Assembly: GCA_017640485.1 (NCBI GenBank)
Contig: JAEPQP010000006.1
Coordinates: 1 to 52,914 of the forward strand
Direction of reading: 5' to 3'
Origin: Phycisphaerales bacterium
GTDB lineage: Bacteria > Planctomycetota > Phycisphaerae > Phycisphaerales > UBA1924
DNA length: 52,914 nt
The notes beneath the pieces are model-generated. The model did no database searches and was not told the origin of the DNA. It saw nothing but the letters and a program-made list of their open reading frames with translations. The translations under genes were made by a program, and so were the position numbers. This document shows, piece by piece, positions 1 to 52,914 of this stretch (its first letter is position 1; each line of letters begins with the position of its first letter).

Positions 1-208
1 CATGGACTACACCGATGTGGAGTTCGTCTCCAGTGCGGGTCTTGGCGCGATGATCACGACCTCCAAAGCCGCGAGCGAAGTGGGGGGGAAGATGGTCCTT
101 ACGGGGATCAACGAGAATGTGCTGCAGGTGATGAAACTGACGCGTTTGGATCGGCTGCTCAGTATCGAGAAGAACATCGCCAAGGCACAAAAACGCGTGC
201 TCAAATGA
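1..208 (+). CDS. STAS-domain protein (anti-sigma factor antagonist type), 3' part
   Basis: The last 68 codons of a gene that begins before the window. The residues 'VEFVSSAGLG' followed by an amphipathic stretch match the centre of STAS domains, where the Ser of 'SSAGL' is the phosphorylatable residue in SpoIIAA/RsbV-type anti-anti-sigma factors. The remaining 'KMVLTGINENVLQVMKLTRLDRLL' region (shown here only in outline) fits the C-terminal strand and helix of the fold. The Met at base 2 is probably internal, because about 40 N-terminal residues of a normal STAS domain are missing. By family knowledge such proteins act in the cytoplasm in partner switching with an anti-sigma kinase. No partner gene is visible here. 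The stop lies inside a hairpin shared with the terminator of the convergent gene. Confidence 0.85.
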   Translation, partial: MDYTDVEFVSSAGLGAMITTSKAASEVGGKMVLTGINENVLQVMKLTRLDRLLSIEKNIAKAQKRVLK

Positions 209-215
209 GCACGCG
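190..215 (-). terminator. Rho-independent terminator of the Bax-inhibitor gene, overlapping the STAS stop
   Basis: CGCGTGCTCA (194-203) and TGAGCACGCG (206-215) are perfect inverted arms with a minimal loop. Read on the minus strand the hairpin is followed by five U residues, so it can end transcription of the 269-1075 gene. It overlaps the last codons and stop of the STAS gene and may serve both strands. Confidence 0.6.
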
Positions 216-268
216 CGTGGTTTGAATCAAGATGTTCAATCAGCCGTCAATCAAAACTCTATCAACCC

Positions 269-1075
269 TTAGTCGCGCGACTGCAGCTTCGACAGCAGAC
301 GCAGGATCTCGATGTAGAGCCAGACGAGGGTGACCATCAGTCCCCACGCACCGACCCACTCCATGTACTTCGGAGCGCCCGCTTGCACGCCGCGTTCGAT
401 GTATTCGAAGTCCCAGAGCAGGAAGAGCGAAGCGAGGACGACACAGAATCCTGTGAATCCGATCCCCAGCAGACCAGTATCCGCGTACCCGTTCCAGATC
501 CCGACGCCGAACATCTGGAGCACGAACAACGCGACGACATACAGGACCAGTCCCATCACCATCGTGAACATGAGTTTCTTCATGAACCCGCTCAGACGCA
601 GGATCCCGGTCGCGTATCCAGTAAGCATCCCCGCTGTGATCGCGAAGGTTGCAACGACCGCTTGGAGGATGAGCATCTGCATCGAGTTGCTGCCGGTCGA
701 TGGATCGGCGCTGCTCCCCAGAAACTGCATCGGGATGAAGTAACTCAGCGCCCCGACGAACACCCCCTCGAGCACGGCGTGAACCGGAGCAATGTACATC
801 GCGAGCTTGGGTTTCGCGTAGATGACGAACGACACCACGATCCCCGCGATGAAGGATCCGATCAGCAATGGCATGAGGTACTTCACGAGCGATCCGCCGC
901 TCGCGATCTGTTGGAAGGTAAAGACCCCGACCGCCGCGACGATCGAGAGGAGGATGGTCGTCGCGGTGACGGTGCCTCCGATGGTCATCGTGTTGGTCCG
1001 GGTTTGGGTCATCGAGCCGTCGTTGTACTGCCCGAACGCGCCGAACGCGGGATTCTGTGATCTGAGTGTGGACAT
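269..1075 (-). CDS. Bax inhibitor-1/YccA family membrane protein
   Basis: A 268-residue protein with a polar N-terminus of about 40 residues containing 'NPAFGAF'. About seven hydrophobic segments follow, starting near residue 37, and a short charged tail. The segment order, the 'APVHAVLEGVFVGALS' stretch in the middle and the acidic residues near the C-terminus ('LLWDFEYIERGV') match the BI-1/YccA (TMBIM) family. In bacteria these are inner-membrane proteins linked to pH-sensitive calcium leak or FtsH-related quality control. The precise role here is unknown. The gene is monocistronic, convergent with the STAS gene, and ends at the hairpin at 190-215. ATG start at 1075. Confidence 0.9.
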   Translation of the reverse strand: MSTLRSQNPAFGAFGQYNDGSMTQTRTNTMTIGGTVTATTILLSIVAAVGVFTFQQIASGGSLVKYLMPLLIGSFIAGIVVSFVIYAKPKLAMYIAPVHAVLEGVFVGALSYFIPMQFLGSSADPSTGSNSMQMLILQAVVATFAITAGMLTGYATGILRLSGFMKKLMFTMVMGLVLYVVALFVLQMFGVGIWNGYADTGLLGIGFTGFCVVLASLFLLWDFEYIERGVQAGAPKYMEWVGAWGLMVTLVWLYIEILRLLSKLQSRD

Positions 1076-1251
1076 GGTCGTTCCTCTGTCTCAAGTGGAT
1101 GCTGAGTCTGTTCAGCATCGTTGTGGTATCAATCGGGAAAGCTGCCCCGTTATTTCGTTGCAGGCCGATCTGTGGATCAATATCGGATCAATCGTGGTGG
1201 ATTCTACGCAGAATTCAGCCGTCTTGTTCGCCGACCTGTTCACCCACCAGA

Positions 1252-3411
1252 TTAACCCTGAGCGGGCAACTCAGAATCGGGGTTACACGCGAGAATCAGC
1301 ACCCGGAGCGTCTCCGCGATCGACCACGCCTGTGCGGGACACCCGTCCGGACGATGTCCAGAATCGCTCGGCTCCGCGTCGTAGATCTCGTGGATCTGTC
1401 CCACGCTGTCGCTGGACATGACCGACGCGAGCCGCGTGAGCCGCTGGATGCTCGTGGCACGCGACACATCATCAAACCCGCGTGTCCGCATCAGCGCCTC
1501 GCACGCCGGTCCGAGCAGCCAAGGCCAGACCGTGCCGTTGTGGTACGCCGCGTCACGATCCATGAGCGTCCCCGTGTACCGCGACCGATACTCCGGGTCA
1601 TCCGGAGACAGCGTCCGAATCCCTATTGGGGTCAAGAGCGCGTCCCAGACCGCACGGATCGAGTCGTCGCGGATCGCGATCGGGAGCTGTACATGCGGCA
1701 GAGAGAGCGCGAAGATCTGATTCGGACGCAGCTCCTCTGAGCGTTCCCAGTGGAGCGATCTGCTGTGGTTCTTTGGGATCAAGCAGTCTACCAGACCTCC
1801 CGACGGCCCGTTGGTCATGAGCGACTCAAGCGAGGACTGCGCCAAGTCCGCTTGACTCCGATACGCATCCGCTTCCGTCGGACGATCGGGATTGATCATC
1901 GACGCGTAGGCGCGGAGCGCGTTGATCCAGAGCGCTTGGATCTCGATCGGCTTGCCGTGCCTTGGGGTGAAGGTCACGCCGTCGCGCTGCGCATCCATCC
2001 AGGTCAGTTGCGTGGTCTCCGATCCCGCGCAGACGAGCCCGTCGCTGGGATCGACCCCGATGTTGTGGATCGTGCCTTGTGTGTACGCGTTGATCACATC
2101 AAAGCACGCGTGATCAAGATGCTCAGGAAGCTTTGATCCTGTTGCATGACACCAGCGTTCGCACGCGTGCACGAACCACAAGGACGCATCAACCGTGTTG
2201 AAGTGTGCTTCCCCAGCGTCATCGTCGAATCGATTCGGGATCAAGCCGTGCTTCTGGGATTGAGCGAAGATGGAGAGCGCGTCGAGTGCTTCGCGAGTCC
2301 GTCCAGTCACGAGCAGCAATCCGGGGAGCGAGATCATCGTGTCGCGTCCCCAATCGCTGAACCACGGGTACCCAGCGATAATGGAAGTGGATTCGTCCCG
2401 ATCAACGATGTACGCATCAGACGCCGCCGCGAGTTTGGTGATGGCCGATCGGATCTCCGGATCGTCGGGCTGACCCGCAGCCGAGAGCACGTGCTCAATG
2501 GACTCCTGAACACGCGATTGGCGCGATCCGCTCGTCGCGTTCCAGTCGATCGCGCCGATGTCCCGATCCGCGAGCTCGATCTGGATCGTCTGGATGACCC
2601 CCTTGCTGATCGGGACCGACCAGTTCCCGGGCGCGTACCAGTCTTCCGTGTCCGGCTGACCTCGTCGGGTCTCGTGATCGAGCACGACCCGCTCAAAGAT
2701 CGTCGGATCTGTCGACCAATCCAGATGCAGCCCGCGGAGCTGCACGCGCAGTGAACCACGATCAACACGCACGCCGCTCACGCCGGGCTCTGTGAGTTCA
2801 GTGGTCTCAAAGTCAGTCGTTGAGATGCTCCCTGTGTGGTTGAGTTCATGAAAGTCACGCATCGCGAGCAGCGGTTTCAGGGTCATCGATGCATCGACTG
2901 GAGATTGGATCTCGTAGGTCAGCAGCGAAGCGTTGATGCGATCGCCCAGCGTGAGCGTCTTGCGGATCGAGATCGCGCCATTCTGGGTCGGGATGTGGTA
3001 AGTCCACTCCGCATGCTCGTAGCTCGACGAGAACCCAACCAGTCCAGGCATGGTCTCTGGAGGAGACTGGTCATCGCTGAACCGGAATCTGGTCAGATGG
3101 ATCTCAAGCTCCGGAGTGCAGCAGTGCTCTTGCTGGATGTGGACGCACTCATCCATCGCCGCGATCTGATTGACGCGCACAACCGGAGGCGATTGGCTCG
3201 CGATCAGCAAGCCGTGGTACCGCCGGCGAGGGGTCGAATCAATCGATCCCATCGCAAACGACCCATTCCCAGCACCGAGGACCCATTCAGCCGAGGGTTC
3301 GAAGCCTTCAGTCTGGGCAGGATCCCACTGAGCGGACGAGATCTCGGACCTTGCATCTGAGCAAGAACCATCCGATGGATCGGTGAGTTTGATTTTTGTC
3401 TCACTCTTCAC
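1252..3411 (-). CDS. Glycogen debranching enzyme, amylo-alpha-1,6-glucosidase type
   Basis: A 719-residue soluble protein. The N-terminal part has the GDE_N signature: 'EWVLGAGNGSFAMGS', then 'RRRYHGLLIA' near residue 65. The C-terminal part is an (alpha/alpha)6 catalytic domain containing 'IAGYPWFSDWGRDTMISLPG' near residue 345, the hallmark of archaeal/bacterial amylo-1,6-glucosidases. The family hydrolyses alpha-1,6 branch points of glycogen-like glucans in the cytoplasm. The start is GTG at 3411, divergent from guaB with only 44 bp between the chosen starts. No clear ribosome site is visible upstream, so the start is uncertain by a few codons, but GDE_N motifs begin soon after and preclude a much later one. 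The exact substrate was not tested. Confidence 0.9.
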   Translation of the reverse strand: MKSETKIKLTDPSDGSCSDARSEISSAQWDPAQTEGFEPSAEWVLGAGNGSFAMGSIDSTPRRRYHGLLIASQSPPVVRVNQIAAMDECVHIQQEHCCTPELEIHLTRFRFSDDQSPPETMPGLVGFSSSYEHAEWTYHIPTQNGAISIRKTLTLGDRINASLLTYEIQSPVDASMTLKPLLAMRDFHELNHTGSISTTDFETTELTEPGVSGVRVDRGSLRVQLRGLHLDWSTDPTIFERVVLDHETRRGQPDTEDWYAPGNWSVPISKGVIQTIQIELADRDIGAIDWNATSGSRQSRVQESIEHVLSAAGQPDDPEIRSAITKLAAASDAYIVDRDESTSIIAGYPWFSDWGRDTMISLPGLLLVTGRTREALDALSIFAQSQKHGLIPNRFDDDAGEAHFNTVDASLWFVHACERWCHATGSKLPEHLDHACFDVINAYTQGTIHNIGVDPSDGLVCAGSETTQLTWMDAQRDGVTFTPRHGKPIEIQALWINALRAYASMINPDRPTEADAYRSQADLAQSSLESLMTNGPSGGLVDCLIPKNHSRSLHWERSEELRPNQIFALSLPHVQLPIAIRDDSIRAVWDALLTPIGIRTLSPDDPEYRSRYTGTLMDRDAAYHNGTVWPWLLGPACEALMRTRGFDDVSRATSIQRLTRLASVMSSDSVGQIHEIYDAEPSDSGHRPDGCPAQAWSIAETLRVLILACNPDSELPAQG

Positions 3412-3455
3412 ACCAAAATCGTAGACAACCCAGCACCACCCTGCGATACTCTCTC

Positions 3456-5006
3456 ATGGAGCCCACCCAAAAACACAACCCCGTTCCGGTCTCGAGTGCT
3501 GATCACAAAATCGTGATGGAAGGCATCACCTTTGACGATGTCCTGCTGATCCCGCAGCACTCCAATGTGCTCCCGGCGGACGCGATCACCGCGACGAGAC
3601 TCACCAAATCCATCCAGATCAACGCGCCGCTGATCTCCGCACCGATGGACACCGTCACCGAGTCCGAACTCGCGATCGCGCTCGCTCAGGAGGGCGGGAT
3701 CGGGATCATCCACAAGAACCTCTCCATCGAGGCGCAAGCCCGCGAGGTCGCGACGGTCAAGCGCTCCGCCAATGGGGTCATCACCGATCCCATCACGATC
3801 GGACCCGCGGATACCGTCGGCAGAGCGATCGAGCTCATGCACACCCACAATGTCTCGGGATTCCCGATCACCGAAGACGGCAGCGACACACTCCGCTCCA
3901 AAGGCGCCCTGCTCGGGATCCTCACCCGCCGGGATCTCAAGTTCGCGAGCAACCACGACACTCCAATTTCAGAGGTCATGACCAAAGACGGCTTGGTCAC
4001 CGCTCCAGCGAGCACGACGCTCCAGCAAGCCGAGGAAATCCTCAACCAGCACAAGGTCGAGAAGCTCCTGCTCGTTGACGAACAGAACCGACTCGCGGGA
4101 CTGATCACGATGCGTGACATCGAGCGTCTGAGCCAGTTCCCCAACGCATGTGTTGATGGCCGGGGACGACTGCGCGTCGGAGCCGCGGTCGGTCCCAACC
4201 AGTTCGATCGCGTCGAGGCGCTGCTCGCCGCAGAGGTCGATGTCTTGGTCGTTGATACCGCGCACGGGCACTCGGGTGCCGTGCTGGACACAGTCCGCGA
4301 GATCAAGCAGCGGTACGAGATCGATGTCATCGCGGGGAACATCGCGACGGCGGAAGCCGCGATCGCGCTCGTCGATGCGGGTGCGGATGCTGTGAAAGTC
4401 GGGATCGGTCCCGGATCGATCTGCACGACGCGTGTCGTCACCGGGGTCGGGATGCCTCAGATTACCGCGGTGATGAACGCCGTTGAGGGGATCCGCTCGA
4501 TCGGTTCAGATATCCCGGTCATCGCCGACGGCGGGATCCGACTCAGCGGAGACATCGCGAAAGCGATCGCCGCGGGCGCGGATTCCGTGATGCTCGGATC
4601 CCTCTTCGGAGGATTGGATGAATCCCCCGGCGAACTCGTCATCTCCGGCGGTCGCCGCTTCAAATCGTACCGGGGTATGGGCTCAGAAGGCGCGATGGGC
4701 GCTGGTTCAGCCGATCGCTACCGACAAGCCGACAAGCTCGCGGTTCCCGGCAAATCCAAAGGACAAAAATTCGTCCCAGAGGGTGTCGAAGGATTGGTCC
4801 CCTATCGCGGATCGCTCGCGGAGTTCTCCTATCAACTCGTCGGCGGGCTCAAATCCGCGATGGGATACTGCGGCTGCGCCACGATCGAAGAGTTCCGTTC
4901 GCACGCGAAGTTCGTCCGCGTCTCCAGCGCCACAGTCGTCGAGAACCACCCGCACGATATCCGCATTACCAAGGAATCCCCGAACTACACGCACGCGAGC
5001 AAGTAG
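3456..5006 (+). CDS. guaB: Inosine-5'-monophosphate dehydrogenase
   Basis: 516 residues, normal for a full-length IMPDH. It catalyses NAD-dependent oxidation of IMP to XMP, the committed step of GMP synthesis, in the cytoplasm. The N-terminal barrel part '[11 protein letters not shown]' is followed by two CBS domains (about residues 110-235, with '[12 protein letters not shown]' and '[10 protein letters not shown]'). The catalytic loop 'GPGSICTTR' has Cys323, and the phosphate-binding '[14 protein letters not shown]' and flap '[10 protein letters not shown]' are present. All expected motifs are intact. The frame is open further upstream to 3396, but that extension overlaps the divergent gene start and lacks IMPDH character, so ATG 3456 is preferred (ATG 3516 is also possible). 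The gene is single and ends convergent to the small membrane-protein trio. Confidence 0.97.
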
Positions 5007-5068
5007 ATCGGGGTCTCTTTGATTGACTGATATCAAGAGATCGGGACTGAGGTGAGGAGAGTGTTCCC

Positions 5069-5350
5069 TTATTCCTCTTCCCTGTCCGCTTGCAGGATCC
5101 GCTCCGCGTCTTGCGGGGTCATCGATCCCTCGGCGACATACGCCGCGAGCTCACGCTTGGTCTTCTCGCGTTCTTTGCGATTGGCTGTAGAGCTGATGGT
5201 TCCAAACACAATGCCCATCACGCCCAGAATGCCCCCGACGCCGAAGACGATCACGATGATAAGGTTGTCTCCGAGCGCATTGATGATTGCTGACGCGTCA
5301 TCACTTGCGAGGGTGGAGCAGAATTCGGTGCTTGCGAGCGGGAGTTTCAT
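5069..5350 (-). CDS. Small single-pass membrane protein with 'AAYVAEGSMTP' tail, third of a trio
   Basis: 93 residues: a polar N-terminus, one membrane segment at about residues 30-50 (Gly-rich 'VFGVGGILGVMGIVFG'), then a charged 'REKTKRELAAYVAEGSMTPQ' region and an acidic end. The C-terminal half is nearly the same as in the two genes just upstream (5382-5582 and 5633-5863), so the three are tandem paralogues. The helix-turn pattern with 'GSMTP...AERIL' resembles in layout, not sequence, the short C-terminal oligomerisation (SHOCT) tails of membrane proteins. Function unknown. It is probably cotranscribed with the other two, with 31 and 50 bp between genes. The tail probably lies in the cytoplasm because of the preceding Lys/Arg cluster. 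Confidence 0.8.
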   Translation of the reverse strand: MKLPLASTEFCSTLASDDASAIINALGDNLIIVIVFGVGGILGVMGIVFGTISSTANRKEREKTKRELAAYVAEGSMTPQDAERILQADREEE

Positions 5351-5381
5351 GGTGTGTTCCTATGCGTTTGGGAAGAAGGGG

Positions 5382-5582
5382 TCAGCGGCGACGCGGGGAT
5401 TCGCCTGCAGCGAGAAGTCGTTCGCCTTCTTCAGGGGTCATGGATCCCTCGGCGACATACGCCGCGACTTCGCGCTTCGTCTGCTCGCGTTCCTTGCTCT
5501 TTGACATCGCATGGATGATCCCCATCATCGCGAGGAATCCCACGATACTGACAAAGATGATCATGGCAAGATTGGTGTCCAC
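5382..5582 (-). CDS. Small single-pass membrane protein with 'AAYVAEGSMTP' tail, second of a trio
   Basis: 66 residues. A very short N-terminus leads directly into a membrane segment (about residues 5-26), followed by 'SKEREQTKREVAAYVAEG' and 'SMTPEEGERLLAAGE'. The start is GTG at 5582, chosen because AAGGAG lies nine bases upstream on the coding strand and the protein aligns with its neighbours from there. It is the most compact member of the trio and shows that the membrane helix plus the 30-residue tail is the conserved unit. No enzyme motif is present. Function unknown; a membrane-anchored scaffold or adaptor is an inference from layout only. Confidence 0.8.
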   Translation of the reverse strand: MDTNLAMIIFVSIVGFLAMMGIIHAMSKSKEREQTKREVAAYVAEGSMTPEEGERLLAAGESPRRR

Positions 5583-5632
5583 AGTGTTCTCCTTGATACC
5601 GGACCGGTCGATTCAGTGGGGACCGATCGGGG

Positions 5633-5863
5633 TTAGTTGCATCCTCGGTTTTTGCCTGAGCTCAGCAGACGCTCGCCCTGCTCAGGGGTCATGGATCCCT
5701 CAGCGATGTACGCCGCAATCTCACGGCGGGTGCGCTCGCCAGCGATGTTGGTGATCATCTTGGTCACCGATTTCACCACAACAAGCAGCAAGATGGCAGA
5801 AGCGATCATCGTGGGGATGAACACATCCTCATTGCGTATAAAGTCTGAAATGATCTCTTCCAT
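5633..5863 (-). CDS. Small single-pass membrane protein with 'AAYIAEGSMTP' tail, first of a trio
   Basis: 76 residues, promoter-proximal gene of the trio. An acidic N-terminus of about 18 residues, a membrane segment near residues 19-38, then 'ERTRREIAAYIAEGSMTP' and 'EQGERLLSSGKN'. ATG start at 5863. The last residues 'GCN' differ from the paralogues. The conserved tail differs from its siblings mainly by conservative changes (Ile/Val, Arg/Lys, Glu/Gln), indicating duplication and purifying selection of the tail. Membrane helices and N-termini have drifted. Function unknown. Confidence 0.8.
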   Translation of the reverse strand: MEEIISDFIRNEDVFIPTMIASAILLLVVVKSVTKMITNIAGERTRREIAAYIAEGSMTPEQGERLLSSGKNRGCN

Positions 5864-6013
5864 GCGTAGTCTCCAGTTGGATCAACATCCGCGTAATCGC
5901 GGTATTGACTGTTCCCGCTGTGTATTGGGAATCGGAATCATGCTCTTTCAAATGATACCGCAGGAACTCAAATCTTGATACAATTTCTGGTTCCAGCAGC
6001 CCGAAACCGATTT

Positions 6014-6844
6014 TCACGCCCGCAGAGCCCGGTTTACAGCCGCTCGCCAGACGGAATAGAACGCGAACGATTCAAGGGTTCGGTGCTTGATGCCGAGCTT
6101 GCTGGAGTCTTCTTCCAGACGGATCCGGCGTGGAGGCGTGAAGGATTCAAAGTCCTGGTCGATTCCAAGTCCGTCAAGATACGGCTCGAGCAGCTCGACC
6201 GGATCAGGAGGATTCAGCAGTGATGGTTTCTGATCAATCTCGTCAAGCGACCGGATCAGGGTCCTCTGTCCAGTTAAGCGGATGAGCCGGGGGGAGTTGT
6301 TCTGCACGAGATGGAGATCAAGGATCTCGTCAACCTCCATCCGATCAATCCGGATTCTGCGACGGGGTTGCATTCTTGACGCTCCATGCGGACCAGGACT
6401 GTACGGCACCCCCTGAGTTTCGGATCTTGATCGGACCGAGCGGACTCGCCCGAACACGACGAGTCGGATGTTATCGGTTGTAAAGGTCCACGCGGGTTCA
6501 TCGTTGTCATCGGCCGCGAACGCCGTGGGAGAGGTCGCGGGGAATCGAGCGATGCGTTTGATCGGTTCGGGATCCGGATACCGATGGATTTCCGCGTGCG
6601 GGATCGCGAGCGCGAAGACGCCTCGATCGTGGAGGACTCGGAGGATCTCCTTGCTCAGATCCGTTTCGATCATGCACACAACGCTTGGGGATTGGTGCTC
6701 GGCTTCAGCAATCGCGAGGTCGTAGTCCATCCCGACGGATGCAACGAGTGATTCGACGCGATCGTCATGCGACCACCCGCTCGGCCAAGCGAGGATGGAG
6801 AGATACGACGCGTTGTTGGGGGTGATATGGGGACCGCTGTGCAC
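6014..6844 (-). CDS. Unrecognised soluble protein
   Basis: 276 residues from a GTG start at 6844. No ATG is available until about residue 39, so the start is open. The N-terminal third reads like an alpha/beta receiver-like or Rossmann-like fold ('YLSILAWPSGW', 'SVVCMIETDLSKEILRVLHD', 'FALAIPHAE'), with a predicted helix after each strand. The middle has a basic linker ('MQPRRRIRIDRMEVDEILDLHL') and the C-terminus has 'SFAFYSVWRAAVNRALRA'. I recognise no family and no catalytic motif. It lies downstream of the structured RNA candidate at 7049-7200, but a terminator separates them. Codon use is like that of the neighbours. Confidence 0.6.
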   Translation of the reverse strand: MHSGPHITPNNASYLSILAWPSGWSHDDRVESLVASVGMDYDLAIAEAEHQSPSVVCMIETDLSKEILRVLHDRGVFALAIPHAEIHRYPDPEPIKRIARFPATSPTAFAADDNDEPAWTFTTDNIRLVVFGRVRSVRSRSETQGVPYSPGPHGASRMQPRRRIRIDRMEVDEILDLHLVQNNSPRLIRLTGQRTLIRSLDEIDQKPSLLNPPDPVELLEPYLDGLGIDQDFESFTPPRRIRLEEDSSKLGIKHRTLESFAFYSVWRAAVNRALRA

Positions 6845-7048
6845 AGATGATCGTAGCGGCGATCTGATCGGATCCAGATCGGTCGTGCTGCTCGTCGCGT
6901 GGGGTCAAGAAGATATGGAAGACGACGAACAGACCGACCGGTCTACAGCGTGGACATCTTGGTCCAGCGAATGACGAGGGTCTACCCACCCGGCGTCATG
7001 GTTGATCAAACTTGATCTCGGCAAGCGCCGAGGACCAAGGTGTTGGAT

Positions 7049-7084
7049 AAAAAACGGACGCGGGCTCTCGCCTTCCCGCGTCCG
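7049..7084 (-). terminator. Strong Rho-independent terminator of the RNA candidate
   Basis: CGGACGCGGG (7055-7064) and CCCGCGTCCG (7075-7084) form a perfect 10-bp stem with a 10-base loop. On the minus strand this is followed directly by six U residues (A49-A54 on plus). It would end a transcript running leftwards from about 7200. Confidence 0.85.
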
Positions 7085-7200
7085 AAGGTGGCAGCCACAT
7101 TGGCTGCTCCCCTCCCGAAACCCCGGCAAAGCGGTGTGCCTTGCCGGAGGGGGTTTCCAGACTGGTTGGGGACATTGACGATCCAGCCTGGAAACCAAAC
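7049..7200 (-). ncRNA. Unassigned structured RNA candidate
   Basis: On the minus strand, four hairpins occur in order. First is GGTTTCCAG-x-CTGG (7183-7196 with 7152-7165, 13 pairs around one mismatch). Second is CCGGCAA/TTGCCGG (7123-7129 with 7141-7147). Third is a GCAGCCA/TGGCTGC stem at 7091-7107. Last is a GC-rich terminator. GAAACCCC at 7117-7124 can also pair with GGGGTTTC at 7150-7157, which would break the first hairpin, so two exclusive folds are possible. No coding frame explains the pattern. It is not the SRP RNA, RNase P RNA or any riboswitch I can recognise. It may be a small RNA or a leader regulating the 6014-6844 gene. The 5' end is not defined by the sequence. Confidence 0.5.
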
Positions 7201-7821
7201 GACTCAATCACTGCATGAGGGAGTTGTTGTTCTGATTTTTCAAATACTGAGTGTGTGACACAGTTGAAAGAGTTTGGAAAATACTTGGTCTTTGTACGAA
7301 GCGAAATGAACTGAGAAACATTTGAATCTTGAACCTGGTCGAGTGTTTGAGGCACCCTTGCAGGACGCCCATCTATTCGGAGGGTAACAGATACGGATCC
7401 AAGCAGGGTTCAAATTCAATCGATTCAAATCGTTGAAATAGAGACAATAGGCGTTACGTCATATAAATATTGACTTATAAATGACCGAAACAGATTCCTG
7501 AGTTGGCATTCTCTAAATCATCGATTCTCGGTCATGTTTTTTCTCACGGTTCTGGAACACATCGAGCAACCGGGAAATCGCTTAGGTAATTCACCCGAAC
7601 AGAGTGATTGCGTGTTTGGTTTCTTATTGGCCGCGCTCAGGGTGTGCATTGGTTGGGCGTGGACATTCAAACGCATGCCGGTTGCAGTCAATCTGAGAAT
7701 CCCACCAAAAAAGGGTTGCAGCGGAGTATCAATCTGCATTATTCTGCTTCTTGAGAGGGTTGCTGACCGGGCGTTCGTGGGCTCGGTAGTGCTCTGTTTC
7801 ACTCGCGGGGAGCGTGTAGGT
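7201..7821. other. AT-rich intergenic stretch upstream of the FG-GAP protein
   Basis: About 620 bases without a convincing gene. The first 300 are AT-rich, and an imperfect long-loop inverted repeat of ATGACCGA/TCGGTCAT lies near 7482-7540, followed by a T run. The 7534-7821 part is open in the frame of the downstream gene, but its codon choice is unlike the rest and a good signal peptide begins only at 7822. It is therefore treated as leader DNA. It could hold promoters for both the minus-strand RNA candidate and the plus-strand gene. Confidence 0.5.
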
Positions 7822-9615
7822 ATGTCTCAAGAATGGTTGTCTGTACTTGCTTTGGTTGGGTCTCTGGCGGCGGTTTCCAACGCCAGCTCGCCTCTATCCT
7901 TTTCAGAAGAAGCGGTGTCGCGTGGAATCTTCCACAGCACTTCTTCATCGACGCAGTTCCAGTTTGGAGCCGGGACAGCGCTGGTTGATCTCGATGGGGA
8001 TGATGATCTGGACATCCTCCTGACGGGTTCCAACGGCGGGGTCATGCGGATCTACGAGAACGATGGAGCGGGGTATTTTACCAATAGGAACCTTGGGTCC
8101 AATCTCGGCTTGATCAACTCCTCTGGTGTTGCGACGGCTGACTATGACAACGACGGCGACCAGGACATCTTCATTTCCGGGTGGCTCTCATCAAGCAAGC
8201 TCTATCGCAATGATGGGAACTTTGTCTTCACTGATGTGACGCTGACCGCTGGGATGGATGTGGTCTCCGCCGCGATGGCGCCGACTTGGGGCGACTACAA
8301 CCAAGACGGGAACATGGATCTCTATGTCCCAACACGCTCGGGTGCCTCTTCGAACTGGGTCGCGAACCGGCTCTACCACAACAACGGCGACGGCACATTT
8401 ACCGATGTCGCGGTCACGCTTGATGTGGATGCTGAGAACGATCCAACCTTGCTCGCGGCGTTCTTTGATTATGATCGCGACGGCGACGACGATCTCTACC
8501 TCGGAACCGACAAGGGAACCTCCTTCAACTGGTGGAACCGACTCTACCGAAATGATGGCGGCACATTCACCGAAATCACAGGCGATGCGAACGCGTACGC
8601 ATACATCGATTGCATGGGGATCGCGCTCGCTGATCTCAACAACGACTCGCTCTTTGATGTCTACATGACCGACACATCACGCAATGTTCTGTTCCTCAAT
8701 GACGGCACGGGTGTGTTTGAGGATCATTCAGATGCCGCTGGGGTGACATCCGGAGTCGTGGGCTGGGGAACAGTCTTCGCGGACTTTGACAACGATTCGT
8801 TCCCGGATCTCTTTGTCTGCAACCAGAACGCGCCCAATGCGCTGTTCCGTGGTTCAGAGATCGCGAACTGGCCGATGGCCAATGAAGCCTCGGCTGCCGG
8901 GGTGGATCTGGTTGGGAGTTCGTACACCGTCGCGGTGGGAGATGTCAATAACGATGGGTTGCTGGATATCCTCGTGGATCACATCAACAGCAATGTGAAG
9001 CTGTACATCAACCAGTCGCCTGACGCTTCTTCGAACCACATGATCCGGCTCAAGCCGGTCGGAGAGCTGGCGAATGAACTGTGTGTGGGCGCGACCTTCA
9101 ATATTGAAGCGAACGGGAAGTGGCAAGCCGTGGAAGCTCGCGCTGGTGTGAACTACAAGGTCAGCGAAGGGCGCACCGTGCAGGTGGGTGTGGGCACAGA
9201 CACCGAAGTCGAAACGATCGAAGTGATCTGGCCGAACGGCGGGACCCGAACGCTGACCACAGCGCCGGTTGATCGGACCTGGACCATATATGAAGAATCC
9301 CGTTTGGGTGATGTCAACAACGACGGCATGATCGATCCAAGCGAGCTCCAAGCCGCCAAAGCCGCGATGACCGGCCCTGGCGTCAAAATTGAGCCCGGCG
9401 TTGAGATCTTTGATATGGACGGCGATTTCGATATTGACAATGATGACATCGCGATCCTGAACCCCTGCAAAGCGGATCTGAACCACGATGGGACGCTGGA
9501 TTTCTTTGATATTTCGTACTTCTTGTCCAATATGGTCGATTTCAACTTGGATGAAGTCTTCGATTTCTTCGATATCTCCGCTTTTCTGCAGGCATACGGC
9601 GCGGGTTGCCCGTAA
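7822..9615 (+). CDS. Secreted FG-GAP/VCBS-repeat protein with ASPIC/UnbV-like and GC-type dockerin ends
   Basis: 597 residues from ATG 7822. A signal peptide covers about residues 1-22 ('LALVGSLAAVSNA'). About seven FG-GAP/VCBS repeats follow (residues 30-400), with calcium-binding 'DLDGDDDLDILL', 'DYDNDGDQDIF', 'DYNQDGNMDLY' loops. Then comes an ASPIC/UnbV-like segment ('ARAGVNYKVSEGRTVQVGVG' and 'VIWPNGGTRTLT', about 415-480), as in CRTAC1-like beta-propellers. An extra EF-type segment 'DVNNDGMIDPSELQAAKAAM' precedes the terminal two-repeat dockerin, which ends 'AYGAGCP'. It is expected outside the cytoplasm as a calcium-dependent binding protein; the ligand is unknown. The frame is open upstream to 7534, but the signal peptide fixes the start. 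It is followed after 76 bp by another dockerin gene on the same strand. Confidence 0.88.
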   Translation: MSQEWLSVLALVGSLAAVSNASSPLSFSEEAVSRGIFHSTSSSTQFQFGAGTALVDLDGDDDLDILLTGSNGGVMRIYENDGAGYFTNRNLGSNLGLINSSGVATADYDNDGDQDIFISGWLSSSKLYRNDGNFVFTDVTLTAGMDVVSAAMAPTWGDYNQDGNMDLYVPTRSGASSNWVANRLYHNNGDGTFTDVAVTLDVDAENDPTLLAAFFDYDRDGDDDLYLGTDKGTSFNWWNRLYRNDGGTFTEITGDANAYAYIDCMGIALADLNNDSLFDVYMTDTSRNVLFLNDGTGVFEDHSDAAGVTSGVVGWGTVFADFDNDSFPDLFVCNQNAPNALFRGSEIANWPMANEASAAGVDLVGSSYTVAVGDVNNDGLLDILVDHINSNVKLYINQSPDASSNHMIRLKPVGELANELCVGATFNIEANGKWQAVEARAGVNYKVSEGRTVQVGVGTDTEVETIEVIWPNGGTRTLTTAPVDRTWTIYEESRLGDVNNDGMIDPSELQAAKAAMTGPGVKIEPGVEIFDMDGDFDIDNDDIAILNPCKADLNHDGTLDFFDISYFLSNMVDFNLDEVFDFFDISAFLQAYGAGCP

Positions 9616-9691
9616 ACTGGACTCTGCATCATCTGTTTGAGGATGTGTAATCGTTGGGTGTGTGAACTGAGTTTCTGAGAGGATTTAAATC

Positions 9692-10099
9692 ATGAATAGT
9701 TACACGATGATGGCCGCACTCGCATTGACCTCCGCAACTACGCTCGCAGTCGGTCCTTCAGAAGGCCCGTCAGGCGGAGACTTCAGCATCCCATGGTCGA
9801 CGATCGATGGAGGCGGGGTGATCAACTCGACCGGAGGCAGCTTCTCACTCAGCGGGACCATCGGTCAGCCCGATGCGGGTCAGACCATGACCGGCGGATC
9901 GTTCTCGCTGACCGGCGGGTTCTGGGCCGGGATCAACAGTGCGCCGCCGTGTGACGCGGACCTCAATAACGACGGCACACTCGACTTCTTCGACATCTCG
10001 TTCTTCCTGTCCAACATGGTGGACTTCAACAACGACACGGTCTTCGACTTCTTCGACATCTCCGCATTCCTCTCGGCGTACGGAGCGGGTTGCCCGTAA
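9692..10099 (+). CDS. Small secreted GC-dockerin protein with 'GGSFSLSGTIGQPDAG' repeat
   Basis: 135 residues. A signal peptide covers about 1-20 (MNSYTMMAALALTSATTLAV). A 50-residue segment follows with 'WSTIDGGGVINSTGGSFSLS' and a half-repeat 'MTGGSFSLTGGFWAG', then the dockerin-like pair ending 'AYGAGCP'. The central segment is a short beta-rich motif common in secreted planctomycete proteins; its function is not known to me. It starts at ATG 9692, with GAGAGGA upstream, in the same direction as the FG-GAP protein, and ends before a strong terminator, so the two may form a transcript. Its first dockerin half is almost the same as that of the 11732-12937 protein. Confidence 0.85.
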   Translation: MNSYTMMAALALTSATTLAVGPSEGPSGGDFSIPWSTIDGGGVINSTGGSFSLSGTIGQPDAGQTMTGGSFSLTGGFWAGINSAPPCDADLNNDGTLDFFDISFFLSNMVDFNNDTVFDFFDISAFLSAYGAGCP

Positions 10100-10134
10100 C
10101 GCTGCGATCATTCGCAACGCATAGAACACAAAGC

Positions 10135-10174
10135 ACAAGCCCCATCCACGAGGATGGGGCTTGTTCGTTTTCAA
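10135..10174 (+). terminator. Rho-independent terminator
   Basis: ACAAGCCCCATCC (10135-10147) pairs perfectly with GGATGGGGCTTGT (10152-10164) around a 4-base loop, followed by TCGTTTT. It closes the 9692-10099 gene and stands just before the convergent anti-sigma gene. Confidence 0.85.
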
Positions 10175-10190
10175 GACCAACTCAGCCAAT

Positions 10191-10895
10191 CTATTTCTTG
10201 CTCATCAGATCGAGCAGGATCGGATCCTTGTAGGGGCTGATCTCGATCACGCGGATCGAGTTGATCCGGGTGGTGTGCATGTAGAGATCTGACCCGGGGT
10301 CCAGCGTGAGTTCGCTGAAGTTTTTGGAGGGGAAGACCGCGAGCAGTGGGGCGCCCTCTGCTGACATGCCGACGAGCGCTCTGGTCGTGTCTTTGTCTTT
10401 GAGTTCTTCCGGGGTGTAGTTTTTGGAGAAGTACTTCCAGCCAACCAGTTGCACAGGGGTTTCAAAGTCAGCGGTGATGGTCTTCCCGAACGCTTCGTAG
10501 GTGTATTCCTCGAACTTCTCGGGAGTGTCGCACACGATGTCCGGAACAAAGTCGGTCGTGGTGCTCACATAGAACCGCTCGGCATCGAATCGCTTTTGTT
10601 GGGGAGGTTGATTCAGGAAAATGACGAGCGGAGCCGCGATCGCGATCACCGCGGCGTACGCGATCCATTTGAGCGTGCTGCGTCGTGGATCGGTTTGTTG
10701 AGTGAACTTGATCGGAGCGGGATCGGAGTGCGCGATCCGATGAATGGAATCGTTGATCGAGTTCAGTCGATCAATCCGCTCCTGGAGTTCGGGGTTCTCT
10801 GCGATGCGTGTCTCGAGATCTCGGATCTGATTCTGATCCAGTTCGCCGTCGAGGTAGGCAAAGATGAGTTCGTCATTGAGAGGAGGTGTGGTCAT
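10191..10895 (-). CDS. Membrane-anchored anti-sigma factor
   Basis: 234 residues. The N-terminus has 'DELIFAYLDGELDQNQIRDL', typical of an anti-sigma (RsiW/zinc-finger-like) domain, but the usual His-x3-Cys-x2-Cys zinc triad is absent. A single membrane segment lies at about residues 75-94, and an external domain of 140 residues follows. The start codon overlaps the stop of the ECF sigma gene (ATGA), so the pair is translationally coupled. By family knowledge it holds the sigma factor at the membrane until an envelope signal releases it. The external domain has no motif I recognise. Its place among dockerin genes suggests, but does not show, envelope control. Confidence 0.85.
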   Translation of the reverse strand: MTTPPLNDELIFAYLDGELDQNQIRDLETRIAENPELQERIDRLNSINDSIHRIAHSDPAPIKFTQQTDPRRSTLKWIAYAAVIAIAAPLVIFLNQPPQQKRFDAERFYVSTTTDFVPDIVCDTPEKFEEYTYEAFGKTITADFETPVQLVGWKYFSKNYTPEELKDKDTTRALVGMSAEGAPLLAVFPSKNFSELTLDPGSDLYMHTTRINSIRVIEISPYKDPILLDLMSKK

Positions 10896-11521
10896 CGTTC
10901 GCCCCCTTCAGTGGTCTGTGGTTCCTCGAGGAGATCGAGCAACGCCGAGCGGGAACGGTACACATGGCTCCGGACAGTCGCGGCCGGCATCTCGAGGATC
11001 TCACCGATCTCGCTGTAGGAGTGGTCAAGGAGTGTTCGCATGAGCAAGCAGGTCCGCTGCGGAGCGGTCAGGGTATCGAGCGCATCGCGGATGCGATCAT
11101 CGAACCCATCCGGGAGTTTCAGATCCGGCGAGATCGGTCGTTGGGTTTGTTCGGTGTTCTGGGTGATCTGTTGATTCCTTTGACCAGACTTTGGAAACAG
11201 GCTGCTCAAACGCAGGATCTTCGAGCGGTGTCGTTGCTCTGACCGGCGCTGGTTCCGAGCGACGCCTCGGACGATGGTGCTCGTCCACGCGAGGAAGTTG
11301 GTTCCAGGCGTGAACTGATCCAGGCGCTGGAGTGCGACGATCGCGCCGTGCTGGACGATGTCGTCAGCGAGATCGAACCCGCACTCACCCGCAGCGACGA
11401 TGCGCAGGGTACTCCTCGACTGCTCATACATCGTCGCGAATGCTTCAGGATCGAGTTTTTCGGACGCCGGCGTCTGCACTCCGCTCCTGTCGTTGAAGGG
11501 TAGAACGATCCTGACCATCAT
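10892..11521 (-). CDS. ECF-type RNA polymerase sigma factor
   Basis: 209 residues from the tandem ATG at 11521/11518 (a GTG at 11557 would add 12). Region 2 is visible at about residues 20-80 ('DLADDIVQHGAIVALQRLDQ', 'FLAWTSTIVRGVARNQRR'). Region 4 is at about 145-195, with 'LTAPQRTCLLMRTLLDHSYS' and 'EIGEILEMPAATVRSHVYRS' forming the helix-turn-helix. It lies directly upstream of, and overlaps, its putative anti-sigma gene. The linker between the regions is long and Gln-rich. It should direct a small regulon at cell-envelope promoters. No autoregulatory promoter could be defined in the 210 bp shared with the divergent dockerin gene. Confidence 0.92.
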   Translation of the reverse strand: MMVRIVLPFNDRSGVQTPASEKLDPEAFATMYEQSRSTLRIVAAGECGFDLADDIVQHGAIVALQRLDQFTPGTNFLAWTSTIVRGVARNQRRSEQRHRSKILRLSSLFPKSGQRNQQITQNTEQTQRPISPDLKLPDGFDDRIRDALDTLTAPQRTCLLMRTLLDHSYSEIGEILEMPAATVRSHVYRSRSALLDLLEEPQTTEGGER

Positions 11522-11731
11522 ACTCTGGATCGAGGATTGGTTCGTCAATACCCGCACAGCGTATACAGGTCATCAGACGAGTGAAGTGTTGCAATGCAGC
11601 CGAGTATTTCAAATTTTTTGATCCGCTGCAACAGCAGGTCCCCGAGATGACCTGAGTCTGTGAGCCGTGTGGCGCAGGGATGGATCCGCATCTTGCCGCG
11701 GCTGACCATAAACCTGAACAGGAGAGCACAT

Positions 11732-12937
11732 ATGTCCATCAAATCAATCGCTCTGGGACTCGCACTGACGATGTCCACAGCAGCAATCGCACAAACAACA
11801 GAGATCGCGCCGAGCGTGTTCCGGGTCGAGTCCGGGGTCGACTTCCAGATCAGCAATGTCGGATCCAGCGACTATGTCATCAGCTGGACAGACACCAACG
11901 GGACTTTCGGAGGGATGGATCCCACACTGATCCTGACAAGCGGCGAGAGCTACACCTTTACGCGGACCTCAGGATCACATCCATTCGTGATCACCGATGA
12001 CACACTCCCGGTTTCGGGAAGCGACGGCAGCTACTCGCGAACGACTTTCGACGGCGCGGTCATTGATGCGGCGACGCTTGCTCCGATCGCGGACTTCACT
12101 GCGGATCCAGCGCCGACTGCTGATTTCATCCAGTGGGATCTGATGATCGGGGACGAGGGAGACTATTACTACACCTGCCGAGTGACCGGACACCTGGGTA
12201 TGACAGGCCGGATCCAAGTGGTCGAGGCGGGCGGGGTCGCGGATCAGCGGGATATCCAGGTCCGGAGCGTGGACTTCGCAAGCGGAACCATCGAACTCTA
12301 CAACTACGGCACGGTTGATCAGGACCTCTCGGGTTGGAGGACCTGCACCCACGACTTTGATGATGTCCGTCGTTACTCATCCTCGGGTGGTCTCAACGGC
12401 GTCATGATCGAAGCGGGGACCTCCGTCTGGTTCCACTACAACAACGATGCGCCCGCAGACCCAGACCGGTTGAATATCTCGGACATCGGCGGGACCTTCG
12501 CTTCACCGCTCGATCAGGATGCATACGGCTTGCAGCTGTACTTCCCGGACACCAACGGGAATGTGAGCTTCGGGAACGGCAGCTTGATCGCGGATCACAT
12601 CCAGTGGAACATCGACGGCAGCGGGGTTGGGAACGCGGAGTTCCGGACAGTGCAATCGGTGTCCGAAGGGCTCTGGACCGCGATTGGAGATTTCATCGCG
12701 ACTGAAACGGGATCCGAGTCCATCGAGCTCACAGATCTGGGTGACGGCCGGTTCCATGGTCCGGGCAACTACACAGTCAACGCTTCGTGCCCTGCTGACC
12801 TCAACGACGATGATGTGCTGGACTTCTTCGACATCTCGTTCTTCCTGTCCAACCAGGTCGATTTCAATGAGGACACGGTCTTCGACTTCTTCGACATCAG
12901 CGCGTTCCTTTCCGCGTTCGGTGCCGGCTGTCCGTAA
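11732..12937 (+). CDS. Secreted cupredoxin-like/lamin-tail-like protein with GC dockerin
   Basis: 401 residues. A signal peptide covers about 1-21. The first domain (25-165) is cupredoxin-like: His83 in 'SGSHPF', then 'YYYTCRVTGHLGM', giving Cys149, His154 and Met157, a plausible type 1 copper set with the azurin-like C-x4-H spacing. The second domain (about 175-350), with 'IELYNYGTVDQDLSGWRTC', resembles a lamin-tail domain. The C-terminus is the dockerin pair 'LDFFDISFFLSN' and 'VFDFFDISAFLSAF', ending GAGCP. It may be an extracellular electron carrier or copper-binding protein. The ATG at 11732 is chosen for GGAGAG nine bases upstream and the signal peptide. It stands alone before a hairpin terminator and is divergent from the sigma gene. 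Confidence 0.85.
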   Translation: MSIKSIALGLALTMSTAAIAQTTEIAPSVFRVESGVDFQISNVGSSDYVISWTDTNGTFGGMDPTLILTSGESYTFTRTSGSHPFVITDDTLPVSGSDGSYSRTTFDGAVIDAATLAPIADFTADPAPTADFIQWDLMIGDEGDYYYTCRVTGHLGMTGRIQVVEAGGVADQRDIQVRSVDFASGTIELYNYGTVDQDLSGWRTCTHDFDDVRRYSSSGGLNGVMIEAGTSVWFHYNNDAPADPDRLNISDIGGTFASPLDQDAYGLQLYFPDTNGNVSFGNGSLIADHIQWNIDGSGVGNAEFRTVQSVSEGLWTAIGDFIATETGSESIELTDLGDGRFHGPGNYTVNASCPADLNDDDVLDFFDISFFLSNQVDFNEDTVFDFFDISAFLSAFGAGCP

Positions 12938-12965
12938 AGCCCATCGAGCAGCGTGTCTATTCAGA

Positions 12966-13000
12966 ACAAGAACGCCCCATCTGTGCGGGGGCGTTCTTGT
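12966..13000 (+). terminator. Hairpin terminator after the cupredoxin-dockerin gene
   Basis: ACAAGAACGCCCC (12966-12978) and GGGGCGTTCTTGT (12988-13000) are perfect 13-bp arms around a 9-base loop, 28 bp after the stop. The following T tract is poor, so efficiency is uncertain. The convergent gene ends at 13035. Confidence 0.65.
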
Positions 13001-13034
13001 CGTTCGTTGCTTGTCAAAGTATGCAATAGATCGT

Positions 13035-14288
13035 TTATGGACATCCGTTGGCATAAGCCGTGAGATATGCACTGATATCAAAGAAGTCGAACTGTCCATC
13101 GTCGTTGATGTCGGCTTCCGGGATGCTGTCGCCGTATGCACCGATGAACTCGGAAATGTCGAAGAAGTCAAGTTCGAAGTCGTTGTTGAAATCAGCGATA
13201 CATGCGGGAGAAATCCTGAACCCGATCGGCGAGATTCCATCAAGCGCGCTCACTGCGATCCCAGCCATGATGGTGCCGTCATCGGAGATCGCGGTGAGGT
13301 CAAGGATAATCATGTCCGATGGAACATCGATCCCTTGATCATCGAGGAAGTCCTTAACATCGATCATCCCATCTTCAGCGGTCCAGATGAATCCGGTAGC
13401 GGGGCTCGTGGGATTGAATACATTGAACCCGACGACTTTGGATCCATCGGGAGTCATTGATCGCACAGTCGCGAGCCCGCGTGGACCAACGGTGCCCGGG
13501 AGCACCCCGAGAATCTGTTCGTCCCAGCTGTTGCCGTTTTTGTGCCAGAGTGTTGCTTGGACATAGTCGAAAATTGGGCGGTAGGTGTTCCCGCCAATGA
13601 TGGTCCCGTCCGGATTCACATAGTCAGCAGTTGTGAAACCTTCCTGAGCACTCAATCGAGTCAGCACGCCATTCTCCCACACAGTCGGCTGCCATACGCC
13701 ATCGAAGCGCTCGTCCCAACCAACGACTACGGTTCCGTCATAGTTCACATGGTTCGCTCTGCTGTTTCCTCCGCTGGATCCGAGGTCCATGACTGCACCC
13801 GGAGCGCTTGCGATGGATGCGTGTGCTCCGCCTGTGTCGAAGTTGCCGGGTCTCCAGTAGAGTCCGACCACGCTTGAGCCGTCACCCGAGAGTCCCCACG
13901 CAGAACCAAGCGCCAGGTCGATCACCCCGCCATCCGCAGGAGTGGGGGGCATCAGATCGACCCATCCAGCTTCTTCGGTCCATAGGCCTTGGGTTGCAAG
14001 GGTGCCATCTGCAGTGATGATGGTGGCGCTGATCTTACTGCCATCGTCAGATACATCAGGAGTCCCGGCGCCTACTCCAAGCACGGATGTTCCTCTGCCC
14101 AGACTCTCTACCCCCGTTCCTCGTGTCCATCGAACGGGATCAAACCGAACATCATTGCCCACAATAACTGAACCATCTGTGGACATATCCAGTGGGTAGA
14201 TTCCGGGGAGTATCTCGAATCGAATATCTTGGGCGTTGCTGATAGCCGCGAGGATGCTGAGCAGTGCGACTGATGATGCTGATTTCAT
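13035..14288 (-). CDS. Secreted HAF-type repeat protein with GC dockerin
   Basis: 417 residues from ATG 14288, chosen because GGAG lies about nine bases upstream and a clean signal peptide starts there ('SSVALLSILAAISNA'). The body (residues 22-365) is a run of beta-propeller-like repeats of the form 'G...VVGxxxxx...AFxW' ('MSTDGSVIVGNDV', 'LSGDGSSVVGLYWR', 'NYDGTVVVGWDE', 'MTPDGSKVVGFN'), as in HAF/extracellular repeat proteins. The end is a dockerin pair with 'DFNNDFELDFFDIS' and 'DINDDGQFDFFDIS', closing 'YANGCP'. Ligand unknown. It is monocistronic. The upstream 100 bp hold its promoter and the end of the PEP-CTERM gene. Confidence 0.85.
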   Translation of the reverse strand: MKSASSVALLSILAAISNAQDIRFEILPGIYPLDMSTDGSVIVGNDVRFDPVRWTRGTGVESLGRGTSVLGVGAGTPDVSDDGSKISATIITADGTLATQGLWTEEAGWVDLMPPTPADGGVIDLALGSAWGLSGDGSSVVGLYWRPGNFDTGGAHASIASAPGAVMDLGSSGGNSRANHVNYDGTVVVGWDERFDGVWQPTVWENGVLTRLSAQEGFTTADYVNPDGTIIGGNTYRPIFDYVQATLWHKNGNSWDEQILGVLPGTVGPRGLATVRSMTPDGSKVVGFNVFNPTSPATGFIWTAEDGMIDVKDFLDDQGIDVPSDMIILDLTAISDDGTIMAGIAVSALDGISPIGFRISPACIADFNNDFELDFFDISEFIGAYGDSIPEADINDDGQFDFFDISAYLTAYANGCP

Positions 14289-14390
14289 GATGGATACTCC
14301 GGTTTGTGCCGTGTTGGGTTGGTGTGTATTTTGAAAGCGAGGCGCATCGGTTTTCACTGATGCGCTCGTGATCATTGAAAGAGAGCGTGT

Positions 14391-15008
14391 TTATGCTCGG
14401 CGACGACGGGTTGTTGCCAATCCGATCATGCCGAGGGCGGCGAGCCCACTTGGTGCTGGGACCGCGTTCCAAGAGAGATTGTCAACATAGGTGGTTGGGG
14501 AGAATCCGAATCCGACAATACGGATTTCGTCAAAGACCATCCCGCCATCAGCTGAGACATCGATCCATTCATCGCCAACTCCTCCCCACGAAGCGGTGAT
14601 GAATGAGTTGGCGACTTCAGCGCCATCGTTGAAGACGAAGATGCCAACGCCGCCACCGATCGGGCCGGGAGGTCCTGATGGATCCCAGACTTGTGCACTG
14701 AAGTTGGTCAAGTCGGAATCGAATGTCATGAAGACCCCGAAGTTTCCGAAGAATGCGTTGTCTGTGCCGATCCAAGGCTCCACGAAGTCATCGACAACGT
14801 TGTTGCCGTCTCCAGATGACATGTCGGCGAGGCCGATGCCTGCCCACGCGTTGTTGGCAATGCCTGGTCCGGTTGGTCCGCTGACTTCATCAAAGTTCAG
14901 TGTGGTGCCGTAGGTCGTGCCGCTTGATCCCTGACTGACTGTGACAGTTCCGAGCGCCGAGCCCACCGTGAATGCGAGTGTTCCTAAGATTGCAGTTGCA
15001 GTGTTCAT
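14391..15008 (-). CDS. Secreted protein with PEP-CTERM-like sorting signal
   Basis: 205 residues. ATG 15008 begins a signal peptide ('AILGTLAFTVGSALG'). The central 150 residues are beta-rich with no known motif. The C-terminus 'VPAPSGLAALGMIGLATT' followed by 'RRRRA' is a PEP-CTERM-like tripartite signal: a Pro motif, a short membrane helix and an Arg cluster. By family knowledge this is cut by an exosortase and the protein displayed or released. It is the only one of this type here, against eight GC-dockerin proteins. A promoter-like pair at 15095-15067 and a palindrome lie upstream, shared with the divergent regulator-like gene. The frame is open upstream to 15143, but that part is not signal-like. 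Confidence 0.85.
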   Translation of the reverse strand: MNTATAILGTLAFTVGSALGTVTVSQGSSGTTYGTTLNFDEVSGPTGPGIANNAWAGIGLADMSSGDGNNVVDDFVEPWIGTDNAFFGNFGVFMTFDSDLTNFSAQVWDPSGPPGPIGGGVGIFVFNDGAEVANSFITASWGGVGDEWIDVSADGGMVFDEIRIVGFGFSPTTYVDNLSWNAVPAPSGLAALGMIGLATTRRRRA

Positions 15009-15066
15009 TGTTTTTACCTCTCTCAAGGGTGTGTTGGAAAGCCCCAGCGTCGGGTGCTTTCCATTC

Positions 15067-15095
15067 AAGATAGTGGTATTCAGACACCATGTCAA
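15067..15095 (-). promoter_or_regulatory. Sigma-70-like promoter of the PEP-CTERM gene
   Basis: On the minus strand TTGACA (15095-15090) is followed after 17 bases by TATCTT (15072-15067), placing a transcription start about 50 bases before ATG 15008. The -35 box touches the palindrome at 15094-15111. Confidence 0.5.
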
Positions 15096-15111
15096 TGTCA
15101 ATTTTGACATT
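15094..15111. promoter_or_regulatory. Palindromic operator candidate between divergent genes
   Basis: AATGTCAA-TT-TTGACATT is a perfect palindrome of 8-bp arms in the 157-bp gap between the PEP-CTERM gene and the regulator-like gene. Extra TGTCA half-sites flank it (15090-15094 and 15116-15120). It overlaps the likely -35 box of the minus gene, so a bound repressor could block that promoter. The protein encoded at 15166-16416 is the obvious but unproven binder. Confidence 0.5.
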
Positions 15112-15165
15112 TTTCGTGTCATTTTCTCTTGTATCAATCTCAATCATCGCCTACGCTATGAACCA

Positions 15166-16416
15166 ATGTCAGAACCCCCGCTCGTCCATATCCCGAAACA
15201 GAAAACCGTGCTCCCTGCAGCAGAAACAGCGTCTATACGCGATGTGATGGGGTCGTTTCAGGTTTTGCGATCTTCTGTTCTTGAGTTGTTCGGTGCCGCC
15301 GGGGTTGATCCCACAAAGACCCGGGAGCTCGCACGAGACTTGGGTTTAAATCGTGGGCTTGCATGGAAACTTTCGCGGGTCGCCCGATCTATCGACGGTA
15401 CCGATGTCGCGCACGATGTTCCGGGAAAGCAGAGCATGGAGCGTTTCATCACCGTTTGCGAACAGCGCGGGGCGCATGCTTCACTCATATCCAAAGCTCG
15501 TGAAGCAACCGACGCGTTTGAGCGCAGCGTTGCATCTTGCTCGGGTGGACGAAAGACGCTCGCGATGCTGCTTGCAAACTCTGGAGAGAATGTCGCGTCT
15601 CAGGATCGTGAGCGTTCCCGCCGCATGCTCTTCGACGGTGCATGTTCCGTCTGGGGTGTGCAAGCGCAGACACGTTTCGTGTCGGTGTACCTGTGTCCTT
15701 CACGCACAGCGCCGGGCATGCTTGATGCGGCGCACGTGACCGGGTACATCGGGTTCCGTCAGTTTGGATCGCGTCCATGGCCGATGAGTTACGAAGCGGT
15801 GCACGACAAGGATGGGAAGACATTGCCCATCAACAAAGACCCGCTGGATGATGTTGGATACGAAGAGGGTGATCTTCAGCTGTTGCGCGAGTTCTGTGAG
15901 CCAGCGGATCCAAAGATCGAGGTCCAGATGCAGGGGGATTACAAAGTCTTCAACCTCGCGGCGGGTCCGGTCGGGAATCGGGGCTTGACAACCTGTGTGT
16001 TCGGGAGCTTTCTCCGGTCCATTTACTCCACCACGACGAACGAAGACCACGAATCCGCGGGATTCATGGTGATGCTCCAAACTCCAGTCGAGCGTGTGAT
16101 TTTCGATTACTTCATCCACGATTCAGTTCGGCATTCGGGTGAAGTCGTCACCCATATGCTCGATCGTTTGACGTACCCTCACGACAACCGTGTCGAGAAC
16201 TTCGATGCTCAGTCGATGGCCATCGCGGAGCAAGGGTACGATCTCCCAAGAGGGATCGATGGTGCCGCGACCGCACATCTCCCTTGGTATCCAAGGCTGA
16301 TGCAGTTCATCGAAACAAGAACCGGCTACGGGATCAATGAGTTCCACGGATCGCGTTTCGAGATGACCTACCCTCCGATCTCGACCACACTGAGTCGGCG
16401 CATCGAAATTCAGTAA
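15166..16416 (+). CDS. Large HTH regulator-like protein of unknown family
   Basis: 416 residues from ATG 15166. The frame is open to 14941, but the extra part runs antisense through the divergent gene. Near residues 35-60, 'TRELARDLGLNRGLAWKLSR' looks like a helix-turn-helix. The following 80 residues are helical. The last 250 residues form an unknown alpha/beta domain with 'VYLCPSRTAPGMLDAAHVTG' and 'RVIFDYFIHDSVRH'. No membrane segment or enzyme motif is seen. I infer a DNA-binding regulator with a large sensor domain. The shared upstream palindrome fits autoregulation. It is the last chromosomal gene before the mobile element, with the att copy 28 bp after its stop. Confidence 0.6.
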   Translation: MSEPPLVHIPKQKTVLPAAETASIRDVMGSFQVLRSSVLELFGAAGVDPTKTRELARDLGLNRGLAWKLSRVARSIDGTDVAHDVPGKQSMERFITVCEQRGAHASLISKAREATDAFERSVASCSGGRKTLAMLLANSGENVASQDRERSRRMLFDGACSVWGVQAQTRFVSVYLCPSRTAPGMLDAAHVTGYIGFRQFGSRPWPMSYEAVHDKDGKTLPINKDPLDDVGYEEGDLQLLREFCEPADPKIEVQMQGDYKVFNLAAGPVGNRGLTTCVFGSFLRSIYSTTTNEDHESAGFMVMLQTPVERVIFDYFIHDSVRHSGEVVTHMLDRLTYPHDNRVENFDAQSMAIAEQGYDLPRGIDGAATAHLPWYPRLMQFIETRTGYGINEFHGSRFEMTYPPISTTLSRRIEIQ

Positions 16417-16444
16417 TCTCGCTGAGCGATTGATGAGATCAAGT

Positions 16445-16471
16445 AATGGAGCCGGGGGGAATCGAACCCCC
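16445..16471. repeat. Left attachment site: copy of the tmRNA 3' end
   Basis: 27 bases identical to 22131-22157, covering the T-arm and acceptor end of tmRNA (minus-strand reading ends GGCTCCA). Beyond it the sequence has no tmRNA features, so this is a duplicated fragment and not a second tmRNA or tRNA gene. Confidence 0.9.
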
Positions 16472-16637
16472 AAATATCGAGCTTTACGGATACGCGAGTG
16501 GGGGAGCGCGTCGCTAGAAGCGTCGTTGGTCAGTGTCCATTACTGACTCGTGTCAATCATGCTTGGCCATCATTGCCAGAGCATGTTCGTCAGTCTATTT
16601 GTGTCCTCGCTGAGAGTGCTTCCGAGAGGGGGCACCC

Positions 16638-16868
16638 ATGAAACACGAGCATGCTGGATATGTGACGATCGATCTTGCTGAATCCGACTACTCAGATCTG
16701 ATTCAACTCCTGGATTCTCGGATCAAGAGCGAACGCGCCCGCGCTGCTGCGTATAAAGCTCATCGGGATCACTCAAATCAAATGGTCGCTAGTGGCCGTA
16801 TGTCGCAGCTGATCGCTCTGAGAAATGCTGTTGTGTCTGGATGTCGTCAGGAGGTGGACGATGTCTAA
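16638..16868 (+). CDS. Small unknown protein, first gene of the element
   Basis: 76 residues, mostly helical and charged ('AESDYSDLIQLLDSRIKSER', then 'AAAYKAHRDHSNQMVASGRM'), no membrane segment, no known motif. GAGAGGGGG lies just upstream of ATG 16638. The gene overlaps the next (Rep-like) start by eight bases, so the two are probably cotranslated. The long frame that would be continuous with the integrase in the excised circle ends at the TGA of 16639-16641, overlapping this ATG (ATGA). In the circular form this gene would therefore lie directly downstream of the integrase in the same operon. Confidence 0.7.
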   Translation: MKHEHAGYVTIDLAESDYSDLIQLLDSRIKSERARAAAYKAHRDHSNQMVASGRMSQLIALRNAVVSGCRQEVDDV

Positions 16869-18075
16869 GGAAGCTACAGGCAACAGTGGGGCAGTAGGCA
16901 GTGCCCGCGAGGATCGCGGGTCTGCCTGCTCCCCTGCTGTGCCTCTTCCCGCCCGCCGGTCGCCGTCGGAGCATCGCCCCTCGCAAGAGGTCCGGGGCGA
17001 TGCGGAGCGGCGAGTGGTGGGCGGGCCCCCCGCCCGTCGGGAGCCTGAGGTGCGGAGCCTTGGTATTTATCCCCGCATTGTAACACCGGGGATAGAAACC
17101 CAAAACCCGGATAATCAAGCACCAGAGCCGGGTATGTCCAGTCGGCCTGATTGGATTCGCTTGTCGGGTCCAGACTCGCAAAAGGAGTGGCTCATGGATC
17201 TAATCTGGTCAAGATATGGAGAGTACATGTCCATGAGTGGTGCAAAGCACTATGAGGCGGGTGCAATGTGGCCGTGTGGCATAATGATCAGTTGGCGGAA
17301 GAGTTCAAACGGATTGCTGATTGATATGCAAGGACAGTTTCTGTCATCGACACCAGTTGATGAGTTCATGAATCTGACACGAGAGATCATGATGCATGGC
17401 TTCCACTGCACACGGATCGATTTAGCGGTGGATCATGTTGGTATGGATCTTAACCTGTACACCAATGCAGTCGAGTCATGCGAATCGGGATGCTTATGTA
17501 AACTGCGCACCCATGCGCCAAACCCGGAATACAAAGCTGATGGGACTGTAACTCGCCGGTTGTTGAAAATCGGCCAGCGTGGTTCACCTGTTTGTGTCCG
17601 AATCTATGACAAGGGGCTCCACACGAAGCTGTTCCCATGCGGTCACTGGGAGCGATTTGAAGTCGAGTTCAAAGACGACAAAGCCCCTGAGGTTTGTATG
17701 GCATTAGTCCGTGCTGGAGATGAATTGCCAGATCTGATATGGCGGTATGTCATCGGTGCAGTTGACTTTCGTATCAAGAATGGGCGTTCAGAGCTCGACC
17801 GAAGACCTCGGTCTGGGTGGTGGGATGAGTATGTAGGCCATGCGGTACCCATACTGAATAAGCCGATCAGAAAAGAGAGTGGCTTCGAGAGCTGGTGTAA
17901 CCATTTCCGAGTGACAGCCGGAGCGCGCCTGATACAACTCTCAAACATACTCGGCATGACACCCCAACAGTTCTTCAGTCAATTGATCGAGGGTCTTGAG
18001 CCATCAACTACGGTTGTGCCAGCGACGGTCGATGCTAAGAACTACATTCAATCGTTCAAGGACACCCCGCGCTAA
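16861..18075 (+). CDS. Rep_trans-like replication initiation protein
   Basis: 404 residues from ATG 16861, preceded by AGGAGG at about 8 bases. Residues 1-90 are low-complexity (Arg, Pro, Glu, Ser) and lie over a cluster of DNA hairpins. The folded part starts near Met92 (17134), which is an alternative start. It shows 'TRIDLAVDHVG' near 190, 'VCVRIYDKGLHTK' and 'HWERFEVEFKDD' near 250-275, the pattern of the replication initiation factor family (plasmid Rep_trans, filamentous-phage RstA-like, ICE replication proteins) that nick DNA for rolling-circle replication. The catalytic Tyr was not identified with confidence. It overlaps the convergent cargo gene by 20 bases. It suggests that the excised element can replicate. 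Confidence 0.75.
   Translation: MSKEATGNSGAVGSAREDRGSACSPAVPLPARRSPSEHRPSQEVRGDAERRVVGGPPARREPEVRSLGIYPRIVTPGIETQNPDNQAPEPGMSSRPDWIRLSGPDSQKEWLMDLIWSRYGEYMSMSGAKHYEAGAMWPCGIMISWRKSSNGLLIDMQGQFLSSTPVDEFMNLTREIMMHGFHCTRIDLAVDHVGMDLNLYTNAVESCESGCLCKLRTHAPNPEYKADGTVTRRLLKIGQRGSPVCVRIYDKGLHTKLFPCGHWERFEVEFKDDKAPEVCMALVRAGDELPDLIWRYVIGAVDFRIKNGRSELDRRPRSGWWDEYVGHAVPILNKPIRKESGFESWCNHFRVTAGARLIQLSNILGMTPQQFFSQLIEGLEPSTTVVPATVDAKNYIQSFKDTPR
16888..17094. repeat. Cluster of inverted repeats, candidate replication origin
   Basis: Within 207 bases there are four strong hairpins. CCCGCGA/TCGCGGG is at 16904-16920, nested in a partial outer stem 16888-16934. GCATCGCCCC/GGGGCGATGC is at 16971-16980 with 16994-17003 (10 bp perfect). 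GGGCGGG/CCCGCCC is at 17019-17035. TATCCCCG/CGGGGATA is at 17068-17075 with 17087-17094. The code here gives a low-complexity protein segment, so the DNA structure seems to be what is kept. An origin lying inside or just before rep is common in rolling-circle replicons; the assignment here is inference. Confidence 0.5.
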
Positions 18076-20089
18076 ACGCGGTGAGGAAGGAGCTGATATC
18101 GAAGAAGTCGAAGAGTCCATCTCCATTAAAGTCTGCTGTTGGGTCTTGGAACGTATATGAGGAAATGAAACTTGAAATGTCAAAGAAATCAAGCGATCCG
18201 TCGCCATTGAGATCAGTGAGGCAGTTCTTCGGGCAGTCGCTAACATCGATTATCTGAAGGCCAGAATCTTCATCTGCGATATAGGCGATAGAGCCCACTA
18301 CGACAACACTGTGAGCGATATCATCTGTATCGTAGAAACCTAGAGAGAACGGGGCTGCCGAATCACTGATATCGATAATCTGTAAACCAGATCGCCCATT
18401 AGCGAGGTAGGCGGTCGTGCCCACAATAGTGACGCCGCGTACATCGCTGCTTGGTACTTCCCACGACTCAATTAGATTGGGAAATTCTGGAGTACTGATA
18501 TCAATGATCTGCAAACCTGAGTCCATATCCGCGACATATGCAGTTGTGCCGATAATCTCTACAGAAAGTGCATAATCAGGAGTGTCGTATGAACCAATGA
18601 GACTGGGTAAAGTCGGATTGCTCACGTCGATGATTTGCATGCCAGAAGAGCCGTCAGCTACATATCCAGTGGTCCCTACAATCGTGATACTATTGGCTTG
18701 CCCGGGTGTGTCATATGACCCAAGGATTGATGGGGCGAGAGGTGTGCTGACATCAATGATCTGAATACCTGATCCGTCAGCCACATACACAGTTGTGCCT
18801 ACAACAGCTAAGCCTATAGCGCGGCTAGGTGTTTCATATGAGCCAAGAAAAGCCGGTGCTTCCGGATCGCTGATGTCGACAATCTCTAAGCCAGATTCCA
18901 AACCAGCAACATAGGCGATGTCTCCATTAACGGCGACACTGACAGCTTCATCAAGGGTCGCGTATGAGCCAAAACTTGAGGGGGCCATTGAATCACTAAT
19001 GTCAATAATCTGTAGGCCGGAGTTTCCATCGGCAATGTAGGCTGTTGTGCCTAAAACTACCAAATCGAAGGCTTGATCAGGTGTTTGGTACGCTCCTAGG
19101 AGCGGGGGTGACTTGGGGTCGCTAACATCGATGATTTGCAGCGAAGTGTCATCAGCGACGTATGCAATGGTCCCATTCGTTGTCACGCTAAGTGATTGGC
19201 CTGGAGTTTCGTATGAACCTATAAACTCAACGTCGGCCGGATCGCTGACATTATAGATTTGTAGGCCATCTCTAGAATCAGCGACATAGGCTGTGGTGCC
19301 GTGAATAGTGATGTCATAGGCAGGGTTTGGGGTATCGAAGGATCCCATATTAACCGGTACTTCAGGGTTGCTAATATCAATCATTTTGATGTCGTCATAA
19401 TTGCTGGCTAAATATGCGGTTGAGCCATGAATAGCGACGCTACGAGAATTTTCACCATAGCTGTAAGTACTAATGAGTTCAGGTGCTGTAGGAATACTAA
19501 TATCAATGATTTGCAGTCCAAAATGCCAATCAGCAACATAGGCTAAGCTGCCGACAATTTCTACTGCGCGTGCCCGTCCAGGCGTATCGTATGATCCAAT
19601 AGATAGCGGTGTAGATGGGTCACTTATATCGATGATAAGCAGGCCAGAATCCAAATCGGCGACATAGGCATAGTCGCCCACTACAGTGACATCTTGAGCA
19701 CTGCTCGGTGTTATATGCATGCCAACAAGTATGGGATCTGCAGGATTACTAATGTCAACAATATGTAGATCACCATCAAATCCGCCATTGGTGAAGTATG
19801 CTGTAGTGTCAACAACTGCAACATCTTCAAATTTTCCAGACTTCCCATATGATCCGAGAAACAATGGATTGGATGGATCACTGATATCAAGAATCTGCAG
19901 CCCAGCCCAATCTGCTACATAGGCGGTGGTGTTTTGGATAGCGACTTCATAAGTTCTGCTTGGGGATTCATACGATCCGAGGTAATCCCGATTTCGACAG
20001 ACCATCCCATCAGCATGTGCTTGTGACACAGCGGCTGAAATGAGACTCAGCGCGATTGCGGCAAATATCGACTGCAGGTATATGTGCAT
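18056..20089 (-). CDS. Secreted LVIVD-repeat beta-propeller protein with GC dockerin (element cargo)
   Basis: 677 residues. A signal peptide covers about 1-26 ('IFAAIALSLISAAVSQAHA'). About fourteen repeats of 42-43 residues follow, each of the form 'GTTAYVADxxSGLQIIDISD' then 'P..P..LGSYDTP', the LVIVD type that folds as beta-propeller blades. The C-terminus is a dockerin pair with 'DLNGDGSLDFFDIS' and 'DFNGDGLFDFFDIS', ending 'FSAGCP'. It lies inside the mobile element, opposite in strand to the other genes, and its 3' end overlaps rep by 20 bases. Base composition is more AT-rich than host dockerin genes, which points to transfer. It is the only obvious cargo; a role in adhesion or surface display is inferred. 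Confidence 0.88.
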   Translation of the reverse strand: MHIYLQSIFAAIALSLISAAVSQAHADGMVCRNRDYLGSYESPSRTYEVAIQNTTAYVADWAGLQILDISDPSNPLFLGSYGKSGKFEDVAVVDTTAYFTNGGFDGDLHIVDISNPADPILVGMHITPSSAQDVTVVGDYAYVADLDSGLLIIDISDPSTPLSIGSYDTPGRARAVEIVGSLAYVADWHFGLQIIDISIPTAPELISTYSYGENSRSVAIHGSTAYLASNYDDIKMIDISNPEVPVNMGSFDTPNPAYDITIHGTTAYVADSRDGLQIYNVSDPADVEFIGSYETPGQSLSVTTNGTIAYVADDTSLQIIDVSDPKSPPLLGAYQTPDQAFDLVVLGTTAYIADGNSGLQIIDISDSMAPSSFGSYATLDEAVSVAVNGDIAYVAGLESGLEIVDISDPEAPAFLGSYETPSRAIGLAVVGTTVYVADGSGIQIIDVSTPLAPSILGSYDTPGQANSITIVGTTGYVADGSSGMQIIDVSNPTLPSLIGSYDTPDYALSVEIIGTTAYVADMDSGLQIIDISTPEFPNLIESWEVPSSDVRGVTIVGTTAYLANGRSGLQIIDISDSAAPFSLGFYDTDDIAHSVVVVGSIAYIADEDSGLQIIDVSDCPKNCLTDLNGDGSLDFFDISSFISSYTFQDPTADFNGDGLFDFFDISSFLTAFSAGCP

Positions 20090-20225
20090 AATGTGTACAA
20101 GCTCCAGAGTATGAACATCGATTTTATTCGAAGTCCCATTGGATTAAAAGCTCAAAACAGTCAGACTTTGCCAGCGATGCGATTGCGGTAACTGGTCTAT
20201 AGCCCGGTGATTGATATTGATGCCT

Positions 20226-20254
20226 GTGACAAACAACGACAAACCGTGACAAAC
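20226..20254 (+). promoter_or_regulatory. Three 10-bp iterons GACAAAC in the control region of the element
   Basis: GACAAAC occurs at 20228-20234, 20238-20244 and 20248-20254, exactly ten bases apart, with GTGACAAACA forms at the first and third copy. It lies between the divergent cargo gene (start 20089) and the regulator-excisionase-integrase operon (start 20321). One-helical-turn spacing suits a cooperative DNA-binding protein such as the ribbon-helix-helix protein next to it, or a Rep/Xis protein. Confidence 0.6.
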
Positions 20255-20286
20255 ACCGAATTATTGTGGTATTTGTTCGCATAGGC

Positions 20287-20315
20287 TTGACAGCATCGCA
20301 AGTAAGCATCATATG
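20287..20315 (+). promoter_or_regulatory. Possible promoter of the regulator-integrase operon
   Basis: A consensus TTGACA (20287-20292) is followed after 17 bases by CATATG (20310-20315), a weak -10. If used, transcription would start about at the ATG (20321), giving a leaderless or almost leaderless message. No other -10 fits better. Confidence 0.35.
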
Positions 20316-20320
20316 CACGC

Positions 20321-20674
20321 ATGAAAAGCAGAGACCGCATCACGACCACGCTGGATTCCTCGCTCATCGAACGTATCGATCGTGTCGCCGAGTTTCGGAA
20401 TGAATCACGATCAGCAACCATCGACCGGATGCTCGCAAATGGCATCGAGGATGAGGAGAAGATGCTGGAATCAATCGGGGTAGGGGTGCAGGGCCGGATC
20501 ATCGCGCTCCTCATCGAAAATCCGAAGATTCTGAACTCCTTATCCAAAGCCGTCGGCGAGGCGCTCACTGATGAACAACTCGCCAGTATCGAAGAGAGTG
20601 GGTCGGATGTGATCGCTGCTGGGAAACGCTATCGAAACTACAAGAAAACTGTCGTGGAGAAAGGAAAGAAGTGA
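20321..20674 (+). CDS. Ribbon-helix-helix DNA-binding protein
   Basis: 117 residues. The N-terminus 'RDRITTTLDSSLIERIDRVA' then 'EFRNESRSATIDRML' is a clear CopG/Arc/MetJ-type fold: a strand pairing through 'ITTTLD' and two helices around 'NESRSA'. The C-terminal 70 residues are helical and Lys-rich. It is first of a three-gene operon with the excisionase-like protein (4 bp gap) and the integrase, so it probably controls integration/excision or copy number. The three GACAAAC iterons about 70-95 bases upstream are its likely operator (inference). No Shine-Dalgarno sequence is evident before the ATG, in line with a possible leaderless transcript. Confidence 0.85.
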   Translation: MKSRDRITTTLDSSLIERIDRVAEFRNESRSATIDRMLANGIEDEEKMLESIGVGVQGRIIALLIENPKILNSLSKAVGEALTDEQLASIEESGSDVIAAGKRYRNYKKTVVEKGKK

Positions 20675-20678
20675 TCAG

Positions 20679-20867
20679 ATGCAAAAATCAGATCGGCTCA
20701 TAGCAATCAAGGATGTAGCCAAGATGCTGTGCATGAGTGTCCGCACAATGGAACGGCGTATCAAAAAGGGTTTGATGCCTCCACCTGAATACAACGGGCC
20801 AAGACGGGTTTATCGCGAGTCTGTGATACCTGTGCTCATCAAACAAGCGACAAGGGGGGAATCATGA
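20679..20867 (+). CDS. Excisionase-like winged helix-turn-helix protein
   Basis: 62 residues with 'IAIKDVAKMLCMSVRTMERR' followed by 'IKKGLMPPPEYNGPRRVYRE', the compact MerR/AlpA-type fold used by phage and island excisionases (Xis) and by AlpA-like activators. The basic recognition helix and the wing residues are complete. It starts four bases after the ribbon-helix-helix gene, and its TGA overlaps the integrase ATG (ATGA), so it is made with the integrase. The likely job is to steer the integrase towards excision by bending DNA at att arms. An alternative is a transcription activator of the operon. Confidence 0.85.
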   Translation: MQKSDRLIAIKDVAKMLCMSVRTMERRIKKGLMPPPEYNGPRRVYRESVIPVLIKQATRGES

Positions 20868-22195
20868 GCTCTCTCAGTCCACACACCGAAGTCGGGTATG
20901 TCAAGCGGAACAAACGCAAGGGCAAGCCCTATGGCAACTACATCGGCTACTACAGATTCCCTGACGAGGTTGAAATAACGAAGATCAACCTCCAAATCAG
21001 AGATAAGCGATTCGCTGAGCAGAAACTTCGCGAGCTTATTGAACAAACGCACGCTGTACGAACAGGGCTGAAGCCAAGTGATGAACTGCTCAACGCAGCC
21101 GCTAAGCCACTTGCGGAGTACATTGAAGACTACGTACTGAGTATGAAGGCGCGCAAACTCAAGCACGAAACGATTCGGAAGATTGGGCCGATGCTTCGGC
21201 GCTTGTTCAATGATTGCGAATGGAATCGGATATCAGATCTTTCGGCATCTGGCTTTGAGTCATGGCGTGCTTCTGTGGCTCTCTCATCGAAAGCACAAAA
21301 CCATCACTTGAATACAGCGAAGGCGTTCACGAACTGGCTCATCACGATTCAAGTCTGTGAACGGAATCCGTTCAAGGGGATTAAGCCTGCAAGGGTGATT
21401 GGCAACGAAACCCGCCCCAGACGGGCGCTCAACATAGACGAGGTCGATCGTTTGGTGAAACACTGTCCGTGTCCACGCCGACGGATGATCTACATGATCG
21501 CTTTTGCCACCGCTGCACGCAGCTCGGAGATGAAGGGCTTCCGATGGTCAGATATTCACCTCTGCTCGAATGATCCCGCGATCACATACCGAAATAGCAA
21601 CACCAAGAGCACAAAGCCTGAGCGCAATCCAATACCCCATTGGCTTGCAGATTCATTGCGAGAGTTCAAGCCAGAGAACGCCAAGCCTGATGATCTGGTG
21701 TTCTCGAAATGGATTGGTAACCATTCGCTGAACAAGGATCTTGAAAGAGCTGGGATTCCAAAACACAATGCACACGGCGAATCAGCGTGTTTGTATTCAC
21801 TCAGGCACGGGTTCAATCAGACAATGTTGGAATCCAACATTCCGTTCCGACATGCCCAGCGATTGATGCGGCACAGCGACCCCAAGCATACCGCCAACAC
21901 CTATCTTGATTCAGATGGCCTCAACCTTCGTGAGAGTATCGATAAACTCCCCGCGGTCGGAGAGCACCCGCGCGTCGCCAGAAGCGTCGTTGAGGTGGTC
22001 GAGGAGCGACTCGGAGTGTCAGTGAATGTCGCGGTGAATGAAAATTCTGATCTTCAAAGAACCGCAATCGCTGTTTCTGGACGGGAATCCATGACACCAA
22101 ATGTCGCAGAGTGTCCAGATCATCAAAGTAAATGGAGCCGGGGGGAATCGAACCCCCGTCCCGGGATTGTCAGTAGAGTGCTTCTACGAGTGTAG
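20864..22195 (+). CDS. Tyrosine recombinase (integrase) of the ssrA element
   Basis: 443 residues in the integrated state. There is an N-terminal arm-binding-like part, a SAM-like core-binding domain (about residues 85-165), and a catalytic domain with Arg219 ('ATAARSSEMKG'), Arg314/His315 ('YSLRHGF'), His337 ('LMRHSDPKHT') and the nucleophile Tyr347 ('TANTYLD'). The first His of the usual H-x-x-R box is Tyr311. The last 21 codons lie in the att core and the tmRNA gene, so they are host DNA read in an incidental frame ('WSRGESNPRP'). In the circular form the frame would go on through the left end to 16641, giving 487 residues. It catalyses site-specific insertion at ssrA. Its start overlaps the Xis-like gene. 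Confidence 0.93.
   Translation: MSSLSPHTEVGYVKRNKRKGKPYGNYIGYYRFPDEVEITKINLQIRDKRFAEQKLRELIEQTHAVRTGLKPSDELLNAAAKPLAEYIEDYVLSMKARKLKHETIRKIGPMLRRLFNDCEWNRISDLSASGFESWRASVALSSKAQNHHLNTAKAFTNWLITIQVCERNPFKGIKPARVIGNETRPRRALNIDEVDRLVKHCPCPRRRMIYMIAFATAARSSEMKGFRWSDIHLCSNDPAITYRNSNTKSTKPERNPIPHWLADSLREFKPENAKPDDLVFSKWIGNHSLNKDLERAGIPKHNAHGESACLYSLRHGFNQTMLESNIPFRHAQRLMRHSDPKHTANTYLDSDGLNLRESIDKLPAVGEHPRVARSVVEVVEERLGVSVNVAVNENSDLQRTAIAVSGRESMTPNVAECPDHQSKWSRGESNPRPGIVSRVLLRV
22131..22157. repeat. Right attachment site, within the intact tmRNA 3' end
   Basis: 27 bases identical to 16445-16471. It covers the discriminator base, the acceptor 3' strand and the T-arm of tmRNA, the classic target segment of tyrosine integrases. 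The repeat ends exactly where left and right differ (A after the C run on the left, G on the right). Confidence 0.9.
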
Positions 22196-22483
22196 TCGTT
22201 GGTTTGATCTCGACCTTACACCGGGCAACGACACCCTGTGGTTTGGTCCAGTCTCTTGAAACCTCCTTGCCAATGCGCCAAGAGACGCCACGCATTGACC
22301 AGCCCGATGATCGTGATCCACCACCTCATCGGGCGTCGAGTGGTGGATCCGTAGCCACTATTAGGCTGCGAGTGCGTACTGCGGTTCGGCAGATATAAAG
22401 TTGCGTACTTTTTACGAGGCTAGCACGCTCCTCGACTCGCCACACAAAACCTTCCCAATCCGGTCGAATGCCATATCGGCCCC
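22133..22483 (-). ncRNA. ssrA: Transfer-messenger RNA (tmRNA)
   Basis: On the minus strand, GGGGCCG at the 5' end (22483-22477) pairs with CGGCTCC at the 3' end, followed by A at 22133. The CCA tail is not encoded. The T-arm GGTTCGATTCC and the conserved pre-tag stretch CTCGTAAAAAG are present. The tag frame at 22390-22364 reads A-E-P-Q-Y-A-L-A-A and ends with TAA-TAG. With the charged alanine the tag would be AAEPQYALAA. It rescues stalled ribosomes with SmpB and marks the peptide for proteolysis. Its 3' end is the integration site of the element at 16445-22157 and stays functional after insertion. Confidence 0.95.
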
Positions 22484-22534
22484 AATGAAACGCTACCGGA
22501 CCGACCGATAGCATGCCCAGATCTTACGCAGATC

Positions 22535-22591
22535 GGATGCCCTGTGTTCGCAGATCAGCGACTTTGGACGCACCCGCCGGACAGGGCATCC
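22535..22591. repeat. 11-bp perfect inverted repeat between ssrA and the haloperoxidase-like gene
   Basis: GGATGCCCTGT (22535-22545) and ACAGGGCATCC (22581-22591) are separated by 35 bases that include a copy of CGCAGATC also found just before the left arm. There is no T tract, so it is not a terminator. It lies upstream of both ssrA and the 22764 gene and may be an operator or a leader hairpin. Confidence 0.45.
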
Positions 22592-22763
22592 TCAGGGCAG
22601 CAATTTCTTGTTCAAGGATAACCCGGATGGACCAAATCGATTTCGGCTGGTTCCATTCAATTTCGAAAAAATCATTGATATTTCAGGGGTTTCGGGTACA
22701 TTGGATCGTAGCTCGGCAGATGAGTGCTCGGCTGTTTTCACATTCTCAGATGAGGGTCCCGAT

Positions 22764-24956
22764 ATGTTCACGAACTCCCAGAAACTTACTCTTTGTGCAG
22801 GTATGGCGCTCTGTGCCTCGACCACGCTCGCCGCGGGCGTTGCCAAGTCGACGACCAAAGCCGCTCCTGCCAACACGATGACCATGGATCAGCACAAGCT
22901 GGTTATGACCAAGCAAGTCTCGCGCTCGACCGCAGAGAAGCGGGCACTGATCCGTGAGAACCAAGGCGACCTGCACCACTCCGTCGCTCGGATGTGGAAC
23001 GAGGTTCTTCTGGACTCGATCCGCAAGGACTTTGCCCGTCCGACTGTGCACGCACGCAACCTGTACCACACCAGTGCAGCGATGTGGGACGCGTGGGCCG
23101 CGTACGACGAGCAGGCTGACCAGATCTTGCATCAAGAGAAGCTCTCGGCTGATGATGTCGAAGCTGCTCGTGAAGAAGCAATGAGCTACGCAATGTACCG
23201 TTTGCTTCGTCACCGGTTCCTCTTCTCGCCGGCACTGCCGTTCATGTTCCCAGAGTACGACCTGCTGATGGGCGAACTCGGATACGACACCAGCTTTACC
23301 TCGGAAGTCGGCGACAGCCCGGCAGCACTCGGGAACCGCATCGCGGCAACCATCATCGCTCATGGTTTGGCTGATGGTTCGAACGAACAACTGGGATACG
23401 CGAACCTCCGCTACCTCCCGATCAACCCGCCGTTGCTCCCTGACTTCCCAGGGAACCCCGACATCATCGATCCAAACCGCTGGCAGCCACTCGCGCTCGA
23501 GTTCTTCCTCGATCAGAGCGGCAACCCAATCCCAGGCGGATACCCAGACTTCCTGAGTCCAGAGTGGGGCGATGTGACCTCATTCTCACTCAATGAAAAC
23601 GATCTCGATGTGTACAACGCACGCGGATCCGATTGGGCTGTCTGGCACGATCCGGGCGCTCCTCCGTACCACGGCACAGAAACCGAAGACAGCTACAAGT
23701 GGGGATATGAGATGGTTGTTGCTTGGTCATCACACCTAGATCCCGCAACTGGGGTAATGATCGATGTTTCACCCGGTGGAATTGGGAATGCGCAACTTCC
23801 AGAGGTCGCACAAGAGCAGGAATATTACAACTTTGCAGATGGAGGCGATTGGGGGCAGGGCTGGGATCTCAATCCGGTTACAGGGCTCCCATATGAACCA
23901 CAAGTTGTGCCGCTGGGTGACTATGCCCGCATCTTGGCAGAATTCTGGGCTGATGGTCCCGATTCCGAGACACCTCCTGGACACTGGTTCAGTGTGATGA
24001 ACTATGTCTCTGATCATCCGTTGTTTGAGAAGAAATTCATGGGTGAGGGACAAGTCCTTGATGACCTTGAATGGGATGTTAAATCCTACTTGGTCATGGG
24101 AGGATCAATGCATGATTGTGCAATATCTGCTTGGTCTGTCAAGGGGTATTACGATTATGTGCGGCCTGTTTCTGCGATCCGCTATATGTGTGATCTCGGA
24201 CAATGCACAGACGAGAATCTTGCAAGTTATCATCCTGGTGGAATCAATCTGATGCCCGGTGTGATCGAGTTGATCACTGCAGAAACCACTGCTCCAGGCG
24301 AGCGTCACGAGATGCTCATTGGAAATGAAGGCAAGATTGCGGTCAATGCTTGGAGAGGACCTACTTTTATTGATGATCCAGATACAAGTGTCGCGGGTGT
24401 CGGCTGGATTCTTGCTGAGAACTGGTGGCCGTATCAGCGACCAAGCTTCGTATCGCCGCCATTTGCTGGGTATGTATCTGGGCACTCAGTCTTCTCACGA
24501 AGCGCAGCCGAAGTTATGACTCTGCTGACTGGAACACCCTTCTTCCCAGGTGGAATGGGTGAGTTTGAAGCTCCGATGAACGAGTTCTTGGTCTTTGAGG
24601 ATGGTCCTTCAATGGATATCACCCTTCAATGGGCCACTTACCAAGACGCCTCTGATCAGACTTCACTGTCGAGAATCTGGGGAGGAATCCATCCTCCTGC
24701 TGACGACCTCCCAGGCCGTCATATGGGACAAGTAATCGGACCAGAAGCATTCACCGAAGCTCGCCGGTACTTCAGCGGGCTCAAGTCCTGTCCAGCAGAT
24801 TTCCAAGGCGACGGCGTCGTGGACTTCTACGATGTGTCCAAGTTCATCAGCGCCTACATGAGCAACGATCAACTCGCAGACATCTCGCGTGACAACCAAC
24901 TTAATGTAGATGACATCTTCGAGTTCATCGATGCGATGAAGAACGGATGCCCATAA
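22764..24956 (+). CDS. Vanadium-dependent haloperoxidase-like secreted protein with dockerin-like end
   Basis: 730 residues from ATG 22764. A signal peptide covers about 1-24 ('LTLCAGMALCASTTLAAG'). The catalytic signature of the vanadium haloperoxidase/PAP2 superfamily is present in order: Arg467-Pro in 'YVRPVSAIR', Ser572-Gly-His574 in 'YVSGHSVFSRSAAE', and Arg637 plus His643 in 'SRIWGGIHPPADD'. These would bind vanadate, or phosphate in phosphatase relatives. The C-terminus is a divergent dockerin pair ('DFQGDGVVDFYDVSKFIS', then a second loop), ending 'KNGCP'. Bases of about 23700-24750 have a more AT-rich codon choice than the ends, hinting at a mosaic gene. Substrate and halide specificity cannot be told from sequence. 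A terminator follows at 24989. Confidence 0.88.
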   Translation: MFTNSQKLTLCAGMALCASTTLAAGVAKSTTKAAPANTMTMDQHKLVMTKQVSRSTAEKRALIRENQGDLHHSVARMWNEVLLDSIRKDFARPTVHARNLYHTSAAMWDAWAAYDEQADQILHQEKLSADDVEAAREEAMSYAMYRLLRHRFLFSPALPFMFPEYDLLMGELGYDTSFTSEVGDSPAALGNRIAATIIAHGLADGSNEQLGYANLRYLPINPPLLPDFPGNPDIIDPNRWQPLALEFFLDQSGNPIPGGYPDFLSPEWGDVTSFSLNENDLDVYNARGSDWAVWHDPGAPPYHGTETEDSYKWGYEMVVAWSSHLDPATGVMIDVSPGGIGNAQLPEVAQEQEYYNFADGGDWGQGWDLNPVTGLPYEPQVVPLGDYARILAEFWADGPDSETPPGHWFSVMNYVSDHPLFEKKFMGEGQVLDDLEWDVKSYLVMGGSMHDCAISAWSVKGYYDYVRPVSAIRYMCDLGQCTDENLASYHPGGINLMPGVIELITAETTAPGERHEMLIGNEGKIAVNAWRGPTFIDDPDTSVAGVGWILAENWWPYQRPSFVSPPFAGYVSGHSVFSRSAAEVMTLLTGTPFFPGGMGEFEAPMNEFLVFEDGPSMDITLQWATYQDASDQTSLSRIWGGIHPPADDLPGRHMGQVIGPEAFTEARRYFSGLKSCPADFQGDGVVDFYDVSKFISAYMSNDQLADISRDNQLNVDDIFEFIDAMKNGCP

Positions 24957-24988
24957 GTTTGTAATTGAAAATCCTAGTGACCCAGACT

Positions 24989-25015
24989 CACCCGCACTGG
25001 TGCGGGTGTTTCTTT
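24989..25015 (+). terminator. Rho-independent terminator
   Basis: CACCCGCAC (24989-24997) pairs perfectly with GTGCGGGTG (25000-25008), followed by TTTCTTT. It ends the haloperoxidase-like gene and separates it from the convergent desulfurase-like gene. Confidence 0.8.
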
Positions 25016-25027
25016 ATCAAGTCTCGG

Positions 25028-26245
25028 TCATGCCCTTGACGAGGATTGCACAGCAATCGAGCTGATAGCGCTGAGGAATCGGTCGATGTCCTCACTCGTG
25101 GTCATCGGACCCGGCGAGACCCGAATGCCTCCATCCTCGTCGTTCCCGAGCGAGTGATGCGCGAGCGGTGCGCAGTGTGAACCGGCGCGCGTTGCGATGT
25201 TGTGCTCTTGATCAAGGACACCCGCGACCATCCGTGCGGGCATGGATTCAATATTGAACAGCACGACCGGCGTGCGTCCTTCGATGCTCGGTTTGCCGTA
25301 GATCTTGACCCCCTCGATCTGCTTGAGACCATCAAGAATCTGGTTGGTCAATGCCATCTCGTGGTCATGACTGGATGGGTCACGCGCGTCCATCGCCGCG
25401 ATCAGACCCGCGAACCCGACCGCGTTGCTGGTCCCCGCTTCGAGTGCATCGGGGAGATTGGTGGGCATTTCGAGTCCCGGGGCTTTCGAGCCGGTCCCGC
25501 CGCGTCGTTCGCAGAACACGCGTGGATTCTCTTTCTCGCAGTTGTCCGGGAACGCTCGGCAGCTCAGGTACAACGCCCCTGTGCCGGTCGGTCCACCAAG
25601 CCCCTTGTGACCCGCGATCGCGAGCAGATCGATGTTCATCTCTTGGACATCAACCGGGAAGTGACCGAGAGTCTGAGCACAATCCACAAGCACCAGCGCA
25701 TCGGGCGCTGTTTCGCGAACCGCTTGAATCGCTTCCTTGATTGGTTGGATTGTCCCCAGGGCGTTGGATGCATGGGTCAAGCACACCAGCGCTGTGCACT
25801 CCGTACACGCTTGGGCGATCTTCTGAGGATCCAGACAGCCTTCTTCATCACAATCAACAAGGACAAGATCAACCTTGTTGTCGGACGCATAACAGTGGAG
25901 CGTGCGCAGGACCGCGTTGTGCTCAACAACCGAAGTGATCACACGGATCGGATCTTCGCATCCGGCGCGCTGCGCCGCGCGGATCACGCCATGGATCGCG
26001 AGGTTGAGCGCATCGGTGCAGCCGTGGGTGAGCACAATGCGCGACGGGGAGGGGGCATTGATAAGCTGAGCAATCTTGAATCTCGCTTCCTCGATCACAT
26101 CACACGCGGCCCGAGCGAGGGTGTGACCGCCGCGTCCCGGATTCCCGGCTTTGGTGTTGAGGAAGTCAACCATCGCTTCACCGACGCAAGGCTTCTTCGG
26201 CCAGCTGGTCGCGGCGTTATCGAGATACAAAAAAGATTCACTCAT
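25028..26245 (-). CDS. Cysteine desulfurase family PLP enzyme (class V aminotransferase fold)
   Basis: 405 residues. It starts at ATG 26245 with 'MSESFLYLDNAATSWPKK', the conserved opening of the family; the frame upstream to 26308 is not conserved-looking. PLP is held by Lys214 in 'AIAGHKGLGGPTGTGALY', with the 'DCAQTLGHFPVD' cofactor Asp/Gln motif before it. The C-terminal loop 'TRAGSHCAPLAHHSLG' has the catalytic Cys. The layout matches the SufS/CsdA-related subgroup called cysteine desulfurase family protein, which removes sulfur (or selenium) from cysteine. No Suf/Isc partner genes are adjacent, so the sulfur acceptor is unknown. Lone gene, divergent from ispD with 133 bp between them. 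Confidence 0.9.
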   Translation of the reverse strand: MSESFLYLDNAATSWPKKPCVGEAMVDFLNTKAGNPGRGGHTLARAACDVIEEARFKIAQLINAPSPSRIVLTHGCTDALNLAIHGVIRAAQRAGCEDPIRVITSVVEHNAVLRTLHCYASDNKVDLVLVDCDEEGCLDPQKIAQACTECTALVCLTHASNALGTIQPIKEAIQAVRETAPDALVLVDCAQTLGHFPVDVQEMNIDLLAIAGHKGLGGPTGTGALYLSCRAFPDNCEKENPRVFCERRGGTGSKAPGLEMPTNLPDALEAGTSNAVGFAGLIAAMDARDPSSHDHEMALTNQILDGLKQIEGVKIYGKPSIEGRTPVVLFNIESMPARMVAGVLDQEHNIATRAGSHCAPLAHHSLGNDEDGGIRVSPGPMTTSEDIDRFLSAISSIAVQSSSRA

Positions 26246-26378
26246 GAAACCCTCTCTCGTGCTTCTCGCAATCTCGTGAGAACCCCTGTCCGAACACAGA
26301 ATCCTCATATACTAGAACGGAATCATCATATTCCATCGGACCGTTCCTTGCCCGAGTTCGAGCACTCTGGAGTCCAGT

Positions 26379-27194
26379 ATGCAGATCGCCGTCATCATCC
26401 CCGCCGCGGGAATGTCCACCAGATTCAATCGGTCGGGTTCAGAATCTGACCCCCTCAGCAGCGGGAGATCCAAGCTCGACGAGGATCTCGGCGGGAAGAC
26501 CGTCCTGCAGCGGACCATCGAGTTGTTCAATACCAGACCAGAAGTCCATCAGATCATCGTCGCAGGGCCGCATGATCCGGCGTCTATGGAATCCTTCAAG
26601 CTCAGACACGGAGATCGACTGAACCTGCTCGGCGCCGAGCTCGTCGCAGGCGGGAAGGACCACCGCTGGCAGAGCGTCCAGTCCGCGCTCGATCGGGTCA
26701 CGGAAGATGCGACCCACATCGCGATCCATGACGCGGCGCGTCCCGCGACCCCTCCGGAACTCATCGACCGGGTCTTTGATGCCTCGGCTCGATTCAACGC
26801 GGTCATTCCCGCAGTTGCCGTCAGCGACACGCTCAAACGCGTTTCGAGTGAACCCATCGACGACAAATCCGAAGCCGACCCGCTCGCAGCGATTCTCGGT
26901 GCGGGGGGATCCAATCCCATGCAAGAAGTGGTGGATGGGGTTGATCGAGTTGATCTTGTACAGGTCCAAACGCCTCAGGTGTTCGAACGCTCACTGCTGA
27001 TCCGCGCATACGCTCAAGAAGATCTCACAAGCACTGATGATGCAGGGCTTGTCGAAAGACTCGGTGAACAAGTGGTCACTGTGCAAGGCGACGAGCGGAA
27101 CCTGAAGCTCACAAGGCCTGGAGATTTACCAGTCCTGCGCGCGATCATGAATGTGCACACCAAATCAACGCGTGCGTCGCATAAAAGATTCTGA
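26379..27194 (+). CDS. ispD: 2-C-methyl-D-erythritol 4-phosphate cytidylyltransferase
   Basis: 271 residues. The nucleotidyltransferase start is 'IIPAAGMSTRFN', with an insert before the usual 'K' loop. The family then shows 'VAGGKDHRWQSVQSALD', 'IHDAARPATP', 'VIPAVAVSDTLKRV' and 'VQTPQVF', all core IspD motifs. It couples MEP with CTP in the third step of the non-mevalonate isoprenoid pathway. It is somewhat longer than E. coli IspD (about 236 residues) because of the insert near residue 25 and a loop near 175-190. It is convergent with the regulator gene, one base between the stops. Cytoplasmic. Confidence is high from the motif set alone. Confidence 0.95.
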   Translation: MQIAVIIPAAGMSTRFNRSGSESDPLSSGRSKLDEDLGGKTVLQRTIELFNTRPEVHQIIVAGPHDPASMESFKLRHGDRLNLLGAELVAGGKDHRWQSVQSALDRVTEDATHIAIHDAARPATPPELIDRVFDASARFNAVIPAVAVSDTLKRVSSEPIDDKSEADPLAAILGAGGSNPMQEVVDGVDRVDLVQVQTPQVFERSLLIRAYAQEDLTSTDDAGLVERLGEQVVTVQGDERNLKLTRPGDLPVLRAIMNVHTKSTRASHKRF

Positions 27195-27195
27195 G

Positions 27196-27774
27196 TTATT
27201 CCGCTTCTTGCTCTCCGGCGCAGTACATCCCCATCGAGATGACCATCCGTTTCGATCCCGGCTTGCGGGGTTTGTCTGCAAGCAACCCGATGATCGCATC
27301 AATGTGTGTGTTCAGTTCCTCAAGCTCGTCTTCGTCGAGCCAACCAGCCGGACTCCCAACAAAGGTGTCACGGTGCGGAATCGGCAAGACCGCTTCACCA
27401 GAATCGAAGGCTTTGGTGATTTTCTGACCTGTATCCTTCAACGACGCGCGAGCAAACTCACCAAGCGCTTTGACCATCTCAGGCTTCCGCGGACGGTACC
27501 GCATGAACTCGAGCTTAGTGGTGTACACCTTCGCATCGCGACGAGATGTGCTCTTGGTCCCGATATCGATCAGCAATCCGACCTCGACAAGCTGATCGAT
27601 ATGTCTGTAGAGCGATGCGGGCTTGCGTCCCATCTGCTCCGCAATCTCGCGGATGGACGCTTCCCCCTGACTCAAGACCACCTGGTGGATCTCGTGACGC
27701 ATGGGTGAACACAGTGCTCGGATCTGGTCGGGGCAATCGATCGTCTGATCATCTGGCGGGCGTTTGAATGGCAT
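27196..27774 (-). CDS. ArsR-like winged-helix transcriptional regulator
   Basis: 192 residues. Residues 15-85 form a winged helix-turn-helix of ArsR type: 'IRALCSPMRHEIHQVVLSQG', then 'SIREIAEQMGRKPASLYRHI' and 'DQLVEVGLLIDIGTKSTSRR'. The C-terminal 100 residues are a helical effector or dimer domain, with no clear metal-binding Cys pattern, so a non-metal signal is likely. It starts at ATG 27774. The upstream 116 bp, shared with the divergent dockerin gene at 27891, are AT-rich and would hold its own and the neighbour's promoter, so it may regulate that surface protein (inference). Confidence 0.85.
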   Translation of the reverse strand: MPFKRPPDDQTIDCPDQIRALCSPMRHEIHQVVLSQGEASIREIAEQMGRKPASLYRHIDQLVEVGLLIDIGTKSTSRRDAKVYTTKLEFMRYRPRKPEMVKALGEFARASLKDTGQKITKAFDSGEAVLPIPHRDTFVGSPAGWLDEDELEELNTHIDAIIGLLADKPRKPGSKRMVISMGMYCAGEQEAE

Positions 27775-27890
27775 AGAGAGAGAATAGTCGACAAATTAAT
27801 TTGCAAACTGCAACAAATGCAAAATAATGCCGTATACATCTGTACGCGGTACGACGATGTGCGTCCTCCGTTGCACAGTTAGGAGAAACC

Positions 27891-28805
27891 ATGAAAACCC
27901 CACGCATTGCGTGCGTGATCGGGTCGGCGATCGTTGCGTCGATTCTTCACGCTCAACCTGTTACCGATGACTTTGAATCACACCCGCTCGGCGCCTTTCC
28001 GGGAGGAGAGTGGCATGACATCTCCGATCGCGTAGTCGATGCGCCAGCCGAGACACCGACGATGCTGGTTGTGGAGACTGTGAATGCGCAGGGACAGCCA
28101 ACCCGAGCCGTGCAGACCAATCAAGCGCCGGGGACCAACGGGCTCTATCAGTATGTCTCCCCCGACACGGCGATCCATCATCTGCGGATGAATGTCCGGG
28201 TCGATTCGATGCACTCCGCGAATGCGGGTTGGCCGGTCAGTATGGGGTACTCCCGCTATCTCGGGGAAGGAGATGTGAATGCGAACCCGCAAGCACTGAT
28301 CTATGTCTGGACAGGCCGAGTCTGGAATCTCTTTCTGGCGCTGGGAGATGGGCGTCCTGCGCTTGACCTACGGATCCATGGACCACAACTGATCGTTGGG
28401 CGCTGGTACACGCTCACGCTGGATGTCGATGTAAAGACCGGCCGATTCGATGCGAAGGTCTTCGACGCTGTCACAGGCGATCTGCTCAACAGCAGATCGC
28501 AGATCTATCCGGGATGGGACCCAGAGGTCGATTCGTTCACTTCCATCACAGTGTTCGACGGCGGCGATGTCAACTCGCCTCTCCAAGGACAATCGACCAT
28601 CGATGATGTGTACTATTCAACAGAGCTTGAGCCGGATTGTCAGGTTGATCTCACGCTCGATGGTGAACTCGATTTCTTCGATGTGTCTGCATTCCTCACG
28701 GCATATGCCGCGGGTGATCTGGATGTCGACTTCAGCAATGACGGGGTGCTCGATTTCTTTGATATCTCCACATTCCTATTCTTGTTTAGCGAAGGGTGTC
28801 CGTAA
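27891..28805 (+). CDS. Secreted lectin-like protein with GC dockerin
   Basis: 304 residues from ATG 27891, with AGGAG about eight bases upstream. A signal peptide covers about 1-22 ('IACVIGSAIVASILHAQ'). Residues 25-245 form a beta-sandwich-like domain beginning 'VTDDFESHPLGAFPGGEWHD' and containing 'WYTLTLDVDVKTGRFDAKVF' and 'STIDDVYYST', a pattern of concanavalin-A-like/laminin-G-like domains that bind sugars. The end is the dockerin pair 'LDFFDVSAFLTAYAAG' and 'LDFFDISTFLFLFSEGCP'. It is expected at the cell surface. It is divergent from the ArsR-like gene and followed by a strong hairpin. No catalytic residues could be assigned. Confidence 0.82.
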   Translation: MKTPRIACVIGSAIVASILHAQPVTDDFESHPLGAFPGGEWHDISDRVVDAPAETPTMLVVETVNAQGQPTRAVQTNQAPGTNGLYQYVSPDTAIHHLRMNVRVDSMHSANAGWPVSMGYSRYLGEGDVNANPQALIYVWTGRVWNLFLALGDGRPALDLRIHGPQLIVGRWYTLTLDVDVKTGRFDAKVFDAVTGDLLNSRSQIYPGWDPEVDSFTSITVFDGGDVNSPLQGQSTIDDVYYSTELEPDCQVDLTLDGELDFFDVSAFLTAYAAGDLDVDFSNDGVLDFFDISTFLFLFSEGCP

Positions 28806-28830
28806 GAGCGCCCTGAGGATCGATACAAAG

Positions 28831-28870
28831 AACAGCCGACGATGGGAGACATCGTCGGCTGTTTGTTTTT
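28831..28870 (+). terminator. Rho-independent terminator
   Basis: AACAGCCGACGATG (28831-28844) pairs perfectly with CATCGTCGGCTGTT (28850-28863) around GGAGA, then TGTTTTTG. It ends the lectin-like dockerin gene, 24 bases before the stop of convergent lexA. Confidence 0.9.
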
Positions 28871-28893
28871 GTATTCAAGATGTTGGAGAAGGT

Positions 28894-29505
28894 TCAGTAC
28901 CGACGGATGACACCCTTGCCGATGCCGTGGATCTGGCAGAACTGCACGCGGATCGGATCAAAGTCCGGGTTCGCGGGCTGAAGACGGATGTGATCCGCTT
29001 CTTTGTAGAAGGTTTTGAGGGTGGTCGATCCGTCTTCGAGCAGCGCGACGACGCGATCGCCGTTGGACGCGACCTGAGCGCGTTTGAGGAGGATGAGATC
29101 CCCGTCGAGGATGCCTTCGTCGCGCATGGACTCGCCGTCCACGATGAGTGCGAATGTGGATCCCGCGTCATCGACCGATCCGAGGAACTCGACGAGATCG
29201 ACCTCGTCGGCTTCCGCGACCTTCTCGATCGGGTAGCCCGCGGCGATCTTACCGACCAGCGGGTATTTCATCGGACGAGATTCATCCGGGACCGCGATTC
29301 CCTCAGCGATCGACAAAGAGCGTGCCTTGTTCGCTTCGCGAATCAGGGCGCCTTTTTTGATCAACGCTTCGACGTGTTCGAACACGGTCACTTTGCTGAC
29401 CCCGATCTCGTCGGCGAGCTCTTGCATCGTCGGGGAATAGCCACGGCGAATTCGTGAATCGCGGATAAGCTGGAGAATTCGGAGCTGCTTTGGAGTGAGA
29501 TTCAT
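28894..29505 (-). CDS. lexA: LexA repressor
   Basis: 203 residues from ATG 29505. The N-terminal winged HTH has 'MNLTPKQLRILQLIRDSRIR' and 'TMQELADEIGVSKVTVFEHV'. The self-cleavage site is Ala89-Gly90 in 'GKIAAGYPIE'. The protease dyad is Ser126 ('VDGESMRD') and Lys164 ('TTLKTF'), at normal spacing. It represses SOS genes until RecA-stimulated autocleavage. The HTH differs from the E. coli type, as in other planctomycetes, so the operator may be unusual. I found no standard SOS box in the upstream 100 bases. The upstream region is open in another frame on the same strand (see 29303-29932). Confidence 0.95.
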   Translation of the reverse strand: MNLTPKQLRILQLIRDSRIRRGYSPTMQELADEIGVSKVTVFEHVEALIKKGALIREANKARSLSIAEGIAVPDESRPMKYPLVGKIAAGYPIEKVAEADEVDLVEFLGSVDDAGSTFALIVDGESMRDEGILDGDLILLKRAQVASNGDRVVALLEDGSTTLKTFYKEADHIRLQPANPDFDPIRVQFCQIHGIGKGVIRRY

Positions 29506-29932
29506 GGTTCTGATCCTTCCACTTGCTTGTTCGGGTCGCGTGCTCGCTGTTGGAGACGGACTCATCACTGGAGTTCCTGTGCCTAGATTCTGAAATCTCG
29601 ATGCGGCAAGACGCCGATGCGAGCGTGTTGATTCGATCCTTCACAGCGGACAGAAGCGTGCGCTGGGTGTTCAGTGTCCGTTGGCCGCAGACGACCAGAC
29701 CAAGATCCAGCATCCGCTGACGACGGGCAACCTTGATCAACCCCTGCTCAAAGGACAGTCCACGCGTCGATCGATGAGGATCTTCGTCATGGATTGTGTT
29801 CGCGGCTGCTCCGAGAGACGAAGCAGGGCGGAGTGTGAGCGATCGGATGGTGGCATGATGATCGTCATAATCGAATGTGTAATCGCCACCAGGGCCGAGC
29901 TTGAGGAGTGGTGTTTGCGTCTGTCTTGTCAT
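29303..29932 (-). CDS. Doubtful open frame upstream of and overlapping lexA
   Basis: A 209-codon frame from ATG 29932. The first 140 codons lie in the otherwise empty space before lexA and look plausibly coding ('GLSFEQGLIKVARRQRMLDL', 'GLVVCGQRTLNTQRTLLSAV'), while the last 67 overlap lexA in another phase and are clearly its shadow. A real gene here would need either a frameshift near 29505-29570 or a natural long overlap. No family is recognised. It may be a decayed gene. Kept because the region has no other explanation. Confidence 0.25.
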   Translation of the reverse strand: MTRQTQTPLLKLGPGGDYTFDYDDHHATIRSLTLRPASSLGAAANTIHDEDPHRSTRGLSFEQGLIKVARRQRMLDLGLVVCGQRTLNTQRTLLSAVKDRINTLASASCRIEISESRHRNSSDESVSNSEHATRTSKWKDQNHESHSKAAPNSPAYPRFTNSPWLFPDDARARRRDRGQQSDRVRTRRSVDQKRRPDSRSEQGTLFVDR

Positions 29933-30214
29933 CTGAGATACTCGGATTCAGTTCTTGAGTTTGAGGAGTCCGGCTATGTTGGACTCGTTTGCTCTTGTTC
30001 TGATCGGGTCTTTCTCGGGTGATCAAACACCTTTTCTTTCATTCTGTTCGGTCAATGATAGCCGATCATTGCCCCGACGACAAGCCAATATCCCGTTTCT
30101 GAGGTATTTGGGGCGAAAACCTCCCGAAATGAGGTGTTATCGGAGCAAAAAAATCCCGGCGCAAATCCTGCCGTGACCCAAACATTCATCGCGTTATCGG
30201 GTCTGGGCTCGCAT

Positions 30215-31390
30215 CTAGATGCGTTCGAATCGGGATCCCGCTCGTTTGATTCGCCCTTGGATCTCCAGCATCGTTGCCGCGGCTCGCACTTGTCCTGGTT
30301 CGAGTCCGAGTTGCTCGGCGATTTGATCACCGGTTTTGGGTTCGCTGAGCGATTCAAGAATGCTCCGTCCAACCGGATCAACCTCTCCGATCGGTTCTTG
30401 AGTGTGCGGAGGGGATGGTTGAGAGGATTGCTGGGTGCTGATTGCACTGGAACGAGCGGGGTGATGACGCACGCCATGATTGAGGTGTCCGGCGGCGCTG
30501 CGTTCGAGAATCTCGATGATCTCCCCCGGCTCAGTGACCAGATGGGCTCCAGATTTCAGCAAATCGTTGCTGCCTCCTGAGGCGCTCGAGTCGATGCGTC
30601 CTGGGATCGCGAACACCTCTCGGCTGTGGTCTTCCACGGCGTGACGAGCCGTGATGAGCGCCCCGGATCGGCGTCCCGCTTCGATCACCAGTGTGCCGAG
30701 CGAGAGTCCTGAGATGATGCGATTCCGAGCCGGGAAGTTCTCGCTGCTGGGAGGGGTGTGGAACGGGAGTTCCGAGATGATCGCTCCGCCTTGCTCGACG
30801 ATTCGATCGAAGAGTTCTGCATTCTCCTTCGGGTAGACATGCCCGAGCCCGCAGCCCAGCACGACGAGCGTCTGACCACCCGCATTGATCGCGCCGAGAT
30901 GGGCGGCTGAGTCGATGCCTCTTGCACCTCCCGACACAATGGTGAACCCGGCGCTCGCGAGTGATCCAGCGAATCGCGATGCCTGTTCGGTGCCGTAGAT
31001 GGTGCATCTCCGAGATCCGACCATCGCAAGAGTGGGGGAGTGGGTTTCGGGGTCGATCGAGCCGCGGTATTGCAGGATCGGAGGCGCTCCAGGGATCGCG
31101 TGCAGCAGCGGGGGGTAGTGCTCGTCCATCATCGTGACGATCGAGCAGCCGGCATCTTCGAGGACCTTGAGCTCATCATCCACACGCGCACTCGCATCGG
31201 GACGCGAAGTCACGATGCCCGACGCGGTCCGCTGACCGATGCCTTCGACCCGCGTGAGTTGACTCTGCGACATCGACATCACCGCACTGGGAGAACCCGC
31301 GGCTTGGATCAGTCGATCAATCCGGACCGGACCCAATCCCTTGATGAGCGTTAACGCGAGCAGATCCCGGGATTCAGGGTTGGTGATCAT
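30215..31390 (-). CDS. dprA: DNA processing protein DprA (Smf)
   Basis: 391 residues from ATG 31390. A helix-hairpin-helix-type N-terminus ('LTLIKGLGPVRIDRLI') is followed by the Rossmann-like DprA core: 'AMVGSRRCTIYG', 'IVSGGARGIDSAAH', 'VVLGCGLGHVYPKEN', 'ISELPFHTPPSSENFPARNR', 'VIEAGRRSGALITARHA' and 'EVFAIPGRID'. The C-terminus has a winged-helix-like tail ('SILESLSEPKTGDQIAEQLG'). It loads RecA on incoming single-stranded DNA in transformation. Its start overlaps the stop of the lipoprotein-like gene by four bases (ATGA), indicating coupling. A Ser/Gln/His-rich linker of about 45 residues separates core and tail. Confidence 0.95.
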   Translation of the reverse strand: MITNPESRDLLALTLIKGLGPVRIDRLIQAAGSPSAVMSMSQSQLTRVEGIGQRTASGIVTSRPDASARVDDELKVLEDAGCSIVTMMDEHYPPLLHAIPGAPPILQYRGSIDPETHSPTLAMVGSRRCTIYGTEQASRFAGSLASAGFTIVSGGARGIDSAAHLGAINAGGQTLVVLGCGLGHVYPKENAELFDRIVEQGGAIISELPFHTPPSSENFPARNRIISGLSLGTLVIEAGRRSGALITARHAVEDHSREVFAIPGRIDSSASGGSNDLLKSGAHLVTEPGEIIEILERSAAGHLNHGVRHHPARSSAISTQQSSQPSPPHTQEPIGEVDPVGRSILESLSEPKTGDQIAEQLGLEPGQVRAAATMLEIQGRIKRAGSRFERI

Positions 31391-31857
31391 TCTTCGAATG
31401 ACTCGACAAGATCGACCTTCGCATAGCCCTTGTTTTTGGTCTTCTCGTTGTGTTCGAGGAGGCGACCAACAACTTCGATATCGGTGCCTGAACGAACGCT
31501 GGTCAGGGCGCGCATCAGCACGATCTGCTGTGTGTACTGGAACGCGGGATCGGGTCTGCGGATCGTTACAAACACCCGCTTGCCTTCGGGGGTCCGATCG
31601 GTCGCATCGATGCGGATCGACCATCCTGGAGACGGAGCTTGCATGACCAGCAACTTGCGTCCATCGAGTTCACGGACCGACATCAATGGGGCGCTCTGCA
31701 TCCGGAGAGCCGCGTCCTCGTCGCGCTCCCAAATCCGCTGGATGCACCCGCTGCTCGGGACCATAAGCGTGATCAGGAGCACGCATGAAAGCACCGCAAG
31801 CACGCTCGCATTTCGGCTTCGTCGACTTGTGGAGTGGTTGGTATGGATGCCGAGCAT
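31387..31857 (-). CDS. Putative lipoprotein or secreted protein upstream of dprA
   Basis: 156 residues from ATG 31857, chosen for GGGGAG nine bases upstream. A basic N-terminus ('STSRRSRNA') precedes a hydrophobic stretch (about 18-34) ending 'VPSSGC', a lipobox-like site with Cys at about residue 37. The rest is a small mixed domain with 'RKLLVMQAPSPGWSIRIDAT' and 'FVTIRRPDPAFQYTQQIVLM'. No family recognised. It is translationally coupled to dprA, but a functional tie to DNA uptake is only a guess. An upstream frame to 31920 is less likely because it would bury the signal. Confidence 0.7.
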   Translation of the reverse strand: MLGIHTNHSTSRRSRNASVLAVLSCVLLITLMVPSSGCIQRIWERDEDAALRMQSAPLMSVRELDGRKLLVMQAPSPGWSIRIDATDRTPEGKRVFVTIRRPDPAFQYTQQIVLMRALTSVRSGTDIEVVGRLLEHNEKTKNKGYAKVDLVESFEE

Positions 31858-31949
31858 GAAAGAATCTCCCCTGTGTTCGATATGTGTATGGTAGTGGGGA
31901 GAGAGACTCCATGCAAGCAAGAAGTCGAAGCGCGTCGTATGCGTGAGCG

Positions 31950-32303
31950 TTACGCGTAGAGATCCAGCACCCGACCGGTTGCTGGCTCGAGTTGTTGGTA
32001 CAGGCGTGTTTCCTTGGTCGCGACGACAGGATCGGGCTGAACCTCCAGCAACTCACCCAGATTTGGGAGCAGGGGGGTGGACATGGAACCCGCAGTCTTG
32101 GGGTGCGGGGATTCGTCGTGAACATGGATCTCTGAGAGCTCGAACTGATCGTGTCCACGCGATGCGATCCGGTTCGCTTGCAGGAAGCGGTGGAACGGAG
32201 CGGACCCAGGCGGAGCATCAAAGGCATCTCGCTGATCGACGGCTTTCACGCACCGAACGACGGGGTTGATCAGGTATTGGGATGACACGCCGGATACGGA
32301 CAT
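31950..32303 (-). CDS. Unknown soluble protein
   Basis: 117 residues. No membrane segment and no signal peptide. Notable stretches are 'LINPVVRCVKAVDQRDAFDA', 'PPGSAPFHRFLQANRIASR', and 'LLPNLGELLEVQPDPVVATK'. Codon choice (frequent GTC, CTC, ATC, GAT) matches neighbouring genes, better than the overlapping frames on the other strand. It starts at ATG 32303 with no strong ribosome site, and it is divergent from queA. No family recognised. Confidence 0.6.
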   Translation of the reverse strand: MSVSGVSSQYLINPVVRCVKAVDQRDAFDAPPGSAPFHRFLQANRIASRGHDQFELSEIHVHDESPHPKTAGSMSTPLLPNLGELLEVQPDPVVATKETRLYQQLEPATGRVLDLYA

Positions 32304-32488
32304 GCCAAAGGAGTTGCGAGCACAGAGCCGATCGAGGTGTGCACAGGCATGGTCCGGGAATACTGATCCGGATCACTCAGCAAGAGGATTCTATGGAGTC
32401 CCGCTGTGATCGCAGCGATCCGGATCATGCGGGATGTTGCATCAGCACAACACGAATCAAGCATCGGGTGTGGCGTACCATCCCCACG

Positions 32489-33628
32489 ATGCGGACTGAT
32501 GAACTCGACTTTGAACTCCCAGAATCGTTGATCGCGACGACCCCGGCTTCGCCGAGGGACTCATCTCGGCTGCTCGTGGTCTCTCGTTCAGACCCGAACC
32601 GACTCGAAGATCGTGTGTTCTCTGATCTCCCTTCGCTGCTCGCGCCGAGCGATCTGATGGTGTTCAACCGATCGAGCGTACTCCCGGCACGAATCAAAGG
32701 CGTGAACCAAGAGACCGGGGGGGGATTCGAGGCGCTGTACCTCTTTGAGGCTCCGGGGTCCGATGCCGATCGATTACTCTGGGTCGCGTATGTCAAGACC
32801 AAGCGTCCGCGCGTCGGTCGTCGGGTGGAGGTCTTTGATCCAAGCGGACAGAAGACGGGGGTGGTGCTGGAGTTTGTTGAGCAGTACCCAAGCGAAGGTC
32901 CGGGGGCATGGGTGCTGTCGGTCACAGGCGCTTCGGATGGATCAACCACGGATTCTGTGCTCTGCTCGATCGGTGGAACTCCGCTCCCGCCGTACATCGT
33001 GTCGCAGCGCAAGGCACGCGACGAGGTTGTTGATGATGAGCACGATCGCGACGCGTACCAGACGATGTACGCAGATCTCAACGATCCCGGCTCGGTCGCG
33101 GCTCCAACAGCGGGGCTGCATTTCACCGATCGGGTCATGAATGGACTCCAAGAACGACGCGTCTCCACCGCTGAGGTCGTGCTCCATGTCGGCGCGGGGA
33201 CCTTCAAACCGATCGATGCGGAGCATCTCGAGGATCATGACATGCACTCCGAGCAGTGCTCGATGGGATCAGCGCTGGACTCATTCAGGGACGGGAAACC
33301 CAATCTTGATGAATCGGGACGCGTGATTGCCGTGGGATCGACCAGTGCGCGGACGCTTGAGAGCTTCGCTCAGGTCCACAGATCGGGTGGTTCGATCAGC
33401 GGGCAGATGGATACGGACATCCTAATCTCGCCGGGGTATCAGTGGGAATGGGTCGATGGGATGGTGACCAACTTCCATCTCCCCCGATCCACGCTCATCG
33501 CGATGGTCGCGAGTCTGCTCGATGATCAAGGGAACGGGATCGAGCGGGTGCGATCGATCTATGCACACGCGATCCACAATCGGTACCGCTTCTTCAGCTA
33601 CGGCGACGCGATGCTGATTCTTCCTTGA
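32489..33628 (+). CDS. queA: S-adenosylmethionine:tRNA ribosyltransferase-isomerase
   Basis: 379 residues. It begins 'MRTDELDFELPESLIA' and shows 'DLMVFNRSSVLPARIKG', 'GTPLPPYI', 'YADLNDPGSVAAPTAGLHFT', 'VVLHVGAGTFKPI', 'VIAVGSTSARTLES' and 'MVTNFHLPRSTLIAMVASLL', the full QueA set. The 'Y..D.GSVAAPTAGLHF' motif has Asp-Pro in place of the usual residues between 'N' and 'G', a small variation. It adds the cyclopentene ring from SAM to preQ1 in tRNA wobble positions during queuosine synthesis. The frame is open upstream to 32282, but the conserved start is at 32489. Single gene, followed after 118 bases by murE. Confidence 0.95.
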   Translation: MRTDELDFELPESLIATTPASPRDSSRLLVVSRSDPNRLEDRVFSDLPSLLAPSDLMVFNRSSVLPARIKGVNQETGGGFEALYLFEAPGSDADRLLWVAYVKTKRPRVGRRVEVFDPSGQKTGVVLEFVEQYPSEGPGAWVLSVTGASDGSTTDSVLCSIGGTPLPPYIVSQRKARDEVVDDEHDRDAYQTMYADLNDPGSVAAPTAGLHFTDRVMNGLQERRVSTAEVVLHVGAGTFKPIDAEHLEDHDMHSEQCSMGSALDSFRDGKPNLDESGRVIAVGSTSARTLESFAQVHRSGGSISGQMDTDILISPGYQWEWVDGMVTNFHLPRSTLIAMVASLLDDQGNGIERVRSIYAHAIHNRYRFFSYGDAMLILP

Positions 33629-33746
33629 TCGTGGTATGGCGGTCGCGATGGATGTGGTACAGTGGAAAAGTGCCGATTCTGAGCACGCTGAGCCGATATG
33701 GACGACGCTGAGCACTGTGGAAAATGCTCATACCTAGGGTGAGTGG

Positions 33747-35312
33747 ATGAACCTGAGCATACTGATTCAAGATCTCGAACTCGCTGCGCTCAGTGAAGCG
33801 GAGAGCGCGGATCGCGTGCGGATCTGTGATCTGACGGAGGATTCGCGCACGGCGATGCCCGGCTCGTTGTTCATCGCGCGCAGCGGGACCAAGGACGATG
33901 GTTCGAAGCATCTCGATGAAGCGATCCACGCCGGGGCGGTTGCTGTGGTGACCGATCGGCGCGATGCATGCTTGCCCGATGGGACGCACGCGAACCTCTA
34001 CCACGCGCCGAATGCGGCTCAGATCGGTGCGATCATCGCCGAGCGTTTCTACGGCCAGCCGAGTCAGCAGCTCAGAGTCGCTGGGGTGACCGGGACCAAC
34101 GGGAAGACCACCATTGCGCATCTCACGCAGCAGGTGCTGCGGCACGCAAAGCTCAAGTGCGGGCTCATCGGGACAGTCGAGATCGACGACGGTCGTGAGC
34201 GGAGCAGTGCATCGATGACCACGCCTCCAGCGATCGAGCTGAGCAGAACACTCGCGACGATGGTTGAGCATGGATGCGGTGCGTGCTCGATGGAAGTGTC
34301 GAGTCACGCGCTCGATCAGGGACGCACGAGTGCGGTTTCGATTGATGCCGCGGGATTCACGAACCTGACCGGGGATCATCTGGACTACCACAAGACGCTC
34401 GAAGAGTACGGCCGGGTCAAAGCGACACTCTTCTCGAGTCTCCGCGCTGGTGCACAAGCCGTGATCAATATCGATGATCCTTCGAGCGGACTTATGTTGC
34501 AAGCGTGCGGAGCAGGCGTGAACATTGATCGCTGTTCGATGTCCGATGACTCGGCTGATTGGTTCGGGACGATTACGGATCGATCGCTCGATGGGATGCA
34601 GCTCAGTATCCAGTCCCCGATCGGAACAATCGAACAGCGCGTGCCGTTCTTTGGTGATTACAACGCGAGCAATGTGCTGATCTCGCTCGGACTCGCGGGG
34701 TCACTTCTCGCACGATCGGGTATGGATGAGCAGAGCCGAAGGTTGGTGCTTGAGGAATCGCTTCGGGATCTCAAACTCCCGAAGGGACGGCTCCAGCGTG
34801 CGGAGAGTCACGCAGACGATGTGCGGGTCTTTGTCGACTTTGCACACTCAGACGATTCGATCAGGAGTTCACTGAGCGCCCTGCGGAGCGTGCTCCCGGA
34901 TGATGCGTCGCTCTGGTGTGTGTTTGGTTGCGGCGGAGATCGGGACCGGACCAAGCGGCCTCGGATGGGACAGGCGGCGTGCGATGGATCGGATCGCGTG
35001 GTGCTGACAAGTGATAATCCACGCAGCGAAAATCCGTCAAGGATTGTCGATGATGTGCTTTCCGGATTGGATGCTTCTCAGCGAGCGAAGGTGGAGGTCC
35101 AGATAGACCGATCCCACGCGATCCGCTTTGCGATCGAGCACGCACAATCCGGCGATGTCATTGTGATCGCGGGCAAGGGGCACGAGTCCGAGCAGATCAT
35201 GCTTGGCGCATCGGGTGAACTCGTCGCGCATGAGTTTGATGACGCAGCGCACGCGAGGGTAGAGCTGCAGACCCGGCGCGCGACTGCACAACGAACCGAG
35301 GAGATCGCATGA
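33747..35312 (+). CDS. murE: UDP-N-acetylmuramoyl-L-alanyl-D-glutamate ligase
   Basis: 521 residues. N-terminal UDP-substrate domain; ATP-binding 'GVTGTNGKTTIAHLTQQVL'; 'TTPPAIELSRTLATM'; the ligase core ('FTNLTGDHLDYHKTLEEYG'); and the C-terminal 'LTSDNPRSENP'. The D-N-P-R motif is the one found in enzymes that add meso-diaminopimelate. It extends the peptidoglycan stem peptide in the cytoplasm. The stop overlaps the murF start (ATGA), so murE-murF-mraY form a tight operon. This shows that the organism keeps peptidoglycan precursor synthesis. A mild insertion of about 30 residues in the C-terminal part is seen relative to E. coli. Confidence 0.96.
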   Translation: MNLSILIQDLELAALSEAESADRVRICDLTEDSRTAMPGSLFIARSGTKDDGSKHLDEAIHAGAVAVVTDRRDACLPDGTHANLYHAPNAAQIGAIIAERFYGQPSQQLRVAGVTGTNGKTTIAHLTQQVLRHAKLKCGLIGTVEIDDGRERSSASMTTPPAIELSRTLATMVEHGCGACSMEVSSHALDQGRTSAVSIDAAGFTNLTGDHLDYHKTLEEYGRVKATLFSSLRAGAQAVINIDDPSSGLMLQACGAGVNIDRCSMSDDSADWFGTITDRSLDGMQLSIQSPIGTIEQRVPFFGDYNASNVLISLGLAGSLLARSGMDEQSRRLVLEESLRDLKLPKGRLQRAESHADDVRVFVDFAHSDDSIRSSLSALRSVLPDDASLWCVFGCGGDRDRTKRPRMGQAACDGSDRVVLTSDNPRSENPSRIVDDVLSGLDASQRAKVEVQIDRSHAIRFAIEHAQSGDVIVIAGKGHESEQIMLGASGELVAHEFDDAAHARVELQTRRATAQRTEEIA

Positions 35313-36721
35313 CCGGGTTGGATTGGAAGACGATCAAAGAGTGCACTTCGGGACGATGGGCGATCGATCCAAACGCGGATCAGGATCCTCCGGTCGGTCT
35401 TGCGATCGACTCGCGCGAGCTCAAGCGCGGGCAAGCGTTTGTTGCGTATGTCGGCGCTCAGGTTGATGGACACACCTATCTGAGCAGCGCCCAGCGTCAG
35501 GGTGCCGCGTTGTGCATCGTGACCAACGAGCACGCGATCCCGGATGACTACGCGACCCCAACGCTGGTTGTCGATGACGCGACAGACGCGATCACCGAAC
35601 TCGCTTCGCGATGGAGAGCACTGCTCAGCGGGACCGTCATCGGCGTCACAGGATCCAATGGCAAGACCACCACGACGCGCCTGATCCACGCCGTGCTTTC
35701 CAATGATGGACCAAGCTGGGTCTCCTCGAAGAGCCACAACAACGCGATCGGCGTCCCGATGTCCATCCTGAACACCCCGATCGAATCAAAGTACGCGATC
35801 TTCGAGCTCGGAACCTCGAGTCCCGGAGAGATCGCGGATCGAGCGGCCTTGGTCAAACCAGACATCGGGGTCATCACCTCGATCGGCAGAGCGCATCTTG
35901 AGGAACTCGGATCTATCCAGGGCGTGTGCGTTGAGAAATCCAGCATGCTGGCGCATGTCGGCGCGAAAGCAATCATCCCGGACTCGATCCCTGAGCTTGA
36001 TCATGCAATCGCTGGATTGGATTCTTCATGCGAAACGCAGCGCGTCTCAACGGATGCACTGGAAGGGATCGAACTCAACGAACAGAGTGTGTCGTTCGTG
36101 CTCGATGGAACGCGCTTTCAAGCGCCGGTCCCGGGTATCCACAACGCGTCCAACGCGCTCATGGCGATCATGGTCGGACGAGCAGTCGGCATGAATGATG
36201 AATCGATCGCTCAAGGACTCGCGGGCGCATCGCTCCCAGAGATGCGACTTGATCGCGTCGAGATCCCCACGGCTGCAGACCCCATCGTCCTCTACAACGA
36301 TGCGTACAACGCAAACCCCGACTCGACGCGCGCAGCGCTCGCGTTCTTTGGATCGCTCCCATCAAACGCAGACCGCGTCATCGTGCTGGGGGACATGCTC
36401 GAACTCGGTGACTCCGCTCAATCAGAGCATGAATCGCTACTCAAAGATCTTGATCGGAGCATCGGTCGTTTCGTGTGTGTGGGACAGTCCTACAGCGATG
36501 CGATTGGGAAGCTTGCGATCGAAGGGATCGAATCGCACATCCAGCATGATCAGTTCACGATGACGGAGATCGCGCGTTCGATCAAGCCGGGTGATCTGGT
36601 CTTGCTCAAGGGATCGCGTGGGATTGGTCTGGAGCGGTTGGTGTATATCCTCATCAATCGGCATACGCCGTTTGCCAAAATCGGTGTTCGTAAGACACTC
36701 GAGGATCCTGCTCAACCATGA
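35309..36721 (+). CDS. murF: UDP-N-acetylmuramoyl-tripeptide--D-alanyl-D-alanine ligase
   Basis: 470 residues. An N-terminal domain with 'GLAIDSRELKRGQAFVAYVG', the P-loop 'GVTGSNGKTTTTRLIHAVL', then 'NNAIGVPMSILNTP' and 'YAIFELGTSSPGEIADRAAL' typical of MurF, the C-terminal 'YNDAYNANPDSTRAALAFFG', and 'VIVLGDMLELGDSAQSEHE'. It adds D-Ala-D-Ala to the UDP-MurNAc-tripeptide. It is coupled to murE and mraY by 4-base overlaps on both sides, which supports the assignment independently of the motifs. Confidence 0.96.
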   Translation: MTGLDWKTIKECTSGRWAIDPNADQDPPVGLAIDSRELKRGQAFVAYVGAQVDGHTYLSSAQRQGAALCIVTNEHAIPDDYATPTLVVDDATDAITELASRWRALLSGTVIGVTGSNGKTTTTRLIHAVLSNDGPSWVSSKSHNNAIGVPMSILNTPIESKYAIFELGTSSPGEIADRAALVKPDIGVITSIGRAHLEELGSIQGVCVEKSSMLAHVGAKAIIPDSIPELDHAIAGLDSSCETQRVSTDALEGIELNEQSVSFVLDGTRFQAPVPGIHNASNALMAIMVGRAVGMNDESIAQGLAGASLPEMRLDRVEIPTAADPIVLYNDAYNANPDSTRAALAFFGSLPSNADRVIVLGDMLELGDSAQSEHESLLKDLDRSIGRFVCVGQSYSDAIGKLAIEGIESHIQHDQFTMTEIARSIKPGDLVLLKGSRGIGLERLVYILINRHTPFAKIGVRKTLEDPAQP

Positions 36722-37902
36722 TCTATATCCTGCTTGACATCTTACGGAGCTGGCTCGTCGAGAAAGAGCTGTATTCGGTCTTCCGTGTTTTTGATGAGAT
36801 CCAGTTCCGGACGCTGATCTCTGCCGGGTTGTCGTTCGCGATTGTCGTGTTCTTCGGGAAGCGTGTGATCCGGATGCTGGTCCGATTGAAGATCGGTGAC
36901 GCGGGGGAAACAGATGCGGCTCTGCTCCGAGAGCACGCGGCGACGAAAGCGAATGTTCCCACGATGGGGGGGGTGCTGATCTGCGGCGCGATCTTCATCT
37001 CCACATTCTTGCTCGCTGATATCCGCGTCAATGTTGTGTATCTGGGATTGTTCACTCTTATGTGGATGGCGGTGGTGGGGGGCGCCGACGACTACCTCAA
37101 ACTCACCGCCGCGACACGCGGAACCGGTCGTCAGGGTCTGTACTCGTGGGAGAAACTGGTCTTCCAACTCGGGATCGGGTTGATCGTCGGTTTCTTTGTG
37201 TACCGGTACGGCATGCAAGCCGAGGGCGATTCGATCTCGCATGTACTCAATCTCCCGTTCCAGCGGACCTACGACCCGACGACGAAGTTCGCCGCGGATG
37301 GGTTGATCTATCTTGGTTTGCCGGTCTTCATGATCCTCTCGATGCTCGTCGTCGCGGGACTCTCCAACGCGGTCAACATGACCGACGGCATGGACGGGCT
37401 CGCGGCGGGGATCAGCGGGATTGTGTGCTTCGCGTTGATCCTGCTCACGCTCGTCGCGGGTCAACTCAGCTCGGCGCAGTACCTCTATGTGCCCTATGTC
37501 CCGATGGCGGATGAACTCGCGGTCATGTCCGGCGCGATGTTTGGCGCGTGCCTGGGATTCTTGTGGTGGAACTGCAAACCCGCTCAGATCTTTATGGGTG
37601 ACACCGGATCGCTCGCGCTCGGTGGGATGATCGGGTACATCGCGATCGTGATCCGTCAGGAGTTTGTCGTGCTGCTCATGTGCGGCGTGTTCATCTTCGA
37701 GATCCTGTCTGTGGTTTTGCAAGTCGGGTGGTTCAAGTACACACGCATCCGGACGGGGACCGGGAGACGCATTTTCCGAATCGCGCCGTATCACCATCAT
37801 CTCCATCAGGGAGGATGGGCTGAGAATCAGGTGGTCGCTCGGTTGTGGTTGATCTCGATCCTGCTCGTGGTCGTCGCGATGGCATCACTCAAACTTCGGT
37901 GA
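36718..37902 (+). CDS. mraY: Phospho-N-acetylmuramoyl-pentapeptide-transferase
   Basis: 394 residues, integral membrane protein of about ten helices. 'TKANVPTMGGVLICGAI', 'VVGGADDYLKLT', 'NAVNMTDGMDGLAAG', 'KPAQIFMGDTGSLALGG' and 'RIFRIAPYHHHLHQGGWAE' are the diagnostic MraY motifs, with the Asp pairs and the HHH loop. It transfers phospho-MurNAc-pentapeptide to undecaprenyl phosphate, the first membrane step of peptidoglycan synthesis. The start overlaps the murF stop. Its 3' end overlaps the convergent 37885 gene by 18 bases. The following genes of the usual division cluster (murD, ftsW, murG) are absent here. Confidence 0.97.
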   Translation: MIYILLDILRSWLVEKELYSVFRVFDEIQFRTLISAGLSFAIVVFFGKRVIRMLVRLKIGDAGETDAALLREHAATKANVPTMGGVLICGAIFISTFLLADIRVNVVYLGLFTLMWMAVVGGADDYLKLTAATRGTGRQGLYSWEKLVFQLGIGLIVGFFVYRYGMQAEGDSISHVLNLPFQRTYDPTTKFAADGLIYLGLPVFMILSMLVVAGLSNAVNMTDGMDGLAAGISGIVCFALILLTLVAGQLSSAQYLYVPYVPMADELAVMSGAMFGACLGFLWWNCKPAQIFMGDTGSLALGGMIGYIAIVIRQEFVVLLMCGVFIFEILSVVLQVGWFKYTRIRTGTGRRIFRIAPYHHHLHQGGWAENQVVARLWLISILLVVVAMASLKLR

Positions 37903-39126
37903 TATTTCTTCGATCAAGAGTCTCGGCTGCCGAAGAATAATCCGGTCCTGGATCGGGCCGTTGATTCCCGGATCGATGCGGATGATGAGCTCATCCGCAG
38001 TGTCCGGAAGATCGATGAGTATCTGCGATCCGCTGGTCTCGGAGTTCAGGCGGACGCTGTGGATGACGCTTGGTTCTGAGCTTGATGATCCAGCGAGGAT
38101 CTGGAGGATGCAGTCCGACCATGGACCGACGACCAGCTCTGCATTGCATGCAAAACGCGTCGTGTTGCGATCCAGCGAGTAGCGGATCTCAGATGGCGCG
38201 CGAAGATCCAGATCGTCGAGTCCGGAGTTCGGGATGCTCGATGCGTGGGTCTGGGGATCAGGAGTCCACGAGCGGCTGCCCGTTGGATTGACTGATTGAG
38301 GAAGTCTCGAAGCAAGCGGGACCATGTCGAGACGGGTGTGCTCGACATCGACCCCCGCAAACCGCTGAGAATCAAAGGTGAACCGGGTTGGGCGCGAGGG
38401 GGGGCGTTCGGGGTGAGCTCGATTCAACTGCAGAACTGTTCCCGATCCGATATCCGAATCGGTCGTGATGAGATCGCTGACCGCAAGACGGATGTGTCGA
38501 TCGAGATGGATGTAGACTCCGTCAATCTCAATCGGATCAATCGCGAGCTGGATCAGATTCACCTGATCGATCGGGAATGAGCGGACGGCTTCATCCGTCT
38601 CGATCACCACAACATCACTGATCGATTCGACAAACCCCGTAATGAGATCGTTGCTGTTCAGACGGATGACATCATCATCGGATTCAACCCTGCTCCCAGT
38701 GGGAATCCATCCAACGAGCAGATGATCGATCGATTCAATCGGGACCGATCGCGCAGCAGACTCAAAGGGGGTGATGAAGCGGATCAGATCAAGATCGTCT
38801 GATTCTTGGATGAGCACAGGGAGCCGTTGTTGATCGGTGAGTGTGAGAATCGCGTGCTCACCCGATCCATCAAACTCATATGCCCAATCTTCAGGTTGCT
38901 GCGACGGGAGCACAAAGAAAGTCTCGTCGATGGGCTTGCTCTGGTTCATCCCGCGCTGATCGAGATAGGTCAGGATCCCGTTCTGGATGCTCGGCGAACG
39001 GATCGAAGTGATCTTCAGATCGGTGGTGCAGAGATACCATTCGTCTGCTGCATGAGCAAGCGAGACAGCACACATGAGTGTTGAGAGCACGGCTGAGCGG
39101 GATGTGAACTTCATGGGGATGGTCAT
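37885..39126 (-). CDS. Secreted protein with NPCBM-like C-terminal domain
   Basis: 413 residues from ATG 39126; the next Met, at 39114, gives a neater signal peptide ('SAVLSTLMCAVSLAHA'). The start shares one base with the stop of the upstream gene (TGATG). The middle is beta-rich. The last 120 residues ('APSEIRYSLDRNTTRFACNA', 'WSDCILQILAGSSS', 'ELIIRIDPGINGPIQDRIIL') resemble NPCBM/NEW2 carbohydrate-binding modules. It is the last gene of a seven-gene run that begins with DUF58 at 50030. It is likely outside the cytoplasm. The link to the rest of the cluster is positional only. Confidence 0.7.
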   Translation of the reverse strand: MTIPMKFTSRSAVLSTLMCAVSLAHAADEWYLCTTDLKITSIRSPSIQNGILTYLDQRGMNQSKPIDETFFVLPSQQPEDWAYEFDGSGEHAILTLTDQQRLPVLIQESDDLDLIRFITPFESAARSVPIESIDHLLVGWIPTGSRVESDDDVIRLNSNDLITGFVESISDVVVIETDEAVRSFPIDQVNLIQLAIDPIEIDGVYIHLDRHIRLAVSDLITTDSDIGSGTVLQLNRAHPERPPSRPTRFTFDSQRFAGVDVEHTRLDMVPLASRLPQSVNPTGSRSWTPDPQTHASSIPNSGLDDLDLRAPSEIRYSLDRNTTRFACNAELVVGPWSDCILQILAGSSSSEPSVIHSVRLNSETSGSQILIDLPDTADELIIRIDPGINGPIQDRIILRQPRLLIEEISPKFE

Positions 39127-40172
39127 CACTTCTGAAAGATCGGCAGATACCGTTTGGGCATCTGAAGAATTATGAGCGACATCGCTGTGCCGTAGACGCG
39201 TCCTGCGGATCGTTCCTCCCAGGCGCCCTCCGGAAGCTGGGATTCGATGAGTTCCTTCCGGATCGCGGGCCACCAGGTCTCCCAGTGTTCCCCTCCCGCG
39301 AGGAACATGGATTGGACAGCGTAGTACTGACCATAAAAATAGTGCGAGCGCGACGCGGTTGTGGATCCCGGGAGCGCCGTCCCCATCAGGTATTCGAGTC
39401 CTCGATCAATCGAGTCATCGGAGTAGATCCCGGCGTAGTACAGGCTCGCAACCCCGGCCGCGGATCGGGGCCAAGCACTCGCTCCGGCGCTGACCTGATA
39501 GCGGAACCCGCCGTCCGGATTCTGGGTTTTCCGCACATACTCCACGGCTCGATCGATCGTCTCGCTCGACACATCGATCCCCGCGTTGCGTGCAGATCGC
39601 AGCGCCATGATCTGACAGATCGTGACCGAGACATCCGCGTCATACGGCACAGGGTTGTAGCGCCAGCCGCCTTCCTCGTTCTGGGTTTGCTCGATCAATC
39701 GCACGGCTCGGAGCAATGCATCATGGATCCGACCACCCAGAGCGGTGTCGGGACCGCCGGGGGTCATGCCGTAGACCTCACCGAGAAAGAGCGTCGCGAA
39801 TCCATGCCCGTACATCGGTCCGTTGTTCGCATCCGCGGCGATCAAGCCGTTCTCTTTGGTGGATTCGAGGATGAATCCGAGGCCGCGCAGGATGTGGTCG
39901 CTGTACGGGCCTCGAGATGCTGTGTTCCCGTCACCCATCATCGCGAGACACGCGAGCGAGGTGATCGCGACATTCTTCCCAAACCGTCCGCCCTCCCACG
40001 CGCCGTCGTCGAGTTGTGTGCTCGCAAGGTATTCGAGCCCACGCGCGACCGATTGATCGAGATCGCTGGTAATCTCTTGCAGATTCCCCGATTCCCGATC
40101 TGATTGAGCGACGGCGAGTGGTGCTGCTGATGAGATCGAGAGTGCTGCGATGATGGTCCGGAGTGTGTTCAT
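39126..40172 (-). CDS. Secreted prenyltransferase/squalene-oxidase-repeat protein
   Basis: 348 residues. A signal peptide covers about 1-22 ('IIAALSISSAAPLAVAQ'). An alpha/alpha-toroid of four or five repeats has the Q-x-x-x-G-x-W type motif: 'QLDDGAWEGG', 'QNEEGGWRYN', 'QNPDGGFRYQ', 'QLPEGAWEE'. This repeat is shared by squalene cyclases, prenyltransferases and complement C3-like proteins, but catalytic Asp-x-Asp-Asp or cysteine zinc ligands are not seen, so I do not assign an enzyme role. In planctomycetes such proteins commonly sit beside von Willebrand A and DUF4175 genes, as here. Start and stop overlap both neighbours, so it is part of a coupled operon. Confidence 0.85.
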   Translation of the reverse strand: MNTLRTIIAALSISSAAPLAVAQSDRESGNLQEITSDLDQSVARGLEYLASTQLDDGAWEGGRFGKNVAITSLACLAMMGDGNTASRGPYSDHILRGLGFILESTKENGLIAADANNGPMYGHGFATLFLGEVYGMTPGGPDTALGGRIHDALLRAVRLIEQTQNEEGGWRYNPVPYDADVSVTICQIMALRSARNAGIDVSSETIDRAVEYVRKTQNPDGGFRYQVSAGASAWPRSAAGVASLYYAGIYSDDSIDRGLEYLMGTALPGSTTASRSHYFYGQYYAVQSMFLAGGEHWETWWPAIRKELIESQLPEGAWEERSAGRVYGTAMSLIILQMPKRYLPIFQK

Positions 40173-40831
40173 TCCTCATCCTCCGCGAGCGCTTTGTAGT
40201 ATCTTTCAGTGAGCTCCCTGTACAGCTTCGAGTACGGCTCGTCGAGTCCCTGATTCAGAGCATCACGCAGACGATCCGGCAGATTCCCCCACCGCGCGCG
40301 GGCGCCTTCGAGGTTGTTGGACCCGACCTCGAAGGATCCGGGTGGGGTCGATCCGTCTGTCGGTTCTCCCGATCCACTCGAGGACGCATCCGAATTCTGT
40401 TGCTGTTGATTGGGTTGCTGCTGCGGACTGCTGGATTGGGAAGATGACGAACTCCCGCTCCCAGAGCCTTGGTTATTCTGAGCGGATTCGATCACCTGAT
40501 CGAGCATGCGGATGATGTCTTCCTGCATGCGCTGGGTCGTAATCCCGATATCACCCGTCCCCCCGATCCGGGTCGCGGCGTCCCCCATCAGCATCACAGC
40601 GTTGGAGAAAGCCTCCCCGGCTTCCTGTGCCGTGAGGGCGCGGTCGATTTCGGTCGTGTCTGGGGTTTCCGGAGCAACCTCGAGTCCGAGCAGTTCATCG
40701 AGCGTAGGGACCCGAGGCGGGCCGTCGTCTGCGAACACCGAAGTGCTCACGCAAGCACTCGCGCCGAGCACAAGAGCGATACTCGTCCGCTGAATCCAGA
40801 ATCCACAAGATGATTGCAGTGAGTTACTCAT
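40169..40831 (-). CDS. Secreted Gln/Ser-rich protein of the vWA cluster
   Basis: 220 residues. A signal peptide covers about 1-35 ('TSIALVLGASACVSTSVFAD'). A helical segment (50-115, 'AFSNAVMLMGDAATRIGGTG') and a low-complexity Gln/Ser/Gly linker (about 118-165) follow. A conserved-looking end with 'WGNLPDRLRDALNQGLDEPY' then 'SKLYRELTERYYKALA' resembles the last helix found in proteins next to DUF4175 genes in planctomycetes. Coupled by ATGA overlaps on both sides. Function unknown; a periplasmic partner of the membrane complex is inferred. Confidence 0.75.
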   Translation of the reverse strand: MSNSLQSSCGFWIQRTSIALVLGASACVSTSVFADDGPPRVPTLDELLGLEVAPETPDTTEIDRALTAQEAGEAFSNAVMLMGDAATRIGGTGDIGITTQRMQEDIIRMLDQVIESAQNNQGSGSGSSSSSQSSSPQQQPNQQQQNSDASSSGSGEPTDGSTPPGSFEVGSNNLEGARARWGNLPDRLRDALNQGLDEPYSKLYRELTERYYKALAEDEE

Positions 40832-43800
40832 TCTGATCCACTCTGCTCCTCTGGAGAAGGTTCGTCCATCTGGGGCGTCTGGTTCATTTGTTCGATGAGT
40901 TCTTGCCCCTTCTGCGCCAGTTCTTGCTGGAGTGTGCTGATGGATCGGAGTCGATCCGGATCGTTGCTTCCGGATTCGCTCATCGCTCGCGTCTGCGTGG
41001 CGGTGAGTTGTTGGAGGGTCCGGAGCAACTGGAGCTGAGCAACGGGCGGGATGACCGGTTGATCCGCTCCGCCGCTGCCTTGACCGCCGCCGCTGGAGTT
41101 CTGCCCGTCCTCGAGCTGGTCATCGGATGGCTGCTGAGCATTCCCAAGAACCTCGACGAGCGCCGAGAGGATGGTTGCGACGCTCTGTTGGTCGAGCACG
41201 ACGCTTGGGTTCAATGATCGTTCATTGAGATCCTCAGCGATCGTTTCGAGCAGCAATGCGATCTGGTCATGCGCGAGTGTGAAGATGGGGGCTTCACTGA
41301 GTTCCTCTGTTTCCGCGAGCATCTGATCGAGGGTCGACTGGAGATCGCGCTCCTGGGTTGCGAGCTTGCGTGATTGCGCACGCTGCCTGCGGCTGAGGTT
41401 CTCGCCGATCATGGGTTTGGTTTCGGTGGTGATCCGGATCTGCTCGTCAAGCGCGTCTTGATACTGCTCGCGGAGCTGTTCGCGCAGTTGCTGTGCTTGT
41501 CGATCAGCCGCGGCTTGGTCCTGCTTCCGTGCTTCCTCCAGTGCCGATTGGAGATGGCTGATCGCGGCGAGCTCCGATTGGCGAGCAGTGTTCAGGTCCG
41601 CAGGACGAGCACGGAGCGCCCCGATTGCCTGCGCCTGCGACTCGGTGGCGCTGGTGAGCGATTCGGCGATGATGCGTGTTTCCGGGAATGCCGCGGACGC
41701 TTCGTCGCGGATCGCGAGGGTGTTGTCGCGGAGCGCGATCATGGACCGATCCAAGTTCGCAAGATTGGCATCCAGTCGTGTGATCTCGAGTTCTTGGTCC
41801 TCGATAAGCGTGCTGATGGATTCAATCAACGACGCGAGCTTCCTGCGGAGTGCTGAGTCGCGGTTCCGCTCGGCTTGCTCGATCTGTTCGAGCATGTTGT
41901 CCAGTTCTTCGAGTACCTGTTCTTGTGTTGCGGCCGCGGATGAGGTCTGGTTCTGAGCGATCTGATCACCCGCTTGATTCAGTTGCTCTTCGATCCCGGA
42001 GTTGCGTCCCTGCGTCGCTGCGTCGCGGATGCCCTGAGCACCCGTCGGGTTGTTCTCGTCGAGCGCGTCCGCTTGCTGGTCCAATGAATCAATCGTTTCG
42101 CGGGCGTCTTTGGTCACCCGGCGCTGACGCTCCAGGATCTTCTCAAGCATCGACCGGTCATCCTCGGCGAGCTGGTCGATTGATTGTCCCTGAGTCTGCT
42201 CTCCCAGTGACCTGGTGTCCTGGAGCAGCGACTCCACCTTCGAGCGGAGTTCCTCGATCGCTCGTGTTGCGAGCCAGGTATCCTGTCCACGATCGAGCAT
42301 CGCGATCGCGTCAGCCAGTTCATCGCGCGTTTCCTCCATCGATTCCGCGGCTGCATCCTCTTGCTCACGCTGGAGCGATTCGGTCGCGTCTTGTGATGAA
42401 GATTCGGCGCGTTCGAGCGTCGATTGGAGCGACTCGAGCATCGGGGTCAACTGCGAATCTTGGATGCGGCTCTGCTCTAAGCGCTCCGCGAGTCGTTGCG
42501 CGGAGTTGAGCCGAGATTGAATCTGATCGGTGAGCTGAGATTGCTCTTCAGGATCAACCGACTCCAGAGCCCGGACACGCGCGATGAGATCACGCTGCTG
42601 ATCATCGAGCTTCCTGAGAACTTCGCTCATCGTGCCGAGCTGGGACTCAACCCTGCGGAGGATGTCCTGATCCTCAACGATCCTCAGAATCCGGGGAGGC
42701 GACTGGGATTCGAGTCCCGCGATATCGCGCGCCATGCTCCGGATCATGATCTCCGTGCCGGGAGTGGTGTCAAGATTGTGGAGATTCTGATCCAGATCCA
42801 ACGACGCTGAGCTGGTGAGTCTGGTCGGTTTGGTGTCATCGGCACTCATGGATTGACTGCTGAGCACGACGGCTTCATCGGCGCTGAGAACAGACGCGAT
42901 GAGCGATGTGGACTCGATTCCCAGATCATCGCTGATCTGTGATGAGAGATCGATCAGGGCGCGCTGTCCGATGACCAGATCCGTCGAAGGCGCGCTGATC
43001 AATGATTCAGGCGGGCTGTCTGCAACCACGCGGATATACACATCAACTGAATCGCGAGGCGTGAGCCCATTCTCATCCACAGGACGCACGCTTGTGGTCA
43101 TCGTGCTGTCGATGACAAGTGTGCGCTTCAGCGTGTGTGACAACGATGAGTTGGAGTCTGCTTGGCGCACCGGGGAGGAGAACTCCCAAGCGAGCACGAC
43201 GCTCGATCCTGCAAGGACCAGGCCGATCGCTCGAGCCGCGGGATCGATCTCGACCTCACCCTGCGAGAATCGAGCGGTGATGGGTCCCAGGTCCTGCGCG
43301 TAGGTCGGCATGATGATCTGTGCCGTCAACGACTCAAGCATCGGCGGATGCACAATCCGGACGCGTTGTGTCGGACTCTCGTCATCGCGCGTGATGATCT
43401 TGTACTGCAGAGTGGATCCCTCTGGGATCAGTTTCGCAGAGAGCGATTGGATCGGGATCAACTGCTCGTAGCGGTGGTGTCTCTGGTTCTCAGCGGTGAT
43501 CGGGTCCGATCCCATGCCTGTAGGAACTGATCGATTGGTGCTGAGCTTCCGGATCCCTTGCTTGTTGAGCTGGAGTGTGGTCCATCGGACGATGTCGGTG
43601 TTGTCGGGTCTGACCAGCTTCCAGCGCAGTTGTGCGTTGGGATCATCCGACGATGGCCCGATGAGCGCTGTTGCGGTGTACGCACGATCGAGCGGGTGGA
43701 ACCGAGCGTGCTCTGGGATCGTGATCCCGAAGCGCTTTGGCCATTGCACCTGCGTCCAAGGCATCAGTACTCGACGAGCACCAATTGTTGCGAGCATCGG

Positions 43801-44367
43801 GGATCGGACAGTGAGGATCAGCACCAAGCAGATCGCACTCACGACCACGAGCATCTCGTAGAGCGGTTGAGGCCTGAGTGTGGCGCTCGCGGCCGCAGAA
43901 TCAATGTGACGCGATGATCGGCGCTGGATCGCTTCCCGGAGTTGCTGCTCGATCCGTTCTTCGGGTGGAGGAGCGGGAAGGTCAACAATCGCCGCGATCG
44001 AAGCGGTGGTTTGTGTGTTCGATGTTGTCGTGGTGGTGGCGCCCGGGCTTGTCAGGTTCAGCGCCAGATCACTGGGCTGCGCATGGACCGCGAGCGTGCG
44101 GGACACAAACCTGCGGAAGGTCCATGCCGCGAAACCCAGCAGGATGACGAGCATCATCCAGCGTCCGGTCATGTTGATGTGCAAGAACAGATCCATGAGC
44201 ACAAAGACCGCGAGGACGCCGACGACACTCCCCATCCATCGGAGGATTCCCCTGCCGATGATTCTTCGACGGACCCTTTTCATGGAATCCTGAAGTGTCC
44301 GCAAGATATTGGAGCCCTGCTTCGGGCGTGTCGCGGGAGTCCAGGATGGATCGTTGAGTGTGGTCAT
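40828..44367 (-). CDS. DUF4175-like large coiled-coil membrane protein
   Basis: 1179 residues, among the longest genes here. Two membrane segments near residues 38-85, a third near 165-187 ('LYEMLVVVSAICLVLILTV'), then an outside beta-rich domain (about 190-560) and a long helical coiled-coil region (about 560-1060) rich in Gln, Glu, Arg and Ala. The C-terminus is Gly/Ser/Gln-rich and acidic. This is the plan of DUF4175-type proteins in planctomycetes and alphaproteobacteria. No enzyme motif is present. It probably organises the envelope complex made with the vWA proteins. Its start follows the upstream vWA gene after a 112-bp gap, the one break in the coupled run. Confidence 0.8.
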   Translation of the reverse strand: MTTLNDPSWTPATRPKQGSNILRTLQDSMKRVRRRIIGRGILRWMGSVVGVLAVFVLMDLFLHINMTGRWMMLVILLGFAAWTFRRFVSRTLAVHAQPSDLALNLTSPGATTTTTSNTQTTASIAAIVDLPAPPPEERIEQQLREAIQRRSSRHIDSAAASATLRPQPLYEMLVVVSAICLVLILTVRSPMLATIGARRVLMPWTQVQWPKRFGITIPEHARFHPLDRAYTATALIGPSSDDPNAQLRWKLVRPDNTDIVRWTTLQLNKQGIRKLSTNRSVPTGMGSDPITAENQRHHRYEQLIPIQSLSAKLIPEGSTLQYKIITRDDESPTQRVRIVHPPMLESLTAQIIMPTYAQDLGPITARFSQGEVEIDPAARAIGLVLAGSSVVLAWEFSSPVRQADSNSSLSHTLKRTLVIDSTMTTSVRPVDENGLTPRDSVDVYIRVVADSPPESLISAPSTDLVIGQRALIDLSSQISDDLGIESTSLIASVLSADEAVVLSSQSMSADDTKPTRLTSSASLDLDQNLHNLDTTPGTEIMIRSMARDIAGLESQSPPRILRIVEDQDILRRVESQLGTMSEVLRKLDDQQRDLIARVRALESVDPEEQSQLTDQIQSRLNSAQRLAERLEQSRIQDSQLTPMLESLQSTLERAESSSQDATESLQREQEDAAAESMEETRDELADAIAMLDRGQDTWLATRAIEELRSKVESLLQDTRSLGEQTQGQSIDQLAEDDRSMLEKILERQRRVTKDARETIDSLDQQADALDENNPTGAQGIRDAATQGRNSGIEEQLNQAGDQIAQNQTSSAAATQEQVLEELDNMLEQIEQAERNRDSALRRKLASLIESISTLIEDQELEITRLDANLANLDRSMIALRDNTLAIRDEASAAFPETRIIAESLTSATESQAQAIGALRARPADLNTARQSELAAISHLQSALEEARKQDQAAADRQAQQLREQLREQYQDALDEQIRITTETKPMIGENLSRRQRAQSRKLATQERDLQSTLDQMLAETEELSEAPIFTLAHDQIALLLETIAEDLNERSLNPSVVLDQQSVATILSALVEVLGNAQQPSDDQLEDGQNSSGGGQGSGGADQPVIPPVAQLQLLRTLQQLTATQTRAMSESGSNDPDRLRSISTLQQELAQKGQELIEQMNQTPQMDEPSPEEQSGSE

Positions 44368-44479
44368 TGGATGAAATCAGCGATGATCATTCGTGTCTGT
44401 GTTGTGAACTGCGTTGAGCGGTGATTCATTCCTCTATACATTCATCTATAAGAAGGTATCAGATCCAAACCTGTGAGTG

Positions 44480-46822
44480 CTACGCGAGTCTGAGTATTCG
44501 GCGTCCGATCCACTCGATGCTCAGCAGGAGCACCAGCATGATCAGCACAATCGGACGATCCCACAACGAGGTGGTCTCCGGATCAAGCGTGGTGATCCGT
44601 GTCCGGTTGGGGAGAATGTCGGGGAGTTCGCTCAAGGACGCGGGATCGAGCAGTGTGCCTCCGGTCTGGTTGCTGATGCGCTCCAGCGCATCGTGGTCGG
44701 TATTCGGGTTGAGTGTTTCGTCCCAACTGGCGCGGACCTGAACGACTCTGGTCAATGGGTCCGGCCCGATCAATGGATGCGTGATTGAGAACGAATACGA
44801 GCCGGGTTCATCCGGAGTCCACAACGCGGATCTGGACTGCGCATTGCCTGTCAAATGGATCTGTGACTCCGGCGCTCTGGTCGAAAGCGGCTGGATCGTC
44901 GCTTGGAGCGTGCCGGGAAGCTCGTCGATCAGTGCGTTGTCGAAGAGCTGGAGCGAAGCGCGGACTGCGGAACCCGGGGTGGGGACTTCCGGCGTGATCT
45001 CAAACGCTGCGGGGGATGCTCTCCTCAGAATAGTGCCTCGCGCGAGTGTCCGAACAAGCGGGAGCCAGAACTGTTCTGGGAGATCTTCACCACGACCGTA
45101 GCGCCAGCGCCAGATCTCGTCGGTCCCGACATACCCGACCTGTCCGCCGCCGTAGCGCATGGAGGTGACGAGCGCATCGGATTGAATCGGATCTGCAGGA
45201 TCCGAATCGACCCGTTGCGCCAGCGCGAGCGGGACGACGCCGGGCTTGAGATCATCGGAGGCGATCGGGTGCGACCAGCGGAGCAGTGTCCAGCCTGACG
45301 CGGGATCATCAACGCGTGACATCTCCTCTTCATCAGTGTCATTCTCTTGAGCGAGCAGACCGACCCGCTGCGCTTCATCCGTCAACTGCATCACGATGGG
45401 TGTATTGCTCAGCGGCGCACTCGACGCGGAATCCGCTTTCCCCGATTGCATCGGGAGCAGCCCTGCGAGTTCGGATCCCGACCAGCCCGACGGGGTCGCG
45501 CCCTCGCCCGCGATCCAGAGCAGCCCGCATCCACGACTCTCGATATGTGCCTTGAGCGATCGGAGTTGAGACTCTGAGAACAGATCGGGCTTCACATCCC
45601 CCAGAATCACGACATCAAAGGGCTCCCACGCCTCGAGTGAATCGGGGATCGGACCACTGATTGGTTGCCCTTCTTCGATGAATCGTCTGTCGGATGCGAG
45701 CAGCATGGTCGTCGCGTCGATCGTCTCCTCACGCATCAACAGGTTCTTGAGGTAGCGGTACTCCCAACGGGGCTGACCATCGATGTAGAGAACACGCATC
45801 GGATCGGAAACCACACTGAGCATGATCTCCTGCGTGTTGTTGTCGGCGACGAGGTCGAGATCCGAAGCGGATTGATTGACCGGCACGATCCGCACAAGCA
45901 GAGAGCGCTCGCCGGACTTGTCGAAACTGTGTCCGAGATCAGATTCAAATGCCGTGCGTTCATCAATGGTGTGGGTCGTGGAATCAAGAACCTGACCCGT
46001 GGATTGATCAACCAGTTCCACGCGGATCTCATCGCCTGTGCTGTAGCCCGCGGCGAGCGCCTGCACCCGAACCGGGACCCGGTCCTTCGCGAACACCGCG
46101 CTGGGAGACTCGATGCGTGTGATCGATGCGTCTCGGATCGGATCTGCGGACCCGATCGGGACACCGATGATCGGCACACCCGATCCCAGCAGGCGCTCGA
46201 TGAGCGCTTGTGAGGGCGCGTCATGCGAACGCCCGTCAGAGAAGACCACGATCCCGCTGATCGGGTTTGTCCCGCTGTTGTTGAGCGCCGTCTGCAGCGC
46301 CGACGAGATCGATGTGCTCGCGCTGCTTGTGATCGAATCGGGATCCATCTCGAGCGTATCGAGCGGCATCGCGCGGTTCGAGTATGCGTACGCATCGATC
46401 GTTGATCTCTGAGCGATCTGCTGGAAGACAGACTGATGATCGCGGAGCGTCTGATCGAGGATCTGAGCACGCGAAGTGGTCGTTCCATCGGACCCGCGTT
46501 CCTGGGTGTTCATCGAACCGGACGCATCGAGCAGCACAAGCACACGATCCTGCTCAACGAGGGTTCGTCTCCGCTCGATCTGAGGCCCGAGCGCGAGCAC
46601 GAACAGAAGCATGATGCTGATCCAGCGGAGCGAAGCGAGCGTGATGCGGGTTCGTGTTGATCCCGATAAGCCGTGGTAGCTCCTCCAGATCAACGCGATG
46701 AGTGCGACAACGACCATCATCCAGATCCAGAACGGGAGGGTGGTCTGGAATCCGATCCCCGAGTCCTGCTGGCCGAATGTGCCTTGCTCGAATCCGAAGA
46801 GCGTGTCGAGGAGTCTGTTCAC
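44480..46822 (-). CDS. Membrane vWA-domain protein with amidotransferase-like middle
   Basis: 780 residues from GTG 46822, which overlaps the TGA of the upstream gene (GTGA); no better start is near. Two membrane helices are at about 30-80 and one near the C-terminus ('IVLIMLVLLLSIEWIG'). A von Willebrand A domain (about 90-270) has an intact MIDAS start 'LVLLDASGSMNT' (D-x-S-x-S). A region 'FDVVILGDVKPDLFSESQLR' to 'GCGLLWIAGEGATPSG' resembles the class-I-glutamine-amidotransferase-like fold common in this protein type. In related clusters these proteins act beside MoxR ATPases. No MoxR gene is present here. Confidence 0.85.
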   Translation of the reverse strand: MNRLLDTLFGFEQGTFGQQDSGIGFQTTLPFWIWMMVVVALIALIWRSYHGLSGSTRTRITLASLRWISIMLLFVLALGPQIERRRTLVEQDRVLVLLDASGSMNTQERGSDGTTTSRAQILDQTLRDHQSVFQQIAQRSTIDAYAYSNRAMPLDTLEMDPDSITSSASTSISSALQTALNNSGTNPISGIVVFSDGRSHDAPSQALIERLLGSGVPIIGVPIGSADPIRDASITRIESPSAVFAKDRVPVRVQALAAGYSTGDEIRVELVDQSTGQVLDSTTHTIDERTAFESDLGHSFDKSGERSLLVRIVPVNQSASDLDLVADNNTQEIMLSVVSDPMRVLYIDGQPRWEYRYLKNLLMREETIDATTMLLASDRRFIEEGQPISGPIPDSLEAWEPFDVVILGDVKPDLFSESQLRSLKAHIESRGCGLLWIAGEGATPSGWSGSELAGLLPMQSGKADSASSAPLSNTPIVMQLTDEAQRVGLLAQENDTDEEEMSRVDDPASGWTLLRWSHPIASDDLKPGVVPLALAQRVDSDPADPIQSDALVTSMRYGGGQVGYVGTDEIWRWRYGRGEDLPEQFWLPLVRTLARGTILRRASPAAFEITPEVPTPGSAVRASLQLFDNALIDELPGTLQATIQPLSTRAPESQIHLTGNAQSRSALWTPDEPGSYSFSITHPLIGPDPLTRVVQVRASWDETLNPNTDHDALERISNQTGGTLLDPASLSELPDILPNRTRITTLDPETTSLWDRPIVLIMLVLLLSIEWIGRRILRLA

Positions 46823-49008
46823 ATCGCACCCCCGGCTTGTGAGAGCGGGTTGATCGCTGAGTAGGAACACCGCCTTGCGAGCAGCACCTCGATGACCGCG
46901 AGCAATGCCGCGATCCCGAACAAGATCAGCGCGATGGATCGTCCATTGTTCTGGAGCGCGGAGTGTGCATTCAGTGAGATCTCTGATTCGGCGCTCGCAT
47001 CAAAGAGTGTACTCGGATCAAAGATCTGGCTGAGCACCGACTCTGCGCTGACCAAGCGGGATGAATCGAGCACGGTCCGAGTGCTATCGGGGTTCAGCAC
47101 CACGGCTCGCTGAGTCGTGCCTTGCTGATCAATCATCGCGTACGCTCCGGAGAGGCGCGGGTCGGGATCGGAGCGGTCTGTGAGCAAGGTCTCAAGTGTT
47201 GTGAAGTTTAGCGAGACGGCATCAAGACCACTGATCCGCTGGTCTGGTGCGATCGAGCGCGAGAGCATAGATCGCACCATCTCGTGCATCATCGCGACAA
47301 ACATCGGACGAGCCGGGAGGTCGGTCCATCGTGCATCGAGCGCAAAGCCGAGGATGACAACCTGCCCGCGCATCGCGAGTTCATCTGGTGCGCTCGCGGA
47401 ACTGGACACCGCGATCGGTTCCGAGTCTGAGTTGCGGAGCAGGACCGATGCATCTGAACCGGGTTCAAAGACCATACTCCGCGTGATGGTGACCGATGAT
47501 GCAAGATCGAGGTATTCGTCTGCGATCCCGCTGAGCAGCCCGTTCTCTTCGAGCGAGTTTGCGAGTCCGGTCGCTGGGTCGAAGCTCTTGGTCATGACCG
47601 GATTCTGCACGAGTTCGGGAGCGATCGTGCGGAGTTGTTCGATCCAGTCCTGTGATCCTGCATCCGCGTCGGGCGTGATGATGATCGGGAGCGGGCCGGA
47701 TGGTCGAGCGCTGAGCCGAGCAATGCGGGACCATGCACGATCATCGATTGCCGATGGGGTCAGGAGGATGAGCATGTCCAGTGTTGGGTCGATGCGATCC
47801 GCAGCCGCGGATGCGTTGATCTGCTGGATATCGATCAGTGCATCATCCGCAGAGAGCACCGCTCGGACCCAGCGTGATGGACGGATCCCGTCTTGATTCG
47901 AGGAAGTGAACGCGTCGATGATCCCGATCCTGATCTGTTGACGAAGCGGGAGTCCCACCATCCGCGTGTTGTCGCGGGGGTTCGAGTCTTCGGACGCGCC
48001 TTGGATCGTGATGCGCACGAGTGCGGATCCACCGCGTGCGGCGGTCAGCACACTGGGATCGATCGAGATGCTGCGTGTCATAACTGATTGACCGCTCGGC
48101 CAAACAAGCGATTCACTCCGGAGTGCTTTGTCTGTGATCGCATCGGTGCAGCTCAGCATGATGGTGGTCTCGCTGTTGAGATCACCGGATCGCTTGAGCG
48201 TCACCCGAACGCCATGGATCTCGTCGTTTGCGGCGTCCTGATCTGCGAATCGTGTGACAATCGGACGCAGTGGTGACGCGTTCACGATCGCGAAGTTCGA
48301 TCGCGGTGTTGTCGCTGGGACATCAAGCAAAACCGATTCGAGTGAATCGAGTTGATCGAGCGAAGTTGCTTGCATGGAACCGGATTCGGAGTCCCAACCA
48401 CTCGGCGCCATGAGTAGTGCGGGGATGATGACCGATAGCGTCTCGTTGGATTGTGCAACGGTGCTCAGCAGATCCATAGATCCCTGAAGATCGCGATCGG
48501 CATCGGTCGCTGCCAAACTCTGTACCCTCGAGCGGATCAGTCCCAGTTCGGTCGTTGGTGGAACCGCGACCCCTTGCGCGGGTCCAGCGGTGGTGATGAG
48601 TGCGGCTTGATCACCCCGGCTCGAGTCCAGATCCGCGAGCAGCTCGAGCGCTCGTTTCTGTTGATATTGCAACGCTGATCCGGTGCCGTCGATGAGCGCT
48701 GCGGAATGGATGGAGTTGTCCAGGATCAGCACAAGCGTGCGCGGGCGTTGGTCGATGGATCCGGATCCGATGATCAGCGCCCCGACTCCACCCGCGATCA
48801 GCGCGATGATCGCGCAGCGTGTCAGGAGCAGGAGCAGTTGTTCAAGCGTGATCAGCCGTCGGCGTTTCTTGTACGCTTGCTCGAGGAACCGCATCGCGCC
48901 CCATGAAATGGGCCGGTGCTTGCGTCGGAGCAGATGAACAAGAATCGGGATCGCGATGCACACAATCCCTGCGATCAGGAGTCCGGGATGGAGCGCTGAG
49001 ATTCCCAT
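46819..49008 (-). CDS. BatA-like membrane protein with degenerate vWA domain
   Basis: 729 residues from ATG 49008, sharing one base with the DUF58 stop (TGATG). The N-terminal BatA motif 'ALHPGLLIAGIVCIAIPILV' then 'RRKHRPISWGAMRFLE' is clear. A second helix near residue 60-80 follows and a last one near 700 ('IALILFGIAALLAVIEVLLA'). The vWA part opens 'LVLILDNSIHSAALID', so the MIDAS is D-N-S-I-H rather than D-x-S-x-S; metal binding is probably lost. It is part of the DUF58/BatA/vWA set often linked to MoxR. A structural or sensory rather than adhesive role is inferred from the changed residues. Confidence 0.85.
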   Translation of the reverse strand: MGISALHPGLLIAGIVCIAIPILVHLLRRKHRPISWGAMRFLEQAYKKRRRLITLEQLLLLLTRCAIIALIAGGVGALIIGSGSIDQRPRTLVLILDNSIHSAALIDGTGSALQYQQKRALELLADLDSSRGDQAALITTAGPAQGVAVPPTTELGLIRSRVQSLAATDADRDLQGSMDLLSTVAQSNETLSVIIPALLMAPSGWDSESGSMQATSLDQLDSLESVLLDVPATTPRSNFAIVNASPLRPIVTRFADQDAANDEIHGVRVTLKRSGDLNSETTIMLSCTDAITDKALRSESLVWPSGQSVMTRSISIDPSVLTAARGGSALVRITIQGASEDSNPRDNTRMVGLPLRQQIRIGIIDAFTSSNQDGIRPSRWVRAVLSADDALIDIQQINASAAADRIDPTLDMLILLTPSAIDDRAWSRIARLSARPSGPLPIIITPDADAGSQDWIEQLRTIAPELVQNPVMTKSFDPATGLANSLEENGLLSGIADEYLDLASSVTITRSMVFEPGSDASVLLRNSDSEPIAVSSSASAPDELAMRGQVVILGFALDARWTDLPARPMFVAMMHEMVRSMLSRSIAPDQRISGLDAVSLNFTTLETLLTDRSDPDPRLSGAYAMIDQQGTTQRAVVLNPDSTRTVLDSSRLVSAESVLSQIFDPSTLFDASAESEISLNAHSALQNNGRSIALILFGIAALLAVIEVLLARRCSYSAINPLSQAGGAM

Positions 49009-50030
49009 CACTGACCCGCTCCGATCCGCTTTGACATCATCGCCGAACGCCGTGCGACGAACGCCGCGAGTGTTGGTCCCAGCCAATGGTGCGTAGAGAC
49101 CACGGCATGATCGAACCCGAAGGATCGGATATCGTGCTCGATCTGTTCGTTGTGCTCGTTGAACGCCGCGAGGTAATCGTCTCGGAGGGCGCGGGGGTCG
49201 ATCCGGATCGTTGGTTCAAACTCGAGTCCCTCAAACGCGGCGCGATCCTCAAACTCGAAGGTCCGCTCGGCTCGATCAAGGACCTGGAGCACGATCACAT
49301 CGTGCCCATGATGCTTGCACTTGGCGAGCGCTGATTTCAGATCCGCTGGATCCACAAAGCAATCCGAGATCAGCGCAATCATGCACCGATTGTTCAGTTT
49401 CCCCATCGTCTGGTCCATCACGCGGACGATGTTCGTCTCGTTGTCCACCGGGTTCGTCGCGAGCGCATCGACGATCGGCTTCCACCCGCTGCTGCGTCCC
49501 GATCGGGCAACCATCGCACGGATCTCGTCAGCGAAGATAATCAACCCCGCTCGATCCGCTTGGTTGAGCGTGATGTGCGCCAGAGCCGCGGCCGTCGCCG
49601 TCGCGTGGTCGTACTTGGACCAGTTGACCCGACCATCGGGCGCCTGATTGGTTGAGGATCCCGAAGCGTCTGAAAACAGCCGAGACCCGAACTTCATGGA
49701 CCCGGACGAATCAACCATAATCACAAGGTCAAGATTCGTTTCTTGTTGGTATTGCTTGACTTGCAGCTTGTCGGAGCGGGCGTAGACCTTCCAGTCCAGG
49801 TGCCGAATATCGTCCCCGGCGACATAGGGACGATGGTGCGCAAACTCGACACTGACCCCTGTATACGGCGATCGGTGCTGACCAGATCGAACGCCTTCAA
49901 CGATCATTTTGGACCGGAGTTCCATCGTCGAGAGCCGAGCAAGGGTCTGCGGGTGGAGGTATAGGTGCGGATCGAAACGATCTGATGAGGGGCTGGGAGC
50001 ATTTGAAGGACCGGACTGCTGAGACATCAT
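49008..50030 (-). CDS. DUF58 domain protein
   Basis: 340 residues from ATG 50030 (or 50027). 'GVRSGQHRSPYTGVSVEFAH', 'RPYVAGDDIRHLDWKVYARS' and 'LQVKQYQQETNLDLVIMVDS' are typical DUF58 motifs, followed by a vWA-type metal site 'DSSGSM'. It is soluble, lacks the N-terminal membrane pair found in some relatives, and is the first gene of the seven-gene run down to 37885. In other bacteria DUF58 genes follow moxR. Here the upstream neighbour is divergent pfkA, so moxR is either elsewhere or missing. The promoter must lie in the 86-bp gap shared with pfkA. Confidence 0.92.
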   Translation of the reverse strand: MMSQQSGPSNAPSPSSDRFDPHLYLHPQTLARLSTMELRSKMIVEGVRSGQHRSPYTGVSVEFAHHRPYVAGDDIRHLDWKVYARSDKLQVKQYQQETNLDLVIMVDSSGSMKFGSRLFSDASGSSTNQAPDGRVNWSKYDHATATAAALAHITLNQADRAGLIIFADEIRAMVARSGRSSGWKPIVDALATNPVDNETNIVRVMDQTMGKLNNRCMIALISDCFVDPADLKSALAKCKHHGHDVIVLQVLDRAERTFEFEDRAAFEGLEFEPTIRIDPRALRDDYLAAFNEHNEQIEHDIRSFGFDHAVVSTHHWLGPTLAAFVARRSAMMSKRIGAGQ

Positions 50031-50116
50031 TACATCCTACCGGCAAATCACCCATGGGCTGCCGTCAAGTGGGCTGAAACGCCGATGAAGTTGCAGTATT
50101 CACACGGAAGGACCCT

Positions 50117-51235
50117 ATGACTACTTCTCAAGATCGAGCTCCCGCTGAAATCAAACGCATCGCTGTCCTGACCGGGGGCGGGGATTGTCCCGGCCTCAAC
50201 GCCGTCATCCGAGCCGTGACCAAAGACGCGATCAACCACGGCATCGAAGTCTTCGGGATCGAAGACGGGTTCCTCGGGCTTGTTGAAGACCGGATCCGCC
50301 GACTCGATCTCGACGATGTCTCCAACATCCTCACGATGGGCGGGACCATCATCGGTTCCAACAACCGATCCAACCCCCAGAACTTCCCGGTCGGGAAAGA
50401 CGAAGACGGCAACACAATCTTCAAAGACCTCACCGATGTCTGCGTGACGCACCTGAAAGTCCGCAAGATCGACGCGCTCGTCGTCATCGGAGGCGACGGC
50501 ACCATGTCGATCGCGAAGCAGATCACCGATAAAGGATTCAACTGCATCGGGATCCCCAAGACCATCGACAACGACCTCCACGGCACCGACATCACCTTCG
50601 GATTCCAAACCGCGGTCCACATCGCGACCGAGGCGCTCGACCGCGTCCACTCGACCGCGGCGTCGCATCACCGGGTCATGGTCGTCGAACTCATGGGACG
50701 CAACGCTGGCTGGATCACCCTCCATGCGGGAGTCGCGAGCGGCGCGGACATTATCCTGATCCCGGAGATCGAGTTCGATATCGACATCATCGTCAACCAG
50801 TGCATCAAACGCTCGCAGCGCGGGAAGCGCTTCACGATCATCGCGGCTTCTGAAGGCGCCAAACCCAAAGGCGGGAGCCAGATCGTCGATCGGATCATCG
50901 AAGATTCTCCAGAAGCGATCCGCTTAGGAGGGATCGCGAAGTGGCTCGCGACCGAGATCGAGGAACGGACCGAGATCGAATCCCGATATGTGGTGCTCGG
51001 ACATGTCCAGCGCGGAGGGACCCCAGTCGCGGGTGATCGCGTGCTCTCCACCCAGTTCGGTCACCACGCGATGGAACTCCTCAAACAAGGACTCACGAAC
51101 CGCTTGGTCGTCATGCAAGGCGGACAGCTCAGTGATGTCGAGATCACCAGTGCCGCGGATAAACAGAGACTGATCCCGACAGACCATCCGCTTATTGCCG
51201 CGGCGCGGAGTGTGTACACCTGCTTTGGTGATTGA
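50117..51235 (+). CDS. pfkA: 6-phosphofructokinase, mixed ATP/PPi signature
   Basis: 372 residues. 'IAVLTGGGDCPGLNAVIRAV', 'GGTIIGSNNRSNP', 'VIGGDGTMSIAK', 'IPKTIDNDLHGTD', 'SHHRVMVVELMGRNAGWITL' and 'GHVQRGGTP' place it in the PfkA family. It phosphorylates fructose 6-phosphate in glycolysis. After 'GGD' it has Gly (position 104 in E. coli numbering, the ATP-type residue), but 'PKTIDND' has Lys at position 124, the residue of pyrophosphate-type enzymes. The donor is therefore not certain, and the gene symbol is given for the family. ATG 50117, preceded by GGAAGGA. It is divergent from DUF58 and 14 bp ahead of the AT-rich gene. Confidence 0.93.
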   Translation: MTTSQDRAPAEIKRIAVLTGGGDCPGLNAVIRAVTKDAINHGIEVFGIEDGFLGLVEDRIRRLDLDDVSNILTMGGTIIGSNNRSNPQNFPVGKDEDGNTIFKDLTDVCVTHLKVRKIDALVVIGGDGTMSIAKQITDKGFNCIGIPKTIDNDLHGTDITFGFQTAVHIATEALDRVHSTAASHHRVMVVELMGRNAGWITLHAGVASGADIILIPEIEFDIDIIVNQCIKRSQRGKRFTIIAASEGAKPKGGSQIVDRIIEDSPEAIRLGGIAKWLATEIEERTEIESRYVVLGHVQRGGTPVAGDRVLSTQFGHHAMELLKQGLTNRLVVMQGGQLSDVEITSAADKQRLIPTDHPLIAAARSVYTCFGD

Positions 51236-51249
51236 ACATAGTATAACTT

Positions 51250-52215
51250 GTGAAGTTTGCTCGTAAGCCAGTTTCGATACAAGCCGAGATCGAGCCCGAG
51301 GGCGCAAGAGTCGTTGGGAATGAGGGTGGTGAGTTGATCCATGCAGGGATGCTGATCCCATGGGATCGAGTCGACAGCACTTCAGGCTACTACAGATTGA
51401 TAGACGAAGATGGCGTGCCGATTGAGCTAGTCGGAAAGCGTGTGTTCCTTCGCTTTGGTTCGTACTGGAAATCACCTCAGAAATCGACCAGGTTGAAGGT
51501 TCAAGAAGCTAAAAAATCTGTGTATCTAAATCCTGATAAGGAGTTCGAGATTGACACATTGCCATACGGAATTCAGAAGGCCGCAGTCAAAGATTCTGTG
51601 TTCGAGTTAGCCTTTGGAGCGCTCATCCTGTTCCAAGGAGTGCGGCTTAGTACTCGGGTTTTAAGTCAATCAATTACATTCGCTCAAAGCACTGGGCGTG
51701 TTTTTGTGCTTGCAATTTTTATGCTCGGTCTTCTGCTTATCGTGAGTGGAGTAGTTCGTTATTTGAAAAGATCAAAATCGTATTGGGTTGTATCAATCAG
51801 TAACCGTGGTGTTACAGTTCGCTTCTATGAGCAAGAGCGACTGGTTCCTTGGAAAGATGTTGAGATGTTACCCAAAACAATGGCGCTGCAACCATTGCTG
51901 ATTGAGCAGAGAGAGTGCGCATACATAGTACAAACCTCTGAGATCCGCGATGTGTTACACAGCAGGCTGAGGCCGCCCAGACCAAAGCTCCTAACACTAG
52001 GTTTTTTTATGACCATCTTCCTGTCACTGATGAGTGGACCTATAGCAGCTTGGTTCTATCAGTATTTACAGGTTCCACTGACCATGCATTGGGCTGTTAT
52101 TAGCGGTGCATTTTTGGCCTTAAGCGGAGTATTGCTACTGAATCATTCTGTGGTCCTAAAGGAGTATAAAAAGACGAACGAAAATGCGAGTCGTAGGATC
52201 CCAATGAACCCGTAA
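51250..52215 (+). CDS. Unknown membrane protein, AT-richer than its surroundings
   Basis: 321 residues from GTG 51250. Residues 1-100 form a soluble beta-rich part ('IEPEGARVVGNEGGELIHAG', 'GVPIELVGKRVFLRFG'). Two membrane segments lie near 115-165, then a PH-like stretch ('YWVVSISNRGVTVRFYEQER', 'LVPWKDVEML'), then two more helices near 245-300. No family recognised with confidence. Codons are more AT-rich than in the flanking genes, which fits recent acquisition or low expression. It starts 14 bp after pfkA, but no ribosome site is clear, and it ends 11 bp before the TM2 gene, which has AAGGAG. Confidence 0.65.
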   Translation: MKFARKPVSIQAEIEPEGARVVGNEGGELIHAGMLIPWDRVDSTSGYYRLIDEDGVPIELVGKRVFLRFGSYWKSPQKSTRLKVQEAKKSVYLNPDKEFEIDTLPYGIQKAAVKDSVFELAFGALILFQGVRLSTRVLSQSITFAQSTGRVFVLAIFMLGLLLIVSGVVRYLKRSKSYWVVSISNRGVTVRFYEQERLVPWKDVEMLPKTMALQPLLIEQRECAYIVQTSEIRDVLHSRLRPPRPKLLTLGFFMTIFLSLMSGPIAAWFYQYLQVPLTMHWAVISGAFLALSGVLLLNHSVVLKEYKKTNENASRRIPMNP

Positions 52216-52226
52216 GGAGCTATCTC

Positions 52227-52466
52227 ATGCGATCACAAGGCGTTTCATATCTACTCTGGCTGCTCTGCTTCGTCGGACTCTGCGGCATCCACCGCTTCTA
52301 CGCCGGGAAATACATCACCGGAATCTTGTGGCTGCTGACCGGCGGGTTCTTTCTGATCGGACAGATCATCGACCTCTTCCTGATCCCAGGACAGATCGAA
52401 CGCGCCAATGTGCGTGAGGAGATCAGCAGAATCCGATCACATCGTCGAGCAGCGCAGTACGCGTGA
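52227..52466 (+). CDS. TM2-domain membrane protein
   Basis: 79 residues. 'GLCGIHRFYAGKYITGILWL' then 'LTGGFFLIGQIIDLFLIPGQ' is the full TM2 motif: two helices joined by a short turn with the conserved His-Arg-Phe-Tyr and Asp-Leu-Phe groups. The charged C-terminus is cytoplasmic by the positive-inside rule. AAGGAG lies eight bases before ATG 52227. Function of bacterial TM2 proteins is unknown. The stop codon touches the stop of the convergent dockerin gene with no base between them. Confidence 0.92.
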   Translation: MRSQGVSYLLWLLCFVGLCGIHRFYAGKYITGILWLLTGGFFLIGQIIDLFLIPGQIERANVREEISRIRSHRRAAQYA

Positions 52467-52914
52467 TCAGCAGCCCGCTGAATAGAGACTCAGGAACGCA
52501 GAGACATCAAAGAAGTCGTACACGCCGTCGTCAGAGAAATCCGCGATCGGATCGTTGTTGCCGAACGCGGTCAGGAACGCGGAGATGTCGAAGAAGTCCA
52601 GCAAGCCGTCGTCATTGAGGTCCGCTTCGCAGATGGACTCGGAGGTGATCTCAAAGGAGGCGCTGAGTGATCCTGACAGCGGATCCACATCCAGTGATCC
52701 GACGCCGCTGTGCGAGAGTCGGATCGAGATCCGGTAGCTCCCAGAGGACTGCGTCAACGGCACCACAAAATCGAAGGCCTCCGAATCGCGTTGTAGATCA
52801 AGCACCTGCTGGTTGAAGAACGCACCCGCAAACCCGCTCCCAGGCATGGACTCTGCAAACACCTGGATATTGACCGCAAAGTCGACCGGAGATATGCCGC
52901 CATTGATCAGCAGC
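52467..52914 (-). CDS. C-terminal part of a secreted GC-dockerin protein
   Basis: The frame is open from the window edge to 52467, so the gene starts outside the window; about 148 residues are visible. The first 95 form a beta-rich domain ('YRISIRLSHSGVGSLDVDPL'). The dockerin pair follows: 'DLNDDGLLDFFDISAFLTAF' and 'DFSDDGVYDFFDVSAFLSLY'. It ends in Ala-Gly-Cys with no final proline, unlike the other seven, which shows that Cys, not Pro, is the fixed end of the tag. The GTG at 52862 is internal to the frame and is not needed as a start. Confidence 0.85.
   Translation of the reverse strand, partial: LLINGGISPVDFAVNIQVFAESMPGSGFAGAFFNQQVLDLQRDSEAFDFVVPLTQSSGSYRISIRLSHSGVGSLDVDPLSGSLSASFEITSESICEADLNDDGLLDFFDISAFLTAFGNNDPIADFSDDGVYDFFDVSAFLSLYSAGC

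Follow-up and report, generated by a model that had tools for sequence, protein, structure and literature searches.

Why would the reading frame of an integrase run on through the attachment core and into the opposite end of its own element? We encountered this question in a window of 52,914 nucleotides from a Phycisphaerales bacterium (assembly GCA_017640485.1, contig JAEPQP010000006.1; "the window" denotes this whole stretch), where a 5.7-kb element lies between two exact 27-bp copies of an att core, AATGGAGCCGGGGGGAATCGAACCCCC, at 16445-16471 and 22131-22157. The right copy coincides with the 3' end of a tmRNA gene (22133-22483, minus strand) that is intact, and the element thus shows the direct repeat of a tDNA 3' end and the intact tDNA at one end that mark a tDNA-targeting integrative element. 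Its features are as follows.

16445..16471, + strand: attL core, a copy of the tmRNA 3' end, identical to 22131-22157
16472..16641, + strand: int tail, 56 codons past the core plus a stop, with a conserved W-P-S-L-P-E-H-V-R motif
16506..16528, + strand: left arm-type direct repeat, GCGCGTCGCTAGAAGCGTCGTTG, within the tail frame; agrees with 21970-21992 at 22 of 23 bases
16638..16868, + strand: 76-aa gene (p76), its start overlapping the tail stop (ATGA)
16861..18075, + strand: rep, Rep_trans replication initiation protein of about 404 aa (PF02486, E 7.5e-14)
18056..20089, - strand: cargo, LVIVD-repeat beta-propeller protein (PF08309, E 1.2e-117)
20228..20254, + strand: three GACAAAC iterons with a 10-bp period, upstream of the operon; a candidate operator
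20321..20674, + strand: rhh, ribbon-helix-helix (CopG-like) regulator, a weak assignment (PF01402, E 0.007, below the Pfam cut-off)
20679..20867, + strand: xis, excisionase-like helix-turn-helix protein (phrog_9834, E 4.8e-7)
20864..22195, + strand: int, tyrosine integrase, 443 aa as integrated (PF00589, E 3.1e-14)
21970..21992, + strand: right arm-type direct repeat, within int from near residue 369
22131..22157, + strand: attR core, inside int and overlapping the tmRNA 3' end
22133..22483, - strand: tmRNA gene, intact, the attB target (ARAGORN and Rfam RF00023, 162 bits)

The genes are tightly packed. A common ATGA joins xis to int at 20864 and another joins the tail to p76 at 16638, rhh and xis lie 4 bases apart, and rep probably begins at ATG 16861, which overlaps the p76 stop and has a Shine-Dalgarno-like AGGAGGT ahead of it. 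The PF02486 protein is the kind of initiator that a Rep_trans replicon would carry, and relatives of p76 occur in three sibling stretches (L049, L050 and L058). The window's own genome holds a second Rep_trans homologue on a different contig (L054, G000:C14:4001-4873), a 10-kb contig in which neither tRNA nor tmRNA was found. As for the cargo, the C-terminal 50-70 residues of the LVIVD-repeat protein recur at many places around the siblings, and we read them as dockerin-like.

We found, as the initial annotation had claimed, that the int frame crosses the att core and that, followed in phase, the left end stays open for 56 codons up to a TGA at 16639-16641 that overlaps the ATG at 16638 (ATGA). 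From its start at 20864, int encodes 443 aa in the integrated state, ending at 22193-22195, i.e., 38 bases past the right core within tmRNA DNA, while in the circle reading it would encode 487 aa. By this frame reading, integration swaps the native tail of Int for about 12 tmRNA-derived residues past the core, again as first proposed. In the integrated copies that we read, the core thus lies inside an int open reading frame that is coding on both sides, which is the arrangement of an intragenic attP of the Mx8 type. The annotation had also held that the circle would couple int to a Rep-like operon headed by the 76-aa gene. This stands for the joining, since the gene overlaps would connect int to p76 and rep; it does not stand for p76 itself, which has no match in Pfam or PHROG, the Rep_trans protein being encoded by the next gene.

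An open stretch of about 60 codons is by itself weak evidence against chance. We collected siblings through Rep and int searches of related genomes, after which the surrounding stretches (L numbers; genomes are given as G numbers) were fetched; their sites are the same tmRNA as well as tRNA genes. Among the 18 elements with both ends on one contig, the phase of int at the right core equals the phase of the left-end tail motif in 16, where 6 would be expected, and a binomial test at 1/3 gives 1.7e-6, a value that is too small because the elements are related. All ten tmRNA right ends match (the window, L050, L051b, L053, L057, L058, L105, L107, L108 and L206), as do six of the eight tRNA-type right ends (Val, Lys, Phe, Glu, Asp and Val). 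L053 lies in the opposite orientation, so that the other strand of the core is read, and is still phase-matched. In one of the two mismatches, L201, int's frame, followed from the left core, resembles the intact L193 tail over about 100 bases before it shifts, and no recognised tRNA contains the right core; in the other, L205 (Ala), the tail frame has a stop inside the core.

Some of these pairings need qualification. L051a and L051b have one right end, counted once in the 16 of 18; the phase of L050 rests on a C-terminal piece, because its int is broken into two frames; and for L198, which has two integrases, the one overlapping the tRNA was used. Left ends L049, L106, L170-L172, L188 and L224 have no right end in the same fetched stretch and were not paired; in one set of 20 fetched tail loci, 9 were paired and 11 were not. 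Compared by genome, outside the count of 18, G090, G494, G419, G347 and G497 are phase-matched. G291 is not: its left end is in phase 0 and its int in phase 2, on different contigs, and the two may belong to two elements.

Two variants of the layout were seen among the siblings. In G090 (L171 with L064) and G494 (L188 with L056), tmRNA-core left ends lie about 75 and 83 kb, respectively, from an integrase on the same contig with phase 2 matched; these are much larger or composite elements of the same layout. In a tandem arrangement, L051 and L052 (G221:C12:50000-80000), one integrase follows two left ends that have Rep genes. No int was found in the left unit of the tandem, which carries Type ISP methylase, SNF2/PLD helicase and CBS-domain genes, while the right unit carries DUF2130.

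The int frame is open through the tmRNA core in all 15 right ends examined, and it passes in phase 2 (8 ends), phase 0 (4) or phase 1 (3). Three core phases need at least two joint phase changes of int and tail, which suggests that selection keeps a single frame running through the core. When nine left ends were tested against a right end (two of the nine having one right end in common), the motif W..L....R stood in int's phase in every case, with Q for R in L108. The same phase was the longest open of the three in eight; in the exception, L050, another phase was open longer (102 vs 63 codons). The tail stop falls on ATGA in eight of the nine and on TTGA in L105, and across 28 readable tail loci the stop overlaps the next start at ATG in 18, as GTGA in 4 and as TTGA in 1, with 5 showing no overlap. 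The motif occupies exactly one phase in 10 of 11 tmRNA-core left ends; the remaining one, L106, was missed by the simple pattern, its tail being caught by the profile. Thus, relatives keep both the frame and the tail, and where non-coding statistics were looked for, their left ends behave as coding instead. Together, these comparisons of sequence indicate that the continuation of int into the left end is more than chance.

We then asked how widely the tail is spread and whether it is maintained. Aligned siblings have the tail motif W..LP..VR.AI..L, for which no family was found in Pfam or NCBIfam. At E 0.001, a profile of ten tails hits 106 of the 163 family genomes, and at E 1e-4 a shorter tail profile hits 45 of 246 genomes taken from the phylum; both figures count matches rather than proven elements. 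A tDNA T-loop signature (tRNA or tmRNA) precedes the tail in 24 of 29 family loci vs 0 of 29 downstream control windows, in 11 of 15 once the 14 tmRNA-core loci are removed (the tmRNA core was part of the search profile), and in 16 of 29 loci vs 1 of 29 controls phylum-wide, each set of 29 comprising the best-scoring loci and not all matches. Among five tmRNA left ends that are closely related, each from its own genome and none of them the window's, dN/dS-like ratios of the tails were 0.38-0.56 in nine of ten pairs and 0.89 in one, and pooled pN/pS was 0.44 for the tail domain and 0.52 for the linker. In these five left ends the tail looks to be under purifying selection. The tails of L206 and L220 (G504 and G461, genomes of different genera) differ by one synonymous and one nonsynonymous change, and such near-identity suggests recent transfer.

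The core is flanked by a further pair of repeats that bear on where attP sits within the protein. Measured from start to start, the two copies of the window's 23-bp repeat lie 61 bp downstream of the left core and 161 bp upstream of the right core, and the best 16-base window agrees at 15 of 16 positions, compared to 12 of 16 or fewer in 20 shuffles. Of 16 left/right pairs, 13 have such repeats with a better match than any of 20 shuffles (the window, L050, L051a, L051b, L057, L058, L107, L108, L190, L192, L196, L204 and L206); L105 and L199 equal the best shuffle, and L198 falls below it. The arm sequences vary among elements and agree between the two arms of one element, at similar distances, and so the repeats flanking the core behave, as far as their sequences tell, as arm-type Int sites should.

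In a structural model, Int is folded to residue 368, with beta strands at the N-terminus, and is disordered over residues 369-443 (ten-residue means of 26-30 from residue 371). The modelled onset of disorder at residue 369 is where the right arm repeat begins. The packing of domains in this model is uncertain because it was built from 5 sequences and has a pTM of 0.45. The TM-scores by query of its best Foldseek matches are low, at 0.31 for Brujita Int (E 4.3e-11) and 0.29 for lambda Int (E 1.0e-8). Together with the PF00589 catalytic domain (E 3.1e-14), this Int fold identifies the enzyme as a tyrosine recombinase. Since the arm repeats lie inside the frame and disorder is modelled there, attP sits in a linker between the catalytic domain and the C-terminal tail.

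A linker position also suits a passive tail, i.e., one that is coding and yet has no regulatory role, with attP placed in a dispensable linker and the int-rep arrangement being ordinary compact packing. The catalytic domain is complete without the tail and the genes that follow the tail vary among elements, as this explanation would have it, and we regard it as a possibility to be taken seriously, if a rather doubtful one. It accounts poorly for the conservation of tail residues among distant integrases and through three core phases, for the signs of purifying selection, and for a frame that is kept on both sides of the core.

We searched for int and tail joined on one molecule. The excised circle was not found: a core-pattern scan of IMG/VR returned 22 matches, with no int-core-tail fusion of this integrase family among them, no close int was found in plasmid and phage records, and a first scan of genome and viral contigs with int alone found nothing. 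The sole IMG/VR contig with an int across the tmRNA core (L136/L147) was rejected as a candidate; its left end is open for about 55 codons in phase 1, without a clear tail motif. Where int directly precedes a tail, no clean junction was seen: in L238 and L245 the two are out of frame, the junction in L226 is in frame but has a stop, and in L106/L169 int is frameshifted. In L216, an int carries a tail-like end (E 3e-5) within the same open reading frame, which fits a native C-terminal piece of an integrase.

These junctions bear on whether the left-end frame is instead a separate small gene (a directionality factor, for example) with its own start, its phase match with int being incidental. The different frames of int and tail in L238 and L245 would agree with this, and tail frames often overlap the following gene, as members of an ordinary operon do; a GTG or TTG also precedes the motif in 10 of 10 left ends, and an ATG does so in 2 of 10. 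Nevertheless, with ATG absent between core and motif in 8 of 10 left ends, a phase match in 16 of 18 elements and a tail-like end fused to int in L216, a separate gene is improbable. A chance open frame with a chance stop on the next start codon can be dismissed as next to impossible: about 60 open codons alone are not rare and a non-int phase of L050 is open longer, but all nine left ends tested have the motif in the phase of int, which is the longest phase in eight of them, the peptide is conserved, the T-loop context is family-wide, and the sibling comparison has already refuted this reading.

The explanation that we prefer, and consider probable, is that attP lies inside the linker of int, so that integration cuts off the tail and uncouples rep, while excision restores one operon. 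With attP placed within the frame of int, insertion at the tmRNA 3' end cuts this open reading frame. The catalytic part is kept at the right end, and the tail is left at the left end, before p76 and rep and without an int start. In the excised circle, the tail would be rejoined and rhh-xis-int-p76-rep would form one coupled operon, read from upstream of rhh, the region of the three GACAAAC iterons, where we assume a promoter. Full-length Int and Rep would then be made together, along with the regulator, Xis and p76. Once integrated, Int would be the tail-less form beside the promoter, and the tail-p76-rep block would be cut off from that promoter; the loss would keep Rep from firing in the chromosome, favouring stable residence and avoiding rolling-circle initiation.

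A sigma-70 scan found no promoter upstream of rhh, its only match lying inside int, fewer than shuffles give, and near the element ends no sigma-70-type promoters or terminators stood clearly above chance. On the chromosomal side, only 29 bp separate the left core from the end of a 491-aa plus-strand open reading frame, with no terminator-like site found in between, which makes read-through from the chromosome into rep possible. The coupling to rep is special to Rep_trans elements. In siblings at tRNA sites, the gene after the tail differs, e.g., a Y-family DNA polymerase gene in L190, and so coupling to rep is not what the layout is generally for. We also considered a hairpin just past the core, where runs of C and G seem to pair, and rejected it: single-strand folding of three left ends was no better than that of shuffles.

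How does this layout compare with known systems? According to the available excerpts of PMC4701971, an att site inside an integrase gene is known from very few elements. The closest design is that of Myxococcus phage Mx8, in which attP likewise lies inside the tyrosine integrase gene and the C-terminus is swapped on integration, 112 residues for 13; the integrated form is reported to be less active or of altered specificity (PMC6070905 and PMC4701971, in excerpt). Mx8 Int has no similarity to the window tail (best domain score of the tail profile, -3.5 bits), and the excerpts of the same two papers describe no Rep coupling for Mx8. Thus, the design itself is Mx8-like, and what is new compared to Mx8 is the wide spread, a conserved tail of its own and the Rep coupling. 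In the Mx8 int (L260:5085-6806), a peptide resembling a tRNA 3' end, STGLEPVLLGS, stands ahead of the C-terminal part, like in the Planctomycete integrases; it is our reading of STGLEPV that it is tRNA-like.

For the coupling to replication, the nearest parallel is the haloarchaeal virus SNJ2, whose circularisation joins the int operon to replication genes, the replication region mapping there, and creates an open reading frame across attP (PMC13107129, in the portion available). SNJ2 differs in being an archaeal virus with another Rep family, and its attP-crossing orf26 lies downstream of int, not in it, according to the same portion. In Tn916, distinct transcripts arise only when the att sites are joined, as would happen here, whereas the genes so joined are conjugation genes (PMC6540685, in excerpt). 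The gene order and overlaps in the window would fit a circle-only operon like those of SNJ2 and Tn916. By analogy, the experiments on Mx8 bear on the first half of the circle mechanism (the change of Int), SNJ2 on the second (the joining of rep) and Tn916 on transcription across joined ends; for the element in the window, the functional consequences of tail loss and rep uncoupling are inferred.

Other systems share part of the design. In the archaeal suicidal integrases of SSV1, pTN3 and pT26-2, the site is inside the integrase gene and integration splits that gene, with N and C parts separated and the pieces described as inactive (PMC8371274, in excerpt); the window Int, in contrast, keeps its whole catalytic domain at the right end and loses only the tail. 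The available part of that review calls self-disrupting recombinases exclusively archaeal, a claim that the Planctomycete loci and Mx8 speak against. In mycobacteriophage BPs, attP is also inside a gene and integration shortens the C-terminus and changes function, although the interrupted gene encodes the repressor rather than an integrase and immunity is integration-dependent (PMC4557955, in excerpt). Streptococcus ICEs in rumA have an att site inside the integrase gene and an excised form of other length and C-terminus, but their integrases are serine integrases, as given in the excerpts of PMC4701971. Among the literature matches listed, mostly open-access papers, we found no description of the layout in Planctomycetota.

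With regard to the wider biology, we put at about even odds the broader proposal that integrases whose C-terminal domain is detachable form a large class in the Planctomycetota, in which attP and its arms sit in a disordered linker and the sites are the tmRNA gene and many tRNA genes; the enzyme would then report its own integration, and in Rep_trans elements the same cut would switch rep off. If so, what has been supposed a rarity, as far as the excerpts of PMC4701971 and PMC8371274 go, would become a family-wide bacterial design. It would provide numerous natural pairs for testing why an integrase gives up a part of itself, as well as a simple means by which a rolling-circle Rep is kept silent while the element is in the chromosome, and a tail that follows a tDNA fragment could serve as a sequence marker for the left ends of such elements.
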